From positions 1 to 64,000 of the forward strand of contig JAEANN010000044.1 of the NCBI GenBank assembly GCA_016841965.1: a stretch of DNA of 64,000 nt. The letters run 5' to 3'. Positions 1 to 64,000 of this stretch are shown piece by piece. The position numbers and the translations under genes are program-made. This DNA comes from Candidatus Roseilinea mizusawaensis (GTDB lineage Bacteria; Chloroflexota; Anaerolineae; J036; Brachytrichaceae). The notes below the pieces were generated by a model. The model was given only the letters and a program-made list of their open reading frames with translations. It was not told the DNA's origin and did not search any database. The stretch's first letter is position 1, and every line of letters starts with the position of its first letter.

Positions 1-93
1 CGGGAACGCCGCCTGCGTCTGGGCGTAGATGATCCGCGCCACTTTCACATGCCGACTCTCACGCAGCTGTCTACCTTTGGTTTTGGCATTCAT
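1..93 (-). CDS. possible partial CDS, N-terminal 31 codons only
   Basis: Reading the minus strand from 93 gives an open frame starting MNAKTKGRQLRESRHVKV that runs off the window edge. A GATAAT -10-like box lies at 102-107, eight bases before the ATG, the same arrangement seen at several other genes here. The product is not recognised. It could equally be chance, because a plus-strand frame is also open across the same bases up to a stop near 123. Only the promoter placement supports it. Confidence 0.25.
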   Translation of the reverse strand, partial: MNAKTKGRQLRESRHVKVARIIYAQTQAAFP

Positions 94-196
94 CGCTTCG
101 CATTATCCGAGGTTTTCAACTGAGCAAGTGCGACCCATTTTTGTCGATGAACCCGACGAGATCGTGGTGGTGACGGTGTATTCATACTATTTTTGA
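29..196 (+). pseudogene. remnant resembling the C-terminus of a DUF4258-type toxin
   Basis: The frame ends with FVDEPDEIVVVTVYSYYF, which looks like the last beta strands of DUF4258-type proteins. The upstream residues look non-coding. DUF4258 genes are commonly found directly before DUF2283 genes, and a DUF2283 gene starts 16 bases downstream, which supports the reading. No convincing start or N-terminal half is present, so this is probably a truncated or frameshifted toxin. Identification rests on about 18 residues and on context. Confidence 0.3.
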
Positions 197-211
197 GCGA
201 GGAATAGTGCC

Positions 212-475
212 ATGAGAGTAACTTACGATGCCGAGGTCGACGCGCTTTATATTCGTTTCCTGGAAACTACGGTCACAACCAAGCATCTGGCTGAGGGCAT
301 TGCCGCTGACTACGATGCCGAGGGGCACCTGGCGGGGATCGAAATTCTGGATGCGCTGAAACGCTTTGGCCGGACAGATGTGATGCGTCAGGTGATCTTG
401 GAGGATGTGGCCCTCGTGGGAGCACATCACGACAGATCGTCAACGCCACAGGTTGCGCTCCGCGCCGCTGGCTGA
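212..475 (+). CDS. DUF2283 family protein (possible antitoxin)
   Basis: An 87-residue protein beginning MRVTYDAEVDALYIRF, followed by a segment ending GHLAGIEILDA; this is the DUF2283 pattern of two short beta hairpins. The family is small, cytoplasmic and often paired with DUF4258, so an antitoxin role is plausible but unproven. The ATG at 212 follows a purine-rich GCGAGGAAT stretch at a normal ribosome-binding distance. Residues after about 60 (RQVILEDVALVGAHH) do not belong to the domain and may be extra sequence read into neighbouring debris, since the gene is surrounded by fragments on both sides. Confidence 0.65.
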   Translation: MRVTYDAEVDALYIRFLETTVTTKHLAEGIAADYDAEGHLAGIEILDALKRFGRTDVMRQVILEDVALVGAHHDRSSTPQVALRAAG

Positions 476-563
476 AGTGGCGGTGTTGGGCCAGGCCGGC
501 GAGGCCTTCTCGCTGGTTGAGGCCGCACACCTGGCCCTGCGCAAGGATGCAACCGATGATTGA
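420..563 (+). pseudogene. possible C-terminal fragment of an unidentified gene
   Basis: In the frame ending at 563 the segment reads LAEVAVLGQAGEAFSLVEAA and stops 8 bases inside the next gene. The composition looks like the alpha-helical C-terminus of a real protein, but no start exists because the DUF2283 gene occupies the upstream bases in another frame. It may be debris from the same rearrangement that left the fragment at 29-196. Confidence 0.2.
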
Positions 564-1203
564 CACAGACCTGGCCACCGTCCGGCTGGTGGCCCTGACG
601 CCTGCCGTCTCGCCGCCGGAGCTGATCCTAACAGATGACCGTTACGATCTGGGGCGCTCAGCCGTGCACAACGTCGTCGTGCGGCTAGAGACCGTTTCCC
701 GGCTGCACGCAGCCCTGGAGCGCCGCGCCGACGGCTACTGGCTGGCTGACCTGGGCAGCGCCAACGGCACCTTCGTCAACGGCGAGCGCCTGGTCGGCTC
801 ACGCCGCCTGGCCGACGGCGACGTGATTGGCCTGGGCGGGCCAGAACCGCACCTGCGCTTCCTGGAAGAGGCGCTCACCGTGCATCGCAGCGAACCCGCT
901 CCAACCACTCCCCGCCTGCGGTTTGATCCGGCCGGGCTTAGCTTCACCGTAGATGGCCGGGCGCTGTCCCTGCCGCCCACCCAACTGCGCCTGCTCCATC
1001 ACCTGGTGAGCCATGCAGGCCAGGTGTGCAGCCGGGAGAGCTGCGCCCAGGCCGCCTGGGGCCCGCCCTATGATCCCCTGCTGGATCGCGACGCGTTAGA
1101 CAAGGTCGTCTCCAAACTGCGCAGCCGTCTGGCCGAGGCCGATCCATGGCTGGCTCAAGCCCTGCAAAGCCGTCGCGGGGAAGGGTATTTGTTTTCGGGT
1201 TAG
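556..1203 (+). CDS. FHA domain plus winged-helix DNA-binding protein
   Basis: A 215-residue cytoplasmic protein. Residues about 20-100 form a forkhead-associated domain: YDLGRS, then SRLHAALE and LGSANGTFVNG are the phosphothreonine-recognition signatures. Residues about 120-215 form an OmpR/PhoB-type winged helix (LPPTQLRLLHHLV, DALDKVVSKLRSRL, GEGYLFSG). It would read a Ser/Thr-phosphorylated partner and bind DNA; there is no receiver domain. No kinase gene is adjacent. ATG at 556 is preferred because the FHA fold begins shortly after; an ATG at 547 in the same frame is possible. The domain calls are confident; the target genes are unknown. Confidence 0.85.
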   Translation: MIDTDLATVRLVALTPAVSPPELILTDDRYDLGRSAVHNVVVRLETVSRLHAALERRADGYWLADLGSANGTFVNGERLVGSRRLADGDVIGLGGPEPHLRFLEEALTVHRSEPAPTTPRLRFDPAGLSFTVDGRALSLPPTQLRLLHHLVSHAGQVCSRESCAQAAWGPPYDPLLDRDALDKVVSKLRSRLAEADPWLAQALQSRRGEGYLFSG

Positions 1204-1387
1204 TCGGTCAGCCGCTGGTACATCGCTCGACAGGCCGGTTCGTTTGGCTGGTTGCCTGCGCCCCGGCCGGCAAGTAGACGCCTGGACCTGCCCCCCAGTT
1301 TCTGAATCCGGCCAGACTTGTGTCCATGTCCCCATGTCCCCACCGGCCTTGCGCCGGCGGAGAGCCTGTGGTTAACTATTGCCCCGC

Positions 1388-1801
1388 ATGTTTCAGATAG
1401 CCATCATTGTGTTGACCGGCATCGGCGGACTGGCCTCGATTGTCGTGGGGGCGCTCAATCTGGCGCAGGTCATCCGCTTCGTCTGGCGCGCACAGGCTGC
1501 CTCCGGCGTCGTTTCACAAATTGTCGCGTTGGAGAAACGTCCGATCGGCAGTCCGCTCTATCAGGCTCGCGTGCGCTATAGCACCCGCGACGGCCGGGAG
1601 ATCGAGTTTGACAACCGCAACCTGACCGGCAAGCTCTACGAGGTGGCCGGCCAGAAAGTCACCGTGCTCTACGATCCGGCCAATCCGGCTGAAGCCATGA
1701 TCCGCACCATTTGGATGTGGCTCAACCCGATCCTTGCGCTGTTGAGCGGATCGATCCTCATCGCCATCTGCGCGGCGAACCTGGCGCAGCTTGGGCAATA
1801 G
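1388..1801 (+). CDS. DUF3592 membrane protein
   Basis: A 137-residue protein with an N-terminal membrane helix (about residues 3-25), an extracytoplasmic beta-rich segment containing VTVLYDPANPAEAM, and a second helix near the C-terminus. The YDPANP motif and two flanking helices are typical of DUF3592. The function of this family is unknown. Start is ATG 1388; a TTG at 1379 in frame would add three residues. It ends 15 bases before lipM, but lipM has its own -10 box in that gap. Confidence 0.6.
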   Translation: MFQIAIIVLTGIGGLASIVVGALNLAQVIRFVWRAQAASGVVSQIVALEKRPIGSPLYQARVRYSTRDGREIEFDNRNLTGKLYEVAGQKVTVLYDPANPAEAMIRTIWMWLNPILALLSGSILIAICAANLAQLGQ

Positions 1802-1802
1802 C

Positions 1803-1808
1803 TATACT
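1803..1808 (+). promoter_or_regulatory. -10 box (TATACT) of lipM
   Basis: TATACT lies seven bases before the lipM ATG at 1816, and no Shine-Dalgarno sequence fits between them. Transcription would start at or next to the start codon, so the message is predicted to be leaderless. Confidence 0.5.
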
Positions 1809-1815
1809 CACCGGC

Positions 1816-2628
1816 ATGTCTTTCCCGTTTCGTCTGATTTTGGATGACCCCGAGCACGCCATCCGTTGTGACGGCGCGACCAACATGGCGCGCGACGAGG
1901 CCATTTCGCGGGCAGTGGCTGCCGGAGACCAGCCGGCCACATTGCGTTTCTACGCCTGGCGTCCCCCCTGCATCAGCCTGGGTCAAGCCCAACGCATGCG
2001 CAGTGTAGACCTGGCCGCATGCCAGGCCGATGGCGTTGACGTGGTGCGCCGGCCTACCGGCGGTCTGGCCATCTTGCACACCGACGAGTTCACCTACAGC
2101 ATCTCACTGCCCATCGCTCACCCCATCGCAGCAGGGGATGTGATGACTTCCTATCGCCGCATTGCCGGCGCGATTGTCGAGGCGCTGCGCCGGCTGGGCG
2201 TGTCCGATGCCAACGCCGACCGCGTGGCGAAAGAGGACAAAGCCAAGGGGCCGGTGTGCTTCGAGGCGCCCAGCGATTACGAAGTGGTGGGCGGCGGCAA
2301 GAAGCTGGTGGGCAGCGCCCAGTGGCGGCGGGTGGACGGCGTGCTCCAGCACGGCAGTTTGCCTTTGCGTGGTGACATCGCCCGCATCTGTCGCTATCTG
2401 ATCGACGCTCCGTCGCCCGACGAGGTGCGCGCCCACGCCGGCACGCTGAGCCAAGTCGTTGGCCGTGATGTATCCTGGAACGAAGTGGCCCAGGCGTGGC
2501 AGTCGGCGTTCGCAGACACGCTGGACATCGCCTTCACCCCTCAGCCCATCTCCGAGGCCGAGTTGCGCGCGACTGACGAGCTGTTGGCGTCACGCTATGC
2601 GAATGACGCCTGGACCAAACGGCGCTGA
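1816..2628 (+). CDS. lipM: octanoyltransferase LipM-like (BPL/LplA/LipB fold)
   Basis: A 270-residue cytoplasmic enzyme predicted to move octanoyl from acyl carrier protein to a lipoyl domain such as GcvH, the first step of lipoate synthesis. VVRRPTGGLAILH (about residues 76-88) is the substrate-binding loop of the biotin/lipoate ligase fold. GPVCFEAPSDYEV with Cys148, followed by GKKLVGSAQ, matches the catalytic Cys and Lys region of LipM rather than the ATP-binding pattern of LplA. The frame is open upstream to 1711, but that would overlap the previous gene; ATG 1816 follows a TATACT box. No lipA or lipoyl-domain gene is adjacent. LplA-type ligase is the alternative. Confidence 0.82.
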   Translation: MSFPFRLILDDPEHAIRCDGATNMARDEAISRAVAAGDQPATLRFYAWRPPCISLGQAQRMRSVDLAACQADGVDVVRRPTGGLAILHTDEFTYSISLPIAHPIAAGDVMTSYRRIAGAIVEALRRLGVSDANADRVAKEDKAKGPVCFEAPSDYEVVGGGKKLVGSAQWRRVDGVLQHGSLPLRGDIARICRYLIDAPSPDEVRAHAGTLSQVVGRDVSWNEVAQAWQSAFADTLDIAFTPQPISEAELRATDELLASRYANDAWTKRR

Positions 2629-2636
2629 CTGGGAGT

Positions 2637-2779
2637 CGTCAGTAGCCAGTAGCCAGAATACAGATCACAGAGCACAGAGCACAGAGTGCGACACTGTCCA
2701 CGGCACTCATCACTCCCTACTCTGCACTCTGCACTCTCCACTCTCCACTCCGCACTCCCCACTCCGCACTCCCCACTCA
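2637..2779. repeat. degenerate heptanucleotide repeat array
   Basis: This gap between lipM and the convergent reductase gene is built from 7-base units of several families: AGTAGCC twice, CACAGAG three times, then alternating GCACTCT, CCACTCT, CCACTCC and GCACTCC units up to 2777. The two halves (CAGAG-rich, then CACTC/CTCTG-rich) are partly inverted relative to each other. No gene fits, and the array touches the reductase stop codon. Confidence 0.85.
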
Positions 2780-3790
2780 CAGCTTCTTTTCGCTGGAGTG
2801 GCCGGGGAACGCCTTGGCGCCCGGATTGAGGAACTGATAGGCAAAGTTGACGGCGTAGCAGATTTGCCCGAAGCCGACCGCAATCAGGTTAAGCGGCTCG
2901 ACGCCGGCCTCGGCGCAAATGTCGCCGGCGGCATATACGCCCGGCATGCTGGTCTCCATCTTGCTGTTAACCCTGATGTAGCGCGTGCCGACCATCTCCA
3001 GCCCCCAGTTCTTGATTGGGCCAAGATCGACGTTGAAGCCCAGCGTCAGAATGACCGCGTCCACCGGAATGACCTCTTCGGCTTTGGTGCGGTTGTCGAA
3101 GATGACGGCTTCTTGCACCCGGCCATTCCCGCGCACCGTCTTTAGCTCGTAGAACAGCTTCACTTCGACTTCTGACTGCATCAGCTCGGTGACCGAGGCG
3201 GCGTGCGCGCGGAAGCCGTCGCGCCGATGAATGAGCGTCACGTGCCGGGCATAGTCCTTCAAGTTAAGCGCCCAGTCCACCGCCGAATCGCCCCCGCCCA
3301 CAATCAACACGTTGCGCCCGCGGAAAGCGGCCTTCTCCTTGACGGAGTAATACAGCCCGTTTCCCTCGTACTGCGTTAGTTCGGGGTTGGGGAGTTTCTT
3401 GGGGCTGAAAGCGCCCACACCTCCGGCGATGATCACCGCCCGCGAGCGGTGCGCACCCTTGCTGGTTGTCAGGGTGAACGTCCCGTCGGCTTCGCGGGTT
3501 AATGTCTCGACCCGTTCTCCCAGCGCCAAACACGGTTTCCAGATCATGGCCTGCTCGAGCAGGTGTTTGACCAGATCATGGGCAATGATGCGCGGGAATC
3601 CCGGCACATCGTAGATGTACTTTTCCGGGTACAGCGCGGCCAACTGGCCGCCCGGCTCGTCCAGCGCATCGATGATCTTGACTTTCATTTCACGCAGGCC
3701 GGCGTAGAACGCGCCAAACAAGCCGGCCGGCCCCGCGCCGATGATTGTGACGTCGTACAACTCGTGATCTGCAGTGATTGGATGTGACAT
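2777..3790 (-). CDS. ferredoxin--NADP reductase, thioredoxin-reductase-like
   Basis: A 337-residue flavoprotein moving electrons between NADPH and ferredoxin. The FAD site is VTIIGAGPAGLFGAFYAG near the N-terminus, the NADPH site is VLIVGGGDSAVDWAL in the middle, and MPGVYAAGDI is the C-terminal FAD motif. The redox CxxC of true thioredoxin reductase is absent, which places it with the YumC type. Start is ATG 3790 with AAGGA ten bases upstream; an in-frame start at 3877 would add an untypical extension. No ferredoxin gene is adjacent. YumC-like is confident, but its electron partner is inferred. Confidence 0.88.
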   Translation of the reverse strand: MSHPITADHELYDVTIIGAGPAGLFGAFYAGLREMKVKIIDALDEPGGQLAALYPEKYIYDVPGFPRIIAHDLVKHLLEQAMIWKPCLALGERVETLTREADGTFTLTTSKGAHRSRAVIIAGGVGAFSPKKLPNPELTQYEGNGLYYSVKEKAAFRGRNVLIVGGGDSAVDWALNLKDYARHVTLIHRRDGFRAHAASVTELMQSEVEVKLFYELKTVRGNGRVQEAVIFDNRTKAEEVIPVDAVILTLGFNVDLGPIKNWGLEMVGTRYIRVNSKMETSMPGVYAAGDICAEAGVEPLNLIAVGFGQICYAVNFAYQFLNPGAKAFPGHSSEKKL

Positions 3791-3861
3791 AGCAGCATCT
3801 TCCTTCCAAATTCTGGGCAAGATTACCACACCGCACCCGACTTTAGATTCTGGATTACAAA

Positions 3862-3887
3862 GTGGCGCAAGATTCATCTTGCGCCAC
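3862..3887. terminator. perfect 11-bp inverted repeat (hairpin)
   Basis: GTGGCGCAAGA, a TTCA loop, then TCTTGCGCCAC. It lies between the divergent reductase gene and rnpB. No T-tract follows in either direction, so it may be a processing or regulatory hairpin instead of a terminator. A short heptad-like TTTAGATTCTGGATT stretch precedes it. Confidence 0.4.
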
Positions 3888-3985
3888 CCATCGATACACC
3901 CTCTGGCATATCAACCCGACAGCGCCGGGCGATGGCCGAGTGATGGCGCGCTATACAGCCGGCCCAAACCGGTGTATAAGGCGTT

Positions 3986-4416
3986 GTGTTCGAGTTCGCC
4001 GGGCGGTCGCGGGCGCAACAGCGCCTGAGGAAAGTCCGGACTCCACAGGGCGCGGTGCTGGCTAACGGCCAGGCGGCGCGAGCCGACGGAAAGTGCAACA
4101 GAAAGATACCGCCCGATTTTGGGTTTTCCGATCGACGATTCTGGATTGGGCTGCGCGCTCAATCACAAATCCAGAATCCCAAGCCCGAAATCGGGTAAGG
4201 GTGAAATGGTGCGGTAAGAGCGCACCAGCGTCGCAGTGATGCGGCGGCTCGGCAAACCCCACCGGGAGCAATGCCAAAACGCGCAGATGAGGCGGCCCGC
4301 TGATGCGCAGGTAGGCAGCTAGAGCCTGGCAGCAATGCTCAGGTCGAGAAAGATGATCGCCTCGGGCCGGCTCGCCGGCCTACGACAGAATCCGGCTTAC
4401 AGGCGAACTCGAACAG
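3986..4416 (+). ncRNA. rnpB: RNase P RNA, bacterial class A
   Basis: The catalytic RNA that trims tRNA 5' ends. The conserved cores are in order: GAGGAAAGTCCGGACTCC near 4025, AAAGTGCAACAGAAAGATACC near 4090, GGTGAAATGGTGCGGTAAG near 4200, CCCCACCGGGAGCAA near 4257, GTAGGCAGCTAGAGCC near 4311 and CGACAGAATCCGGCTTAC near 4383. The P1 helix pairs GTTCGAGTTCGCC (3988-4000) with GGCGAACTCGAAC (4402-4414), which fixes both ends within a few bases. At about 430 nt it is long for the family because the P12 arm is enlarged by a heptad-repeat element (4112-4195). No other RNA gene is linked. Confidence 0.95.
4112..4195 (+). repeat. heptad-repeat hairpin forming the P12 arm of RNase P RNA
   Basis: Between the two core segments that normally flank P12 lies an 84-base inverted repeat. 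CCCGATTT (4112-4119) pairs with AAATCGGG (4188-4195), and GATTCTGGATT (4137-4147) pairs with AATCCAGAATC (4168-4178). The GATTTTGG and AAATCC units are the same as in the intergenic arrays at 29141 and 32551. P12 is a variable helix, so an insertion there need not harm the ribozyme. Confidence 0.8.
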
Positions 4417-4497
4417 GCCTGTTCAGGCCGGCGATGCCCTTGCATCATGCAGCGATCCAACCGGTAGCGCCGCCCATCCAACTGATATGCCCCGGCC

Positions 4498-7188
4498 TCA
4501 CGTCAGCTTGCCGAACCAGCCCCGGCGCACCATCGCCTTTGCGATCTCCAGCACCGGCACCACCGTGAAGGCCGCCGCAACAACGATCAACCAGTCTTCC
4601 ACCGGCAGGCTGAACGTGCTGAACGGCTGCTGCAGGAATGGCGCGTAGACGATCAGCGAGAGCAGAATCAACTCCCACACAATGGCCAGGTTCAGCCACT
4701 TGTTGGCAAAGGGGCGCCGCAGCACTGAGTGCCGGTCCGAGCGGTAGTTGAACGCCTTGAAGAACTGAATCAGCACCAGCGACACGAACGTCATCGTCAT
4801 GGCCTGCGCGACGGTGCGCCCGCTGTTCGACGCCCAGACAAACAGGCTCAGGTTGACCAGGGTCGACCACAACCCCCCGATGGTCATCAACGTGACAACC
4901 GGCCGGGTGAAGATGCCCGTGCGCGGGTTGCGCGGCGGCCGGCGCATCAAGTCTGGCTCTGGCGGATCGACCGACAGCGCCAGCGCCGGCAGCCCGTCGG
5001 TGGCGAGGTTAATGTACAGAATCTGCACGGCGGTCAGCGGCAGCGGTAGGCCCAGCAACGACGCGCCGGCCATCAAGCCGATTTCACCAATGTTCGACGA
5101 CAACAGGTACATCAAATACTTCTTGATGTTGTCAAAGACGCCCCGGCCCTCTTCCACCGCCGCCACGATGGACGCGAAGTTGTCGTCGGTCAGCGTCATG
5201 TCGGCGGCTTCTTTGGTGACATCTGTGCCGGTGATGCCCATCGCAATGCCGATGTCAGCTTTCTTGAGCGCCGGCGCGTCGTTCACACCATCGCCGGTCA
5301 TTGCCACCAGATGGCCCTTGCCCTGTAACGCAGTGACGACGCGCAGTTTGTGCGCCGGCGACACGCGCGCATACACCTCGATGTGCTCCACCTCGCGTTC
5401 GAACTCGGCCTCGCTCATGGCTTCGAGTTGCGCCCCGGTGACCACGCGCCCGCGCTTGAGCAACCCCAGTTCGCGCGCCACCGCCTGCGCGGTGACGGGG
5501 TGATCACCGGTGATCATCACCGGCTTGATGCCGGCCTCTTCGCACGTGCGGATCGCCTCTTTGGCTTCGAGCCTGGGTGGGTCGATCATGCCGACCAACC
5601 CCAGGAATGTCATCTCGCACTCAGCGGTTTCCAGCGCCGCATCGTCCTTGCTGGCAACGGCCAGCACGCGCAGGGCTGCGCTGGCCATTTGCCGGGCGGT
5701 GTTCAGGATGGCCTCTTTGCCGGCCGCGTCGAGCGGAACCGCGCCGGCCTCGGTCAACTGCCGCGCGCACGAATCGAGGATGACTTCGGGTGCGCCCTTC
5801 GAATAGGCTATAACGCCCGACGCGGCCCGATGCAGGGTCGTCATGCGCTTGGTCTCGGAGGTGAAAGGGATCTCGTTGACGCGCGGATAGTGTCGGTCGA
5901 GTTCAGGCTTGTCCAGGCCGGCTTTGGCGGCTGCCACGATCAGTGCGCCCTCGGTGGGGTCGCCTTTCACGCGCCATTCACCGATCGCGCCGGGTTCTCC
6001 ATGCTCAGACTGATTGACCAGCCGCGCGTCGGATGCGAGCACTGCGGCGCGCAGCAATGCCATCAGCGGTTGTGAGGGCGCGGCAGCCTGACCGTTTAAC
6101 GAGAACTCGCCGCGCGGCTCATAACCGGCGCCCGACACATCCCACATTTGGCCGGCCACATACACCTTGCGCGCGGTCATCTCGTCGCGGGTCAGCGTGC
6201 CCGTCTTGTCCGAGCAGATGACCGACACGCTGCCCAGCGTTTCCACGGCCGGCAGCCGGCGGATCAGCGCGTGGCGCTTGACCATGCGCTGCACGCCGAT
6301 GGCAAGAGAAATCGTGACCACCGCCGGCAGCGCCTCGGGCACCACGGCGACCGCCAGTGCGATGCCGAAAATCAACATTTCCAGGAAAGGCTGCCCACGC
6401 AACAACCCCAGTGCCACGATGATGAGCACCACCACGAACGCCGCGCGCGCCAGGCTATGGCCCACCCGGTCCAGGTTCTGTTGCAAAGGCGTCTTGCCCG
6501 ATTCCACCGTCTGCAGCAACTGAGCGATCTTGCCGAACTCGGTGTGCATGCCGGTGCTTACGACTACGGCGCGCCCGCGACCATAGGTGGCAGCCGTGCC
6601 GGCATACACCATGTTCTTGCGGTCACCCACAGCCAGGTCGCTGCCGGCAATTGGCGCAGCGTGCTTTTCGACCGGCATCGATTCGCCTGTCAACGCCGCT
6701 TCCTCGACCTGCAGGTTGATGGACTCGATCACGCGCCCGTCGGCGGGGATTTTGTCGCCGGCGCGCAACAGAATCACGTCACCTGGCACCAGGTCGCGCG
6801 CCGGCACGGTCTGCTCTTCTCCACTGCGCAGCACAGTGGCCGTTGGCGCAGCGAGTTGGCGCAGCGCCTCGATGGCGCGCTCGGCGCGGTATTCCTGCAC
6901 GAAGCCCAGCAACACCGCGAACAGCACAATGACCGTGATGACGATCGCTTCCACACCGTGGCCAAGCAGCGCTGACAGGCCGGTGGCGATCAGCAAGATC
7001 AGAACGAGGACATTCTTGAACTGCTCGATCAGGATGCTCCAGGCCGAGACGCGGCTGGCGGCTGTGATCTCGTTGGAGCCATGCTCGGCGAGCCGGCGGG
7101 CCGCTTCATCTCCGCTCAATCCAACGTTCACATCCACGCCCAGTTCTTGCGTGACCTCGGCTGTGTCCTTCGTATGCCAGTGTGTCAT
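4498..7188 (-). CDS. P-type cation-transporting ATPase, calcium type (P2A-like)
   Basis: An 896-residue membrane pump that exports a cation, most likely Ca2+, using ATP. Order: cation ATPase N-domain (1-70), actuator domain with LTGES (167-171), membrane motif PEALP (284-288), phosphorylation motif SDKTGTLT with Asp327, nucleotide domain with KGAPE, hinge TGDGVNDAPAL, and membrane motif NLATDGLPALAL near the C-terminus. The family more often has PEGLP, so the Ala is a small variation. AGGAGG at 7198-7203 supports the ATG at 7188. It is transcribed alone. Specificity for Ca2+ against Mg2+ or Mn2+ is inferred. Confidence 0.9.
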   Translation of the reverse strand: MTHWHTKDTAEVTQELGVDVNVGLSGDEAARRLAEHGSNEITAASRVSAWSILIEQFKNVLVLILLIATGLSALLGHGVEAIVITVIVLFAVLLGFVQEYRAERAIEALRQLAAPTATVLRSGEEQTVPARDLVPGDVILLRAGDKIPADGRVIESINLQVEEAALTGESMPVEKHAAPIAGSDLAVGDRKNMVYAGTAATYGRGRAVVVSTGMHTEFGKIAQLLQTVESGKTPLQQNLDRVGHSLARAAFVVVLIIVALGLLRGQPFLEMLIFGIALAVAVVPEALPAVVTISLAIGVQRMVKRHALIRRLPAVETLGSVSVICSDKTGTLTRDEMTARKVYVAGQMWDVSGAGYEPRGEFSLNGQAAAPSQPLMALLRAAVLASDARLVNQSEHGEPGAIGEWRVKGDPTEGALIVAAAKAGLDKPELDRHYPRVNEIPFTSETKRMTTLHRAASGVIAYSKGAPEVILDSCARQLTEAGAVPLDAAGKEAILNTARQMASAALRVLAVASKDDAALETAECEMTFLGLVGMIDPPRLEAKEAIRTCEEAGIKPVMITGDHPVTAQAVARELGLLKRGRVVTGAQLEAMSEAEFEREVEHIEVYARVSPAHKLRVVTALQGKGHLVAMTGDGVNDAPALKKADIGIAMGITGTDVTKEAADMTLTDDNFASIVAAVEEGRGVFDNIKKYLMYLLSSNIGEIGLMAGASLLGLPLPLTAVQILYINLATDGLPALALSVDPPEPDLMRRPPRNPRTGIFTRPVVTLMTIGGLWSTLVNLSLFVWASNSGRTVAQAMTMTFVSLVLIQFFKAFNYRSDRHSVLRRPFANKWLNLAIVWELILLSLIVYAPFLQQPFSTFSLPVEDWLIVVAAAFTVVPVLEIAKAMVRRGWFGKLT

Positions 7189-7566
7189 GGTTGATTGCCT
7201 CCTGCGGGTTCTGTCAGTCTCTGTGGGCTATGCGTGCGTCGGCTGTCTTGTGAGCGGATACCCAGCTTGCGCTGGCCGGCTTGCGAGTGAAGGCGGCGCG
7301 ATCGATGGCAGCCGGCACAGACAAGCAAGATGCAACAACCCTCGCGATCCACCAGATCATGCGGGGCGCGGGGCAACAAAAAAGCAAGACGCCACGGCAT
7401 AGCTTTGCTCGTGTTGGTCTCGCCAGGAGCGTGGGACGCCTGGGACGGCCGGGAGCGGTTGGCTCCGTGTTGACGACCGCCCGCCGCTTGCGCGGTAGAC
7501 TACTCCCCAACGTTGGAATAGTATACAGCCGTTTGAGCGAGGGCGTTGTTAAGAGTTGACAGGGCA
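7189..7566. other. intergenic region between divergent genes
   Basis: No gene is seen in these 378 bases. They hold the AGGAGG ribosome-binding site of the ATPase (7198-7203, minus strand) and, on the plus side, GTTGGAATAGTATACAG near 7513-7528 with TATACA as a possible -10 for the small gene at 7567. There is no clear -35 match. Confidence 0.5.
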
Positions 7567-7839
7567 ATGGAAGATTCAGTGACGGGGCCGCGCCGGACAC
7601 CGATCAAAGGCCGTGTGATTCGCGCCAGCGAACTGGGCCAATATGCCTATTGCGCCCGCGCCTGGTGGCTGCAAACGATCCGCGAGATACCGCCGGCCAA
7701 CAGGCGCGATTTGCAGCAGGGTGAGATGGCGCATCGCCAGCATGGACGAACCGTCTGGCTGGCCGGCGTGTTGCGCTGGGTTGCGCTTGGGCTGCTGGCG
7801 TTGGCGATCCTGTTGGCGCTGGTGACGGCTCTCCGATAA
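7567..7839 (+). CDS. small membrane-anchored protein with a Cas4-like N-terminal module
   Basis: A 90-residue protein. Residues 19-40 read IRASELGQYAYCARAWWLQ and are followed by GEMAHRQHGR, which resembles the N-terminal end of Cas4/PD-(D/E)XK nucleases, where a Tyr-x-x-Cys, Trp-Leu and Gly-x-x-x-His pattern recurs. The nuclease core and the C-terminal cysteines are missing; instead a single membrane helix fills residues about 65-88. There are no cas genes nearby. ATG 7567 is chosen, since the TTG at 7546 lies upstream of the conserved part. It is convergent with the tRNA gene. Function unknown. Confidence 0.6.
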   Translation: MEDSVTGPRRTPIKGRVIRASELGQYAYCARAWWLQTIREIPPANRRDLQQGEMAHRQHGRTVWLAGVLRWVALGLLALAILLALVTALR

Positions 7840-7844
7840 ACGCC

Positions 7845-7877
7845 AAACTCCCGGCTTGCGCTACAAGCCGGGAGTTT
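7845..7877. terminator. bidirectional terminator hairpin
   Basis: AAACTCCCGGCTTG (7845-7858), a 5-base loop, then CAAGCCGGGAGTTT (7864-7877): a perfect 14-bp stem with A/T ends on both sides, between a plus-strand gene and the minus-strand tRNA, so it can stop both transcripts. Confidence 0.85.
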
Positions 7878-7884
7878 CTTGCAA

Positions 7885-7956
7885 AGCGGGCGACGAGATT
7901 CGAACTCGCGATCTTCTGCTTGGGAAGCAGACGCTGTACCACTCAGCTACACCCGC
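7885..7956 (-). tRNA. tRNA-Gly, anticodon CCC
   Basis: The minus strand folds as a cloverleaf. Acceptor arm GCGGGTG pairs with CGCCCGC (one G-T pair). The anticodon arm is TCTGC, loop TTCCCAA, GCAGA, so the anticodon is CCC and it reads GGG. The T arm contains GTTCGAATC. The discriminator base is T, and CCA is not encoded. The bidirectional hairpin at 7845-7877 terminates it. Confidence 0.95.
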
Positions 7957-7987
7957 GCACGCCAAAATATTACCACAAACAGGGCGC

Positions 7988-10900
7988 TCATTCCAACTGC
8001 AATTCGCCCAGCACCTCGCGCACGGCGGCATCTTGCTGGCGGCGCTCCACGCCGGTGGTGAAGTAAATCGCCGCCGGGTGATGCACAACAAGAGCTGCTG
8101 TGCTGTGCTCTGGGATCAGTTGATGCCCTGCGGACAACGTGACGCCGATTCGCCCGGCATCCAACAAGCGCAGCACATCCACATGCTGGCTCAAGTCTGG
8201 GCAGGAGGGGTAACCCCACGAATAGCGCAGGCCCTGCTCGGCCGGCAATCCCAGCTCGGCCCGCGCACGCCGGTGCGTCCACTCGGCCAGCGCCTCGGCA
8301 AAGGAATCGGCAAAGCCGTTCAGATAGTAGGCTTCGGTGTACAGCCCTTCTTTTTGCAGTTGTTCCATGCGGCGCGCCGGCTCTGCGCCGGCGGTGACGA
8401 CTTGCAACGCCACCACGTCGCGCCCTGTCTCGCGCGGGGTGAAATAGTCGCTTAGACACAGGCGTTGGCGGTCGGGCTGGCGCGGAAAAGTCCAGCGTGC
8501 GATGACCTGCTTGTCATCCTGCGGGTCGAACAGCAGCAGGTCGTTGCCTTCTGCTGCGCAGGGGAAGTAGCCATACACCGCGCCATAGGACATCCAGCCG
8601 GTCTCGGCCAATTCGTGGATGAAGCGGGCCAGCGTCGGCTCGAACACTGTCTTGACCAGGTGTTGCCACGTTTCGCCCTGGCGCGATTTGCCGCCCCAGT
8701 GCAGCCGGAACAGGGTGTTGGTGTCCATCAGGCGCGCCACATCCTGCGGGTCGATCTCTGCGCGCGGAATGAGGCGCGCGCCCCAGAAGGGTGGATGCGG
8801 AATGTGCGTCGCCGGCGCCACAGTGCGCGTGATCGGGGCGGCATCTGTTTCTTCTGCCCCGCGCATGACGCGCCGTTTTTGTTCGTCCTCGATCAATGCC
8901 TGGCGCGCCGCTGCTTTCACTTCGGCCACGAAGTGCTCGCGCCGGTCGCCGGTCAGTTGATCCATAGTCGCCAGGCCCTCGAAGGCGTCTTTGCAATAGA
9001 ACACGCCCGGCTCATACGGTTGCCCATCTTCCATGAATAAGATGCGCTGGCCAAAGCGCCGGTTGATGGCGGCGCCGCCGATCAGGACTGGAAACTTGAA
9101 TCCGCGCTGGTGCAGTTCTTGCACGCAGATCGGCATCTGCTTGCTGGTGCTCACCAGCAGCGCGCTCAGGCCGATGGCGACAGCGTTGTGTTGAACCGCC
9201 GCATCGATGATGGTGTTGACCGGAACCTGCTTGCCCAGATCGACAACGGTGTAGCCGTTGTTGCTGAGGATGGTGCCGACCAGATTCTTGCCGATGTCGT
9301 GCACGTCGCCAAACACAGTGGCCAGAATGACCGTGCCTTTGCTGGCGCCCTCTTTGCGGTCGAGGTAGGTTTCCAGCCGCGCCACGGCTTTCTTCATCAC
9401 TTCGGCGCTTTGCAGCACGAAGGGCAGGATCAGCTCGCCGGCCCCGAACTTGTCGCCGACTTCTTTCATGGCCGGCAGTAGGATGTTGTTGAGCACCCAC
9501 ACTGCCGCTTCGGAAGACGACCCGCCGGCGGCGCGTCGCGCGATGGCTGCGTCAACCAGCGCCTCGACGCCCTCCTTCTTTCGATGCACAATCTGCCAGC
9601 CCAGGCGTTGCTCCACCTCCATCGTCGCTTCTTCGGGCTGCACGGCGGCGCTCTGACGCGCGTTGCCCGACGACTCGAAATAGGCAATCAGTTTGGGCAG
9701 CGCGTCCTCGCTGCGGTCGAAGATCAGATCATCGGCCAGCCGGCGCTGCTCTTGTGGAATCTCGGCGTAGGGGGTGATGTGGCTGGGGTTGACGATGGCC
9801 ATGTCCAGGCCGGCCTGCACGGCGTGATGCAAAAACACGCTGTTGATCACGGCGCGCGCCGCTTGCTTCAGGCCGAACGACACGTTGCTCACGCCCAGCA
9901 GGGTGTACACGCCCGGCAGATGCTGCTTGACCCGTCTGATGCCTTCGAGCGTTTCGATGGCCGAGCGGCGCAGTTCGGGCTGGCCGGTGGTGACCGGGAA
10001 GGTCAGCACGTCGAAGATCAGCGCGTCGGGCGTTAGGCCGTATTCATTCACCGCGATGTCGTGAATGCGCCGGGCGATGGCGAATTTGCGCTCGGCGGTG
10101 TGGGCCATGCCGTCTTCGTCAATGGTCAGCGCGACAACCGCCGCGCCGTGTTGTTTGGCCGCCGGCAGCACCTCCTCGATTCGCTTGCGGCCTGTCTCCA
10201 TGTTGATCGAGTTGATGATGCAGCGCCCCGGCGCAGTTTCCAACGCGACCCGGATCACCTGCGCGTCGGTTGAGTCGATCATGAGCGGCGTCTCGACGCT
10301 CATGCTGAGCAGCTTGACCAGCTTGCGCATCTGGTCGGCTTCGTCGTTGCGCTCGGTCAGCGCGACTTGCACATCCAGCACGTGCGCGCCGCCCTCTACC
10401 TGCTCGCGTGCGATTTCCAAAATCCCATCGTAGTCTTCGGCCAGCAGGAGTTGCTTGACTTTGCGGCTGCCCTGGCTGTTGACGCGCTCGCCGATCAGCA
10501 GCGGTTTTGGCTCTTGGTCGAGCGTCACGGCGCGCATGGCGCTGGCGACGCGCGGGCGCGTGTCTAACTCGGCCGGCCGATGACGCCATGCGTTGATTGC
10601 ATCGATTCGCTTGCGAAATTCGCGGATGTGTTCGGGCGTGGTGCCGCAACAGCCGCCGATGATGTTGCAGCCGAATTCGCTGACGAAGGCGGCCAGCATC
10701 TCGGCCATCGGAACCGGCTGCATGGGGTACACCGCCTGGCCGTCTACGTTGATCGGCAGGCCGGCGTTGGGGATGGCCGACACGGGCAGCCGGGTGTGGC
10801 TGGTGAGATAGCGGATCGGCTCGCGCATGTAGTCGGGGCCGGTCGAGCAGTTCAGCCCGATCACGTCGATGCCCAGCGGTTCCAGGATCGCCAGCGCCGC

Positions 10901-11548
10901 GCCGATGTCGGTGCCGAGCAACATTTTGCCGGTGGTGTCGAGCGTGATCTGCGCCTGCAATGCGGCCCGGATCCCGGTTTCGGCCATAGCGCGGTGACAG
11001 CCTTCGACTGCAGCTTTGACTTCTAGGATGTCCTGGCTGGTTTCGATCAGCAAAATGTCGACGCCGCCCAGCAACAGGCCGGCGGCCTGTTCGCGGAACA
11101 CGTCGATCAACTGGTCATAGGTCACATCACTCAGCACGGGATCGTTGGCCGAGGGCAGCTTGCCGCTGGGGCCAATGGAGCCGGCCACAAATCGATCGCC
11201 GGCCACGCTGCGCGCCAATCGTGCTGCCGCCTGGTTGATTTCCATGATGCGGTCTTGCAGACCGTATTCGGCCATCGTGATGCGATTGGCCCGAAAAGTG
11301 TTGGTCTCTAACACATCGGCGCCGGCTTCGATGTACGCGCGGTGAATCTCGGCGATGACATCGGGCCGGGTGATGCACAAATAGTCGTTGCAGCCGTCGT
11401 ACTGTGCACCCCCAAAATCCTGCGCTGTCAGATTGTATTTTTGGATGCTGGTGCCCATCGCGCCGTCGAACAAGATGGCGCGTTCGGACACAGCCTGCAA
11501 ATAGCGCGCGGCGCGGTCTTCAGCCCATATGTGCGTTGTCATCGACAT
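7988..11548 (-). CDS. metH: cobalamin-dependent methionine synthase
   Basis: A 1186-residue cytoplasmic enzyme that transfers a methyl group from methyltetrahydrofolate to homocysteine through B12. All four modules are present. The homocysteine domain (about 1-330) has the zinc cysteines Cys234 (GLNCSTGP) and Cys300-301 (GGCCGTT). The pterin domain covers about 340-620. The B12 domain has DVHDIGKN with the axial His near residue 750. The C-terminal activation domain ends in VTLSAGHQLIPEHST and HHPAAIYF. Start is ATG 11548 or 11542; an in-frame start at 11596 only adds an untypical tail. No methionine or B12 riboswitch was seen in the short upstream gap. Confidence 0.96.
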   Translation of the reverse strand: MSMTTHIWAEDRAARYLQAVSERAILFDGAMGTSIQKYNLTAQDFGGAQYDGCNDYLCITRPDVIAEIHRAYIEAGADVLETNTFRANRITMAEYGLQDRIMEINQAAARLARSVAGDRFVAGSIGPSGKLPSANDPVLSDVTYDQLIDVFREQAAGLLLGGVDILLIETSQDILEVKAAVEGCHRAMAETGIRAALQAQITLDTTGKMLLGTDIGAALAILEPLGIDVIGLNCSTGPDYMREPIRYLTSHTRLPVSAIPNAGLPINVDGQAVYPMQPVPMAEMLAAFVSEFGCNIIGGCCGTTPEHIREFRKRIDAINAWRHRPAELDTRPRVASAMRAVTLDQEPKPLLIGERVNSQGSRKVKQLLLAEDYDGILEIAREQVEGGAHVLDVQVALTERNDEADQMRKLVKLLSMSVETPLMIDSTDAQVIRVALETAPGRCIINSINMETGRKRIEEVLPAAKQHGAAVVALTIDEDGMAHTAERKFAIARRIHDIAVNEYGLTPDALIFDVLTFPVTTGQPELRRSAIETLEGIRRVKQHLPGVYTLLGVSNVSFGLKQAARAVINSVFLHHAVQAGLDMAIVNPSHITPYAEIPQEQRRLADDLIFDRSEDALPKLIAYFESSGNARQSAAVQPEEATMEVEQRLGWQIVHRKKEGVEALVDAAIARRAAGGSSSEAAVWVLNNILLPAMKEVGDKFGAGELILPFVLQSAEVMKKAVARLETYLDRKEGASKGTVILATVFGDVHDIGKNLVGTILSNNGYTVVDLGKQVPVNTIIDAAVQHNAVAIGLSALLVSTSKQMPICVQELHQRGFKFPVLIGGAAINRRFGQRILFMEDGQPYEPGVFYCKDAFEGLATMDQLTGDRREHFVAEVKAAARQALIEDEQKRRVMRGAEETDAAPITRTVAPATHIPHPPFWGARLIPRAEIDPQDVARLMDTNTLFRLHWGGKSRQGETWQHLVKTVFEPTLARFIHELAETGWMSYGAVYGYFPCAAEGNDLLLFDPQDDKQVIARWTFPRQPDRQRLCLSDYFTPRETGRDVVALQVVTAGAEPARRMEQLQKEGLYTEAYYLNGFADSFAEALAEWTHRRARAELGLPAEQGLRYSWGYPSCPDLSQHVDVLRLLDAGRIGVTLSAGHQLIPEHSTAALVVHHPAAIYFTTGVERRQQDAAVREVLGELQLE

Positions 11549-11611
11549 GGGGGCGATTATAGGAGGCGCGCAATGGCTGGTGCATCTGTCCCACACCGGC
11601 TATCATGTAGT

Positions 11612-12112
11612 ATGGCAACCGAACTGGAAACCTATCACCGAATTTTGGATGAGCTATACGCCCAAATGGACGAAGTGCTGGACGGCCTGACCCCCGAAGC
11701 CTTGTTGTGGCGGCCGTTCGAGTCCAGCCCGTGGAAAGGCCCCAGCGGCCAACTGGGCTGGGTGATCGCGCACGGGCTGTCTTCGACCGTGTATTTGTTG
11801 CGGCTGGCCGAGTATTGCGCCGGCAAGCGTGATTTCAGCGCCGTGGAGGGCGATCAGGGGCGCGATGAATTCACGCCGGCCAATCACGACCCGGCCAACC
11901 TGCGCGAGCGCGCCCAGCGCACACGCGCACTGGCCCACGCCATGCTGAACGGCTTCACGCCGGCTGACCTGGACGCCGAGCGCCCGCATCCCAAACGGCC
12001 AGAGCGCATCTTCACGGCGCGACATGCGATTGTGCATGCCATTGACCATCTCAGCCAGCACATCGGCCATGCCCAGTTGACGCGCCAGTTGTGGGCCTTG
12101 CAGCAGGCCTAG
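11612..12112 (+). CDS. DinB-superfamily protein
   Basis: A 166-residue four-helix protein of the DinB/YfiT type, which is metal-binding and often acts as a thiol transferase or hydrolase. Histidines in WVIAHGLSS and in HAIDHLSQHIGH fit the metal site. TATCAT at 11601-11606 lies just before the ATG at 11612, and there is no ribosome-binding site, so the mRNA may be leaderless. It diverges from metH. The family is broad, and substrate and role are unknown. Confidence 0.75.
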   Translation: MATELETYHRILDELYAQMDEVLDGLTPEALLWRPFESSPWKGPSGQLGWVIAHGLSSTVYLLRLAEYCAGKRDFSAVEGDQGRDEFTPANHDPANLRERAQRTRALAHAMLNGFTPADLDAERPHPKRPERIFTARHAIVHAIDHLSQHIGHAQLTRQLWALQQA

Positions 12113-12227
12113 GCGCACGCTTCTCAAGCGCAGGGCTGTGTCCCCCGGCAGCTACTGATTTCGGCGCGGTGGCGTGCGTTCGCATGGCTGGCGCATAATT
12201 GAGGTGGCGACCGGTTTGAATCGGACC

Positions 12228-12233
12228 AGGAGG
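12228..12233 (+). promoter_or_regulatory. ribosome-binding site AGGAGG that selects a GTG start
   Basis: AGGAGG lies five bases before GTG 12239 and decides the start of the DUF2690 gene. Confidence 0.8.
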
Positions 12234-12238
12234 TTCAG

Positions 12239-12667
12239 GTGAAAAGCGCGAAATCACTCAACATCATGGCGTGGCTCGCTGCGTGCATCGCTGTTGTGGC
12301 ATTCCTGGCTGCGCCATTGCCGGCGCAGGCCAGGGTGGGATGCTGGGGCGCCGGCTGTCGCGGCAAGGACCCGCAGGCCATGGGCTGCAACCGCGACGCG
12401 ATCACCATCGCCTCTGTGGTCGAACGCGGCGCGCGGGTCGAGTTGCGTTACTCGCGCGCCTGCAACGCCAAATGGTCGCGTTTCACAGTGCCCAACGACT
12501 GGCTGGCGCAGGGCACGCCGTATGCGTTCATGGGCGTTGGCAACCGCACCTTGCAGCAGTGGCATGCGCGCCAGATTTGGAGCCGTATGTGGAGCGGCCC
12601 GATTCGCGCCTGTGGCGGGATGTTCACCCGCGCCGGCGGCACCGAGTTCTGCACACGCACGCTGTAA
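12239..12667 (+). CDS. secreted DUF2690 protein
   Basis: A 142-residue protein. A signal peptide spans about residues 1-33 (MKSAKSLNIM, a hydrophobic stretch, LPAQARV). The mature part contains GCRGKDPQAMGCNRDAITIA and later VELRYSRACNAKWSRF, the conserved pattern of DUF2690, common in Actinobacteria and Chloroflexota. Six cysteines in the mature part suggest disulfides outside the cell. GTG 12239 is set by a strong AGGAGG. Function unknown. Confidence 0.8.
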   Translation: MKSAKSLNIMAWLAACIAVVAFLAAPLPAQARVGCWGAGCRGKDPQAMGCNRDAITIASVVERGARVELRYSRACNAKWSRFTVPNDWLAQGTPYAFMGVGNRTLQQWHARQIWSRMWSGPIRACGGMFTRAGGTEFCTRTL

Positions 12668-12670
12668 GTG

Positions 12671-12996
12671 CGCCGAAATCGTGTTTCCTGGGCCCGCTCA
12701 TACTTAAAACGCGCGCTTCTGGTTGAGAACACCGGCAGAGGCCGGGTCAAGATCATGCCACGGGGCATTGAGGTGTTGCAAAGCCGCCCGCAACGCATCG
12801 ATATCAAAACAGGCCGTTGGTCAGAGTGGCGATGGCGGCATTGACGGCATCATCAAGGAAGACAGACTCGGCCTCGACGTCGTCTACGTGCAGGCCAAGC
12901 GCTGGGATAGCACGGATCGACCACGGCATCGGTGTTGCTGAGGTCGTCAGCTACACGGTCAAACGCATCGACGCCGATTACTTCGACCAGGATTGA
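12671..12996 (+). pseudogene. mrr: decayed Mrr-type restriction endonuclease
   Basis: Three pieces in different frames match Mrr in order. The first, from 12683, reads VSWARSYLKRALLVENTGRG and MPRGIEVLQSRPQRIDIK, the end of the Mrr winged helix. The second, after a shift near 12810, reads GQSGDGGIDGIIKEDRLGLD and VVYVQAKRW, the catalytic core with the Gln-x-Lys motif. The third, from about 12919 to 12996, reads HGIGVAEVVSYTVKRIDADY, the C-terminal end. The segment between the last two pieces and the N-terminal region are missing. Mrr cuts methylated DNA; this copy cannot be functional. Confidence 0.8.
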
Positions 12997-13010
12997 GGCG
13001 CGACCGCATC

Positions 13011-13065
13011 ATGAACCCCGAACAAATTCGCGCGCTTGCGCTGTGCGTCTTTCGCCACAACAGGC
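13011..13065 (+). pseudogene. truncated NUDIX hydrolase start
   Basis: ATG 13011 opens MNPEQIRALALCVFRHNR, which matches the usual first residues of a class of small NUDIX hydrolases, and then the similarity stops before any Nudix box. It lies between the mrr remnant and the stop of the opposite gene, so it looks like a cut-off gene end at a rearrangement point. Confidence 0.4.
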
Positions 13066-13068
13066 TGC

Positions 13069-13476
13069 CTAGGCTGTCTGCGGACGCTCGCGACGCACAA
13101 TGTCGATCAGCGTGTCGAGTGTGTTGAGAGCTGCGGCACGTTCAATCAGTTGGCGGGCCTTGCCGGTCAGTGTGCGCGCCGGCAAGTCGTCGAATGTGAT
13201 CCCCAATTCCCAGCAGATCGTCTCTAACTCTTCCAGCGTGAACTGATCACGTAGGGTCTGCAATAGGGCGAGTTGCTCCGGGGAGGGGCTGGGCTTGGCT
13301 GTGGATTTGGCGGGCGTTTTGCGTTTGCGCGCCCGGCCGCCCAGGTTCAGGTTGATCTGGGGAGCAAACGTGGCATCCACATTTTCGTAGCCGGTCACAA
13401 TCTGTGAATGATTGACCTGGCCGACCTGGATATTCACATTCCCTGCGCTGCGTGTTTTGGGCGTCCTCTGTGCCAT
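13069..13476 (-). CDS. small effector-associated-domain (EAD7-like) protein
   Basis: A 135-residue protein. Residues 1-45 contain GNVNIQVGQVNHSQIVTGY, a beta-rich repeat-like leader seen in proteins of bacterial conflict systems. After a Lys/Pro linker, residues 60-130 (LLQTLRDQFTLEELETICWE, LPARTLTGKARQLIERA, IVRRERP) match the effector-associated domain type 7, a death-fold-like adaptor that joins NLR-like sensors to effectors by like-with-like contacts. No sensor or effector gene is next to it, only broken mrr and NUDIX remnants. Start is ATG 13476; an in-frame start at 13527 is less likely. Other EAD classes cannot be excluded by eye. Confidence 0.7.
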   Translation of the reverse strand: MAQRTPKTRSAGNVNIQVGQVNHSQIVTGYENVDATFAPQINLNLGGRARKRKTPAKSTAKPSPSPEQLALLQTLRDQFTLEELETICWELGITFDDLPARTLTGKARQLIERAAALNTLDTLIDIVRRERPQTA

Positions 13477-13544
13477 GCAGGGATTATAGGCTGGGCGGTG
13501 CTGTGTATGGCGCTGCGTTGCGGCCAAGCCGGCAAATGGCGTTG

Positions 13545-14183
13545 CTATGCAGTTCCTGCCGGTGCAGTCCCTGCTAGATTGATGCTCCGCAGGAACTCGG
13601 CCGCCTGGCGCGCAGCCACGCCGCGATGGCTGATGCGGTGTTTAGCCTCCGGCGGCAACTCGGCCATCGTGCGACCGTCGTCCGTCACAAACACCGGGTC
13701 GAACCCAAAGCCATTGGCGCCGAGTTTCTCGTGGCCGATACGCCCTGCACACACGCCCTCGAACAGGTATTCGTTGCCGTTGGGCGCGATGAGCACGATG
13801 ACGGCGCGGAATCGCGCCGTTCGTTGCTCCTCTGGCACGCCGGCCATCTCCTCCAGCAGCGCCTGACAGCCGTCGCCGTTGGGCGCTTGTTGGTGGTAAC
13901 GCGATGAGTAGATGCCGGGCCGGCCGGCCAGTGCGTCCACCTCCAGGCCGGAGTCGTCGGCCATGACCCATAGCCCCGCGCCGCGTGGTGCAACTGCCCG
14001 GGCAAAGCCGCGCGCCTTGAGTTGTGCGTTGCCGGCGTAGGTGTCGGCAGTCTCGGCCGGCTCAAGATACAGGCCAATCTCGCGCGGTGTGATGAACTCG
14101 ATCGGCGAGTCGCACAGCGCAAAAATCTCGCGCAACTCCTGGTGCTTGTGGGCGTTGTTTGATGCGATCAGTACTTTGAGCAT
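13545..14183 (-). CDS. rdgB: non-canonical purine NTP pyrophosphatase (RdgB/HAM1)
   Basis: A 212-residue house-cleaning enzyme that hydrolyses ITP, dITP and XTP to monophosphates. The N-terminal SNNAHKHQELREI is the nucleotide-binding loop, MADDSGLEVDALAGRPGIYS carries the catalytic acidic residues, and GFGFDPVF with the C-terminal SHRGVAARQ completes the family pattern. The last 15 residues (SINLAGTAPAGTA) are an extra tail. CATAAT at 14192-14197 is eight bases before the ATG, so the transcript may be leaderless. It diverges from the biotin carrier gene. Confidence 0.93.
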   Translation of the reverse strand: MLKVLIASNNAHKHQELREIFALCDSPIEFITPREIGLYLEPAETADTYAGNAQLKARGFARAVAPRGAGLWVMADDSGLEVDALAGRPGIYSSRYHQQAPNGDGCQALLEEMAGVPEEQRTARFRAVIVLIAPNGNEYLFEGVCAGRIGHEKLGANGFGFDPVFVTDDGRTMAELPPEAKHRISHRGVAARQAAEFLRSINLAGTAPAGTA

Positions 14184-14191
14184 AGGCGCCG

Positions 14192-14205
14192 ATTATGCCT
14201 ATAAT
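14192..14205. promoter_or_regulatory. divergent -10 boxes for rdgB and the biotin carrier gene
   Basis: TATAAT at 14200-14205 serves the plus-strand gene (ATG 14216) and CATAAT on the minus strand at 14197-14192 serves rdgB (ATG 14183). Both place the transcription start within a few bases of the start codon. Confidence 0.6.
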
Positions 14206-14215
14206 ACCGCCACCC

Positions 14216-14713
14216 ATGAGATATCTCACAGTCGTCGGCGACCGCACCTATACCGTTGACATTGACCGCGAAGGCCAAGTAGTCATTGATGGCACAGTCA
14301 GACCGCTGGACATGCGCCCTGTCGGTCAGGAAGGACTCTATTCGCTCCTTGTTGAAAACGAATCGTTTGAAGTGTTGGTCGAAGCGAGCGAGGATGGCTA
14401 TCGTGTGTTGATCGGCGACACGCTGTATCAGGTGCGCGTTGTCGATGAGCGGGCCAGGCGGCTGGCCGAGGCCGCGGGGGCGCTCACAGCTTCTGCCGGC
14501 GAGGCGACTATCAAGTCGCCCATGCCCGGTCTGATTGTGGCGGTGCCGGTGCAGCCCGGCGACACGGTCAAGAAGGGTCAGGTTGTGGCCGTGCTCGAGT
14601 CTATGAAGATGGAGAACGAACTGAGAGCGCCGCGCGACGGCAAAGTGGCCGCAGTTAAAGTCGAACCGCGCCAGGCCGTCGAACAGAACCAAGTGTTATT
14701 AGTCATTGAATGA
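14216..14713 (+). CDS. biotin carboxyl carrier / biotinyl-domain protein
   Basis: A 165-residue protein. The C-terminal 75 residues are a biotinyl domain: IKSPMPGLIVAVPVQPGDTV, then ESMKMENE with the biotinylated Lys. The N-terminal 90 residues resemble the linker region found in the alpha subunits of acyl-CoA carboxylases and in decarboxylases. It would carry CO2 for acetyl- or propionyl-CoA carboxylase; the partner biotin carboxylase and carboxyltransferase are not in this window. Its stop overlaps the ATG of the next gene as ATGA, so translation may be coupled. Confidence 0.85.
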   Translation: MRYLTVVGDRTYTVDIDREGQVVIDGTVRPLDMRPVGQEGLYSLLVENESFEVLVEASEDGYRVLIGDTLYQVRVVDERARRLAEAAGALTASAGEATIKSPMPGLIVAVPVQPGDTVKKGQVVAVLESMKMENELRAPRDGKVAAVKVEPRQAVEQNQVLLVIE

Positions 14714-17208
14714 TTGCGCAGCCGGGCGATCAACGCATCGCGCGATCGGCCGGCTGCGCAATTGCCCTCATGTTTCATCTCGCTGCGTTTCCGCCTGTCT
14801 TGCCGGCCGCACTGATCGCCGCATCGATCGGCTTAACGGCGCTTGCCGTGCAGACAGACGACAGCTGGCACACCTACACCAGCCCCGATGCAGCCTATGC
14901 CTTCGATTATCCTGACGGGACGCTGATCACTGTAAGCGAAGATGCCTCGCAGCCTTTCGCTATCGTGTATGCCCAGTTTCCACCTGGGTTGTCGGATGCC
15001 TCCGATTATCAGGGGGTGTCGATCATAGCGCTGGAAAATCCTGCAAGCGCCGATCTGGCTGCTTTTGTGTCTGCGCGCACGGCTGGCCCAAGCGCCTCAC
15101 TGCCGGCTGCAATGTCGATCAATGGCCGCGAAGCTGTTTGGCTGGAGCGCGACCAGGCGCTGGGCGATGGCGACAAATACACGGTGCTGGTCGCCGGCGA
15201 TGGTGTGATCTATCGCATTAACCTGTATGGCGGCGGCATCGGGGGGCCGGTGGAGCCGACCCCGCAGACCGAGGCCATCTTCAAGCGGCTGGTCGCTTCG
15301 TTTCGCGCGCTGCCGCAACCGCTCAAGCCGAAGCCGGCGATTGCCCGGCCGTCGAGTGCGCAGACCGAGCCGCCGGTTGCCGCAGTGTTCACCTATCCTA
15401 TGCGCGCCGCAGCCGGCGTAGTGTATGGCATCCCAACCGGCATCGTCATCAGCGACACCCATATGGAGTGGCTGGGCTACGCCATTCGCAACCTCGATCA
15501 GTGGCGTGTCAAGTGCTACGGCGTGGATTGGTCGCGCATGTTGCACGCCGGTGAGGACTGGTATCGGCTCGATGGCGCGAACACAGCCGGCGCGCCGGTG
15601 TATGCGGTGGCCGATGGCGTGGTGGCCAAACACAATCCGGGCATCAGCTATCCCGGCAACGTTGTCATCATTCGCCACCGCCTGCCCGACGGGCGCACTA
15701 TCTACTCGATGTACGGCCATGTGACGAACGTGAGGGTGGTCGAGGGGCAGGTGGTGTCGCGCGGGCAGCAGATTGCGACGGTGTTGTCGCAGGGCTACAC
15801 GGGGCGCACGGCCGGCCAGCACCCCGGCTATGACTCGCATCTCCACTTCGAGATGCGCTGGTTCCTCGATGGCACGAATATCTATGTGCCCGGCACGAAC
15901 GCCTACGGCTACAACTATCCCGCTTGCACCTATGCCTATCCAGGGCGTGGCTATACCTATCGCATCCACCCCGATGACTATCCCTATCCGGCCGCCGGCT
16001 ATGTGAATCCCAGCGAGTTCATTGGCGCGCGGCTGGGCGAGCCGCCGCCCGGCTGCCGGCCAACGGACTTGATCGTCAACGGCGGCTTCGAGAACGGACT
16101 GCCGGGCATGCCCTGGCAGGCGACCAACTCGCAGGGCCGCAACGACCCGCTCATCTACAAGAGCCGGCCGCACAGCGGTATGTGGGGCGGGTGGCTGGGC
16201 AATCTGGCGAACTACGTGGACACGCTGGCGCAGACTGTCACTATCCCGCCCGGCGCTATGCAATTGACGCTCACCTTCTGGCGTCAGGTGCGTAGTAACG
16301 AGCCGGCCGGCAATGGCGACGACACGCTGGTGGTGCGTCTCACGACGCCGGCCGGCGCAGACATTGTGGCCCCCTGGGTCTTGACCAGTGCGGCGACGCG
16401 CAACGTCTGGTTAAAAGAGGCGCTGGTGTTCGATGTGTCTGCTTATGCCGGCGCCACAGCGCGCCTCAGTTTCACCGGCAACAACGATGGCGACAATGCC
16501 AGCAGTTTCTTCATCGACGACGTATCGCTGATGCGCGACTGCCCGCCTGCTGCGAGCGCCCCGCATACCACAGAGGCAGTGATGCTGGAACAGGCGACCG
16601 CTGCGCCGGCGCAAACAGACGCCTATGCAGTTTATCTCCCGATTGCGCAGCACGTCGATGAGCAGAAGGAATTGATCGTGGCCTCGGCGGAGTGCGCGAA
16701 CTGGCTGGTCAATGGCGACTTCGAAACCGCCTTGCCAGGGCGTCCCTGGGTGGGTATTGCCAACACATCGAGCGCAATCTACAACGATGCATTCATCTTC
16801 ACCACGCGCCCACGCACCGGCGCCCGTAGCGGCCGGGTCGGATCTCCCACGCTCAACTATTACTGGAATGAATTGCTTCAAACGGTGCAACTGCCGCCGG
16901 CGGTGGTCAGCCTGACATTGACTTACTGGCGCAACTTGAGCACTACAGAGACCAGCGCCGCGACCGTATACGACCGTTTCGTGGTTGGCGTGGAGACAGA
17001 GCAGGGCGTCGAGATTGTGTCGCCGCAGCAGATCGATAACACCAGCGCCGGGCGCAACACCTGGGTGCAGCACACGCTAAGCGTGCCCGACGCCGCGCGC
17101 TACTCTGGCCGGCGTGTGTGGGTCTCGTTCAAAGCGAACACAGATGGCAGCCTGCCATCCAGCCTGTTTGTGGACGACGTGCAGTTGACGGTGTGCTGGT
17201 TGAGGTAA
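14710..17208 (+). CDS. secreted M23 metallopeptidase with two C-terminal carbohydrate-binding-like domains
   Basis: An 832-residue exported protein. A signal or anchor segment lies within residues 1-50. Residues about 55-200 form a PsbP-like stress domain. The M23/LytM domain covers about 240-400 with zinc ligands His279 and Asp283 (LHAGED) and His377/His379 (DSHLHFEM). Two jelly-roll domains of the CBM type follow (about 455-610 and 660-830), each starting with NGGFENGLPG or NGDFETALPG. It probably cleaves peptidoglycan or other envelope peptides. ATG 14710 overlaps the previous stop; ATG 14770 is an alternative. It ends base to base with the opposite NUDIX gene. Confidence 0.85.
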   Translation: MIAQPGDQRIARSAGCAIALMFHLAAFPPVLPAALIAASIGLTALAVQTDDSWHTYTSPDAAYAFDYPDGTLITVSEDASQPFAIVYAQFPPGLSDASDYQGVSIIALENPASADLAAFVSARTAGPSASLPAAMSINGREAVWLERDQALGDGDKYTVLVAGDGVIYRINLYGGGIGGPVEPTPQTEAIFKRLVASFRALPQPLKPKPAIARPSSAQTEPPVAAVFTYPMRAAAGVVYGIPTGIVISDTHMEWLGYAIRNLDQWRVKCYGVDWSRMLHAGEDWYRLDGANTAGAPVYAVADGVVAKHNPGISYPGNVVIIRHRLPDGRTIYSMYGHVTNVRVVEGQVVSRGQQIATVLSQGYTGRTAGQHPGYDSHLHFEMRWFLDGTNIYVPGTNAYGYNYPACTYAYPGRGYTYRIHPDDYPYPAAGYVNPSEFIGARLGEPPPGCRPTDLIVNGGFENGLPGMPWQATNSQGRNDPLIYKSRPHSGMWGGWLGNLANYVDTLAQTVTIPPGAMQLTLTFWRQVRSNEPAGNGDDTLVVRLTTPAGADIVAPWVLTSAATRNVWLKEALVFDVSAYAGATARLSFTGNNDGDNASSFFIDDVSLMRDCPPAASAPHTTEAVMLEQATAAPAQTDAYAVYLPIAQHVDEQKELIVASAECANWLVNGDFETALPGRPWVGIANTSSAIYNDAFIFTTRPRTGARSGRVGSPTLNYYWNELLQTVQLPPAVVSLTLTYWRNLSTTETSAATVYDRFVVGVETEQGVEIVSPQQIDNTSAGRNTWVQHTLSVPDAARYSGRRVWVSFKANTDGSLPSSLFVDDVQLTVCWLR

Positions 17209-17901
17209 TCAGGGGAACAGCCGGCGCGCCTTGACTTCGGCGACTGCGTCTTCGCGGAAGCGATAGAGCATGGCCGGCCGCCCTTCGCCGGTCTGGTATT
17301 GACCGGTCTGTTCGATAACCTGGGCTTGCAGGATGCGCCGGCGGAAATTGCGCTTGTCGAGTGTTTCGCCCAGAATGGTTTCGTAGGCGCGCTGAAGCGC
17401 GCTGAGGGTGAACACGGGCGGCAGAAGCTGAAAGCCGACGGCGCTGTATTCCAGTTTGTAGCGCAGCCTTTTCAATGCGTACTGGACAATTCGCGCATGG
17501 TCGAAGGCCATTTGGGGCAACGGGCGCACCGGCTTCCATTCGGCGTCGCTGGCGTCGCTGCCGGCCTGGATTACCAACGGGGCCGGCACCAGCGCAAAGT
17601 AAGCTATGGTAATCACACGACCGCGCGGGTCGCGCCCAGGATCGCCGAAGGTATAAAGCTGCTCGATATAAGGAACGGTCGCCCCCGTTTCCAGTTCGCC
17701 CACACCAATGCCGGTTTCCTCGCGCAACTCGCGGGCGGCAGCGTCTTCGAGGGATTCGTCGGCCTGCACATAGCCGCCGGGAATGGCCCACAAACCTTCA
17801 TAGGGTGGGTACTTGCGCTTGACCAGCAACACCTGCAAGTCATTGTCGCGCAGCGCGAAGATGACAACATCGACGGTCACCGCAATCTGCTCGTGGCTCA
17901 T
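17209..17901 (-). CDS. NUDIX hydrolase with C-terminal winged helix (NrtR-like)
   Basis: A 230-residue protein. The N-terminal NUDIX domain has an intact box (GGYVQADESLEDAAARELRE then ETGI, about residues 42-65), so hydrolysis of ADP-ribose or a related substrate is possible. Residues about 150-225 form the winged helix typical of NrtR regulators of NAD metabolism (LSALQRAYETILGETLDKRN, FRRRILQ, YRFREDA). It could be an enzyme, a repressor or both. TAGAAT on the minus strand at 17918-17913 is the likely -10. No NAD genes are linked. Confidence 0.85.
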   Translation of the reverse strand: MSHEQIAVTVDVVIFALRDNDLQVLLVKRKYPPYEGLWAIPGGYVQADESLEDAAARELREETGIGVGELETGATVPYIEQLYTFGDPGRDPRGRVITIAYFALVPAPLVIQAGSDASDAEWKPVRPLPQMAFDHARIVQYALKRLRYKLEYSAVGFQLLPPVFTLSALQRAYETILGETLDKRNFRRRILQAQVIEQTGQYQTGEGRPAMLYRFREDAVAEVKARRLFP

Positions 17902-17985
17902 ATCCGCGCGTCATTCTAAACTGGAACCTGTTGTGAGATAGGCCGGTTATGCAGGCCGGTTATGATCGGCGTCTGGAACCAATCG

Positions 17986-18834
17986 ATGAAAATTGCCGTC
18001 ATCTCTGACATTCACGCTAATCTCCCCGCCCTGGAAGCTGTGACACATGATCTGGAGACCTGGCGGCCCGATCAGGTCATTGTGGCCGGCGATCTGGTCA
18101 ATCGCGGCCCACGCTCGGCAGAATGCCTGAGTTTTGTGCAAAGTAAGGTCGTCACCGCCGGCTGGCGCGCTCTGCTGGGCAACCATGAGGAATACGTGAT
18201 GCATCATGCCACCCCCGACGCACCGCGCAGTGGGCCGGCATTCGAAATTCGCCGCGCTTCTTACTTCACATTTCGGCAGCTTGGCGGCAATGTCCGGCTG
18301 CTTGCCGATCTGCCTTTCAGCATCAGCCTCGATTCGCCCGATGGCAGCGAAGCGCGTTTCACGCACGCCTCTATGCGTGGCACCCGCGATGGCATCTACC
18401 GGCGCACGCCAGATGCAGAAGTGTTGCTGCAAGCCGGCCTGTCGAAGCCGGATGATCGGCGGCCTTCGATATTTTGCGTCGGCCATACGCACATGCCTTT
18501 TGTGCGCTGGGTGCATGGGATGTTGGTTGTCAATGCCGGCTCGGTCGGCATGCCGTTCGACGGAGACACGCGCGCCTCTTACGCGCAACTGATTTGGTGT
18601 GATGGCGCGTGGTCAGCCAAGATTGTTCGACTGCCCTACGACTTGGCGCGCGCCGATCGAGACTACGACGAGACCGGCTTTCTGGAACAGGGCGGCCCGC
18701 TGGCTCGGCTGATGCGCATCGAGTTGCGCACGGCCCATTCGCAACTCTACCAGTGGGCGCAACGGTTTGAGGCGCCTGTGTTGGCCGGCGTGATCTCCAT
18801 GGAGGAATCTGTCGAAGAGTATCTCGCGATGTAG
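17986..18834 (+). CDS. calcineurin-like metallophosphoesterase
   Basis: A 282-residue protein of the YfcE/MJ0936 phosphodiesterase type. Metal-binding motifs in order: SDIHANLPALEAV, VAGDLVNRGPRS, LGNHEEY, then FCVGHTHMPF and the C-terminal NAGSVGMP. It hydrolyses phosphomono- or diesters in the cytoplasm; the substrate is unknown. ATG 17986 is preferred because SDIH normally sits close to the N-terminus. A 13-base direct repeat (GGCCGGTTATG type) lies just upstream at 17941-17965. The last 50 residues are less typical. Confidence 0.88.
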   Translation: MKIAVISDIHANLPALEAVTHDLETWRPDQVIVAGDLVNRGPRSAECLSFVQSKVVTAGWRALLGNHEEYVMHHATPDAPRSGPAFEIRRASYFTFRQLGGNVRLLADLPFSISLDSPDGSEARFTHASMRGTRDGIYRRTPDAEVLLQAGLSKPDDRRPSIFCVGHTHMPFVRWVHGMLVVNAGSVGMPFDGDTRASYAQLIWCDGAWSAKIVRLPYDLARADRDYDETGFLEQGGPLARLMRIELRTAHSQLYQWAQRFEAPVLAGVISMEESVEEYLAM

Positions 18835-18863
18835 TCGAACAGTCGAATTCTGGCGCGGGCAGG

Positions 18864-19172
18864 TCAGCGCGTCAGACGCTCGATCTGTCTCAATCGCTCT
18901 TCGTGTGGGTCGTTGCCGCGCCATTTCGATTGGCTTTGGGTGGGCGCTGCCGGCGCGCGCTTTGCCGGCCGGCGTGCTGGCGCTGTCACGCTCGACTCCC
19001 TGGCCCGCTTCTGTTGTATTTCCGCGTTACGCTCTGTCTGCGCTGCAATGTAGAAATCAATCGCTTCACGGATGACTTCTGCTTGCGGCACGCCGCGCGT
19101 CTTGGCCACGCGCTTCAGCCATTTGTGCTGCCGCTTGTCCAGGCGCACCTGTTTCCGATCCATCTTTGACAT
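18864..19172 (-). CDS. ribbon-helix-helix (CopG-like) protein
   Basis: A 102-residue protein beginning MSKMDRKQVRLDKRQHKWLK, then GVPQAEVIREAIDFYIAA, which is the ribbon-helix-helix DNA-binding fold. A basic Ala/Pro/Lys tail follows. Such proteins are small repressors or antitoxins. No toxin-like gene is adjacent, so a free-standing regulator is possible. AAGGCA precedes the ATG at 19172. The start at 19163 is an alternative. Confidence 0.75.
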   Translation of the reverse strand: MSKMDRKQVRLDKRQHKWLKRVAKTRGVPQAEVIREAIDFYIAAQTERNAEIQQKRARESSVTAPARRPAKRAPAAPTQSQSKWRGNDPHEERLRQIERLTR

Positions 19173-19318
19173 GACGTTGCCTTCTCTGCGCGAGGATGCA
19201 CACCAACTATACAACCGCAGCCGGGCATGGCTAGATTAAAATGCCTGGCCGTGATGATGGTCTTCATCCGGCCCAACACACTGTGGCGCCCAGGTGCAGG
19301 CCATCCTTGTGGAGGATT

Positions 19319-20602
19319 ATGAACCGCCTACGTTTGAATGCTGCGTTCCCGGCCCGCGTATTAACCCTTGCTGTCGCGCTGACCATGGCGCTGATGGGGC
19401 TGGCCGGCTGTGGTGGGGCGGCCCAGCCGCCCTCGGTTGTCATCACCTCGCCGGTTGCCAATTCAACGGTGGAAGCAAACACCCCCCTGACGATTCAGGG
19501 GGTGGTCAGCGGCGAGAACCTGCCCGCTGCCAACATTACCCGCATCGAAGTGGTGCTCGACGGCTTGCCACTTGCCAACGCGCCGGTGGGCGAGGAGGCC
19601 AGGAATGCAGCTCAGTTGCCCATCGTGCTCGAATGGACGCCGACTACAGCCGGCGCTCACTTCATCCAGTTTAACGTCTACGGCCCGCAGGATGTGCTGA
19701 TCGCCAAATCGGACGCAGTGGTGTTTAGGGTGAACCTTGCTGCGCCGACGGCCACAGTTCCGCCTCCGACGCCACAACCGTCCCCTCAGCCAACTGAAAT
19801 GCTGCCGCCTCCGACTGCGACACCAGACGCAGCCGCTCAGCCGGATGCATCCACAATCACCGCGACTACCGCGACCCCTGCGACAGGGACAGCGCTGCCA
19901 GACAGCGCACTCGCAACACCTACGCTTACCGTGATGGCTGAAATTGTCAATGTGCGTGAGGGGCCGGGCACAAATTACCCGGCCATCGGCCAGTTGCAGA
20001 ATGGGCAGACGGCTGTGGTGACAGGCAAAAGCGCTGATGGCGCATGGTGGCAGATCGCTTTTCAAAATGGCAACGGCTGGGTGTTTGGCGAGCTGGTTGA
20101 GGCGAATGCTGCAGCGCAAAGTGTGACTGTGGCGCAAGCCCCACCGGCGCCAACCAGCCCGCCGGCCCCTGCTGCACCGGCCACACCCGTTGCACAAGCC
20201 ACTGCCACCCCAGCCGGCCCGGTCTGCGATGAGTCGTCGCCCTATTGGCGCGGGTCGAATCCTAACTATCCCTTCTGCGCTACACAGGACCCTGTGTGGG
20301 GTGATCCACAAGGCGACTGGAACGTGTACGACAACGGTAAAGACATTCCGCTCTCCATCTCGTGGGCCATGTTCGGGCCGAATATCGCTGAGGTGCGCAT
20401 TCACTTCACCCAAAGCAATAACGCCTGTGACTTCGCCCGCCCGGCCCAGCGCGAGGTCGATCAGGTTGTGCCGGCTGCCGGCACGTACAACTTCAATGTG
20501 CTTGACTTCCCTTATGGGGGCACCTTCTGGGTTTACTTCACCGTGCGCCTGACCGATGGCCGGGTTGTGCAATGGGGGCAGAAGAAACTGTGCATTCGCT
20601 AG
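19319..20602 (+). CDS. lipoprotein with Ig-like, SH3b and C-terminal domains (copy 1)
   Basis: A 427-residue exported lipoprotein. The signal peptide ends in a lipobox, LMGLAGC, near residue 30. An Ig-like domain follows (VVITSPVANSTVEANTPLTI to about residue 140), then a Pro/Thr-rich linker, an SH3b domain (VNVREGPGTNYPAIGQLQNG to WVFGELVE), a second Pro/Ala linker, and a C-terminal beta domain with two cysteines (SPYWRGSNPNYPFC to KKLCIR). It would sit on the outer face of the membrane and bind wall or surface polymer. GGAGG just before ATG 19319 fixes the start. It is a paralogue of the next gene. Confidence 0.85.
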   Translation: MNRLRLNAAFPARVLTLAVALTMALMGLAGCGGAAQPPSVVITSPVANSTVEANTPLTIQGVVSGENLPAANITRIEVVLDGLPLANAPVGEEARNAAQLPIVLEWTPTTAGAHFIQFNVYGPQDVLIAKSDAVVFRVNLAAPTATVPPPTPQPSPQPTEMLPPPTATPDAAAQPDASTITATTATPATGTALPDSALATPTLTVMAEIVNVREGPGTNYPAIGQLQNGQTAVVTGKSADGAWWQIAFQNGNGWVFGELVEANAAAQSVTVAQAPPAPTSPPAPAAPATPVAQATATPAGPVCDESSPYWRGSNPNYPFCATQDPVWGDPQGDWNVYDNGKDIPLSISWAMFGPNIAEVRIHFTQSNNACDFARPAQREVDQVVPAAGTYNFNVLDFPYGGTFWVYFTVRLTDGRVVQWGQKKLCIR

Positions 20603-20624
20603 GCGGTCGGCTGCTTTTCAACCC

Positions 20625-20630
20625 TATAAT
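20625..20630 (+). promoter_or_regulatory. -10 box TATAAT of the second lipoprotein gene
   Basis: Perfect TATAAT in the gap between the two paralogues, 43 bases before ATG 20674; this gene therefore has its own promoter and a short leader with an AGGAGG site at 20661-20666. Confidence 0.55.
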
Positions 20631-20673
20631 CATCGGCAACGGTTGCAGTACTAAACCATGAGGAGGGCGCAGG

Positions 20674-22050
20674 ATGAGTCAACGGCGATGGATGGCGTCA
20701 TGCTTGCAACTGTCGCGCATCAGATCGGTCGCAGCATGGATCGCTGCGCTGATGATCTTGTCGGCCTGCGCCGGGGCTGCTCAGCCTCCTGTTGTCACCA
20801 TCACATCGCCGGCTATGAATGCCGAAGTGCCGGTCGATGTCGAGATGTTGATTCAAGGCGTCGTCACCGGTGAGAACATCGTGCGGGTGGAGATTCTCAT
20901 CGATGGCTTGCAAATGGCGCTGCTGTCGGTGCGCGACACCAGCCAGGGCGTCTCTAACTTCCCCGTCCAGGCAGTGTGGACCCCGACACTGGCCGGAACC
21001 CACATTATCCAGTTCAACGTGTACGGGCCGGAGGATCAATTGTTGGTGACCTCCGAGCCGGTTATCTTTACTGCCCGGGCAGGATTGGCTGTGCCTGTGC
21101 CGACTGCAACCGAAGCCCCGCCGCCGGCGACACCCACTGCACCGCCCACTCCGACCACGGCGCCCACCCAGCAGCCGCCTTCGACGCAAGCAGACCGGCC
21201 ATCTGGTCAAACTGCTACCCCTGAGCCGACGCCGACTACTGCAGCCGGCGCTGATGTGCGCGCCCAGCCGACCGCCACATCACCCGTTGCACCTGCCAGT
21301 GCGCCCGCGAGTGCGCCCGCGAGTGCGCCCGGCCAGCCCAGCCTGACGGTTGCGGTTGACATTCTCAATATCCGCGAGGGGCCAGGCACGAACTATGGGA
21401 TTATCGGCCAATTGACGCTGGGCGCTGCTGCGCCCGTGCGCGGCAAGAGCGCCGACGGGCAATGGTGGCAGATCAGTTTTCCTGCCGGCCCGAACGGCGT
21501 TGGCTGGGTGTTTGCAGAGTTGGTGCAGGTGACCGATGCAGCTCGCGCGGTGGCTGTGGCAGCCGCCCCGCCGACCCCAACGCGCGCGCCGACCACAGTC
21601 GCGGTCGGTCAGTCCACGCCGGCCCAATCAACGCCCACCCCACCGCCCAGGGTCTATGGAGGTGCGCCTTGCACAGAGGCTTCACCCAACTGGCGCGGCG
21701 CCAATCCCAACTATCCGTTCTGTGTCGATCAAGATGTGGTTTGGGGCGACCCACAAGGGGACTGGGCCATCTATCCAAACGGCCAGAGCATTCCGTTGTC
21801 TATTTCGTGGAATGTGTACGGCGAGAACATTGATGAAATCTGGCTGCGCTTCGATTCGACAGATGGCGTGTGTCCGTTTAACCGGCCGGCCCGTGCGCCG
21901 ATCAGCCTGCAATTCCCGCAGGGGGCGGCTTCGTTTCGCTTTAATGCCGGCGAGTATCCCGACGGCGCAACCTTCCGTGTGTTTCTGATGATCAAGCTGA
22001 AGGATGGCCGCTGGGTGCAGTTTGGCGACAAACGGCTGTGCATTAACTGA
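20674..22050 (+). CDS. lipoprotein with Ig-like, SH3b and C-terminal domains (copy 2)
   Basis: A 458-residue paralogue of the preceding gene with the same domain order: lipobox LMILSAC, Ig-like domain (VVTITSPAMNAEVPVDVEML), a Pro/Thr/Gln linker, SH3b (LNIREGPGTNYGIIGQLTLG), and a C-terminal domain starting SPNWRGANPNYPFC and ending KRLCIN. The linker has a 12-base repeat giving SAPASAPASAPG. The pair arose by tandem duplication. It faces the opposite yabN/mazG gene with a 16-base gap. Confidence 0.85.
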   Translation: MSQRRWMASCLQLSRIRSVAAWIAALMILSACAGAAQPPVVTITSPAMNAEVPVDVEMLIQGVVTGENIVRVEILIDGLQMALLSVRDTSQGVSNFPVQAVWTPTLAGTHIIQFNVYGPEDQLLVTSEPVIFTARAGLAVPVPTATEAPPPATPTAPPTPTTAPTQQPPSTQADRPSGQTATPEPTPTTAAGADVRAQPTATSPVAPASAPASAPASAPGQPSLTVAVDILNIREGPGTNYGIIGQLTLGAAAPVRGKSADGQWWQISFPAGPNGVGWVFAELVQVTDAARAVAVAAAPPTPTRAPTTVAVGQSTPAQSTPTPPPRVYGGAPCTEASPNWRGANPNYPFCVDQDVVWGDPQGDWAIYPNGQSIPLSISWNVYGENIDEIWLRFDSTDGVCPFNRPARAPISLQFPQGAASFRFNAGEYPDGATFRVFLMIKLKDGRWVQFGDKRLCIN

Positions 22051-22066
22051 CTGCCAACAGCTTGTA

Positions 22067-23620
22067 TCAGCCGGCTTCGGCCCGTTTCACTTCCGTCCAC
22101 ACCGCTTGCAATTCGGCCAGCGACATGGCCTGCATATCCAGGTGTCGTTCACGGATCAGCTTCTCCAGGGCGCGGAATCGTCGGGCGAATTTAAGGTTGG
22201 CTTCGCGCAGGGCTGTCTCGGCGTCGATATCGAACCCATCGGCCAGGTCGGCCAGCGTGAACAAGAGATCCCCCAGTTCTTCGCGGCGATGATCGTTGTC
22301 GCCGGCTGCGACGATTTCATCGATTTCCTCATGGACTTTGGCCAGCCGCAGCGCGGTGGCCTGGCGGGCGTCCTTGCTCCACTGAAAGCCGGCGCGCTCG
22401 GCCTTGTGCGCCATTTTCTGGGCCTGAGCCAGCGCCGGCAGCGCCGGTGGAATGCCGTCCAGCGCCGATTCGCGCGCAGCGCCCTTCTCGATATGCTCTT
22501 GCTGCTTGATGGCGTTCCAGTTGGTCAGCACCTCGCCCACACTGTTCACGGCGGTGTCGCCGAACACGTGGGGATGCCGACGTTTCAGTTTGGCGTCGAT
22601 CTCGGCGATCACATCCACCATGCGAAACGCTTCGGCCTCGGTCGCGATCTGCGCCTGCATGATGAGGTTCATCAGCAGGTCGCCCAGCTCTTCGCGCAGG
22701 GCGTGCAGATCGCCTGCGTCGAGCGCAGTCAGCACTTCGTACAGTTCTTCCAACAGGGCGCCGCGCAGCGACTCATGCGTTTGCACGCGATCCCATGGGC
22801 AACCCTCTGGCGCGCGCAGGTGGGCGATGGTCTCCTGCAACCCCTCGAAGCTGGCGGTGGCAGGCATGGCCGGCAGGTAGAGCGTGGTCAGGTGATCGAA
22901 GCAGTCTGTGTGATCGAGTTGGTGAAGCGCCACCCAGGTGATGGTGTCTGCGCGCACAACGGCCACGCGATGCTGCGGCGGATATTGGTTCATCAGCGTG
23001 AGTTTGACATCGGACGCGATGGCGCGCGCGTACAGTTGGGCGATCAGCGCCGGCCGGTCGGGGTTCAACGGTGGGTGATGCAGCGCGGCCACTTCGAGCG
23101 CATCGCAGAGTTGCAACCCTTCTAGCGGGTCGAACGATCTTGGATGTTGGATTTTAGATTTTGGATGAGCAGCAGCGTCTTTCGTGTCGTCTGGTTTGTC
23201 CTCTGTGCTCTCACTGCTGAGTGCGGATATCTGAAGCCTCTCCAGCACCGGCTCGATGAAGCTGAGGCCGGCAATCAGGCGGGTTTCGATGCCAAGGTCG
23301 CGCGCGCGTTGAAGCAGAGCCGGCACAGTCGCTTCGCCCACCAATGGGTGGCCGGGCACGGCATAGATCACATCCCGCTGCTGCGCAGCACTGATGATTT
23401 CCTCAACGATGCGCGCGTAGAGCTGGGCAAAGTCATCGCCCGATTCGTACAGCGCATCGAAGTCGCGCAAAGTCAAATGCGCCGGCAGACCCTCAACGGT
23501 TGGGTGCTTGCGCGTGCGCAGGTGAACAACATCGGCATGGGTCAACACGTCCCACGCTTCGCGCGTGATCAGATTCGGGTCGCCGGGGCCGAGGCCGAGA
23601 ATGGTGAGCAATTGAGACAT
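22067..23620 (-). CDS. YabN-like fusion: tetrapyrrole methylase fold plus MazG pyrophosphohydrolase
   Basis: A 517-residue protein. Residues 1-250 have the SAM-methylase fold (ILGLGPGDPNLITREAW, YAVPGHPLVGEATVP); this half has no proven activity in YabN relatives. Residues 260-510 hold two MazG-like units with EELYEVLTAL, REELGDLLMNL and HEEIDEIVAAGDNDHRREEL; the paired acidic residues bind Mg2+ for NTP hydrolysis. About 30 residues (roughly 135-164, including HPKSKIQHPRSF) are foreign to the family and are encoded by an in-frame heptad-repeat array at 23136-23170 with flanks. Start ATG 23620 is family-like. Confidence 0.9.
   Translation of the reverse strand: MSQLLTILGLGPGDPNLITREAWDVLTHADVVHLRTRKHPTVEGLPAHLTLRDFDALYESGDDFAQLYARIVEEIISAAQQRDVIYAVPGHPLVGEATVPALLQRARDLGIETRLIAGLSFIEPVLERLQISALSSESTEDKPDDTKDAAAHPKSKIQHPRSFDPLEGLQLCDALEVAALHHPPLNPDRPALIAQLYARAIASDVKLTLMNQYPPQHRVAVVRADTITWVALHQLDHTDCFDHLTTLYLPAMPATASFEGLQETIAHLRAPEGCPWDRVQTHESLRGALLEELYEVLTALDAGDLHALREELGDLLMNLIMQAQIATEAEAFRMVDVIAEIDAKLKRRHPHVFGDTAVNSVGEVLTNWNAIKQQEHIEKGAARESALDGIPPALPALAQAQKMAHKAERAGFQWSKDARQATALRLAKVHEEIDEIVAAGDNDHRREELGDLLFTLADLADGFDIDAETALREANLKFARRFRALEKLIRERHLDMQAMSLAELQAVWTEVKRAEAG
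23136..23170. repeat. heptad repeat array inside the yabN/mazG coding sequence
   Basis: Five units: GATCTTG, GATGTTG, GATTTTA, GATTTTG, GATGAGC. They belong to the same GATTTTG family as the intergenic arrays. The length is a multiple of seven and the frame is kept by the surrounding inserted bases. Confidence 0.8.
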
Positions 23621-23792
23621 GGTCGTTTTCAGGTTCTCAAGTTCGCAGGTTGTCGGGTGTCAAGGCCGAAGCTGAGAGAGTGAGTTGTCGACGCTTCAAC
23701 TGAGATTGCTGGACGAGTAAACAGGCGTGATTGTAATGCTGTCGGCGCGGGCCGGCAGGTATCATTACTTCGTTTGGTTCTGAGAGCGCGCT

Positions 23793-24119
23793 ATGACAAT
23801 CAGCAAGACCAGCCCAACAATCCCAACGCCAGATGTTGAAGTCGTCACCGGCCAGACAGTTGATCTGGAGCCGCCCTGGCGCATCATCATCCACAATGAT
23901 GATGTGACGCCATTTGATTTTGTCATTCACGTGCTGAAGACGATCTTCAGACTCGGCACAGACATTGCCGAGCATGTGACATGGCTGGCGCACACAACTG
24001 GCCGGGCTGTGGTATGTGCGCGTCCGAAATCCGAAGCCGAGTTGCTGGTGAACAAGGCGCACTTCGCCGCCCGGCTGGAAGGTTACCCGCTGCGCTTCAC
24101 GCTCGAACCCGACGCTTGA
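23793..24119 (+). CDS. clpS: ClpS adaptor of the Clp protease
   Basis: A 108-residue adaptor that brings N-degron substrates to ClpAP/ClpCP. The signature WRIIIHNDDVTPFDFVIHVL (residues 29-48) includes the Asn-Asp pair that holds the substrate amino terminus, and the C-terminal part ends LEGYPLRFTLEPDA as in the family. A 28-residue flexible N-terminus precedes it. No clp ATPase gene is in the window. The gene stands alone between yabN and the L,D-transpeptidase gene. Confidence 0.93.
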   Translation: MTISKTSPTIPTPDVEVVTGQTVDLEPPWRIIIHNDDVTPFDFVIHVLKTIFRLGTDIAEHVTWLAHTTGRAVVCARPKSEAELLVNKAHFAARLEGYPLRFTLEPDA

Positions 24120-24208
24120 CCGTCAGAAGCATCGTGTAGGGGGTGTGTTTGACGCAAAGCCAATCTGTGATACGAATAGGTGTCAACCGGCCCAGAACGG
24201 AGCATGGC

Positions 24209-24967
24209 ATGTTCAAAGAACATCTGTTGAAAGTATGGTCGCGCTTTGGGTTAAGGCTTGTGCTGGCGCTTGGGGTGGGGTGGGCCAGCTATGCCGGGCT
24301 GGCGGCTGTGCCTGCTCAAGCTGTGGATGCTCAAGCCGGCGCATTCGCGCCGGCCGGCGCGGGCGGCTTCTGGTACACCGTTCGCAGTGGCGACACCCTG
24401 TCTGGTATCTCGGCCCGTTTTGATGTCAGCCTCGCCGGCATCATGCGCGCCAACAATCTGCGCAACGCTCGCGCAATCTACGCCGGCCAGAAGCTGTATC
24501 TGCCCAAAGAGCCAGATTCACCCGGCCGTGCCAGCACAACGGCTGCTGCTGGGCGGTCTGCTGCAGCCAACACGCCGGCCGCAAAGACGCGCGGCAAAGC
24601 CATCTACGTCAGCCTGGGCAAGCAGCGCATGTGGGTGTATGAGAACGGCCAGCTCCTGTGGACGTTCCTGGTCAGCACGGGCACGCCTGACCGCGCCACC
24701 AAAGCTGGCACGTTCCGCATCAAGTCCAAGATCGACGAGGCCTGGTCCAACGTGTGGCAACTGCGCATGCCAAACTGGCTGGGCATCTATGATGTGGGCC
24801 GCATCGAAAACGGCATTCACGCCATGCCGATGACCAAAAATGGCCGGCCGGTGCGCTGGCGCGTGGGCGCTCCGGGGTCATTTGGGTGCGTAGTGCTTAA
24901 CACCAAAGACGCCGCCACGCTGTACAACTGGGCGACCATCGGGACGCTGGTCGTCATCCGCTATTGA
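24209..24967 (+). CDS. exported L,D-transpeptidase with LysM domain
   Basis: A 252-residue envelope enzyme. An N-terminal signal or anchor (about 1-38) is followed by a LysM domain (FWYTVRSGDTLSGISARF to QKLYLPK, about 53-100), a Thr/Ala linker and a YkuD domain (about 128-252). The catalytic segment runs from NGIHAMPM to GSFGCVVLN, with the nucleophilic Cys in SFGC. It would make 3-3 peptidoglycan cross-links or attach proteins. ATG 24209 is preferred over upstream in-frame starts because the hydrophobic signal begins just after it. Confidence 0.92.
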   Translation: MFKEHLLKVWSRFGLRLVLALGVGWASYAGLAAVPAQAVDAQAGAFAPAGAGGFWYTVRSGDTLSGISARFDVSLAGIMRANNLRNARAIYAGQKLYLPKEPDSPGRASTTAAAGRSAAANTPAAKTRGKAIYVSLGKQRMWVYENGQLLWTFLVSTGTPDRATKAGTFRIKSKIDEAWSNVWQLRMPNWLGIYDVGRIENGIHAMPMTKNGRPVRWRVGAPGSFGCVVLNTKDAATLYNWATIGTLVVIRY

Positions 24968-25016
24968 AGCCCTTGACCTTCTGCGCTGGCGGTGTCTGGC
25001 GGTGTTTGATTCCTCC

Positions 25017-25802
25017 ATGACGCATCTCTTCTTCTCGCCGCACCTGGATGACATTGCCCTGTCTTGCGCGGGGCTGGTCGGCCGGCTGGTGCGCGATGGT
25101 CAGCGCGTCATCATGGCGACGTTTTGCACGGCAGATTACGAAGGCCCGTTTGCCCTGTCCCCGGCAGCCGAACATGAACACCGGCAATGGCAGCTTGGCA
25201 GCCGACCCTATCACTATCGCCGGGCTGAGGACAAACAGGCAGCAGATTTGCTGGGCGCCGAAGCTCTGCATCTGGGCTTGCTCGACGCCATCTACCGCTA
25301 CGATGATGCCGGCCAGCCCCTGTACACAGGCAAGCAATTCATGGGCGGACATGTCCATCCTCACGACTGGGACGCCTTCTACCCGCAGGTGATCGATACA
25401 GTGCAGCAGGTGTTGCTTGCCGCCGGAGAGGACGCGCGCATGTATTGCCCGCTGAGCATTGGCGGCCATGTCGATCATGTAATCGTCCGGCGGGCTGTTG
25501 AGCAGGCGTGCGATCCGACATGTGTGGTCTATTACGAAGACTATCCGTATGCCGGTAAAGATGCCGGCGCGCTGAAGCCATACTTGGAGCAGGCTGGCTC
25601 GGCGTGGCATCCTGTGCTGATCCGCCTCACCGATGAAGAGATCGAGAGACGCATTGCTGCAATTGCCTGTTATCGCTCTCAGTTGTTTGCGCTGTTCAGC
25701 GAACTGCCGGGCGGCGCGCTGGCCATGCCGGCGCATGTGAGAGGATACATTGCCCACGTCGGTGGCGAACGTTACTGGCAGCGTACAATACAACCCTCAT
25801 GA
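25017..25802 (+). CDS. PIG-L family deacetylase
   Basis: A 261-residue zinc-dependent N-acetyl-sugar deacetylase of the PIG-L/LmbE type. The family metal motif is FSPHLDDIALSCAG near the N-terminus, and GGHVDHVIVRRAV supplies the second histidine pair (about residues 152-164). Substrates include N-acetylglucosamine conjugates. It overlaps the next gene as ATGA, suggesting the two are made together, and lies between two cell-wall genes. Confidence 0.9.
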   Translation: MTHLFFSPHLDDIALSCAGLVGRLVRDGQRVIMATFCTADYEGPFALSPAAEHEHRQWQLGSRPYHYRRAEDKQAADLLGAEALHLGLLDAIYRYDDAGQPLYTGKQFMGGHVHPHDWDAFYPQVIDTVQQVLLAAGEDARMYCPLSIGGHVDHVIVRRAVEQACDPTCVVYYEDYPYAGKDAGALKPYLEQAGSAWHPVLIRLTDEEIERRIAAIACYRSQLFALFSELPGGALAMPAHVRGYIAHVGGERYWQRTIQPS

Positions 25803-27190
25803 GCAGGCTTCGTCTCCGCATCGTTGTGCTTGCCTTCTTCGTTATCGCCGTCATGTTGCAGCTTGCCGGCGCGGCGACGACTGTGGCTCAGGACGAACCC
25901 CCGCCCGATAGCCAGCCGCCCGCCGAGGTGACGCCAATTTCGCCAGATCAATCCGCCGATCAATCGCCTGACGCCGAAGAAACGCCGAAGATCGAGGTGG
26001 TGGCAACGCCCATTCCGCCGCCCCCACTTGAGCCAAGCGCGAGTGTGGACGATCCACTGCTGCATGTGGTCTCCGTGGGCGAGACGCTGGCAACACTTGG
26101 CGCGCAGTCTGGCTTTGCCGTGGCAGACCTGGCCCAACGCAATAACCTCACCCAGCCGTATCTGTTGCTGGCCGGCCAACGTTTGAAGTTGCCGGCGCCT
26201 ATTTCGGCGCGCATCCGGCTGCACCGTGTGGCCGCCGGCGAAACACTGTCAAGTCTCGGCGCGCAGTATGGCGTGTCACCCTATTTGCTGCGTCGCACCA
26301 ACACGTTGTCGTGCGCGAATTGCCTGGCGGTCGGTCAATTGCTGCGCATCCCACTGCCCGACGGTGCAGAGGGTGTGACAAGTAATCTGCCAGAGCCTTT
26401 TGAGCGCGTTGAGATTACCCCGCGCCTGCCGCGCCAGGGCGATATCGTTGTTGTGAAAGTGCGTGCGAATCGCACCCTGCAAGAGATTGTGGGATCCCTG
26501 GCCGGCCGGCCATTGCGATTTGTGCCCCAGGCCGACGAGTATGTGGCGCTTTCCGGTGTGGCCGGCTTGCAGGATCCAGGCGTCTACACCGTCACCCTGC
26601 GAGCCATTGCAGAATCGGGCGCTGCTGCCGAGGTCAGCGGTCGCATCCAAACTGCTGCGGCCGGCTTCGGCTTCGAGAATCTGACCATCAGCCGGCGGTT
26701 GATCCCACTGCTCGATCCGCAGGTGAACATTGACGAACGCGTGGCGCTAGACGCCATTCTCAGCCAGTGGTCCGCCACACAATGGTGGGAAGGGCCGCTC
26801 CGGTTGCCTGCGTCGGGCCGGATTGCGTCGTATTTCGGCGCGCGCCGCAGCTTCAACGGCGGCATCTTGCGCACCTATCACAGTGGCACAGACATCATCG
26901 CGCCGGCCGGCACGCCTGTCTATGCGTCGGCGCCGGGCCGTGTTGCTGCCGTCCAAGAATTCATGGTGCGCGGCCTGGTGATCATCATCGATCATGGCCG
27001 GGGTGTGTTCACGGCGTACTGCCATCTGTCCGAAGCGGGCGTTCGGGTGGGTCAGATCGTCAACGCCGGCGACATGATCGGCAAGTCAGGCAACAGCGGA
27101 CGCAGTGAAGGCCCCCACTTGCACTGGGAGCTGGCGGTGGGGGGCGTAACCGTGGATGCTTTGCCGTGGACCAGCCAGCCGATTCCTTGA
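25799..27190 (+). CDS. LysM-LysM-M23 peptidoglycan peptidase
   Basis: A 463-residue exported protein. It has a signal or anchor (about 1-30), a Pro/Asp-rich spacer, two LysM domains (HVVSVGETLATLGAQSG to QRLKLP and HRVAAGETLSSLGAQYG to QLLRIP), a beta-rich spacer and a C-terminal M23 peptidase. The zinc motifs are YHSGTDIIAPAGTPV and SEGPHLHWEL. It binds glycan and cuts peptide cross-links. Its ATG overlaps the stop of the PIG-L gene. TACAAT at 25784-25789 could be an internal promoter. Confidence 0.92.
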   Translation: MSRLRLRIVVLAFFVIAVMLQLAGAATTVAQDEPPPDSQPPAEVTPISPDQSADQSPDAEETPKIEVVATPIPPPPLEPSASVDDPLLHVVSVGETLATLGAQSGFAVADLAQRNNLTQPYLLLAGQRLKLPAPISARIRLHRVAAGETLSSLGAQYGVSPYLLRRTNTLSCANCLAVGQLLRIPLPDGAEGVTSNLPEPFERVEITPRLPRQGDIVVVKVRANRTLQEIVGSLAGRPLRFVPQADEYVALSGVAGLQDPGVYTVTLRAIAESGAAAEVSGRIQTAAAGFGFENLTISRRLIPLLDPQVNIDERVALDAILSQWSATQWWEGPLRLPASGRIASYFGARRSFNGGILRTYHSGTDIIAPAGTPVYASAPGRVAAVQEFMVRGLVIIIDHGRGVFTAYCHLSEAGVRVGQIVNAGDMIGKSGNSGRSEGPHLHWELAVGGVTVDALPWTSQPIP

Positions 27191-27208
27191 CGCAACTCGA
27201 ACCCTCGC

Positions 27209-27214
27209 TATAAT
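27209..27214 (+). promoter_or_regulatory. -10 box TATAAT of nuoA
   Basis: TATAAT with a following leader of about 105 bases before ATG 27327. The leader holds GCCTGCCGGC and no obvious riboswitch. Confidence 0.5.
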
Positions 27215-27326
27215 CAGCCCGTTTGTGAACTTAGGCGCAATCGGCCTGCCGGCCAAGCGGGGCCTTGTGTTGAGTGTTTACCGCCAGGTCTGCCTGCGCG
27301 TGATGCGCGTTGATTAGGGGTTTTGG

Positions 27327-27683
27327 ATGAGAACTGATTTCGCGTTCATCGGTGTCATGCTCATCACGGCTTTTCTGCTGATGGGCGTCGCGGTCTTTGC
27401 CGCATCCCTTCTGCGCCCCAAAAAGCCCAGCCAAGCCAAGCTTGAAACCTATGAGTGTGGTATGGAAACCGTCGGTGATGCCTGGGTGCAGTTCCGCGTT
27501 CAATACTACATCTTTGCCCTCATCTTTGTGTTATTCGATGTGGGTGGTGTGCTACTGTTTCCCTTTGCAGTCGCGTTCAATGTCGTGCCGATCTATGCCG
27601 TGCTGGTCGTAAGCCTGTTTTTGGGCACACTCATGGCCGCTTTGCTGTACGCCTGGCGCAAGGGCGCGTTGCAATGGGATTGA
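27327..27683 (+). CDS. nuoA: NADH-quinone oxidoreductase subunit A
   Basis: A 118-residue membrane subunit of complex I with three helices. The loop KLETYECGMETVGDAWVQF carries the conserved Cys and acidic residues near the quinone site, and IFVLFDVGGVLLFPFAV is the conserved second helix. nuoB, C, D and I, which usually follow nuoA, are not in this window. A hairpin at 27782-27806 separates it from nuoH, so it may be transcribed alone. Confidence 0.93.
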   Translation: MRTDFAFIGVMLITAFLLMGVAVFAASLLRPKKPSQAKLETYECGMETVGDAWVQFRVQYYIFALIFVLFDVGGVLLFPFAVAFNVVPIYAVLVVSLFLGTLMAALLYAWRKGALQWD

Positions 27684-27781
27684 TCATGTCGTGGCTTGCG
27701 TGAGTCTTGAGTGCTGCTGGTTACTGCAAACTGAACATCCGATAAACTGTTGTTGCTAAAATCGCGAAACAAAACATTGTC

Positions 27782-27806
27782 GCCCCGCGCGTTGAGTGCG
27801 GGGCGC
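27782..27806 (+). terminator. possible terminator or attenuator hairpin before nuoH
   Basis: CGCCCCGC, a 9-base loop, then GCGGGGCG, followed by CTTGCTG without a long T-tract. It lies between nuoA and nuoH. Confidence 0.4.
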
Positions 27807-27851
27807 TTGCTGTAAGTGGGCGAACATGTTTCGCCAGAGGTGGGTAAGCTT

Positions 27852-29135
27852 ATGTCGCTGATTGACACAATCAACAACTTGTTGAAGATCATCGGGGATG
27901 CTGTGGCGAATCTGGTTCAGAACATCCTAGGCCCCGGCCTGGGCGCCGACTTGATCGTTATGGGGCTTGGAGCATTGGCCTTGTGCACCGTGGCCGCGCT
28001 GACCTTCATGGCCATGACGTGGGCCGAGCGCAAAGTGGTGGCCCGCATCCAGAGCCGGGTTGGGCCAAATCAGGCCGGCCCATTTGGGCTGTTGCAGCCC
28101 ATTGCCGACGGCATCAAGATGTTCACCAAAGAAGACACCACCCCGACCAGCGCCGACCGCTGGGTGTACAACGCCGCGCCCCTCATCATTGCCACGTTTG
28201 CGCTCCTGACCTTCGCAGTGTTCCCCATCGCGCCAGGAGTGGTTGGCACCAACCTCAATATCGGTGTGTTCTTCGTTATCGCAGTCGGCTCGGCCAGCAC
28301 AGTGGCCATATTGATGGCCGGGTGGGGCAGCAACAACAAATATTCGCTGCTGGGCGCTTTCCGCACGGTAGCCCAGTTGGTGGGATACGAAGTGCCCATG
28401 CTGCTCAATGTCATCCCGGTGATCGTGTTGGCCGGCTCAATGGGACTGGCCGACATTGTGCAGCGCCAGACGCTCGCGGACGGCAACCCCGGTATCCCCT
28501 TCATTGTTTACCTCCCCCTGTCTGCACTGGCGTTTTTCATCGCCGGCGTGGCCGAAACCGGCCGTTCACCGTTTGACCTGCTCGAGGCCGAGTCGGAGAT
28601 TGTAGCTGGCTTCCACGTCGAATACAGCGGCATGAAATTTGCCCTGTTCATGCTGGGCGAATACGTCAACACGCTGGCCGTGTCGATTGTATTTGCCACG
28701 TTGTTCCTGGGCGGCTACGCCGGGCCGATCCTGCCGCCTTATCTCTGGCTGGCGCTCAAGACAGCGCTGGTCTTCTTCGTCTTCATGTGGCTGCGCGGCA
28801 CGCTGCCTCGCGTTCGCGTCGACCAACTGATGTCCTTGAACTGGAAGGTGCTGGTGCCCATGTCGGTCGTCAACATCATCGCCGTGATAATCCTGGCCAA
28901 GGTGTTCGTCACCAGCCCCGGCCTTCAGGCCGCCAATGGCGGCATTCTGGTGACGCCGGCGACACAGGCAGCCATTCTGTTTGTGGCCAACATCGCGATT
29001 TTGCTGTCTGGCCTGGCTATTGTAGCTCGCCGTGCGCGCGTGCTGCGCCTGGCCGAAGAGAGGCAACTCGAAAGCCGACGCCAGGCCAATCGCGCCGCTG
29101 TGTCGGGCTTCGCCGGAGGCGCCCCCGCCAAATGA
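27852..29135 (+). CDS. nuoH: NADH-quinone oxidoreductase subunit H
   Basis: A 427-residue subunit with eight predicted helices that forms the quinone entry channel of complex I. AERKVVARIQSRVGPNQAGP and GLLQPIADGIKMFTKED are the family signatures, and AETGRSPFDLLEAESEIVAG is the conserved cytoplasmic loop rich in acidic residues. The C-terminal 60 residues are longer than usual, with two extra hydrophobic segments and a charged tail. Start is ATG 27852. A heptad array lies between it and nuoJ. Confidence 0.95.
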   Translation: MSLIDTINNLLKIIGDAVANLVQNILGPGLGADLIVMGLGALALCTVAALTFMAMTWAERKVVARIQSRVGPNQAGPFGLLQPIADGIKMFTKEDTTPTSADRWVYNAAPLIIATFALLTFAVFPIAPGVVGTNLNIGVFFVIAVGSASTVAILMAGWGSNNKYSLLGAFRTVAQLVGYEVPMLLNVIPVIVLAGSMGLADIVQRQTLADGNPGIPFIVYLPLSALAFFIAGVAETGRSPFDLLEAESEIVAGFHVEYSGMKFALFMLGEYVNTLAVSIVFATLFLGGYAGPILPPYLWLALKTALVFFVFMWLRGTLPRVRVDQLMSLNWKVLVPMSVVNIIAVIILAKVFVTSPGLQAANGGILVTPATQAAILFVANIAILLSGLAIVARRARVLRLAEERQLESRRQANRAAVSGFAGGAPAK

Positions 29136-29140
29136 TTGTC

Positions 29141-29205
29141 GATTGGGGATTTCGGATTTGAGATTGAGCAAAATCCAAAATCCAAAATCCAAGATCCAAA
29201 ATCGG
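29141..29205. repeat. heptad array between nuoH and nuoJ
   Basis: Four GATTxxG-type units followed by CAAAATC, CAAAATC, CAAAATC, CAAGATC and CAAAATC. The two blocks are inverted copies, so the RNA can fold into a hairpin. It ends eight bases before the nuoJ start. Confidence 0.9.
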
Positions 29206-29212
29206 TGCAGAG

Positions 29213-29899
29213 ATGACCATTTCACAGATTCTGTTCATCGTGATCGCTCTTGTCGTGCTGGGCGGCGGCGTGATGGTGGTGACCGCGCGCAATCTGTTCC
29301 ATGCGGCGCTGTTTCTGATCGTGTCGTTCTTTGGCGTGACCGGCCTGTATGTTCTGCTCGACGCCGGCTTCTTCGCTGCCGCGCAGTTTCTGGTGTACAT
29401 CGGCGCCATTTCGATCCTGGTGATCTTCGCCGTGATGTTGACACGCGGCGTGCAGCAAGCCCAGCCGGCCAACTCACAATGGCCGGCTGCGCTGATTACC
29501 AGTGTGATTGTGTTTGTCATCATGGCAATCATGCTTGGCCCGATTGCTGTCACGATTGGCGATCGCCAGTTCGGCAATCTGAGCTGGCCGAATATCGTTG
29601 AAGGGCAGACCGTGCCGGCTGTGCCCGACGACAGCTTGGTGCGCCTGGGCCAGTCGTTTGTTGATTTCAATCAATACGGCGCCGCATTTCTGCTCACGGC
29701 AGTGCTGATTCTGGTGGCAATGGTCGGCGCGATCTGGGTGGCGCGAGATCGCACGCTGAAAGATGTAATGGAAGAGCGGGCTGAGCTGGCAGCCGAAGAA
29801 GCGCAGGAAGCCATGCTAGCCGGGCCGGCGCAGCCAGCGTTGCCGGTGGGCGCAGCGCAGGTCGCCGAGCCAACCGCCGAGCCTGCTGTGCGCCATTGA
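29213..29899 (+). CDS. nuoJ: NADH-quinone oxidoreductase subunit J
   Basis: A 228-residue subunit with five membrane helices (FIVIALVVLGGGVMVVTARN, LIVSFFGVTGLYVLLDAGFF, LVYIGAISILVIFAVML). GAISILVIFAVML is the conserved third helix. The C-terminal 50 residues (EERAELAAEEAQEA, then an Ala/Pro-rich tail) lie in the cytoplasm and are longer than common NuoJ. The start ATG 29213 comes right after a heptad array and a GCAGAG sequence. Confidence 0.93.
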   Translation: MTISQILFIVIALVVLGGGVMVVTARNLFHAALFLIVSFFGVTGLYVLLDAGFFAAAQFLVYIGAISILVIFAVMLTRGVQQAQPANSQWPAALITSVIVFVIMAIMLGPIAVTIGDRQFGNLSWPNIVEGQTVPAVPDDSLVRLGQSFVDFNQYGAAFLLTAVLILVAMVGAIWVARDRTLKDVMEERAELAAEEAQEAMLAGPAQPALPVGAAQVAEPTAEPAVRH

Positions 29900-29939
29900 A
29901 TTTGACCCAGGAGACATATAGGGTGATTGAGGTCGCGCA

Positions 29940-30257
29940 ATGTTGAATGGAATACCCCTTTACTGGTTCTTGCTGATCTCGGCGGCCCTTTTCTGCATCG
30001 GGCTGTATGGCGTGCTGGCGCGCAAAAATGCCATCGCCATCTTGATGGGCGTTGAACTGATGCTGAACGCTGTCAACATCAACCTTCTGGCTTTTTGGCG
30101 CTATGTTGCCCCGAGTTCTCCCGCCGGCCTGGCGTTTGCCGCCTTTATCTTCGTCATCGCAGCCGCCGAAGCCGCCATCGGTCTCGCGCTGATGATTTCG
30201 GTGTACCGTAACACGCGGAGTGTCGACCCGGACAAACTCGACTCGATGAAACTATAA
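29940..30257 (+). CDS. nuoK: NADH-quinone oxidoreductase subunit K
   Basis: A 105-residue three-helix subunit of the proton path. The second helix AILMGVELMLNAVNINLLAF carries the two conserved acidic residue positions, and IFVIAAAEAAIGLALMIS is the third helix with its Glu. Length is normal. The upstream gap contains GGAGA as a ribosome-binding site. Confidence 0.95.
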   Translation: MLNGIPLYWFLLISAALFCIGLYGVLARKNAIAILMGVELMLNAVNINLLAFWRYVAPSSPAGLAFAAFIFVIAAAEAAIGLALMISVYRNTRSVDPDKLDSMKL

Positions 30258-30353
30258 CGGGCGTCGTAGACATTGTAGAGGTTGAGCCACTGACTCATTC
30301 AGCTTGTGAGAGGTTGCCTGGATGTCTGAGTGACCACGTGGCCGAGTTGCACC

Positions 30354-32543
30354 ATGAGCAGAGAACTACTTCAAACCCTCACCTGGCTTGCGCCGCTGCC
30401 GCCGCTGCTGGCCTTTGCCATCATCGCGCTGTTCACACATCGGCATCGTCAGACCAGTTCGACGATCGCTGTTGGCGCAATGATTACGTCGGCCTTGCTG
30501 GCCTTTATTGTGTTCTTCAACGTGATCGGCATGCCTGATCTAGGCAAGTACCCCATCCGTCAGTCTATTCCGTGGATTCCAACCGGCGAGACTTTCCTGC
30601 GCATGGGCATTGCCGTCGATCCGCTGGGCGCCACCTTTTTGTTCATGGTGCCGCTCACGTGTTCGCTCATCTTTATCTACAGCACCGGCTACATGGCCTC
30701 TGACCCGCTGTACAGCCGGTTCTTTGCCTTCCTCAGCCTGTTCGGCGGCTCCATGATGGGGCTGGTCGTGTCAGACAGTCTGCTGGCCCTGTTTATCTTC
30801 TGGGAGCTGATGGGCTTCTGCTCCTACTCACTAATCGGTTTCTTTTATCGTAAACCCTCGGCCTATAAAGCTGCGGTCAAGGCTTTCATGACCACCCGCG
30901 TCGGCGACATGTTGCTGTTGCTGGGCATGGTGTATCTGTACAGCCAGACCGGCACACTCAACTTCTTTGACATCCTGCACAACGAAGAGGCGCTGCGTCT
31001 GCTGGCAGAGACGCCGGCGGTGCTGGGGTTGGGCATCTCGGCTGCCGGCATGATCGGCATCCTCATTTTCGGCGGCACCGTCGGCAAGAGCGCGCAGTTC
31101 CCGCTGCATGTGTGGTTGCCCGATGCGATGGAAGGCCCTACGCCAGTCAGCGCCATGATCCATGCTGCCACGATGGTCAGCGCCGGCGTGTTCATGTTGC
31201 TGCGCTTCTTTCCCCTCTTTCAATTCGCCGGCCACGATAACGTTGCCTTTACCATTGTTGGGGTGATCGGCGCAATTACGGCGTTGCTCGGCGCGACCAT
31301 TGCGGTAGCGCAGTACGACATCAAGCGCGTGTTGGCCTTCTCCACCATCAGCCAGCTTGGCTTCATGGTGGCGGCGGTTGGCATTGGGGCATATATTGCC
31401 GCCGGCTTCCACCTGCTCACCCATGCCTTCTTCAAGGCGCTGTTGTTCCTCGGCTCCGGCTCGGTGATTCACGGCGTCGAGCATGGCCATCATCATGTGG
31501 CGCATCAGGCTTCATCAGGCTCGTCAGGCTCGCATGGTTCAGCGCACGCCGCGCATGAAGAACATGAAAAACCTCAAGAACACGCCGAACACGAGTTCGA
31601 CCCACAGGATATGCGCAACATGGGCGGCCTGCGTCACAGAATGCCGATCACCTTCTGGACTTTCTTGATCGGTGGCCTGGCGCTCATGGGTTTTCCCTTC
31701 ATCACAGCCGGCTTCTGGAGCAAAGACGAAATCTTTGCCGACGCTTTCCATGCAATGAATGAAGGCAATCCGTTGGCGCTGATTGTCTTCCTGGTGCTCG
31801 TGTTCTCGGCCACTCTGACGGCCTTCTACACCACCCGCCAGATCGCCCTGACCTTTTTTGGCCAGCCGCGCAGCGAAGCCGCCAAACACGCCGCCGAATC
31901 TGCGCCCAGCATGACAATTCCTCTGATTGTGCTGGCGGTGTTTGCCCTGTTCCTCGGTTTCATCAACGTGCCAAAGGACTTCCCGGTGTTTGGAGCGGTG
32001 CTGGGCGACGGCGCATACTGGCTGAAGAACTTCCTGATGTCTGGTCTGGTGGAGAAAGAACCGACGATTCCTTTCAATATCATTCCGGTGCTGTTCTCGC
32101 TGGCTGTGGTGGCAGTCGGTCTGGGGCTGGGGTATGTGGTGTATCTGCGCCGGCCTTTGCAAGCCGGCCAGACCGACCCGGTCGAGAAGCTGGGCGGCCT
32201 GTTCGCTTTCCTGCACAACCGCTGGTATTTCGACGCGCTGTACCGCGCCATCTTCATCCAACCCATGCAGTGGGCAGCCGACAACTACACCCGGCTGGTG
32301 GACAAGGGCGTCATCGACGCCGTGCTTGAAGGCGGCTATCGCGCCGGCAGCGTTGTGGCCGGCTGGTTCAAGACTTTCGATCGCGTGGTGGTGACCGGCA
32401 TTTCAGACTTGATTGGCAACACCATTCGCGACATTGGCCGCGAGGGCCGCGAGTTGCAGAGCGGTCAGGTGCAGAACTACCTGCTCTCTGGCCTGATCGC
32501 CGCTGTGGTGCTCATCGTGTTCTTCCTGGTGTTCTCCCGGTAA
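30354..32543 (+). CDS. nuoL: NADH-quinone oxidoreductase subunit L with His-rich insertion and long C-terminal arm
   Basis: A 729-residue antiporter-like subunit, the distal proton pump of complex I. The Glu of TM5 (FIFWELMGFCSYSLIGF) and the Lys of TM7 (GGTVGKSAQFPLHVWLPDA) are present. Between SVIHGVEH and DPQDMRNMGGLR (residues about 376-418) lies a His/Ser/Glu-rich insertion (HGHHHVAHQASSG to EEHEKPQEHAEH). The C-terminal amphipathic arm from ALYRAIF to VQNYLL is about 84 residues, apparently longer than in E. coli NuoL. The start ATG 30354 is chosen over GTG 30330 because the first helix begins there. Confidence 0.93.
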   Translation: MSRELLQTLTWLAPLPPLLAFAIIALFTHRHRQTSSTIAVGAMITSALLAFIVFFNVIGMPDLGKYPIRQSIPWIPTGETFLRMGIAVDPLGATFLFMVPLTCSLIFIYSTGYMASDPLYSRFFAFLSLFGGSMMGLVVSDSLLALFIFWELMGFCSYSLIGFFYRKPSAYKAAVKAFMTTRVGDMLLLLGMVYLYSQTGTLNFFDILHNEEALRLLAETPAVLGLGISAAGMIGILIFGGTVGKSAQFPLHVWLPDAMEGPTPVSAMIHAATMVSAGVFMLLRFFPLFQFAGHDNVAFTIVGVIGAITALLGATIAVAQYDIKRVLAFSTISQLGFMVAAVGIGAYIAAGFHLLTHAFFKALLFLGSGSVIHGVEHGHHHVAHQASSGSSGSHGSAHAAHEEHEKPQEHAEHEFDPQDMRNMGGLRHRMPITFWTFLIGGLALMGFPFITAGFWSKDEIFADAFHAMNEGNPLALIVFLVLVFSATLTAFYTTRQIALTFFGQPRSEAAKHAAESAPSMTIPLIVLAVFALFLGFINVPKDFPVFGAVLGDGAYWLKNFLMSGLVEKEPTIPFNIIPVLFSLAVVAVGLGLGYVVYLRRPLQAGQTDPVEKLGGLFAFLHNRWYFDALYRAIFIQPMQWAADNYTRLVDKGVIDAVLEGGYRAGSVVAGWFKTFDRVVVTGISDLIGNTIRDIGREGRELQSGQVQNYLLSGLIAAVVLIVFFLVFSR

Positions 32544-32550
32544 CAACTTT

Positions 32551-32612
32551 GGATTTGCGATTTTGGATTTGCGCCCAAGTCCAAAATCCAAAATCCAAAA
32601 TCGGAAATCGAT
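32551..32612. repeat. heptad array between nuoL and nuoM1
   Basis: GATTTGC, GATTTTG, GATTTGC, then an inverted block CCAAAATCCAAAATCCAAAATC and GGAAATC, ending at the start codon of the next gene. Hairpin-forming, same family as 29141-29205. Confidence 0.9.
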
Positions 32613-34163
32613 ATGGATTTCATCAAAGCGAATCTGCTCACGATCATCACCTTCACACCGCTAATCGGCATGGCGCTGGTGCTGCTCACCCCACAGCAGC
32701 GCACCCGGCTGATCCAGTGGGGATCGATCGCCTTCAGCCTAATCCCGCTGGGTCTGGCCCTTTTCATGTGGGCCGGTTACGACATCACACAGGCCGGCTT
32801 CCAGTTTCGCCAGCAAGCCGTGTGGTTCCCGCAAGTGAACGCCAGCTATCATGTCGGCGTAGACGGCATCAGCATGCCCCTGATCGTGCTGACAACCTTC
32901 CTGCAACCGCTGGCTCTGCTCATGTCGTTGCGCATCGAGCGCGGCGTCAAGGCGTTCTTTGCCTTGTTCTTCCTGCTCGAAACTGCGGTGTTGGGCTGCT
33001 TTGTCGCGCTCGACCTGCTGCTGTTCTTCTTGTTCTACGAGATCAGCCTGGTGCCGATGTATTTCCTGATCGCCCAGTGGGGCGGCCAAAATCGGCGCTA
33101 TGCCTCGTTCAAGTTCATCCTCTATACCATGTTCGCCAGCCTTGGCATGTTGCTGGCGATTCAGGTGATCGGCATCGCCTCGGGCAGCTTCGACCTGCTG
33201 TACCTGTTCTCTGATCTAGGCCGGCCTTTCACCGGCAACAACACCATCAACGCCCTGTTCGAGGACGCCAACACCTGGAAGAGCGTGGCCTTCTTTGCCT
33301 TCACCATCGCTTTTGCCCTAAAAGTTCCCATCTGGCCGTTGCACACCTGGCTGCCCGATGCGCACACCGAAGCGCCGACCGGCGGCTCGATGATCCTGGC
33401 CGGTATTCTGCTCAAGCTGGGCGGCTACGGCTTCCTGCGTATGGTCATCCCGTTATTCCCCGATGCCGCTGCGCAGTTTGCGCCGCTGTTGGCCCTGTTG
33501 GCATTGCTCAGCATCGTGCTTGGCGCATTCGCCGCCTGGGGCCAGAACGACTTCAAGAAACTGGTGGCCTACTCCTCGGTAAACCATATGGGCTTTGTGG
33601 CCATGGGCGTCGCGGCGGCGGCTGTGATGGCGGCCGACGCCACTCGGCATACTGATGCCGTCATCGCAGCCAGCGGCGCAACGTTGCAAATGGTCACCCA
33701 TGGCCTGTCGTCGGCGGCCATGTTTGCGCTGGTCGGCGTGGTGTACGAGCGCGCTCACACCCGCGATCTCACCCAATTCGGTGGCCTGTGGTCGATTATG
33801 CCGATCTATGGCGCAATCCTGATTTTCTGCTCGATGGGGTCACTCGGTTTGCCTGGCCTGAGTGGTTTTGTGAGTGAATTCATGGTGGTGCGCGGCGCCT
33901 GGCCGGCCCTGACCCCCTACGTCATCCTGGCGATGGCCGGTCTGCTCGTCACCGGCATTTATATCCTCAAGTCGCTGCAAAAAGTGCTGCACGGCCCGCT
34001 GGGCGAAGCATGGCGGCACCATCCGTTGCCGGATATCCACTGGACCGAAACGCTGGCGGTTGCCCCGCTCATGGTGATGATGCTGGCGCTGGGTGTATAT
34101 CCATTGCTGGCGCTAAATGTGATCAATGTCGGCGCGCTGGACATCTTCAGACTGTTGCCCTGA
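32613..34163 (+). CDS. nuoM: NADH-quinone oxidoreductase subunit M, copy 1
   Basis: A 516-residue antiporter-like subunit with about fourteen helices. Glu143 in FFLFYEISLVPMYFLIAQWG (TM5) and Lys237 in FTIAFALKVPIWPLHTWLPD (TM7) are both present, as are ILLKLGGYGFLRM and the C-terminal LSGFVSEFM with its Glu. All residues needed for proton transfer are in place. The ATG follows directly after a heptad array. It is the first of two nuoM genes in tandem. Confidence 0.95.
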   Translation: MDFIKANLLTIITFTPLIGMALVLLTPQQRTRLIQWGSIAFSLIPLGLALFMWAGYDITQAGFQFRQQAVWFPQVNASYHVGVDGISMPLIVLTTFLQPLALLMSLRIERGVKAFFALFFLLETAVLGCFVALDLLLFFLFYEISLVPMYFLIAQWGGQNRRYASFKFILYTMFASLGMLLAIQVIGIASGSFDLLYLFSDLGRPFTGNNTINALFEDANTWKSVAFFAFTIAFALKVPIWPLHTWLPDAHTEAPTGGSMILAGILLKLGGYGFLRMVIPLFPDAAAQFAPLLALLALLSIVLGAFAAWGQNDFKKLVAYSSVNHMGFVAMGVAAAAVMAADATRHTDAVIAASGATLQMVTHGLSSAAMFALVGVVYERAHTRDLTQFGGLWSIMPIYGAILIFCSMGSLGLPGLSGFVSEFMVVRGAWPALTPYVILAMAGLLVTGIYILKSLQKVLHGPLGEAWRHHPLPDIHWTETLAVAPLMVMMLALGVYPLLALNVINVGALDIFRLLP

Positions 34164-34202
34164 GCTTAATCCTGGAGACCTGCCGGCCAGAGGCTTTCTG
34201 CG

Positions 34203-35741
34203 ATGAACTTCTCAATACCTGTGCTCACACTCATCATGCTGGCGCCGGTGATCGGCGCAGCCGTTATTTTGATCACGCCGCGCGAGCGGACCGACATCAT
34301 CAAGACAGTCGCCGCCAGCGCCTTTGCAGTGTCCCTGCTGTTGTCGTTCTTTGTCTTCGCCGGCTACGACCGCGCCGTCGGTGGTTTCCAGTTTGCCGAG
34401 CAAACAAGCTGGATCCCCGAACTGGGCATCGGCTATCATGTCGCGGTCGATGGGTTCAGCGCACCCATGTTGCTGCTGACCGCCATCGTGGCTTTCTGCG
34501 CCGTGCTGGTGTCGTGGAAGCTGGATGACCGGCCCCGCGAGTTCTTCAGCTTTTTGCTGATGCTGGTGGCCGGCGTGTTCGGCGCGTTCATGTCGCTCGA
34601 CATCTTCCTCTTCCTCATCTTTTACGAGCTGGTGCTGTTCCCCGTCTACGTGCTCATCGCAGGGTGGGGCAGCAAGAACCGCGAATATGCGGCCATGAAG
34701 CTGACCATCTACCTGTTCGTCGGCTCGCTGGTCGCCATCGTCGGCCTGCTGGTGGTGTACTTCCAGGCCGGCGCCACCTTCGACTTCGTCAAGCTGCAAC
34801 AAGGCGTGCTGGCCCTCGCGCCCGAAAAGTTCGAGCAAATCAAGCCCTGGTTCATTGCTATCTTCATCGGCTTTGGCGTGCTGGCCTCTATCTGGCCCTT
34901 GCACAACTGGTCGCCCGACGGTTACGCTGCTGCGCCTACCGCCGTCTCGATGTTGCATGGCGGCGTCCTCAAAGCCACCGGCGCTTACGCCGCGCTGCGC
35001 TTCGGCGTGCAGTTGATGCCCGAAGCGGCTCAGTACTACCTGCCGGTGATCGTGTTCCTGTGCTTGGCGAATGTAATTTACGCCGGCCTGATCGCTTTCC
35101 GCCAGACCGATCTCAAGTACATCATCGGATTCTCGTCGGTGGCGCACCTGGGTTTGGTGTTGCTGGGCATCACGTCGCTGAATGAATTTGGCCTCAACGG
35201 GGCCGGCCTCGAACTCTTTGCCGGCGGTGTGATGACCGGTTTGATGTTCGCCCTGGTCGGCATGATCTATGAGCGCGCCCATCTCCGTGACATCGAAGAA
35301 CTCAACGGCATGTTCCGTGTCATGCCGTTGGCCGCCATCGGCTTTGTGATCGGTTCTCTGGCTGCGATGGGCATGCCCGGCCTGCCCGGCTTCCCCGCTG
35401 AAGTGATGATCTTCATGGGGCTATGGCGCGCCGCTGAAACTCCCAGTCTCATCTTCCCCGGCCAGCTCAACTGGTGGTTTAGCTGGATCGCAATTGCCGG
35501 GGTCCTCACTGTCGTCATCACTGCCGCCTGGACGTTGCGCGTGGCCTACAAAGTCTACTTCAGCGAGCCAAAGAATCCCGAATTGCAAAAACTGCCCGGC
35601 CTGGATGCGCTCGAAAAGTTCTCCATCGTCTTCATGTGCGGCGTGCTTATTGTTGTCGGCGTCATGCCTAACACAGTGATGCAGGTCATTCAGGTTGGCG
35701 TTCAAACTATCCTGGCTTCGCTGACTCGAGCAAGCGGTTGA
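34203..35741 (+). CDS. nuoM: NADH-quinone oxidoreductase subunit M, copy 2 (TM7 Lys replaced)
   Basis: A 512-residue antiporter-like subunit, clearly NuoM by VAVDGFSAPMLLLTAIVAF, FLIFYELVLFPVYVLIAGWG with Glu142, and LPGFPAEVMIF. Aligned with copy 1 through the PLHxW motif, the TM7 lysine position (FALKVPIWPLHTW) reads FGVLASIWPLHNW, so it is Leu227 rather than Lys. The TM8 lysine is kept (Lys257 in GGVLKATGAY). The two copies differ strongly, so the duplication is old. It forms part of a complex I with an extra pump subunit. Confidence 0.9.
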   Translation: MNFSIPVLTLIMLAPVIGAAVILITPRERTDIIKTVAASAFAVSLLLSFFVFAGYDRAVGGFQFAEQTSWIPELGIGYHVAVDGFSAPMLLLTAIVAFCAVLVSWKLDDRPREFFSFLLMLVAGVFGAFMSLDIFLFLIFYELVLFPVYVLIAGWGSKNREYAAMKLTIYLFVGSLVAIVGLLVVYFQAGATFDFVKLQQGVLALAPEKFEQIKPWFIAIFIGFGVLASIWPLHNWSPDGYAAAPTAVSMLHGGVLKATGAYAALRFGVQLMPEAAQYYLPVIVFLCLANVIYAGLIAFRQTDLKYIIGFSSVAHLGLVLLGITSLNEFGLNGAGLELFAGGVMTGLMFALVGMIYERAHLRDIEELNGMFRVMPLAAIGFVIGSLAAMGMPGLPGFPAEVMIFMGLWRAAETPSLIFPGQLNWWFSWIAIAGVLTVVITAAWTLRVAYKVYFSEPKNPELQKLPGLDALEKFSIVFMCGVLIVVGVMPNTVMQVIQVGVQTILASLTRASG

Positions 35742-35754
35742 AGGGTGATCAATC

Positions 35755-37284
35755 ATGGCGTACTCTGAATTTGACCCATCGCAGTTTCTTGCTATCGCGC
35801 CGGAAATTGGGCTGGTGCTGTGGGCGCTGGTCATTCTGGCCGTGGATATGTTCTCGGCTCGGCGCATCGCCCGTCGCACGCTGGGCATTCTGGCCGCAGC
35901 CGGCATGGCCGCTGTGTTGATCCTGTCGCTGTTGATCGCTGTTCCCCCAGCCGGCGTCATGCCTCAGATCGGCAGCGACCCGCGCAGCGTTCTCGGCGGC
36001 ATGATTCGTCATGACCTGTTCGCATTTGTCTTTCGGATCATCTTTATCCTGGCCGGCATTTTGACCTGCCTGGTGTCGATCGACTTCCGCCCGGCCCGCG
36101 CCGGCGGCGAGTATTACGCCCTGCTTATCCTGGCCACCATGGCCATGGGGCTGATGGCCGCCAGCAACGACCTTATCATGCTATATCTGGCTACCGAGGC
36201 GTCGAGTTTTGCGCTGTACCTGCTGGCCGGCTTCATGCGTGACACGCCCCGCAGCGCCGAGGCTGGCATCAAGTATTTTGTGTTTGGCGCCGTCACATCC
36301 AGCATCATGCTCTATGGTCTGGCGTTGATCTTCGGCCTGAGCGGCGGGCAAACCCACTACGGCGCAGTGGCGCAGGTTCTGGCCGGCGCCGACACGCGCA
36401 TGCTGGCTGTGCTGGCGATGCTACTCGTTATCGCCGGCTTTGCGTTCAAGACGTCGGCGGTGCCCTTCCATTTCTGGACCCCCGATGTGTATGAGGGCGC
36501 TCCCACGCCATTTGTCGGTTTCCTCAGCACCGCCTCGAAAGCGGCCGGCTTCGCCATCCTGATGCGCTTCCTCGTATACGTCTTCGAGCCGCCCTTCAGC
36601 CAGGCCTCGGTGGTGTGGGTGCAACTCATGCAGCCCTTGGCCATCCTCACCATGTTCCTGGGCAACCTGCTGGCGATCACACAAAGCAACATCAAGCGCA
36701 TGCTGGCGTATTCCAGCATCGCCCAAGCCGGCTACATGCTGATCGGCGTCACCGCGTTCGGCTTTGCCTACAGCCGGCAGTCACCTGAAGCCGCCGCTGA
36801 CGCAGTGGCGGCTGTGATCTTCTACGCCGCCACCTACATGCTTACCAACATTGCTGCCTTTGCAGTCGTCAGCATCGTTTCGCAGCGCGTGGGTAGCGAG
36901 CAGATCAGCGCCTTCAATGGCTTGGGCCGGCGCGCTCCTTACACCGCCCTTGGCATGACCGCTGCGATGCTCAGCCTGCTCGGCGCGCCGCCGCTGGTAG
37001 GCTTTGTCGGCAAGCTGTTCCTGTTCCGCGCCGCCATCAGCGACGATTTGCTGCTGCTGGTGGCGATCGGTGTGGTCAATGTGCTTATCTCGGTGTTCTA
37101 TTACCTGGGTATCGTGCGGGCCATGTATGTCGAGCGATCACCCGATGACGAACAGCCGATTCGGATACCGGCGGCAACCGCCTGGGTCGTGTTGGTGTCC
37201 AGCGCCGCCATTTTGTTCATCACAGTCGCGTCCATGCAGTTCTGGTCTGTTGCGTTGGATGCCGCCAAAGCGCTATTGAACTGA
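35755..37284 (+). CDS. nuoN: NADH-quinone oxidoreductase subunit N
   Basis: A 509-residue antiporter-like subunit placed nearest the NuoA/J/K/H side of the membrane arm. TM5 Glu in LYLATEASSFALYLLAGF and TM7 Lys in IAGFAFKTSAVPFHFWTPDV are present, with KRMLAYSSIAQAGYML and GAPPLVGFVGKLFLF. ATG 35755 is 13 bases after the nuoM2 stop and GGGTGATC lies before it. It is the last nuo gene; atpZ starts 34 bases later. Confidence 0.95.
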   Translation: MAYSEFDPSQFLAIAPEIGLVLWALVILAVDMFSARRIARRTLGILAAAGMAAVLILSLLIAVPPAGVMPQIGSDPRSVLGGMIRHDLFAFVFRIIFILAGILTCLVSIDFRPARAGGEYYALLILATMAMGLMAASNDLIMLYLATEASSFALYLLAGFMRDTPRSAEAGIKYFVFGAVTSSIMLYGLALIFGLSGGQTHYGAVAQVLAGADTRMLAVLAMLLVIAGFAFKTSAVPFHFWTPDVYEGAPTPFVGFLSTASKAAGFAILMRFLVYVFEPPFSQASVVWVQLMQPLAILTMFLGNLLAITQSNIKRMLAYSSIAQAGYMLIGVTAFGFAYSRQSPEAAADAVAAVIFYAATYMLTNIAAFAVVSIVSQRVGSEQISAFNGLGRRAPYTALGMTAAMLSLLGAPPLVGFVGKLFLFRAAISDDLLLLVAIGVVNVLISVFYYLGIVRAMYVERSPDDEQPIRIPAATAWVVLVSSAAILFITVASMQFWSVALDAAKALLN

Positions 37285-37318
37285 CCGTCGCTATGCTAAA
37301 ATGCGCTGGCTTTGCGCT

Positions 37319-37666
37319 ATGGGAAACGACAGAGAATCACCGATTGTCCTGCTGATCCGTGCCTTGCCGCCGGCCATTGTCGGCGCAATGGTGTTCCAGA
37401 TCGCAATTGTGGTTGGTGGCTTGGTGTTGGGCGCTATTGTGCTTGGCCTATTTCTCGACACCCAGCTCGGCACGCGCCCTCTCCTGACGCTAGGCCTGGG
37501 CATCACCAGCCTGCCTTTATCTGTCTGGCTGACCTATCGCATCGCCCTGCGCGCCATCGCCAAAGCGCGCGCCGCATATGAAGCGCACTTGCGCAATAAG
37601 GCCAGGGCCGACTCAACCGATTCCTCTGCCGCGAATCCGGCAAGCGCATTGCCCGCCTCGCGGTGA
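37319..37666 (+). CDS. atpZ: AtpZ/AtpI-like accessory protein of ATP synthase
   Basis: A 115-residue protein with two membrane helices (IVGAMVFQIAIVVGGLVLGA and PLLTLGLGITSLPLSVWLTY) joined by a short loop, matching the small AtpZ/AtpI-type proteins encoded before atpB. Such proteins help to assemble the c-ring or move Mg2+/Ca2+. The C-terminal tail (AHLRNKARADSTDSSA) is polar. ATG 37319 is preferred because the upstream in-frame ATG at 37301 lies in a TAAAAT promoter-like stretch. Confidence 0.7.
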   Translation: MGNDRESPIVLLIRALPPAIVGAMVFQIAIVVGGLVLGAIVLGLFLDTQLGTRPLLTLGLGITSLPLSVWLTYRIALRAIAKARAAYEAHLRNKARADSTDSSAANPASALPASR

Positions 37667-37693
37667 CACCCTCATTCCACGAGACGCACACAC

Positions 37694-38788
37694 ATGAAAC
37701 CAAGAACGATTCTGATTCTCGCCTTTCTGATTTTTGCGTGCGTGATTGCCTGTATGCTGGGCAATTTCGGCAGCGGCGTGTCCATCCCGATCAACGGCCA
37801 GGATGTCACGTTCAAAGCCTTTGTGCCTAAGATCGTCGTGCCGGCCGAGATTATCGGCGAGCCGTGGTTCGAAATCGGCGGCGTCAAGATCGGCCTGTAC
37901 AACACGCTGCTCACTACCCTGATCGTTGATGCCATCATTGTTGTGCTAGTGCTGCTGGGCCGGCGCGGTCTGGGCGGCATGCAGCCCGGCAACTGGTTCG
38001 CCAATGCCTGGGAAGCGTATATCGAACTCCTGTATCAACGTTTCATCGTCCCGACCCTGGGGCCGCGCGCCAAAACTGTTCTGCCGCTGGCTGTGACGCT
38101 CTTTACCTTCGTGTTGATCGCCAGCCTGTTCGAGGTCATCCCCGGCCATGAATCCATCGGCCCAGTCGAGCGTCCACATTCAGGCAAAGGCTATTGTCTG
38201 GTCGAAGTGGGCGGCGTCGGCTTGATCACCGGCCAGCCGGTTGATGAAGGCTGTCCGGCGCCAACCATCGGTTCTGCCGGCGGCGAAGCGCAGGCCGCGC
38301 TCGTCAGCGATGTCGCCGCCGCCGAAGGCGCAGCCGGCTCCGGCTTCATTGTCTTGCCGGTGATGCGCCGGCCCACCTCTGACCTCAGCACGACCCTGGC
38401 CCTGGCTCTGATCGCCTTCCTCTTTGTCGAAATCCAGGGCATTCGCGCCAACGGCGGCCATTACTTCGAGCGCTTCTTTAACTTCGGTGTGCTGCGCCGC
38501 GGTGCTGCAACCGGCGGCATGTCCGGTTTCATCAACTACATCCAATTCGCCGTTGGCTTCCTGGAGCTGTTGTCGGAGTTCATCCGCATCATCTCCTTCT
38601 CCTTCCGTCTTTTCGGCAACATGTTCGCGGGCACTGTGCTAGTTTTCGTCATGTCGTTCATCCTGCCCTTCGTGATGCCAACCATCTTTATGGCTTTCGA
38701 AGTTGCCGTTGCCGTCATTCAGGCTTTTGTCTTCATGATGTTGCTGGTGGTGTTCACATCGCTCGCTGTGGCGCACACCGAACACTAG
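37694..38788 (+). CDS. atpB: ATP synthase subunit a with a large periplasm/loop insertion
   Basis: A 364-residue F0 stator subunit that forms the proton half-channels. The essential Arg305 lies in SFSFRLFGNMFAGTVL, and FINYIQFAVGFLELLSEFIR is the conserved helix before it. An extra segment of about 75 residues (roughly 151-225, from HESIGPVERPHSG to GFIVLPVMRR) separates helices and contains Cys168 and Cys187. This explains the length of 364 against roughly 250-270 in common bacteria. It is followed by a repeat-filled gap and atpE. Confidence 0.92.
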   Translation: MKPRTILILAFLIFACVIACMLGNFGSGVSIPINGQDVTFKAFVPKIVVPAEIIGEPWFEIGGVKIGLYNTLLTTLIVDAIIVVLVLLGRRGLGGMQPGNWFANAWEAYIELLYQRFIVPTLGPRAKTVLPLAVTLFTFVLIASLFEVIPGHESIGPVERPHSGKGYCLVEVGGVGLITGQPVDEGCPAPTIGSAGGEAQAALVSDVAAAEGAAGSGFIVLPVMRRPTSDLSTTLALALIAFLFVEIQGIRANGGHYFERFFNFGVLRRGAATGGMSGFINYIQFAVGFLELLSEFIRIISFSFRLFGNMFAGTVLVFVMSFILPFVMPTIFMAFEVAVAVIQAFVFMMLLVVFTSLAVAHTEH

Positions 38789-38791
38789 TTC

Positions 38792-38934
38792 ACTTTGGAT
38801 TTCAGATCTCGGATTTTGGATTCGGCGCCCTTTCGGCTGTTTGCCCGGTTCTGAATCCAGAGTCAACGGTCGCTAATCGTCAATCGACAACTGTCAATTT
38901 CAAATCGCTAATCAAAATTCGTAAATCGGAGAGA
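38792..38934. repeat. mixed heptad arrays between atpB and atpE
   Basis: Two families. First TTTGGAT, TTCAGAT, CTCGGAT, TTTGGAT up to about 38822. Then, after an inverted GAATCCAGAGTC block, units ending in AATC or AACT (GCTAATC, GTCAATC, TCAAATC, GCTAATC, GTAAATC) up to 38930. It stops just before GGAGAGAG, the atpE ribosome-binding site. Confidence 0.8.
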
Positions 38935-38940
38935 GTGTCA

Positions 38941-39182
38941 TGGATCAACAAGCTGCAAACGAACTGGGCAAGCTGATTGGCGCGGGCATCGCCGGCGGCG
39001 CAGGCATGATTGGCCCCGGCATTGGCATTGGCCTGGCCGGCCTCGGCGCGCTCATCTCGATGGGCCGCAACCCCGAGGTCACCTCGACCCTGCAAACCTA
39101 CATGATTCTGGTCATCGCTTTCGCAGAAGCGCTCGCCATTTTCGCGCTGGTGATTGCCTTCCTGTTGTTGTTTGCCATTTAG
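38941..39182 (+). CDS. atpE: ATP synthase subunit c
   Basis: An 80-residue two-helix rotor subunit. The ion-binding Glu63 is in ILVIAFAEALAIFALVI, and GMIGPGIGIGLAG is the first helix. Residues around the Glu (Ala-Glu-Ala) lack the Gln and Ser/Thr pattern of Na+ rotors, so H+ coupling is expected. GGAGAGAG lies at a good distance before ATG 38941. Confidence 0.95.
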
Positions 39183-39228
39183 AACCCGTAGAACTAGAAC
39201 CCGTAGAACCGGCTAGAACCGGTCACAG
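39181..39228. repeat. direct repeats before atpF
   Basis: AGAACCCGTAGAACT and AGAACCCGTAGAACC follow one another, then GGCTAGAACCGG. It overlaps the end of atpE by two bases and ends at the ribosome-binding site AGAGGTG. Confidence 0.8.
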
Positions 39229-39238
39229 AGGTGCACCC

Positions 39239-40027
39239 TTGAACTTCCTGGCTATTTCCCAAGTGATGGCCGAAAGCGGCGGCGGAACCGATGTTCTGGG
39301 CAACCTGGGCATCAATTCCTTCCTGCTCGTCGCCCAGATCCTCAACTTCATCTTGCTGCTCGTTTTCCTCAACCCGCTCATGATCAAGCCGATCATGCGC
39401 GGCCTGGAAAATCGCCGCAAGCGCATCGAGGAGAGCCTGGCTAACGCCGCCAAGGCCGATGAACGACTGGCGAATGTCGAGAAAGACTATCAAGCCAAGA
39501 TGGCCGAAGCCGAGGCTGCTGCTGCCAAGATTCGCGCCGAGGCCCTGCAAAGCGCGCAGGCCGAACTAGACAATCTGCGTAAGGCCGCACTGGCCGATGC
39601 CGACCGCATCCGCGAGCAAGCGCGCGTGGACGCACTCGCCGAGCGCAACCAGACCTTGGCTCAGTTGCGCACACAGGTTGCCGCGTTGGCTATGGCTGCC
39701 GCCAACAAAGTGATCGGCGATTCGCTCGATGCCCAACGCCAACAGGCGCTGATCAACGATTTCTTCAGCAAGGTGCCGGCCGGCATGGTCACCGATGTCA
39801 AGGCCGATGGCGCCTCGGTTGTGGTCACCAGCGCGTTGCCTCTGTCGGCTGACGAACAGGCCCGTGTTAAGGCCGACCTAACCCGTCAGCTCGGTCAGGT
39901 TGGCGACCTGACCTTTGAGGTCGATCCGGCTATCCTGGGTGGTCTGGTCGTGCGTGTGGGTGACAAGGTCATCGATGGCAGCGTGGCCGGCCGCATGGGT
40001 GCGCTCCGTCAGTCGTTGGGCGCATAA
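39239..40027 (+). CDS. atpF: ATP synthase subunit b fused to the C-terminal part of subunit delta
   Basis: A 262-residue F0 stalk protein. A membrane anchor (about 25-47, FLLVAQILNFILLLVFLNPL) is followed by a long coiled coil rich in Ala, Glu and Lys to about residue 175. The last 80 residues (VVVTSALPLSADEQARVKAD, then DPAILGGLVVRVGDKVIDGS) match the C-terminal segment of delta. The N-terminal delta bundle is absent. Start is TTG 39239 with AGAGGTG upstream; ATG 39266 is an alternative. No F1 genes follow: a terminator and glnS on the other strand come next. Confidence 0.9.
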   Translation: MNFLAISQVMAESGGGTDVLGNLGINSFLLVAQILNFILLLVFLNPLMIKPIMRGLENRRKRIEESLANAAKADERLANVEKDYQAKMAEAEAAAAKIRAEALQSAQAELDNLRKAALADADRIREQARVDALAERNQTLAQLRTQVAALAMAAANKVIGDSLDAQRQQALINDFFSKVPAGMVTDVKADGASVVVTSALPLSADEQARVKADLTRQLGQVGDLTFEVDPAILGGLVVRVGDKVIDGSVAGRMGALRQSLGA

Positions 40028-40061
40028 AGCCAAAGCCGCCTATACCCATCACCGTGTACAA

Positions 40062-40107
40062 AAGCCGGCGTCAGCCATCCAGTTGCCGACGCCGGCTTGT
40101 TGTTTTT
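40062..40107 (+). terminator. rho-independent terminator after the F0 genes
   Basis: AAGCCGGCGTC (40062-40072) pairs with GACGCCGGCTT (40088-40098), followed by GTTGTTTTT. It ends the nuo/atp region and stands between convergent genes. Confidence 0.9.
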
Positions 40108-40131
40108 CCCTGCGCCTTGTGCCAGGTCTTT

Positions 40132-40154
40132 CAGATGCCGCTCAGATGCCGCTC
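40132..40154. repeat. 11-bp tandem direct repeat
   Basis: CAGATGCCGCT twice in a row, just past the end of glnS (stop at 40160). Small and non-coding. Confidence 0.7.
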
Positions 40155-40159
40155 ACACG

Positions 40160-41896
40160 CTAAGCTCTTTTCGTCCCTTTCTCGACCTTTGCCCAGGTAT
40201 CCTTTAGCGTCACCGTGCGGTTGAACACCAGCCTGTCTGGTGTCGAGTCGGGGTCGAGACAGAAATAGCCCTGGCGCATGAACTGGAAGCGGTGAATGCC
40301 GTCTTTGTATTGTGGGTTTGGGGAAAGATCGGCCAGCGACGGTTCGGCCTTGCAGCCGGTCAACACAGTCAATGAATTCGGGTTGAGGTTGGCTGTGTAA
40401 TCCTGGCCGGCCGGCGTGTCGTCCGGGTTGGGTTTGGAGAATAACTGCTCGTACAGGCGCACTTCTGCATCTACTGCGTGCGCTGCCGACACCCAGTGTA
40501 ATGTCCCCTGCACCTTGCGGCCATCTGGCGTCACCCCGCTGGCCGACTCGGGGTCGTAGACACAACGTAATCCGATCACGTTGCCGGCGGCGTCTTTGAT
40601 TGCCTCACGGCAAGTGATGTAGTAGCCGTGCTTCAATCGCACCTCGCGCCCCGGCCCCAGTCGGAACCAACCCTTCGGCGCATCCTCGCGGTAGTCGTCT
40701 TGCTCGATGTACAACTCGCCCGAAAACGGCACCTTGCGTGTGCCCGCGCTGGGGTCTTCGGGGTTGTTGTCAGCGTCTACCCACTCCACCTTGCCGGCCG
40801 GCCAGTTTTCGATCACCACTTTCAGCGGTTTCAGCACTACCATTACGCGCTGCGCCCGCTTGTTCAGGTCGTCGCGCACGCATGCCTCCAGCAATCCATA
40901 GTCAACTGTGCTGTTGGCCTTGGCCACACCGATGCGATTGCAGAATTCGCGGATTGCTTCTGGTGTGTAGCCGCGCCGGCGCAGACCGCAAATCGTTGGC
41001 ATGCGCGGGTCGTCCCATCCCCGCACAATGCCGCGTTTCACCAGATCGATCAGCTTGCGTTTGCTCAGCACCGTGTATGTCAGGTTCAGCCGAGCAAACT
41101 CAATTTGGCGCGGGTGATATATTCCCAGCGCGTCCAGACACCAGTCATATAGCGGCCGGTGATCTTCGAATTCCAGCGTGCAGATTGAGTGGGTGATCCC
41201 CTCAATGGAGTCTGACTGCCCATGCGCCCAGTCGTACATCGGGTAGATGCACCACTTGTCGCCGGTGCGATGATGCGTGGCGCGCAGGATGCGATACAAC
41301 ACCGGGTCGCGCATGTTCAGGTTGCCCGAAGCCATATCGATTTTGGCGCGCAGTGTGCGCGATCCATCCGGAAACTCGCCCCGCCGCATGCGCTCGAACA
41401 GGTCTAGATTCTCCTCGACCGAACGATTGCGATAGGGGCTTTCGCGCCCCGGCTCGGTGAGCGTGCCGCGATACTCGCGGATTTCATCTGCGCTCAGGTC
41501 ACACACATACGCTTTGCCGGCTTTGATCAATTGCACCGCCCATTCATACAACTGGTCAAAGTAATCCGACGCAAAGAAAAGCCGGTCTTCCCAGTCTGCG
41601 CCCAGCCAGCGCACGTCCTGCATGATGGCGTCTACGTACTCCTGCTCTTCTTTGGTTGGATTAGTGTCGTCGAAGCGCAGGTTGAATTTGCCGCCGTAAT
41701 CGCGCGCAATCCCATAGTTCAGGTGAATCGATTTGGCGTGGCCGATGTGCAAGTAACCGTTCGGCTCTGGCGGGAAACGGGTGTGCACGCGCCCGCCAAA
41801 GCGGCCGGCGCGGTTGTCTTCGTCGATCAGATCGCGGATAAAGTCTTTCGAGATAAGCAGGGGAGTCTGGGTTGCAGCTGTGTCATCCGTGGCCAT
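40160..41896 (-). CDS. glnS: glutaminyl-tRNA synthetase
   Basis: A 578-residue class I synthetase that charges tRNA-Gln directly. The HIGH motif is [16 protein letters not shown], the KMSKS motif is VLSKRKL, and the C-terminal beta-barrel anticodon domains include [33 protein letters not shown] is typical of GlnRS and not of GluRS. Start ATG 41896 begins a short polar extension. TATAAT on the minus strand near 41938 with a GGAAGAG leader fits its promoter. A separate gltX gene lies at 45260. Confidence 0.95.
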
Positions 41897-41932
41897 GTGC
41901 AGCAGGCTCTCTTCCGTTCAAGTTGGGCGTGA

Positions 41933-43018
41933 TTATAGAACACCCGACTCGCCGCCGGCCCGGCGCAACACAAAAATACGCGGATGCAGCCCGCCCAGTT
42001 CCACCCGCAGCGTTTTGTCCACAGTCCACACCCCGCTTGTGCTCAGCGCCGAAGCCATGAGCCGCACCTCATGCGTGATGACGACAAAACGCGCTCCCGG
42101 CTTGGCTACCCGCGCCGCTTCGCTGAGGATGCGCGGGTACAACGCCACATTCTGCGCATGCGACCCGACCAGATGGCCGAACGGTAAATCAGCACACAGC
42201 GCGTCCACGCTGTGGCTTGCCAGCGGCAACGCGCCGGCGTCGCATTGGCATAGCTCACCCTTGAAGCCGCCGGCTGTCAGATTCTGTCGCGCGCAATCCA
42301 GCGCGGCTTGGCTGATATCGCATCCGATTGCCAGTTGCGCCGGCCCCCATGTCAGCCGTTCGACCAACAGTGAGCCAGACCCGCAGGCCAGATTGACGAA
42401 CATATCCTGCGTCGAAGGCTGCGTCAGCAGCGCCATCGCGTGCGCCACCGCCGCGTTCAGCGCCCCTTCAAAATTGCACACGCGCCACGCGCGTGTGGCC
42501 AGAGGCCGCGGCGACAGTCGCACCAACACGTCCCATCCGCGGCGGCTGCCCGAGCCGTTTGCCTGCCCTGCCCGTACCCGGATGACCAGGTCGCCTTCTG
42601 TCTCTGCCACAATCAGATTCGTCCGTTGTGACAACTCGCGCTTCAGCCGCGTCATCACGGTCGAGTCTGAGCCGGCTGCACTGAGATAGAGCGATCGGTA
42701 GGCGTCGGGGTTCAGGCTGCGCGCCAACGCAATCAGCGACAGCACGGCGCGAAAGTGCTCATCGCCCAGCAAAGCTTTTGGCCGTGGCACGGCGAAATGT
42801 TTCATCACGTAAACGGCCTGCGCCGTCTTTAACGCCAGCAGCGCGCGCAAATTCCCGCTGTAGGTGAACTGCACAACGCCGGCCGGCGTTTGGTCTGCTG
42901 GCAATTGCCGCAGCGTGACGCGTGCGCCCAGTTTCGCACGCAGTTCCTGGCGTGCGATTTCCTCCAGCCCTTGTGCCACATCGGCCTCGCACAGGTGAAC
43001 AACAGGTTTGGTGGTCAT
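41933..43018 (-). CDS. THUMP-domain RNA methyltransferase (Trm14/TrmN-like)
   Basis: A 361-residue protein. The first 160 residues form an N-terminal ferredoxin-like/THUMP module that binds RNA. The C-terminal Rossmann methyltransferase has FVNLACGSGSLLVE as the SAM site and ALCADLPFGHLVGSH as the catalytic D-x-P-[FY]-G-type motif, which is found in tRNA guanine-N2 methyltransferases. The RlmL rRNA enzyme is the alternative. ATG 43018 fits; upstream in-frame starts lie in the promoter shared with the TPR gene. Confidence 0.8.
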   Translation of the reverse strand: MTTKPVVHLCEADVAQGLEEIARQELRAKLGARVTLRQLPADQTPAGVVQFTYSGNLRALLALKTAQAVYVMKHFAVPRPKALLGDEHFRAVLSLIALARSLNPDAYRSLYLSAAGSDSTVMTRLKRELSQRTNLIVAETEGDLVIRVRAGQANGSGSRRGWDVLVRLSPRPLATRAWRVCNFEGALNAAVAHAMALLTQPSTQDMFVNLACGSGSLLVERLTWGPAQLAIGCDISQAALDCARQNLTAGGFKGELCQCDAGALPLASHSVDALCADLPFGHLVGSHAQNVALYPRILSEAARVAKPGARFVVITHEVRLMASALSTSGVWTVDKTLRVELGGLHPRIFVLRRAGGESGVL

Positions 43019-43038
43019 GCTGTCTTTGTGGGATGCGC

Positions 43039-43044
43039 GATAAT
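43039..43044 (+). promoter_or_regulatory. -10 box GATAAT of the TPR gene
   Basis: GATAAT lies seven bases before ATG 43052 with no ribosome-binding site in between, so the transcript is predicted to be leaderless. Confidence 0.5.
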
Positions 43045-43051
43045 CATACGG

Positions 43052-44746
43052 ATGAGCAATCTCAACTCTCTCACCCTGCATGTAGCATTGAACCAGGCAG
43101 TAGAGTGGCTGACTGCTGCCGAATACGCCCAGGCAGTCGCGCGTTGCGAGGAGCTATTATCCTCTTATCCAAGCGCGGTGCGCGTGTTAAGCGTCCGCGC
43201 GCGCGCGTTGCAAGCAATGGGAGAGACAGCCCGCGCTGCTCAAGACTATGCACGTGTGCTCGAGATCACCCCGGCCGATCAGCAATCGCTGTCTGGCCTG
43301 ATGCGCTGCCAGTTGCGTTTCGGCCAGCAGCGCGAGGCCACCCTCACGGCTCGTCAGGTGCTGGATTACGACGCAGGTCATGTCGATGCGACGCGCCTGG
43401 TGAGAGCAGCCGGCGGCGATCTCAGCCTGGCCGGCCGCGTGTTGCGCCTTCGCCAGCGTTTCGCAGCCGGTTTCACCAATCAGGCCATTGCCGACCTGCG
43501 CGCCATGCTCGACGCCGCCCCCGACCGCGTAGATCTTCAAGTGATCCTTGCCGAGATGCTGTGGCGCGCCGGCCTGCGCGTGACTACCGTCGAGTTGTGC
43601 CAGTCCATTCTTGACGCACAGCCCGATTGCCTGAACGCCCATGTCCTGCTCTACGCCTTGTGGTCTCAGCTAGGCTCGACCAGCATGAGCACATTTCACC
43701 GCCAGGCAGCAGCCCGGCTCGATCCCGATTTTCGAGAAACGGCGGCCTGGCTGGGTGATCGCTCCCCCCTGGCCGTTCAGGATGTGCCGGCTTTGATTGA
43801 CCTCGCCCGGCGCGAGACATCTGTCGGGTCTGATGAGGATGAGCGCGATCGTTCCGAATGGGTCGCTCAGTTGATTGCGTCGCCGGCCGGCCCGGCCCCA
43901 GCTCATGCTGCCCTCACCGATGCTGTGCCCACAGATGCCGTCATCGCTGCCGACGTTGATCCTGTGATCTTCCCGCCCCCGCCGCTCGACTGGCAGCCTG
44001 GTGACAAACACGACCCAATCGCGCAGGTTAAAGCAACTGAGCATGACAAAGACAATAAAGACAATAAAGACAATAAAGACAATGATGAGGAATTGCCGGC
44101 CTGGCTCAGTGGTATGCGCGAGCAAAGCCGGCCACTCACCGACTCGGACTGGGAGGGAATTGTTCCCGCTGAGGATGGCAACTCAGTTAGCCAAGTAGCA
44201 GCGCCGCCCATGTCCGAATTTGCGTCTGTGTCATCCCTCGTCGTGCAGCCTGCGCCGCCTGACGAGCCTGGGGTGAGTTTGACACCGCTCGAATGGCAAC
44301 CCGCCGAGCCGGAACAGCCGGTTGAAGCAGCATCCCCGGCGACTGTCGGCCAGATCAGCCCGCATGGCGGCACAGCAGCACCCGCTATTATCGCGCCTGT
44401 GATCAGCGAAAGCCCTGCCGAACAAGGCGCTGTCGGGCCGGGGGCGCGCCTACGCCCCACGCGTAAAGCGCGCCGTCCTAAAGCCAAAATCTCGGCAGAA
44501 CATTTGCTATCATTGGCCCGCCGCGCCATAGAAGCGGCAGACTACAGCCAGGCAGCTCTGTACTATGCCCAACTCATTGCACTCAGCAAGCAGCTCGACC
44601 AAGTCCTGGCTGATCTCGATGCGGCCACACACGCCTATCCTGATGTGCCGGAATTCCACACCTTGTTGGGCCGGATCTACACACGCAAAGGCGATGTCAG
44701 CGCCGCACTGGCTGCCTATCAACAAGCCTTGAGGTTGAAATCCTGA
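43052..44746 (+). CDS. tetratricopeptide-repeat protein with low-complexity middle
   Basis: A 564-residue cytoplasmic protein. TPR helices occupy about 1-240 (AVRVLSVRARALQAMGETAR, AAQDYARVLEITPADQQSL) and again the last 90 residues (AIEAADYSQAALYYAQLIAL, TLLGRIYTRKGDVSAALAAY). Between them is a long acidic, Pro/Ala-rich region with a DNKDNKDNKDN run made by a 9-base repeat (GACAATAAA). TPR proteins are scaffolds; the partner is unknown. A hairpin lies between it and ndk, and it diverges from the THUMP methyltransferase gene. Confidence 0.75.
   Translation: MSNLNSLTLHVALNQAVEWLTAAEYAQAVARCEELLSSYPSAVRVLSVRARALQAMGETARAAQDYARVLEITPADQQSLSGLMRCQLRFGQQREATLTARQVLDYDAGHVDATRLVRAAGGDLSLAGRVLRLRQRFAAGFTNQAIADLRAMLDAAPDRVDLQVILAEMLWRAGLRVTTVELCQSILDAQPDCLNAHVLLYALWSQLGSTSMSTFHRQAAARLDPDFRETAAWLGDRSPLAVQDVPALIDLARRETSVGSDEDERDRSEWVAQLIASPAGPAPAHAALTDAVPTDAVIAADVDPVIFPPPPLDWQPGDKHDPIAQVKATEHDKDNKDNKDNKDNDEELPAWLSGMREQSRPLTDSDWEGIVPAEDGNSVSQVAAPPMSEFASVSSLVVQPAPPDEPGVSLTPLEWQPAEPEQPVEAASPATVGQISPHGGTAAPAIIAPVISESPAEQGAVGPGARLRPTRKARRPKAKISAEHLLSLARRAIEAADYSQAALYYAQLIALSKQLDQVLADLDAATHAYPDVPEFHTLLGRIYTRKGDVSAALAAYQQALRLKS
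44044..44088 (+). repeat. 9-bp in-frame repeat GACAATAAA
   Basis: GACAATAAA three times, then GACAATGAT, in a region encoding Asp, Asn and Lys. It is AT-rich compared with the surroundings. Confidence 0.8.
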
Positions 44747-44751
44747 TGGCC

Positions 44752-44773
44752 GCCGGCAGTGTGAGCTGCCGGC
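44752..44773 (+). terminator. hairpin before ndk
   Basis: GCCGGCAG, a 6-base loop, then CTGCCGGC. It lies between the TPR gene and ndk; no T-tract follows, so termination is uncertain. Confidence 0.35.
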
Positions 44774-44802
44774 GCGCTTAATGAGCAAGAACAAGGAGAA
44801 TC

Positions 44803-45258
44803 ATGGCAATTGAACGCACTCTCATCATTGTCAAACCCGACGGCGTGCAGCGCGCGCTGGTGGGCCAGGTGATCGCACGATTCGAGTCTCGCGGCCTGCG
44901 CATCGCCGGCCTCAAGCTGATGCGCATCTCCCGCGAACTCGCCGAAGATCACTATGCCGAGCACAAAGGCAAACCGTTCTATGAGGGCACGGTCAGGTAT
45001 ATGACATCCGCCCCAGTGGTCGTCATGGTTTTGGAAGGCCCCGACGCCATCGCGGCAGCGCGAGCGACGATGGGCGCTACCAATCCGCTGAACGCACAAC
45101 CCGGCACCCTGCGCGCCGACTTCGGCTTGAACATCTCACGCAACATCGTGCATGGCTCAGACAAGCCTGAGACGGCCGAGCGTGAAATCAACCTGTACTT
45201 CAAGCCAGACGAATTGCTCAGCTATGAGCGCGCCGGCGATGCCTGGCTGACCGAATAA
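44803..45258 (+). CDS. ndk: nucleoside diphosphate kinase
   Basis: A 151-residue enzyme that moves a phosphate between NTPs and NDPs. The active-site His is in NIVHGSDKPETAEREI, and IIVKPDGVQRALVGQVIARF is the N-terminal signature. Length is typical. AAGGAGAA precedes ATG 44803. It ends one base before gltX, so the two are probably one operon. Confidence 0.97.
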   Translation: MAIERTLIIVKPDGVQRALVGQVIARFESRGLRIAGLKLMRISRELAEDHYAEHKGKPFYEGTVRYMTSAPVVVMVLEGPDAIAAARATMGATNPLNAQPGTLRADFGLNISRNIVHGSDKPETAEREINLYFKPDELLSYERAGDAWLTE

Positions 45259-45259
45259 C

Positions 45260-46765
45260 ATGTTTCGTACCCGCTTCGCTCCATCGCCCACCGGCGAACT
45301 GCACATCGGCAGTGTGCGCACCGCGCTGTTTTCGTGGCTGGCAGCCAAACATGCCGGCGGACAATTCTTCATCCGCCTAGAAGACACCGATCAACGCCGC
45401 TATGTGCCGGGTTCTGCTCGGCGCATCCTCGAAACGTTCGACTGGCTCGGCATCGAGCTGGATGGCGGGCCAGATCACGCTATGCTGCGGCAGATGAAGA
45501 CCAACGAGGATTATCCCGGCGCGCTAGAAGACGGCAGCTATCGTGGCATTCCCGGCCCATTTGTGCAATCACAACGCTTGTCGCTCTACAAGCAGTGGGC
45601 CGAATGGCTGATCGAGCACGGCTATGCCTATCGCGCCAACGAAACGCCGGAAGAGCTGGACCGAATGCGCAAGGAGGCCGAAGCGCGACGCGAGACATTT
45701 CTTTTCCGCGAGCACATGCGCCTGCGCACCGACATCGACCCAAGCCAGCCACATGTGATTCGCATGCGTGTGCCCTGCGAAGGCGTGACACGCTTTCACG
45801 ATCTCATCAAAGGTGATGTGGCTTTCGACAATGCTCTGATCGACGAACAGGTGCTGCTCAAGGCCGATGGATATCCCACCTATCATCTTGCGGTAGTCGT
45901 GGACGATCATTTGCAGGGCGTCACACACGCCATTCGCGCTGACGAATGGTTGCCCAGCACTCCCAAGCATTTGCTGCTCTATCAGTATTTCGGCTGGGAA
46001 CCACCCCTGTTTGCCCATGTGCCAAACGTGCGCGGCGAGGACGGCAAGAAGCTCAGCAAGCGCCATGGCGCCACCAGCGTATTTGACCTGCGCGACAAGG
46101 GATACATTCGCGAAGCCATCCTCAACTTTCTGGCGCTTCTGGGCTGGGCGCCGGGCGGTGGAGACGAACAGAACGTCTTCACAGTCGAAGAGCTGATCCA
46201 GAAGTTTTCGCTCGACCGAGTGGGTAGTTCGCCGGCCGTGTTCAGCGATGACAAGCTAGACTGGCTGAACGGCGTGCATATTCGCCGCCTGCCGCCAGAA
46301 GAACTGGCCCGCCGGCTGCAACCTTTTGTTGAGCGCGATGGAATCGTTTTGGACACGCCGGAGAAGCAGGACAAATTCAGGCGCGCCGTGCCGCTCATTC
46401 AAGAACGGCTGAAGACGTTGACCGACGCGACCCCGCTGATCGATTTTCTGTTCCAGGATATCCCAACGCCGCCTCAAGACGCACTGATCGGCCCAAAGAT
46501 GGAACATCATCTGTCGCTACATGCCTTGCGAGAAGCGCGCCGCGTGCTCGAATCGCTGCCGATATTCGAGGATAAGCCGATGGAGGTGGCCATGCGCGCC
46601 CTGTGCGATGAGCTGAAGCTCAAACCGACACAGTTATTCACCATCGTGCGCAATGCCGTCACAGGCAAGAGTGTGACGCCTCCCTTGTTTGGAACAATCG
46701 CCATTCTGGGCCGCGAAGTTGCGTTGGAACGGCTGGACCGCGCAATCGCCGTTTTGAGCCATTAA
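45260..46765 (+). CDS. gltX: glutamyl-tRNA synthetase
   Basis: A 501-residue class I synthetase. The HIGH motif reads FAPSPTGELHIGSVRTALFS with Ser at the last position, as is usual in GluRS, and the KMSKS motif is GKKLSKRHGATSV. FLALLGWAPGGG is a typical segment after the KMSKS loop. It charges tRNA-Glu. The ATG follows the ndk stop with one base between, suggesting coupled translation. The presence of glnS suggests this GluRS is discriminating. Confidence 0.96.
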   Translation: MFRTRFAPSPTGELHIGSVRTALFSWLAAKHAGGQFFIRLEDTDQRRYVPGSARRILETFDWLGIELDGGPDHAMLRQMKTNEDYPGALEDGSYRGIPGPFVQSQRLSLYKQWAEWLIEHGYAYRANETPEELDRMRKEAEARRETFLFREHMRLRTDIDPSQPHVIRMRVPCEGVTRFHDLIKGDVAFDNALIDEQVLLKADGYPTYHLAVVVDDHLQGVTHAIRADEWLPSTPKHLLLYQYFGWEPPLFAHVPNVRGEDGKKLSKRHGATSVFDLRDKGYIREAILNFLALLGWAPGGGDEQNVFTVEELIQKFSLDRVGSSPAVFSDDKLDWLNGVHIRRLPPEELARRLQPFVERDGIVLDTPEKQDKFRRAVPLIQERLKTLTDATPLIDFLFQDIPTPPQDALIGPKMEHHLSLHALREARRVLESLPIFEDKPMEVAMRALCDELKLKPTQLFTIVRNAVTGKSVTPPLFGTIAILGREVALERLDRAIAVLSH

Positions 46766-46901
46766 CAGCTTAACACCTTAAAACCTTATGTGCTCTGGCA
46801 GGCAAATGACAAGATGATGCCGGGCGTCTCGTGTGTGATTGCTCGCCGACAAGTAAGTCGTTCCCCTCTCGTAGATAAGTATTCTCAACCGGGCAGGCTC
46901 A

Positions 46902-47759
46902 ATGAATCAATCTGAACTCCTCGACATGATTGGGCGCGCTGTCGGCGCTGTGCGCGCTGTGTCAGACCAGCCTTGGCGTGTTCTTGTGGTGCTCGGCAGC
47001 GGGCTTGGCTCGCTGGCCGATGAAGTGTCGGGCGCCATTCGCATTCCCTTCCACGATATCCCCGGCTTTGCCCGCTCGACTGCGCCGGGGCACGGCGGGC
47101 GATTCGTCATCGGCGACCTGTTTGGCCTGCCGGTGGCAATCATGCAGGGCCGGGTTCATTTCTATGAGGGCTATCCCTTGTGGCAAGTGACGCTGCCGGT
47201 GCGCGTGGCCCGCGCAATGGGCGCGCACACCATGATCGTGACCAATGCAGCCGGCGGCATCAACCGCGCCTTCAATGCCGGCGACGTGATGCTGATTACT
47301 GACCACATTAATTTGCTTGGCTTGACCGGGGCCAATCCACTCATCGGCCCGAACGTTGATTCGCTGGGCGCCCGCTTTCCGAACATGATCAACGCCTATG
47401 ACCCAGATCTGCGTCAGCAGGCGGCCGAGGTGGCTCGCCACGAGGGAATCGATCTGAAGGAAGGGGTATATGCGGGCCTGTCTGGCCCAACCTTCGAGAC
47501 GCCGGCCGAAGTACGTTTCTTGCGGGCGATCGGCGCCGATGCGGTGGGCATGTCCACTGTCAATGAGGTTGTGGTGGCGCGGCATGCCGGCATGCGTGTA
47601 CTTGGGCTTAGCGGCATCACTAACGTCGCCCGGCTCAGCGCGGATGAAGGCGAGCCGCCTTCGCACGAAGAGGTGCTGCAAGCCGGCAAGGTTATCGCGC
47701 CAAAGATGCTGGCCATTATCCGTGGCGCGCTTAAGAGAATGACAACAAGACAATCATAA
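46902..47759 (+). CDS. punA: purine nucleoside phosphorylase, trimeric class
   Basis: A 285-residue salvage enzyme that splits inosine and guanosine with phosphate. VLVVLGSGLGSLADEV is the phosphate loop, QGRVHFYEGY and VTNAAGGIN are active-site segments, GLSGPTFETPAEVRFLR carries the purine-binding Glu, and GMSTVNEVVVARHAGM and ITNVARL (with the Asn) complete it. This is the Glu/Asn type specific for 6-oxopurines. The 136-base gap upstream shows no clear promoter. Confidence 0.93.
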   Translation: MNQSELLDMIGRAVGAVRAVSDQPWRVLVVLGSGLGSLADEVSGAIRIPFHDIPGFARSTAPGHGGRFVIGDLFGLPVAIMQGRVHFYEGYPLWQVTLPVRVARAMGAHTMIVTNAAGGINRAFNAGDVMLITDHINLLGLTGANPLIGPNVDSLGARFPNMINAYDPDLRQQAAEVARHEGIDLKEGVYAGLSGPTFETPAEVRFLRAIGADAVGMSTVNEVVVARHAGMRVLGLSGITNVARLSADEGEPPSHEEVLQAGKVIAPKMLAIIRGALKRMTTRQS

Positions 47760-47793
47760 TCGGATAGCGAGCGCCGGGCAGTCCTTAGCGGAT

Positions 47794-48681
47794 ATGGAGA
47801 TCATTCCCCAGCTTATCAAAAGCTATTCCACAGTGCTGTATGCTGTGTGCGGCATCGCCTGCCTATATTTCGTGTTCACCGGCGTGGCATCTTTGCGCGA
47901 GCTTCAGCGCGCCGTCTTCAGACTCGAACGCAGTGCAGTCATGTCACGCGTAGTTAGCGCCTGGCTAAAGGCCCTGTTGTGCGTTGTGGCCGCCGGCATC
48001 GTGTTCGCTGTTTCAGCCTTCGCGCCGGCCCGCACGGCCAACTCGCTGCTGGGCGATGCCACCACAACACCCGGCGCCGGCCTGCCGGCCACTTCGATGC
48101 CCACCGCCGAAATCAGCGCTGCCGACCTGACACAGGCTGCCGCATCCACTGTCATCGTCATCATTGTAGATGGCACCCCAGAGCCTGCCCAAACAGCCGC
48201 GACGCTTTCGGTTGCTGCGTCCGATGCTGCGGTCACTTCAGCCCCGCTGCCGGGGCCGGCGCCGACTGCCAATCCAAACCCGCAGCCGGCCCCCACTTCA
48301 GCTCCTCAGCCAACCGCCACCGAATTGCCAACCCTCACACCCGAAGCGCCCGCGCAGCCTGACATCCCCATCGATTGCAGCAGCCCCGATGCCCAGATTT
48401 ACAGCCCGGCGGCTAATGAGACTGTCGTCGGCGTCTATACCGTGCGCGGCACTGCCATCGTCGAAGCCGGCGGCTTCTACAAGCTGGAAATTCTCATGCC
48501 CGGAGCCGTCCAGTGGTCGTTCATGGGGCGCGGCGATGCCACAGTGCAAAACGGTGAACTGCTCTCCAGTTTCAACTTCAGCGCTATCCCGCCCGGCGTG
48601 TATCCATTTCGCTTGGTGACCGTGCAAGCCAACTCCAACATCGCTGCCATTTGCCAAATCCCGATTGTGATCGGACAGTGA
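47794..48681 (+). CDS. membrane-anchored protein with Thr/Pro linker and Ig-like end
   Basis: A 295-residue protein. Two N-terminal membrane helices (about 12-33 and 56-78, LLCVVAAGIVFAVSAFAP) are followed by a long Thr/Pro/Ala linker (about 95-190) and a C-terminal beta domain (DAQIYSPAANETVVGVYTVR, VQWSFMGRGD, then two Cys, at IDCSS and AAICQIP). The end resembles the domain common in Chloroflexota surface proteins. Start codon ATG 47794. Function not recognised. Confidence 0.6.
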   Translation: MEIIPQLIKSYSTVLYAVCGIACLYFVFTGVASLRELQRAVFRLERSAVMSRVVSAWLKALLCVVAAGIVFAVSAFAPARTANSLLGDATTTPGAGLPATSMPTAEISAADLTQAAASTVIVIIVDGTPEPAQTAATLSVAASDAAVTSAPLPGPAPTANPNPQPAPTSAPQPTATELPTLTPEAPAQPDIPIDCSSPDAQIYSPAANETVVGVYTVRGTAIVEAGGFYKLEILMPGAVQWSFMGRGDATVQNGELLSSFNFSAIPPGVYPFRLVTVQANSNIAAICQIPIVIGQ

Positions 48682-48685
48682 CCGT

Positions 48686-49255
48686 ATGCACATTCGCGCC
48701 GCTGATCTTGCCGATGTCGAGCACATCCTGGCGCTGGACCACAGCTATTTGACCGACCACGTCTGGCAGATGAGTGGGTCGCCTGGCATGCGCCACACTG
48801 CCGGCCGCGCTTTGGCCATGCTGGGCGAATATACGGCGATTTTCCGCCTGGCGCGCCTGCCCCGCCAAATGCAAGTGCCCTATCCGCATGACACCCGCAC
48901 GCTGCGCCGCATTTTGCATCGCTGCGACCACGTCTGGGTGGCGCTTGGCAGCAGCTCGTCTGACCTGATGGGATATATCGGTCTTGCCTGGGTGCCCTGG
49001 CAGAATACAGGCTGGATTCCGTGCCTGGCCGTAGCGCCGGCGCTGCGCCGGCGCGGCATCGCCACGCAATTGCTCAAGACTGCCATAGCCCAGGCAAAAT
49101 CCGACGGGCTGCATAGTGTTACCATGGATGTGCAGACGAAGAACTACCCGGCCACGCGCTTCTGCCAGACGCGCGGCTTCCGGCTGGCCGGCTATTCCGA
49201 CAATTACTACAGCGCCAGCGACATCGCGTTGTTCTTCGCATATAGAATCCGCTGA
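48686..49255 (+). CDS. GNAT-family N-acetyltransferase
   Basis: A 189-residue protein. The acetyl-CoA loop is AVAPALRRRGIATQLLKTAI, and the C-terminal RFCQTRGFRLAGYSDNYYS is the usual last part of the fold. The substrate is unknown; ribosomal protein or small amine are possibilities. It starts four bases after the previous stop and ends directly at the next gene, so the three genes may be cotranscribed. Confidence 0.88.
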   Translation: MHIRAADLADVEHILALDHSYLTDHVWQMSGSPGMRHTAGRALAMLGEYTAIFRLARLPRQMQVPYPHDTRTLRRILHRCDHVWVALGSSSSDLMGYIGLAWVPWQNTGWIPCLAVAPALRRRGIATQLLKTAIAQAKSDGLHSVTMDVQTKNYPATRFCQTRGFRLAGYSDNYYSASDIALFFAYRIR

Positions 49256-49267
49256 TTGGATTGGGCG

Positions 49268-51406
49268 ATGGCTGACCTGCTGAACAATATCCTGGGCGGC
49301 GTGACGTTGCTGAATCGCATCGTCACCACAGGCATCCTGATCACCGCGTTTGCGCTCATCATCTACATCGGCCTGTACAACCGGCGCAGCCGCATCGCCC
49401 GCTCGTTTGCCGCGTTGCTGGCGTGTTTGATCGGCACGTATCTGGGTGACCTGCTGGCCCAGATTTCCACCCCCCCGCCGCACCTCTGGCTGCGCTTCCA
49501 GTGGATTGGCATTGCCTTCATCCCTGCTGCCGCGCTCAGCCTGTCTGACACGCTGCTGAGCGCGACGGGCGATGTCTCCCCCACGCGGCGCGTAGCAGCG
49601 CGCGCCGGCTATATGGCCGGGCTGCTTGTCTTTTTGCTGGTTGCATTCACCGGGCTGGTGGCGACGCCGGGCATGACAGACGCTGACCTGCAACATCTGA
49701 CACCGGGGCCGCTCTTCTTCCCATTCACGTTGTACTACTTTGGCAGTTTGGGCTGGGCCACCTACAATGTCATCGAAGCGCGCCGGCGCTCGTTGACAGC
49801 TACCAGCAAGCGCCGCATGACCTACTTCGTGCTGGCATTCCCTGCGCCGATGTTGGGCACTTTCCCCTATCTGCTGCCTGTTGGATGGCCGGCCGGACTT
49901 CCGTTGCTCGTGCCCTGGTCAGCCATTCTGCTGGTGAATATGGGTGTCGGTGCAGCCATCACTTTCATGGGCTATACCGTCGCGTATTACGGCGCCAGCG
50001 CGCCTGATCGTGTGATCAAGCGACGCCTCATCAAATATCTTATTCGCGGGCCGTTGCTGGCGGCTATAGTCATCACCGCGCTGGCGCTGAGTACCCGTAT
50101 TGAGAAGTGGTTGGGGCTACCCGGCGAGATCGTTGGTCTGGTTGCAGCAGCCACGATCATTTTGTTGACGCAACTCGTCATCGTTACCCTTCAGCCCGCG
50201 CTCGACCGGCTGATTGCCGGCGACGATGCCCCAGAGGTCAGGCGCTTACAGCAGTTTAGTGAGCGGTTGATGACGGTGTCTGACCTGACCCAGTTTCTTG
50301 AAAATATCCTGGCTGCATTGTGCGATCTGCTGCGCGCCCGCACAGCCTTTATCATGCAGATCGTCACCTCTCGCGGCATCGATCCGATACTGGTGTCGAT
50401 CGGCACCGTTGATCTGGGCCAGTTGTCTTCTCCTGACGCCATTCGCTCTGCGTTGCACCGTCCGAATGGCAAATCGCCCATGGCCGGCGAAGCTGCCCTC
50501 AACGAGCGCCCGCTCAACGAGCGCCCGCTCAACGAGCGCCGCTTCCGCTTCGTTGGTCAGAGTGAGCGCGAGACTTTGCGCACCTTTGAGCTGGAGCACG
50601 ACTTTATCCAGTGGAACGACTACTGGCTGATTCCGTTGCGCGCCCGCGAACATGACAACAGCCCCGAAAGACTGACCGCCGATGTGAACGGCGCGCCAAA
50701 TGATGACACCTTCGGCGGCGAGCCGGCTGTTCTGGGGGTCATTGGCCTGATTGCGCGCGCGCCCGACTTGACCGACGAAGAGCGACAAGGCGTGGCCCTG
50801 CTTGTGGCGCAGGCCGCGCGTGCATTGGAAGATTCCATCAAGCAACAACGCGCCTTCGAGGCTTTGGAGCGCATCATTCCTGAAGCTGAAGACATGCAGC
50901 GTCGCATGGCTCAAACCCGCAACCCGGCTGCCCCCACTGTGGCCGACTTTGAGCTGACGCCCGAAGGCTATGATGATTTCACGCATCTGGTGCGTGATGC
51001 GCTCAGCCATTACTGGGGCGGCCCCAAGCTGACCAACTCGCCGTTGATGAATTTGAAGATCGTCACCGACGCCTTGCAAGCCAACAACGGCAACGCGACC
51101 CGCGCGCTGCGGGCGGTGCTGACGGAAGCGATTGACCGCCTCAAACCTGATGGCGTGCGCAGTATGACGGCCACCGAGTGGCTGCTGTACAACATCCTCG
51201 AAATGAAAATCATCCAGGGCCAGCGCGTGCGCGATGTAGCTCGCAAGCTGGTGATGAGCGAGAGTGACCTGTATCGCAAGCAGCGCGCTGCGTTCGAAGA
51301 AGTTGCTCGCATCGTCATGGAAATGGAGCGTGAGGCACGCGAGCGCGAGTTAAAGAACAGATCCAATCCTGCCATGGACAGCTCAGAGCGCGATCCCCTC
51401 TCGTAA
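49268..51406 (+). CDS. multipass membrane protein with GAF-like and C-terminal helical domains
   Basis: A 712-residue protein. The first 300 residues hold seven or more helices, like the 7TM N-terminal regions of some bacterial kinases. Residues about 320-540 contain a GAF-like domain with the insertion LNERPLNERPLNERR. The last 130 residues are helical and include MKIIQGQRVRDVARKLVMSE, which looks like a helix-turn-helix (sigma-type) stretch. No kinase domain follows. It may be a membrane-bound regulator. Start ATG 49268, or TTG 49256 in frame. Confidence 0.65.
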   Translation: MADLLNNILGGVTLLNRIVTTGILITAFALIIYIGLYNRRSRIARSFAALLACLIGTYLGDLLAQISTPPPHLWLRFQWIGIAFIPAAALSLSDTLLSATGDVSPTRRVAARAGYMAGLLVFLLVAFTGLVATPGMTDADLQHLTPGPLFFPFTLYYFGSLGWATYNVIEARRRSLTATSKRRMTYFVLAFPAPMLGTFPYLLPVGWPAGLPLLVPWSAILLVNMGVGAAITFMGYTVAYYGASAPDRVIKRRLIKYLIRGPLLAAIVITALALSTRIEKWLGLPGEIVGLVAAATIILLTQLVIVTLQPALDRLIAGDDAPEVRRLQQFSERLMTVSDLTQFLENILAALCDLLRARTAFIMQIVTSRGIDPILVSIGTVDLGQLSSPDAIRSALHRPNGKSPMAGEAALNERPLNERPLNERRFRFVGQSERETLRTFELEHDFIQWNDYWLIPLRAREHDNSPERLTADVNGAPNDDTFGGEPAVLGVIGLIARAPDLTDEERQGVALLVAQAARALEDSIKQQRAFEALERIIPEAEDMQRRMAQTRNPAAPTVADFELTPEGYDDFTHLVRDALSHYWGGPKLTNSPLMNLKIVTDALQANNGNATRALRAVLTEAIDRLKPDGVRSMTATEWLLYNILEMKIIQGQRVRDVARKLVMSESDLYRKQRAAFEEVARIVMEMEREARERELKNRSNPAMDSSERDPLS
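50505..50547 (+). repeat. 15-bp in-frame tandem repeat
   Basis: CTCAACGAGCGCCCG occurs twice and a third time with a changed end, giving LNERP units in the GAF-like region. The unit is a multiple of three, so gain or loss of copies keeps the frame. Confidence 0.85.
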
Positions 51407-51525
51407 CATCACATGCAGACATGTAAACAGGCCGCCGGGCTTGTCGGCTGCTTGCCCACTGCGCACGACCGGCTAAAATCCAGATCGATCTCGATCATGT
51501 GTGAATCCAAGGCAAGAGTCAGATC

Positions 51526-52203
51526 ATGAAGAAAGCCCTGATTGTCTATGGGGGATGGGACGGTCACGAGCCGGCCCAGGTGTCCGAATTATGCGAAGCT
51601 GCATTAAAGCGCAACAGCTTTGAAGTCGAGAGGTCCGACACCCTCGACGCATTTCTTGATCTCGACAAGCTCAAGCGGTTAGACCTGATTGTTCCTATCT
51701 GGACCATGGGTTCGATCAAACGCGAACAACTCGGCCCTGTGCTCGAAGCCGTGCGCAGCGGCGTGGGCATCGCCGGCTGCCACGGTGGTATGGGCGACGC
51801 CTTCCGCCAGGAAACCGAGTGGCAGTTCATGTGCGGCGGACAGTGGGTGGCTCATCCGGGCAACGATGGCCGGCTGTACACAGTCGAGATCATCGATCAC
51901 AACCCCATCACTCAGGGCCTGGCAGATTTTGAAGTGCGTTCAGAGAAGTACTACATGCATGTCGATCCGGCCATTCGTGTCATGGCCATCACGCGCTTCG
52001 AGGACTACGGCGATACCATCATGCCGGTCACATGGACCAAGACCTATGGCCGGGGCCGCGTCTTTTACACCTCACTTGGGCACCATGCTGATATTGTGGC
52101 CATGCCGCAAACCATGCAGATGTTGGAGCGCGGCATGTTATGGGCTGCCGGCCAGTGGCAGACTGACATGGGCATTCCGTTTGCGCAGGTCTATTGCCGC
52201 TGA
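51526..52203 (+). CDS. ThuA-like glutamine-amidotransferase-fold protein
   Basis: A 225-residue protein of the ThuA type (trehalose utilisation family). KKALIVYGGWDGHEPAQ, VGIAGCHGGMGDAFR, then MPVTWTKTYGRGRVFYTSLGHHAD are the family motifs. The class I amidotransferase fold has an altered catalytic triad here, so it may bind rather than cleave. A role in sugar metabolism is only by family. It converges on metG with a 27-base gap. Confidence 0.88.
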   Translation: MKKALIVYGGWDGHEPAQVSELCEAALKRNSFEVERSDTLDAFLDLDKLKRLDLIVPIWTMGSIKREQLGPVLEAVRSGVGIAGCHGGMGDAFRQETEWQFMCGGQWVAHPGNDGRLYTVEIIDHNPITQGLADFEVRSEKYYMHVDPAIRVMAITRFEDYGDTIMPVTWTKTYGRGRVFYTSLGHHADIVAMPQTMQMLERGMLWAAGQWQTDMGIPFAQVYCR

Positions 52204-52230
52204 GCTGCGCCGCCCTCTGTGTTCTACGTG

Positions 52231-53994
52231 TCACTGCTCTTGCAGTTCGATCTTGGCCACAAGACCCTTCGGCTCGCTGCCGAGGCGTTGTCCCGGCTGA
52301 AGCGCGCTGGGCTGCCATACGCCGGCAGCGCGCCGGTCGTCGTAGCGCAACACGCTGTGCCGGTCGCTGTCATCTCCCACCACGTCGATGATTTGCTCGC
52401 CAAACAGGGAGCTGGCGTAGCCCAGTTGTCTGCGCACTGCCTCGCAGGTGAACGGGATGAAGGGCGAAAGCAGCACGCTCAACGAATCGATCACGCGCGC
52501 GGCAACGTATAACTGAGTGGCGGCGCGCGCTTTGTCGCTCTTGATCGTCTTCCACGGCGCTTCTCTGTCCAGGTACTGATTGGTGGCTGTGGCAAGCTCC
52601 ATCGTTTTGCCTAACGCCTCGCGCAGGTGCACCGCATCTAATGAAGCGCCTACCTCGCCAAAGGCGGCTTCGCTCTGGGCCAGGAGCGCCTGATCACCTG
52701 CCGACAGTTCACCGGGCGCAGGGATGCGCTGCTCGAAGTTCTTCCAGATTTGCGACAACGTGCGCTGCACCAGATTGCCCCATTTGGCCAGCAGCTCGCT
52801 GTTGTTGCGCTGCACGAAGTCGCTCCAGCTCCAGTCGGCATCTTTGTTTTCGGGCATGATGCTGGTGAGATAGAAACGCACCGGATCGGGGCCATATTTG
52901 GCGACCAGGTCGATCACGTCGAGTGAGACGCCCAGGCTCTTGCTGAATTTCTGCCCGCCCAGGTTCAAATATTGGTTGGCCGGCACATCATAAGGCAGAT
53001 TGAAGTGTGGCGCCTGGGCTGCGCCGTCCCAGGGCTGGCCGAGTCGTTCCATGCCCAGCAGCACAGCCGGCCAGAGCACGGTGTGAAACAGAATGTTGTC
53101 TTTGCCGATGAAGTTGTAAATCCTGACATCGCCGGCTTTGCGGTACCAGAAGTCCTGCCATGCCTCAGGCCGGCCCGACAGCGCCGCCCATTCCACCGTC
53201 GCGGTCAGGTAACCCAGCAACGCCTCGTACCACACATAGATGCATTTGCCTTCGGTATCGGACAGCGGCACCGGAATGCCCCAGGTTAGATCGCGGGTGA
53301 AGGCGCGCGGCTCGGCTGTGCCGGCGTAGTGGCGCGAGAAGTCCAGCACGGTGTTGCGCCAGTAGCCATCCTTGTCTGACAGGTAAGCCAGCAGCGGCTC
53401 GCGCAGCGCCGGCAGGTTGAGGAAATAGTGCTCCGACTCGCGCACCACCGGCGCGCTGCCGTCGATGCGGCTGCGCGGGTTGATGAGCTGTGTGGCGTCC
53501 AGCAGGTTGCCGCAGTTGTCGCACTGATCGCCGCGCGCCTTGTCGTAGTTGCAAATCGGGCAGGTGCCTTCGACCAGCCGGTCAGGCAGGAACTTGCCCT
53601 GGGTCTCCGAGTAGAGCTGCTTCTGTTTGGCCTTGAACAGATATTCGTTGTCCAGCAACCGCCGGAACATCTGCTGCGCGATCTCGTGGTGATTGCGCGT
53701 GTCGGTGTGTGTGAACAGGTCATAGCTGATGCCGATTGCTTTCTGTGTCTCCAGAAAGCGCGCATGGAAGTGCTCGAACACCTGGCGCGGCGTCTTACCT
53801 TCCTTCTCGGCCCGCACCACGATCGGTGTGCCGTGCGCGTCGCTTCCGCTGACCATGGCCACACGATTGCCCTTCAGCCGGTGATAGCGCGCGAAGATAT
53901 CGGCCGGCAGATACGCGCCGGCCACGTGCCCCACATGCAGGTCGCCGTTGGCGTATGGCCAGGCCACGCAGACCAAGATGTTTTCAGATGCCAT
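52231..53994 (-). CDS. metG: methionyl-tRNA synthetase
   Basis: A 587-residue class I synthetase. The HIGH motif is DLHVGHVAGAYLPADI, the KMSKS motif is KFSKSLGV, and the zinc knuckle is CPICN with CDNCG. The C-terminal tRNA-binding dimer domain is absent, as in short MetRS. ATG 53994 fits the family; the open frame upstream to 54090 overlaps a heptad array. It is preceded by a promoter, a leader peptide and a terminator (54092-54255). It charges Met on initiator and elongator tRNA. Confidence 0.96.
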   Translation of the reverse strand: MASENILVCVAWPYANGDLHVGHVAGAYLPADIFARYHRLKGNRVAMVSGSDAHGTPIVVRAEKEGKTPRQVFEHFHARFLETQKAIGISYDLFTHTDTRNHHEIAQQMFRRLLDNEYLFKAKQKQLYSETQGKFLPDRLVEGTCPICNYDKARGDQCDNCGNLLDATQLINPRSRIDGSAPVVRESEHYFLNLPALREPLLAYLSDKDGYWRNTVLDFSRHYAGTAEPRAFTRDLTWGIPVPLSDTEGKCIYVWYEALLGYLTATVEWAALSGRPEAWQDFWYRKAGDVRIYNFIGKDNILFHTVLWPAVLLGMERLGQPWDGAAQAPHFNLPYDVPANQYLNLGGQKFSKSLGVSLDVIDLVAKYGPDPVRFYLTSIMPENKDADWSWSDFVQRNNSELLAKWGNLVQRTLSQIWKNFEQRIPAPGELSAGDQALLAQSEAAFGEVGASLDAVHLREALGKTMELATATNQYLDREAPWKTIKSDKARAATQLYVAARVIDSLSVLLSPFIPFTCEAVRRQLGYASSLFGEQIIDVVGDDSDRHSVLRYDDRRAAGVWQPSALQPGQRLGSEPKGLVAKIELQEQ

Positions 53995-54017
53995 TGTCGC
54001 ATTCCTTTGTTGATGGG

Positions 54018-54088
54018 TTGGCGAAGGACGAATGACAAACGACCGACGACCGGCGCGTTCGTCCTTCGTCAATCGCCGCCGGTCGTCC
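54018..54088. repeat. heptad array in the metG leader
   Basis: GAAGGAC, GAATGAC, AAACGAC and CGACGAC, then an inverted block of TTCGTCC, TTCGTCA, ATCGCCG and CCGGTCG. It lies between the leader terminator and metG and can fold into a hairpin. The family differs in sequence from the GATTTTG arrays but has the same 7-base period. Confidence 0.8.
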
Positions 54089-54091
54089 AAC

Positions 54092-54121
54092 GAAAAACCG
54101 CCCGGCGCGTGCGCGGGCGGT
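54092..54121 (-). terminator. terminator in the metG leader
   Basis: On the minus strand ACCGCCCG (54121-54114), a 9-base loop, CGGGCGGT (54104-54097), then TTTTT (54096-54092). It lies upstream of metG and after the leader peptide, the place of an attenuator. Confidence 0.85.
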
Positions 54122-54171
54122 GTGGGTTCAGTCGAGACAAGCAGAAGCTGTCAGCCGATGCGTGTGTCGAT

Positions 54172-54240
54172 CTAGCCCGCGCGCTGAATCACGCCGGGCA
54201 TAGGCATGGACCATTGGCGCGGCCGATGCTTGCTTGTCAT
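54172..54240 (-). CDS. putative metG leader peptide with Met codons
   Basis: A 22-codon reading frame from ATG 54240 to TAG 54172, in front of the metG leader terminator. Its middle reads QWSMPMPG with Met at positions 12 and 14. The last codons contain GCGCGGGC (54175-54182 on the minus strand), which is perfectly complementary to GCCCGCGC in the terminator 5' arm. A ribosome stalled at the Met codons would leave this segment free to form an antiterminator. A TATACT box is nine bases upstream. Peptide translation is inferred, not shown. Confidence 0.6.
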   Translation of the reverse strand: MTSKHRPRQWSMPMPGVIQRAG

Positions 54241-54249
54241 AGTGCGGGG

Positions 54250-54255
54250 AGTATA
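54250..54255 (-). promoter_or_regulatory. -10 box TATACT of the metG leader
   Basis: TATACT on the minus strand, nine bases before the leader-peptide ATG; transcription would begin about at 54243. No TTGACA-like -35 is evident. Confidence 0.55.
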
Positions 54256-54380
54256 TCATGCAGGGGCGCGATTCGCCGCAGGGTGGTGCGGCGATCTGCG
54301 CGCAGACAAAATTGTAGGGCAAGTCGCTGGGCTTGCCCTGCTTTGCACGACTGTTTTCCCCACAGGAAAATGTACCCGCT

Positions 54381-55784
54381 TTATCCGGCCTTTGCCGGTG
54401 TCTGCGCCCGGCTGGCCCGCGCGCGCTCCCATGCCGCTCGAATCGCTGCCAACTCCTCATCCGTGTCCGGCACTTCGCCGTAGTGCGCCGCGATATAGGC
54501 CGCCGTGATGTGGTCGATATCGGCGTCGGCGCCGGGGAAAGCCTGGTACAACGCCGGCGCGTAGTCGTTGGGCGTCTGCGCTGGCAGCCGGGGGAAGCCG
54601 CGTTTGCCGGCCTCGTGCGCCATGCGCGCGTAGATGCGACGAATGCTGAGCGCCGCGAGCCAGCGCCGCAGACTCAGCGATTGTCGCAGCCGTTCCAGGT
54701 CGCTCACCGGCGATCCCGGCTCGACCACCTGCAACGATTCGGTGTCGGCCTGCTGTGCCCGTTGCGCGCGCTGCGCCCGCCCAGTGAAGTAAGCCACAAA
54801 CACAATGAACAACACGACAGCCGCGATCACCAGCGCGACGCGCAATGACTCTGGAATCATCAGGCCGGCGCTCTCGGATTGTGTCTGCGCCTCGTTGAGT
54901 TGCTGAAACATTTCGCCCAGCGACGTGAGGAATGACAGGTTGAGCGGCTCGCGGAACAGCATGCGCAGCAGCTCCGATAGCAGCGTCCCGACCAGCATCG
55001 CCAACAGGATCAGCGGCAGCATCAGAATGCCGACCAATAGCTGAATGCCGCGCGTCAGCGGGTCGCCGGTGACCATCCCCACAGCGATCAGGCTGAGGGC
55101 GATAGGCGCGCCGGCGCCCAGGGCAATGCTGCGCCACCACACGTCGTCCATGCGCACGCGCCGGCCCAGCCGGCTCTGGTCTACGCGCTCCAGGTGGCTT
55201 AATGGCATGGCAAGCACAGCGCCGAAAAGAAAAGGCACGATGAACGAGAACAAGGTGCTGCTGCGGTCGAACATCGACGCCACGCCAAACAACACGAACA
55301 ACACCAGGCCGATTTGCAGGCGCAGCCGGCTGTCTTCGGGCTGCAAGTCTGATGCGCCCAGTGACAGCCCGCGCCACCACAATGCCAGCACGCCGATTAG
55401 CTCGATGACAAGGACGGCGTCGAAGGGGGCGATGTCGACGCTGGCCAAGTGCAGGCCGGCCAAGTGCAGGCCGGCCAAGTGCAGGCCGGCCAAGTGCAGG
55501 CTGGCCAAGTGCAGGCCGGCCAAGTGCAGGCCGGCCAGGAACGCGATCAGCAATGCCGCCAGCCACGCGCCCATCACCATGCGCTGGGTATTCCAGCGCG
55601 CCTCGATCTTTCCCAGAAAGCGTCGTGTGGCAGCCACCAGGCAGATGATGGCCCAGGTCACAGCCAGCGCCCCGGCTTGATCGAACAGGCGCAGCGGCGT
55701 GGGCAGAAGCAGGATGAGCGGCAGAATCAGCGCGGCTTCGGCCAAGCCGCTCAACAGTACCAGCACAACACGTCGCGAGTTCAT
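54381..55784 (-). CDS. membrane protein with C-terminal DUF4129 and pentapeptide-like repeat
   Basis: A 467-residue protein with several membrane helices over the first 380 residues, then a cytoplasmic C-terminus (IRRIYARMAHEAGKRGFPRL, TPNDYAPALYQAFPG) that matches DUF4129, often joined to transglutaminase proteins. No transglutaminase core is present. Residues 83-116 are seven A-x-L-x-x units (AGLHL, ASLHL) encoded by a 15-base repeat. Its ATG overlaps the stop of the DUF58 gene, placing it third in a moxR-DUF58-DUF4129 operon. Confidence 0.8.
   Translation of the reverse strand: MNSRRVVLVLLSGLAEAALILPLILLLPTPLRLFDQAGALAVTWAIICLVAATRRFLGKIEARWNTQRMVMGAWLAALLIAFLAGLHLAGLHLASLHLAGLHLAGLHLAGLHLASVDIAPFDAVLVIELIGVLALWWRGLSLGASDLQPEDSRLRLQIGLVLFVLFGVASMFDRSSTLFSFIVPFLFGAVLAMPLSHLERVDQSRLGRRVRMDDVWWRSIALGAGAPIALSLIAVGMVTGDPLTRGIQLLVGILMLPLILLAMLVGTLLSELLRMLFREPLNLSFLTSLGEMFQQLNEAQTQSESAGLMIPESLRVALVIAAVVLFIVFVAYFTGRAQRAQRAQQADTESLQVVEPGSPVSDLERLRQSLSLRRWLAALSIRRIYARMAHEAGKRGFPRLPAQTPNDYAPALYQAFPGADADIDHITAAYIAAHYGEVPDTDEELAAIRAAWERARASRAQTPAKAG
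55437..55540. repeat. 15-bp tandem repeat in the DUF4129 gene
   Basis: About seven copies of AAGTGCAGGCCGGCC, some with CTGGCC. Each contains GGCCGGCC. On the coding minus strand each copy encodes A-G-L-H-L. The copies are nearly identical, so the array is recent or kept homogeneous. Confidence 0.95.
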
Positions 55785-57100
55785 GACTGCTCCAATGCGG
55801 CGTTGCCCAGCGAGATCTCCATCTCTTTACGGAAGGCGGTGTCACTGGGCGGCGGAACGTGATAGGCCACGAAAGGCAGGCTGCGCAGGCCGGGCGCAGC
55901 GCGATCCACGCTGATGAGGACGAGACGCTTGCCCAGGGCGTGCAGCCGGAGCAACGATGCTTCGATCTCCGGTGTCGCGATGGGCGTCACCACGATGGTT
56001 GTGGCGCCAAAAGGTACATGGCTTTGCTCGCTTAACAAAAACAGATTGAACTGCATCGCCGTGAAGGCGGTGAGCACGGCCAGTCCTTCCATGATGCGCG
56101 CGAGCTGGTTGGGCGCACGGCGCGGGGGGATGCGAATCGCGCCGGGCATATTTGGCGCACAGCCATTCGATGACAGCCCAACCGTGCATCCCCACTCATC
56201 GGCCCATGAAGCCACGCTACCGGCTACCGACAGCGCCCACTCGAATCGCTCGACTTCGGCGCCGTGCCAGTCGTGCTCCAGCGTGGTGACATTCAGCAGA
56301 ATCATCGCCGTGGGGTCACTGGTGTGCTCGCATACGCGCGTTTGCAATTTGCCCGTGTGGGCAGTGGACTTCCAGTGAATTTGCCGGAATGAGTCGCCGT
56401 ACTGATAATCGCGCGATCCCATCACCAGCGAGGGGTCTTCGATCAGCCGGCGCATGGCCGGCATAGCGCCGAATGGGTCGCGCGTGGGAATGCCCAGCTT
56501 GTCTAGGGGGTACACGCGCGGATAGACAATCAGCGCATCGCTCAGATGATCGACGCGCTCTGCCAGCGACAACCCCATCATGTCGAAAGCGCGCAATTGC
56601 GCCGGCCCAAATGGATAATAGCCGCGCCGGGTGGCCCGCAGCATCGTAGACCGGCTGGTGTGCTCGCCCGGCTTCAGCGCCAGCAACTGGGTCAGGCTGA
56701 CGCGCGCATCCTTGTCTTCTGCTTCGCCGAGTTGACGCAATAGCAGCGAATCGGCGTTGTTCGCAATCGGGGCGATGGATGAGGATGCACTGCGCGGTTG
56801 TGGCTTGCCAGCCGGCTGGAAAGTCTTGGGTGCGTTGTCTTCCACCATCAGTGAAATCACTGGCAGCCGCCCGTGGTTGGTGACATGGCCGCTGACAATC
56901 ACGGTTTCGTCGACGAACAAGCGCGTCTCGCTCAGCCGGCGCTCGTACTCCACACCGCGCAACACCCGGCGCTCGAGCAATTTGGTGATGATGGCGATCG
57001 ACAGGCCGATCACACCCAGGCCGGCCAGGGCGGGCGACCGCATCAACACCCCCACGATGCCGATGAAAACAAACAGCGTCACCCAGCGTTCGTCAAACAT
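55781..57100 (-). CDS. DUF58 protein (VWA-like, MoxR-associated)
   Basis: A 439-residue protein. Two N-terminal membrane helices (about 8-45) precede a beta-rich region, and DUF58 is recognised by GSRDYQYGDSFRQIHWKSTA followed by HTGKLQTRVCE. The C-terminal part has the Rossmann-like VWA fold (AMILLNVT). These proteins act with MoxR ATPases in maturation of large complexes or in envelope stress. It lies 30 bases downstream of moxR and overlaps the DUF4129 gene by four bases. Confidence 0.88.
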   Translation of the reverse strand: MFDERWVTLFVFIGIVGVLMRSPALAGLGVIGLSIAIITKLLERRVLRGVEYERRLSETRLFVDETVIVSGHVTNHGRLPVISLMVEDNAPKTFQPAGKPQPRSASSSIAPIANNADSLLLRQLGEAEDKDARVSLTQLLALKPGEHTSRSTMLRATRRGYYPFGPAQLRAFDMMGLSLAERVDHLSDALIVYPRVYPLDKLGIPTRDPFGAMPAMRRLIEDPSLVMGSRDYQYGDSFRQIHWKSTAHTGKLQTRVCEHTSDPTAMILLNVTTLEHDWHGAEVERFEWALSVAGSVASWADEWGCTVGLSSNGCAPNMPGAIRIPPRRAPNQLARIMEGLAVLTAFTAMQFNLFLLSEQSHVPFGATTIVVTPIATPEIEASLLRLHALGKRLVLISVDRAAPGLRSLPFVAYHVPPPSDTAFRKEMEISLGNAALEQS

Positions 57101-57130
57101 GCGCCAGCCTCAATCGTCACGGGTCGGTGA

Positions 57131-58081
57131 TCAGATGCGATCAACCGGCACAGGCACGCGCTCGATCACATCGCGCAAGATGTCCTCGGCTTTGCGGCCG
57201 CGCAGCCGGCTTTGCCCGTCCACGACGATGCGATGTGCCAGAACCGGCTGGGCCAATATCTTGACATCGTCCGGCAACACATAGTCGCGTCCGTGAATGG
57301 CGGCGCGGGCCTGGGCGGCGCGATGCAGCGCCATGGTGCCGCGTGGGCTGACGCCCAGTTGTACCCCCGGCGCATTGCGCGTGGATCGGCACAACGTCAC
57401 CAGATAGTCCGCTACGCTCCGTTCGACGCGCACGGCCCGGCACGCCGTCTGCATGGCCGTCAGATCGTCGATTTCCACAACCGGGCCAAGCGTCTCCAGC
57501 GGGTCGCTGCGCTCGAAGCGTGTCACGATGAGATGTTCTTCTTCTTCGCTCGGATAGCCCATGCTGATGCGCAGCAAAAACCGATCCACCTGCGCCTCAG
57601 GCAACGGGAAAGTCCCTTCCAGTTCGATCGGATTCTGGGTGGCCAGCACCAGGAACGGGCGGGGCAGCGGCATGGTCTGACCGTCCACCGTCACCTGGCG
57701 CTCCTGCATCGCTTCGAGCAGAGCCGACTGGGTGCGCGGTGTGGCGCGGTTGATCTCGTCGGCCAGCACCACGTTGGAAAAGATCGGGCCGGCGCGAAAC
57801 TCGAACTCCTGCTGGCGTTGATTAAAGAACGAGATGCCCGTCACGTCGCTGGGCAGCAGATCGGGCGTGAACTGGATGCGCTTGAACGAGCAATTCAGGC
57901 TGCGGGCGACGGCTTTGGCCAGCGTGGTTTTGCCGATGCCGGGGACATCCTCGAAGAGTGCGTGGCCCTCACACAGCAGGGCAATCAGCGCAAGATCGAT
58001 CACATCGTCTTTGCCGACAATTACCCTCTGGATGTTCGTCCGCAGATGTCGGGCGAGCGCGCTGATAGCGTTGATAGACAC
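57131..58081 (-). CDS. MoxR-family AAA+ ATPase
   Basis: A 316-residue chaperone-like ATPase. Walker A is FEDVPGIGKTTLAKAV, Walker B is VVLADEINRATPRTQSALLE, sensor 1 is LATQNPIE, and the lid has VQLGVSPRGTMALHRAAQ. GTG 58081 is proposed as the start: a TACAAT box lies six bases upstream and RVIVGKDDVIDLALIALL follows at the right place. An in-frame ATG at 58147 would overlap the divergent GNAT gene. It heads the moxR-DUF58-DUF4129 operon. Confidence 0.92.
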   Translation of the reverse strand: MSINAISALARHLRTNIQRVIVGKDDVIDLALIALLCEGHALFEDVPGIGKTTLAKAVARSLNCSFKRIQFTPDLLPSDVTGISFFNQRQQEFEFRAGPIFSNVVLADEINRATPRTQSALLEAMQERQVTVDGQTMPLPRPFLVLATQNPIELEGTFPLPEAQVDRFLLRISMGYPSEEEEHLIVTRFERSDPLETLGPVVEIDDLTAMQTACRAVRVERSVADYLVTLCRSTRNAPGVQLGVSPRGTMALHRAAQARAAIHGRDYVLPDDVKILAQPVLAHRIVVDGQSRLRGRKAEDILRDVIERVPVPVDRI

Positions 58082-58087
58082 ACGCGG

Positions 58088-58105
58088 ATTGTACCTGAGT
58101 AGAAT
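58088..58105. promoter_or_regulatory. divergent -10 boxes for moxR and the GNAT gene
   Basis: TACAAT on the minus strand (58093-58088) serves moxR, and TAGAAT on the plus strand (58100-58105) serves the GNAT gene. Both genes start within ten bases of their box, so both messages would be leaderless or nearly so, and the two promoters must compete for space. Confidence 0.6.
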
Positions 58106-58115
58106 AGCCTGACCT

Positions 58116-59117
58116 ATGGTAGCAGGGTTGAGCAAAGCGCCTGCCACTGCGATCGATCCTCACGTGAGACCGCTCGATCCCTGGCATGACGGGCCGGCTG
58201 TAGCCAATCTCTTGGAACTGGCCTTTAAAGATGAAATTGGTGACGAGGGTGGCGGCCAACGCATGATTCACATGCTGCGCCATTACAGCCTGTTGGACGC
58301 GCTGGCCGGCGAGGGCATGTCTGGCTTTGTGTGGGTCGAGGACGGCCAGATTGTGGGCAATGTGTCGATTCAGCGCAACCCGACCCGGCGCGACACCTGG
58401 GTGATCGGTAACGTGGCGACGCATCCTGCTTGGCGCAAGCGGGGCATCAGCACGGCGCTGATCCGCTCGGCCATCGCGTTTGCCCGCGCGCGCCAGGGGC
58501 GCTTTGTCGCGCTGCAAGTTGTGGAGGGCAACACCCCGGCGCTGCACGTGTACGAAAGAACCGGCTTTGGCGCTTTGGGTGCAGTGACGCACTACCGCCG
58601 GCCTTCAGTGCGCGTTCAGCCTTTGCCGTTTAACGATCTTGTGACATTGGCCCGACTGGCGCGCCGCGCCGATCGAGATGGTGTCTGGGCTGTGGCGCGT
58701 CTGAACATTCCCGACACCCTGACCTATGCCGAGCCGTTCGATGCGCGCATGTATCGCCTGGACTGGCGCTGGTGGGTGTCCAACTTTTTCAACGGTTGGC
58801 GCGAGCAGTGGTTGGTGCGCGAGCGTACCGGCCGCGATGCTGATACGAGCAGCCGGCTAATTGCCGGCGCCATCCGCACGCGGGTGAATTTCGAGCTTCC
58901 CGAACACCACGTTGAATTAATGCTCGATGCGCACGCCGATGTGGAAGCCGGGATCGATTTGCTTGTGGCCGGCCTGCGCCGTTTGGAGGACTATCTGTCC
59001 AAACCGTTGTATTGTGTGCAGGCGCGTCCACACGAAGCCACCCACGCCGCGCTGCAAGCTGTGGGCTTCCAGCCAATCCGAACGCTGGTGCATATGGGGT
59101 TGAGGATTGAAGGTTGA
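58116..59117 (+). CDS. GNAT-family N-acetyltransferase (large)
   Basis: A 333-residue protein. The acetyl-CoA loop is NVATHPAWRKRGISTALIRS (about residues 96-115), followed by LHVYERTGFGALG. The C-terminal 170 residues form a second, less conserved half that could be another degenerate GNAT domain. The substrate is unknown. It diverges from moxR. The gap of 140 bases to mutM is filled by a heptad array. Confidence 0.82.
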   Translation: MVAGLSKAPATAIDPHVRPLDPWHDGPAVANLLELAFKDEIGDEGGGQRMIHMLRHYSLLDALAGEGMSGFVWVEDGQIVGNVSIQRNPTRRDTWVIGNVATHPAWRKRGISTALIRSAIAFARARQGRFVALQVVEGNTPALHVYERTGFGALGAVTHYRRPSVRVQPLPFNDLVTLARLARRADRDGVWAVARLNIPDTLTYAEPFDARMYRLDWRWWVSNFFNGWREQWLVRERTGRDADTSSRLIAGAIRTRVNFELPEHHVELMLDAHADVEAGIDLLVAGLRRLEDYLSKPLYCVQARPHEATHAALQAVGFQPIRTLVHMGLRIEG

Positions 59118-59185
59118 TGTTGTTTGGGTTGCTAAAGGTGTAAGGGGTGTGCAGGTGGCGCGTCATCCGGCAGTCGGCACCATCC

Positions 59186-59256
59186 AATACGCACTACGCA
59201 ACACGCCCTCCGTGATACGCAATCCCCAATCGAAAATCCCAAATCCAAAATCGAAG
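59186..59256. repeat. heptad array before mutM
   Basis: AATACGC, ACTACGC and AACACGC, then GATACGC, AATCCCC, AATCGAA, AATCCCA, AATCCAA, AATCGAA. Two sequence families meet here. The last unit and GGATG provide the GAAGG ribosome-binding site of mutM. Confidence 0.8.
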
Positions 59257-59257
59257 G

Positions 59258-60121
59258 ATGCCCGAACTTCCTGAAGTCGAGACAATCGCACGCATGTTGC
59301 GCGAGGGCAGTCGGCCAGATAAGCCGCCGCTGGTCGGTCGCCTGATCCGCGAGGCGCGTGTGCTGTGGCCGCGCGAGGTGAGCGGCCTGCCCGCGCCGGC
59401 TTTTGCGCAGCGCGTGGCCGGCTGCCGGGTTGTCTCCATCAGCCGGCATGGCAAATATCTGATTCTGGAGTTGCGCCGAGAGGGTGAGGGTTACCCCCCT
59501 GATGTGGATACCACCTGCACGCAGCGTCCGTTGTTCATGCTGGTGCATCTCAGGATGAGCGGCCGGCTGGACGTGGCGCCGGTCGCCGACGCTTTCACTC
59601 CACACGCCCGCGTGGTGTGGCTGCTCGACGACGGCTGGGCGTTGCGCTTTGATGATGCGCGCAAGTTCGGGCGTGTGTATCTGACCGAGCAGGTGTCGGA
59701 TGTGACGGGCAAACTTGGGCCGGATGCGCTGAGTGTAGACGCGCAGGCGTTCGCGGCGCGGCTGCTGGCGAAGCGCGGCGCGCTGAAGCCCATTTTGCTC
59801 GACCAAAGCTTCATCGCCGGCGTGGGCAATATCTACGCCGACGAGTCGTTGTTTCTGGCGCGGCTGCATCCCACACGATTGGCCGGCGCACTCAATGCCG
59901 ATGATGCGTTGCGTCTACACCAGGCAGTGCGGCAGGTATTGCTGGATGGCATTGCCGCCAACGGCGCCAGTTTCGACTGGGTGTATCCTGGCGGGAACTA
60001 TCAGGAGCATTTCAGGGTGTATGGCCGGGCCGGCTTGCCGTGCGTGGACTGTGGCCGGCCCATTCACCGCATTGTGGTAGGCCAACGCAGCACGCATTTC
60101 TGCGCGGCGTGCCAGCAATGA
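59258..60121 (+). CDS. mutM: formamidopyrimidine-DNA glycosylase
   Basis: A 287-residue base-excision repair enzyme that removes 8-oxoguanine. The catalytic N-terminus is PELPEVETIARML after Met removal. The H2TH segment includes LLDQSFIAGVGNIYADESLF, and the C-terminal zinc finger is CVDCGRPIHRI to FCAAC. A loop of about 15 residues (EGEGYPPDVDTTCTQ) is inserted after residue 72. It is followed by recO with 27 bases between. Confidence 0.95.
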   Translation: MPELPEVETIARMLREGSRPDKPPLVGRLIREARVLWPREVSGLPAPAFAQRVAGCRVVSISRHGKYLILELRREGEGYPPDVDTTCTQRPLFMLVHLRMSGRLDVAPVADAFTPHARVVWLLDDGWALRFDDARKFGRVYLTEQVSDVTGKLGPDALSVDAQAFAARLLAKRGALKPILLDQSFIAGVGNIYADESLFLARLHPTRLAGALNADDALRLHQAVRQVLLDGIAANGASFDWVYPGGNYQEHFRVYGRAGLPCVDCGRPIHRIVVGQRSTHFCAACQQ

Positions 60122-60148
60122 ATCCTCTGAACTGAGTGGATCAAATTC

Positions 60149-60964
60149 ATGTCACGCGCGCGTGTGTATGCAACCGAGGCCATCATCCTGCGGCGGGCCG
60201 ACTATGGCGAAGCCGATCGCCTGCTGACGCTGATGACCCCGCAACTGGGCAAACTGCGCGTGATCGCCAAAGGCGCGCGCAAGATCACCAGTCGCAAAGC
60301 CGGGCACATCGAGTTGTTTGCCCGTGTCCGGCTGTTGCTGGCGCGTGGGCGAACCTTCGACATCGTCAGCCAGGCCGAAGTGATTGAAGCGCATCGTCCC
60401 CTGCGCGAAGATGTGCTGCGCGGCGGTTACGCGCACTATCTGGGCGAGTTGATCGATCAGTTCACCCAGGAGGGCAATGAAGACCCGGCCCTGTACGATC
60501 TGCTTGCGAATGGCTTGATGTGGATTTGCGATGTGCCACGGCCGGCGCTGGCAGCGCGCTATTTTGAGATGCGCCTGCTCACGATTGCCGGCTATCGGCC
60601 GCAATTGTTTCGCTGCGCGCGCACCAATGCCGTTTTGGAGGTCGATCAGCTCGCCGGCTCTGCGACAGACGCTGTGGCGTCGCGCAGCCTGCCCGAAACA
60701 ACCTTTTCGCCGGCCGATGGCGGGGCGTTGTGCGCCGGGGCGGCCGCTGCTGCCAGAGATGTGTTGAAAATCACACCGGCCACGCTGGCCGTGATGCGCA
60801 TGTTACAGACCGCTACCCTCGACCAACTGATGGCGGTGGCAGATAAGTTTTCGGATCAGGCGCTGCATCAAGCCGAGCGCGCCATCCGGCAGTATCTGAG
60901 CTATGTGCTCGAGCGTGGCCTGCGGTCTACGCGCTTCATTGCTGAGATCGAGCGGGAGCAGTAG
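60149..60964 (+). CDS. recO: DNA repair protein RecO
   Basis: A 271-residue recombination mediator that loads RecA with RecR. The N-terminal OB fold reads EAIILRRADYGEADRLLTLM and GKLRVIAKGARK. Helical and zinc regions follow. The zinc-ribbon is degenerate: only FRCART and GGALCAG are left of the usual two Cys pairs, so metal binding may be lost. It follows mutM closely and is likely in one operon. Confidence 0.92.
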   Translation: MSRARVYATEAIILRRADYGEADRLLTLMTPQLGKLRVIAKGARKITSRKAGHIELFARVRLLLARGRTFDIVSQAEVIEAHRPLREDVLRGGYAHYLGELIDQFTQEGNEDPALYDLLANGLMWICDVPRPALAARYFEMRLLTIAGYRPQLFRCARTNAVLEVDQLAGSATDAVASRSLPETTFSPADGGALCAGAAAAARDVLKITPATLAVMRMLQTATLDQLMAVADKFSDQALHQAERAIRQYLSYVLERGLRSTRFIAEIEREQ

Positions 60965-61000
60965 GGGCAGACTACACAACACGCACTACGTATTCCATCA

Positions 61001-62260
61001 ATGTTCACCTCTACGCTCTCTGCCCGCTTTCCCGCGCTGGCATCGCGCGACTATCGCATCTTCTGGATCGGCCAGTTTGTATCGCTGATCGGCACGTGGA
61101 TGCAGAACACTGTGCAGCCCTATCTGGCCTATCGCATTGCCGGCCAGCCGGTCTATCTCGGCTTGATCGGCTTTGCCGCGTCATTGCCGGCGCTGTTGCT
61201 CATGTTGCCGGGCGGCGTGCTGGTTGAACGGCTGGATAAGCGCAAGACGGTTATCGTGATGCAGACTGTGTTGATGGCCCAAGCGTTCACGCTGGCGTTT
61301 CTGGCGCTGACCGGCGCGATCACTGTGTGGCACATTGCGGCGCTGTCGTTCGTGGCCGGCGTGGCCAACTCGGTCGAAATCACGGCGCGGCAGGCGATGA
61401 TGATCGAATTGGTAGGCCGGCCGGCGCTGCCGAACGCGATCGCGCTGAACTCGGCGGTGTTCAATCTGGCGCGTGTCATCGGTCCGTCGCTCACGGCGCC
61501 GTTTCTGGTGTTGCTGGGTGAGCGGGGTGAAGGGTGGGCTTTCTTTGCCAATGGGGTAAGTTTTTTGTTCGTCATCATTGGGCTATTGTTTGTGCGCACA
61601 ATGCCGCAATCGCGGGCGCCGGCAGCCCGCGCCGGCGCAGTGCAGGCGTTCCGTGAAGGCCAGCGCTACATTCGCAGTTCGGCCGTGGTAGCCCTGCTCA
61701 TTGTCATGGCGGCCATTCCCGGCTTCTTCGGCTTCACGGCCATTCAGCAGATGCCGGTGTTCGCGCGCGATGTTTTTCAGCAGCCGGGCGACACCGAAGC
61801 GGTTGTTGCGGCGCGCAACAGCGCCCTGATGACGGCGCAGGGAGTGGGCGCGCTGACGGCTGCTGTCATTCTGGCGGCGTTCAGCGCGATGAAGCGCAAA
61901 GGCGCGCTGATGACTGCCGGCCAGTTTGCCTTCAGCGCTGCGCTGGTGCTGATCGCGTTCTCGCGCGCATTGCCCGCCGCGTTGCCGCTAATGGTCATCA
62001 TCGGCTGGGGATCCGTGACGCAACTCGCCATGACCAACACGCTCGTGCAGTTGCTCGTCCCCAATGAATTGCGGGGAAGGGTGATCAGCACGTATCTGTG
62101 GGCGCTGCAAGGCGTCGCGCCGTTCGGAAGCCTGTTCGTCGGCGCGCTGGCGCAGCAATTTGGCGCGCCGGCGGCGGTGCTGTTCGGCGGCGGCGTGTGC
62201 CTGCTGGCTGTCGTTGCCATTCACCTGAAGACGCCCACAATCCGGCAAATTGTGGCGTAA
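61001..62260 (+). CDS. MFS transporter (enterobactin-exporter-like, MFS_3)
   Basis: A 419-residue inner-membrane transporter with twelve helices. The N-terminus FPALASRDYRIFWIGQFVSL, GTWMQNTVQPYLAY and PGGVLVERLDKRKTVI are typical of the MFS_3 (EntS-like) group, with NSVEITARQAMMIELV in the first half. Substrate unknown; drugs or siderophores are usual. The gap from recO holds a short heptad-like CACTACG stretch. A hairpin at 62265-62291 closes it. Confidence 0.9.
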   Translation: MFTSTLSARFPALASRDYRIFWIGQFVSLIGTWMQNTVQPYLAYRIAGQPVYLGLIGFAASLPALLLMLPGGVLVERLDKRKTVIVMQTVLMAQAFTLAFLALTGAITVWHIAALSFVAGVANSVEITARQAMMIELVGRPALPNAIALNSAVFNLARVIGPSLTAPFLVLLGERGEGWAFFANGVSFLFVIIGLLFVRTMPQSRAPAARAGAVQAFREGQRYIRSSAVVALLIVMAAIPGFFGFTAIQQMPVFARDVFQQPGDTEAVVAARNSALMTAQGVGALTAAVILAAFSAMKRKGALMTAGQFAFSAALVLIAFSRALPAALPLMVIIGWGSVTQLAMTNTLVQLLVPNELRGRVISTYLWALQGVAPFGSLFVGALAQQFGAPAAVLFGGGVCLLAVVAIHLKTPTIRQIVA

Positions 62261-62264
62261 GGCG

Positions 62265-62291
62265 CCCTCTCTCTGCCATGCAGAGAGAGGG
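62265..62291. terminator. hairpin between convergent genes
   Basis: CCCTCTCTCTG, loop CCATG, CAGAGAGAGGG: a perfect 11-bp stem between the MFS gene and the opposite PhyH gene. No T-tract, so a two-way stop is inferred from position. Confidence 0.55.
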
Positions 62292-62314
62292 GCGGCAGCA
62301 GACGAAGCGGTGGC

Positions 62315-63202
62315 TCACACGCCCCAGCGTTTGCGCGCTTCTTCCATTGGAATCGTTTGACCTTGCATCCAGCCGTAATGCGCGATGGGGTTTTCGCCGA
62401 TCCATCGCTCGTCCACCGGTTCGTCAGCGCGTTGATAGCGCGTGTCGCAACTGAGGCGGTAGGTTTGGGTCTCGTTGTTGAGCGAGCCGTGCATGGTGTA
62501 CATGCCAAAGATCAGCGCGTCGCCCATCTCGAATTCGGTAGTCAACCAGCGGCCGCCGTACTGCTCGATCAGCTCGAGCGGGTCGTTGGAGAACCAGCCG
62601 GTGACGTGGTCGCGGTCAACATCCATCTGGCCGTAAGTGGCCTTGACGCGCTCCAGGTTCTGCGAGCCTTCGAGGATGGCCAGCGGGCCTTTGCGGAAGG
62701 GCACATCGCCGAGCGGCGTCCACACGGTGTAGAGGTTGCGTGTGCCGCGGCCCATGTACACCACATCGTAGTGCGCGCCGGTAAAGTCGCCGGCCCCCAC
62801 CGCGCGCAGCCACTTGTAGTTGTACGTGAGCGAAGGCCCGCCCAGGAAGTCACTGAAGAATTGCATCAGCTCCGGGGCCTCGACGACGGCCAGGAACTCC
62901 GGGCTATGCGTGACGGCTTTGGCCCCGCCCAGGAATGACCCACGCGCGCCGGGGGCGATCCACGCTTCGTCGAGCGGGTGGCTGCGGTCGATTTGGCCGT
63001 TGGCGTCCAGGTTGTCGATGAGCACGCGCCGCACAGCTTTGACCTTTTGCGGGTCGTGCAGCTTGCGAATGAGCAGATAACCGTCTTCCTGCATGCGTGC
63101 GCGCAATGCCTCTGGATTGCCCATCAGATCATTCGCCTCGCGCAAGCGTCCAAGATACTTACCGTCCAGTTCCAACTCGCGTGTTCCCATGTGCAGTTTC
63201 AT
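62315..63202 (-). CDS. phytanoyl-CoA dioxygenase (PhyH) family protein
   Basis: A 295-residue Fe(II)/2-oxoglutarate oxygenase. The iron ligands are His and Asp in GAHYDVVY and His in MHGSLNNETQ, and the 2-oxoglutarate Arg is in YRLSCDTRYQ. WTPLGDVPFRKGPLAILEGS is a conserved strand. It hydroxylates small organic substrates; which one is unknown. TAGAAT on the minus strand at 63260-63255 can be its -10. Neighbours give no pathway. Confidence 0.88.
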   Translation of the reverse strand: MKLHMGTRELELDGKYLGRLREANDLMGNPEALRARMQEDGYLLIRKLHDPQKVKAVRRVLIDNLDANGQIDRSHPLDEAWIAPGARGSFLGGAKAVTHSPEFLAVVEAPELMQFFSDFLGGPSLTYNYKWLRAVGAGDFTGAHYDVVYMGRGTRNLYTVWTPLGDVPFRKGPLAILEGSQNLERVKATYGQMDVDRDHVTGWFSNDPLELIEQYGGRWLTTEFEMGDALIFGMYTMHGSLNNETQTYRLSCDTRYQRADEPVDERWIGENPIAHYGWMQGQTIPMEEARKRWGV

Positions 63203-63331
63203 GTTCCATCACCTCACAGAAATTTAATCGCTGATCCTCTCCATGCAGGGCAGACCAATTCTACAATCCATCATACTTGTCTGTCTTGGCACACTCGTTA
63301 CCCGATGCGTCCCCGTTCCATGCCGTGATCG

Positions 63332-63351
63332 GGTAGAATATTTGTTCTACC
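63332..63351 (+). promoter_or_regulatory. inverted repeat upstream of recN, possible LexA (SOS) box
   Basis: GGTAGAA (63332-63338), a 6-base centre, TTCTACC (63345-63351). Its core GAATATTTGTTC differs by one base from the GAAC-N4-GTTC pattern known from Gram-positive LexA sites, and it overlaps the likely -10 TAGAAT (63334-63339) of recN. recN is a classical SOS gene. Confidence 0.5.
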
Positions 63352-63400
63352 GAATCGCAGACCGGCAAGAACTGAGCGAACTGAGCGAGGAATCATCACC

Positions 63401-64000
63401 ATGTTGACCGAGCTTCGCGTGCGCGATTTTGCCATCATCGATGTCCTCGATGTGGAGATGGGGCCGGGCCTGAATGTCCTCACCGGCGAGACCGGCGCCG
63501 GCAAGAGCATCATCGTGGACTCCATTGCCCTGCTGCTTGGCGACCGCGCCGAGGCGAACATGGTGCGCGCCGGCGCCGAGCGTGCCTTGGTCGAAGGGGT
63601 GTTTACCCTCGATGACGAATCGCGCCAACTGGTGGAGGCGCTGCTGGCCGAACAGGGCCTGGAGTCGGACGAGCCGGGGCAACTCATTCTCGGCCGAGAG
63701 GTGCGCGCCAATGGCCGCAGCCTGTGCCGGGTGAATGGCCGGTCGGTCAGCCAGAGTGTGCTGCGCGATCTGGGTGAACTGCTGGTTGATGTGCACGGTC
63801 AGTCCGAGCACGTCTCGCTGCTGCGGGTCAAGGAACACATCAACCTGCTGGATCGCTACGCCGGCCTGTGGGACTTGCGCCAACTCGTGGCCGCCAAATA
63901 CCACGAACTGCGCGCCGTGCGCCGCGAGATCGACCAGCTCACCCACAACGCCCGCGAGCGCGCCCGGCGCGTCGATATGCTCAAGTTCCAGCTCGAGGAA
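63401..64000 (+). CDS. recN: DNA repair protein RecN, N-terminal part
   Basis: The first 200 residues of an SMC-like ATPase that acts at double-strand breaks; the gene runs off the window. Walker A is LTGETGAGKSIIVDSIAL, and LILGREVRANGRSLCRVNGR and VHGQSEHVSLL are RecN signatures, after which the coiled coil begins. ATG 63401 is typical. The 5' region has a short direct repeat (GAACTGAGC twice, 63369-63386) and a candidate LexA site. Confidence 0.93.
   Translation, partial: MLTELRVRDFAIIDVLDVEMGPGLNVLTGETGAGKSIIVDSIALLLGDRAEANMVRAGAERALVEGVFTLDDESRQLVEALLAEQGLESDEPGQLILGREVRANGRSLCRVNGRSVSQSVLRDLGELLVDVHGQSEHVSLLRVKEHINLLDRYAGLWDLRQLVAAKYHELRAVRREIDQLTHNARERARRVDMLKFQLEE

Follow-up and report, generated by a model that had tools for sequence, protein, structure and literature searches.

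A complex I NuoM without the TM7 lysine belongs to a widespread clade in which the central base may have moved

The window, a stretch of 64,000 nucleotides from Candidatus Roseilinea mizusawaensis (contig JAEANN010000044.1), carries on its forward strand a complex I gene cluster whose open reading frames read in the order nuoA-H-J-K-L-M1-M2-N. The genes nuoA, H, J and K (27327..30257) were named from sequence, and nuoL (30330..32543, all axis residues present), nuoM1 (32613..34163, canonical, with the TM7 Lys237 at 33321-33323) and nuoN (35755..37284, canonical axis residues) were assigned from open reading frame, profile and alignment. The second nuoM gene, nuoM2 (34203..35741, 512 aa), was recognized from its open reading frame, a match to TIGR01972, an AlphaFold2 model and Foldseek. 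Two nuoM genes are thus found between nuoL and nuoN, and a comparison of segment lengths across loci places an insertion of 26 residues in the C-terminal lateral helix of NuoL (residues 662-687, 32313..32390), the feature by which 2M (four-pump) complexes are marked (PMC9040806; PMC7117926). In its order nuoL-M1-M2-N, its NuoL insertion and its occurrence in Chloroflexota, the locus resembles known 2M complexes I, for which cases in Chloroflexi (PMC7117926) and in Chloroflexus aggregans (PMC8004040) are on record. A yield of five protons per NADH has only been hypothesised for them in the literature. The 2M complex I itself reportedly goes back to work by Chadwick and colleagues in 2018. NuoL of the window also has a histidine-rich loop (31479-31598, 11 His in 40 residues), at which NuoM and NuoN are gapped in the four-protein alignment, and two similar tandem genes further upstream (19241-20602 and 20674-22050) encode secreted-looking proteins that are apparently paralogues. 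Beyond the window, the source genome holds further NuoM-like genes: contig C12 carries a Lys-type NuoM next to a nuoL-like gene, together with a nuoF-type gene, and several more antiporter-like subunits are encoded on contigs C8, C30 and C53.

NuoM2 fits its family by profile and by fold. It scores 427.2 bits against TIGR01972 (cut-off 263.8), its AlphaFold2 model has a pLDDT of 94.8, and the best Foldseek matches of this model are NuoM/ND4 chains with a TM-score of about 0.9. It combines the NuoM/ND4 fold with Glu142 in TM5 (34626..34628, present in 221 of 223 lysine-less sequences), the canonical partner of the TM7 lysine, and with Glu400 in TM12 (35400..35402), the terminal axis residue, which is kept by alignment. 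Like canonical NuoM/ND4 of E. coli and Paracoccus, it also has a His at column 315 and a TM8 Lys, shifted here by one residue. In contrast to these proteins, it has an extra His on TM8, follows the TM7 break with WSPxG where they have WLPDA, and carries Leu227 (CTG, 34881..34883) in place of the TM7 lysine. The earlier note had read Leu in copy 2 opposite Lys237 in copy 1, which is borne out by the codon and by two alignments, one with the window's NuoM1, NuoL and NuoN and a separate one with E. coli NuoL, NuoM and NuoN. The counterparts of Leu227 are Lys237 of NuoM1 and, in E. coli, Lys234 of NuoM, Lys229 of NuoL and Lys217 of NuoN; in all these proteins the column lies five residues ahead of a conserved Pro, and no other Lys of NuoM2 falls on it in either alignment. 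In the AlphaFold2 model, Leu227 sits where TM7 breaks (residues 216-225 helical, 226-235 non-helical). The missing lysine is a residue usual in NuoM and stands outside the profile's definition; by sequence, NuoM2 is best classed as a NuoM variant rather than a canonical NuoM, the TM7 Lys being missing throughout the sister clade.

Other residues of NuoM2 depart from the canonical pattern as well. Where both the TM5 Glu and the TM8 Lys had been taken as retained, the former is in place and the latter only partly so: Lys257 (34971..34973; Lys at 257 in 33/223 lysine-less sequences) stands one residue before the usual TM8 Lys of NuoM (column 258, Ala here) and matches the NuoN position. Gly341 (35223..35225) replaces the TM11 His of other NuoM (Gly in 27/223 lysine-less and 0/158 Lys-type sequences), a loss limited to the window's own family and accompanied there by Glu337. 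Since mutating the equivalent His has a mild effect (PMC9802314), this loss need not matter, and the NuoM2 of the window's family, without the TM11 His and with a shifted TM8 Lys, may be further diverged. Neither the TM11 loss nor the TM8 His252 (CAT, 34956..34958), which we propose as the replacement base and which occurs in 209/223 lysine-less and 0/158 Lys-type sequences, figured in the earlier note.

The change at position 227 belongs to a conserved trait. Among 381 aligned NuoM, 223 are without Lys at this position, and 213 of these 223 have Leu. NuoM2 orthologues from the class of the source organism, at 43-98% identity, never have Lys here, and two congeners retain the same CTG codon across 160 and 230 DNA differences. 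Because the codon is shared by the congeners and Lys is absent from 223 of 381 NuoM, neither an assembly error nor a chance change can account for Leu227. A sequencing, assembly or alignment error can be regarded as refuted, given non-Lys residues in 223 sequences from many genomes and the fixed spacing to the Pro-x-His-x-Trp motif. The dN/dS of NuoM2 against the two congeners is about 0.02-0.04, and the gene is thus under strong purifying selection; this, along with the persistence of the trait in 223 sequences, rules out a decayed duplicate.

The clade of lysine-less NuoM is widespread, being found in Chloroflexota, in the phylum of a Myxococcales MAG and in others. A contig scan yielded at least 586 confirmed relatives of NuoM2, the best 80 of which include MAGs listed as Dehalococcoidia, SAR202, Clostridiales, Deltaproteobacteria, Goldiibacteriota, FCPU426, Coatesbacteria, Hydrogenedentes, Sumerlaeota, Chthonomonas, Myxococcales, Bdellovibrio and Gemmatimonadetes, labels that are no proof of taxon; the relatives surveyed do not include the 2M complexes of Nitrospira. 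With a DNA pattern made for the lysine-less form that has His252, matches came from 35/201 Chloroflexota genomes and from 32/141 in the phylum to which a Myxococcales MAG belongs (a reversed control pattern gave zero matches in both sets), and ten matched loci of the latter phylum, when read out, all had Leu and His. Many Chloroflexota genomes have a second, separate NuoM locus elsewhere, and in three MAGs, which may be incomplete, only lysine-less NuoM was found (G448, G451, G457). The NuoM1 matches of seven genomes (G008, G011, G017, G021, G023, G026, G027) were each flagged for one inner TAG stop, maybe from an alignment overrunning the gene end. In the open-access literature, which takes in few subscription papers and not the 2M paper of 2018, we found no earlier report of the lysine-less clade or of a base swap, and the open-access 2M literature yielded no statement on the TM7 lysine of 2M complexes.

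Across Chloroflexota, lysine-less NuoM occurs in L-M1-M2-N loci and also as the sole NuoM of L-M-N loci, so that the trait is not bound to the 2M arrangement. The lateral-helix segment of NuoL differs accordingly, measuring 80-85 aa in 40/41 loci that combine the two NuoM types, against 55-57 aa, without the 26-residue insertion, in all 73 loci with lysine-less NuoM alone. All 139 of 139 loci retain the NuoL axis residues (Glu, Lys, His, Lys), and nearly all retain those of NuoN, so that NuoM alone is altered. Judged by the single-M loci, lysine-less NuoM would act as middle pump in complexes of the ordinary kind; the present M2 belongs to a clade that also occurs alone, a point of difference from earlier accounts of 2M complex I.

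The basic residues follow a strict pattern of one out of four. The 381 NuoM carry Lys227 (n=158), His252 (n=209), Lys148 (n=13) or His227 (n=1), and none has two bases or no base among these four positions; after reduction to less than 90% identity, 105, 169, 6 and 1 sequences remain, respectively. A Fisher test on the counts takes no account of relatedness among the sequences and carries no weight here. Column 148, in TM5, is Val in NuoM2 (34644..34646) and corresponds by alignment to Ser150 of E. coli NuoL. Lys148 is present in 13/14 sequences that lack both Lys227 and His252, and in 0/367 others. The 14th (L185) has His227 with Ala252, and its close relatives have L227 and H252, a configuration that reads as a reciprocal move of the base. 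Sequences without Lys227 and His252 had at first suggested that the base is dispensable, an idea ruled out by the finding that all but one carry Lys148 and the other His227; five of the first six share Lys148, and later members agree. The suggestion that a compensating residue exists nearby is thus strongly supported by sequence, with His252 on TM8 as the usual candidate, else Lys148 (three times) or His227 (once). As side observations, the nuoN of L185 (also of L221 and L245), from the species with His227 in its NuoM, encodes Glu for the TM8 Lys and Gln for the PFH histidine, and the separate Lys-type NuoM of the His227 species (L236) also misses its usual TM8 Lys. Two Lys148 sequences (nuoM2 of L072 and L083) have a unique Glu256 on TM8 too.

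These shifts were placed on a tree of 89 NuoM sequences from which the trait columns (145-150, 224-230 and 250-260) had been left out; the tree is unrooted and its supports come from a quick search. All Lys227 sequences fall on one side of a branch with an SH-aLRT of 100. Well supported branches require Lys148 to have arisen at least three times, and His227 arose once, in each case inside the His252 group. Within this group, His252 disappeared on four occasions, with Lys148 taking its place in three and His227 in one. Because NuoM1 and NuoM2 of the 2M loci lie on opposite sides of this deep split, they are old, separate types. Leu at 227 is probably derived, since NuoL, NuoN and E. coli NuoM all carry the TM7 Lys.

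The proposed site of the replacement base has a precedent in NuoL. His252 and His254 of E. coli NuoL share their spacing, 25 residues from the TM7 position and 14 to an Arg at the end of TM8, and occupy the same place in the ungapped comparison, one gapped alignment setting them one residue apart. In simulations of E. coli NuoL, the TM8 His254 in one state hydrogen-bonds TM5 Ser150 and has a water link to Lys229 of TM7; the same two states of the histidine are seen in Mrp structures (PMC13358369). The three columns between which the base appears to swap are thus already linked within NuoL, and by analogy this contact geometry may carry over to NuoM. NuoM2 resembles NuoL/ND5 and MrpA, with their TM8 histidine switch, in that its TM8 bears a His equally far from the TM7 break; unlike both, which keep the TM7 Lys, it is without that residue and has the NuoM-type TM12 Glu. 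A comparable relocation of the switch histidine to a neighbouring helix has been proposed for E. coli formate hydrogenlyase (PMC13358369), although enzyme and subunit are others and the residue replaced there is not the TM7 Lys.

On these grounds we consider it likely that NuoM2, in its 2M complex I, is a complete pump subunit of the NuoM (ND4) type with a central base that has moved, and thus probably a functioning variant rather than a dead spacer. Canonical NuoM has as its base the TM7 lysine, paired with the TM5 Glu, and in the NuoM2 clade, with Leu at the TM7 position, it would be His252 of TM8. A likely relay would run from Glu142 (TM5) through His252 and Lys257 (both TM8) and His315 to Glu400 (TM12), and in side lineages the base would have moved again, to Lys148 (TM5) or His227 (TM7). 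We infer that in NuoM all four positions lie in a single pocket, that protons are carried by the base and that one pumped proton is added by NuoM2. The pKa of His is below that of Lys, and the Glu-base pair may thus work differently. We know of no activity or structure for any lysine-less NuoM.

As an alternative to a compensating residue, the earlier note had raised a spacer or signal-relaying subunit in place of an extra pump. Such a non-pumping subunit would lengthen the arm, a role in keeping with the position of NuoM2 beside a canonical NuoM1 in a 2M complex and with the essential TM7 Lys of tested NuoM (PMC9802314). Yet ordinary three-pump loci with a short NuoL helix have this type as their only NuoM, and a spacer role is therefore unlikely; the reappearance of a nearby base each time one is lost, the purifying selection on NuoM2 and the intact axes of NuoL and NuoN speak against it as well.

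The lysine-less type with its TM8 His might translocate or sense another ion, such as Na+, its TM8 being now MrpA-like in bearing both His and Lys, and the TM8 of MrpA indeed has an added His (PMC7419157); but NuoL, which is regarded as a proton path, likewise has a TM8 His, and we hold this to be very unlikely. It is also conceivable that no replacement is needed, that Lys166, Lys305 and Glu142, which nearly every sequence of either NuoM type retains, suffice, and that His252 and Lys148 mark lineages and have no link to the lost lysine. Given the strict one-of-four pattern and the match of all four independent losses of His252 (4/4) by a new base, such a coincidence appears highly improbable. 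We thus retain the moved base as the preferred reading.

In both E. coli and Paracoccus, function is lost when the TM7 Lys of NuoM is mutated (PMC3046159; PMC9802314), and this lysine, essential in tested complex I enzymes, is central to current pumping models. The widespread natural NuoM without it, whose stand-in was itself replaced four times independently, amount to evolutionary double mutants, and they pose the question of whether an exact base position is required or merely any base near the TM5 Glu. Based on them, E. coli NuoM K234L combined with L259H or M150K is predicted to keep the pump alive. In these 2M complexes, NuoM2 is a type that separated from NuoM1 in ancient times, rather than a late duplicate of it. 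More tentatively, and at less than even confidence, the base may be movable throughout a large NuoM clade, the TM5 Glu being served by a TM8 His, a TM5 Lys or a TM7 His with different coupling energetics, and many bacteria may keep such a complex I beside a canonical one or within a four-pump complex.
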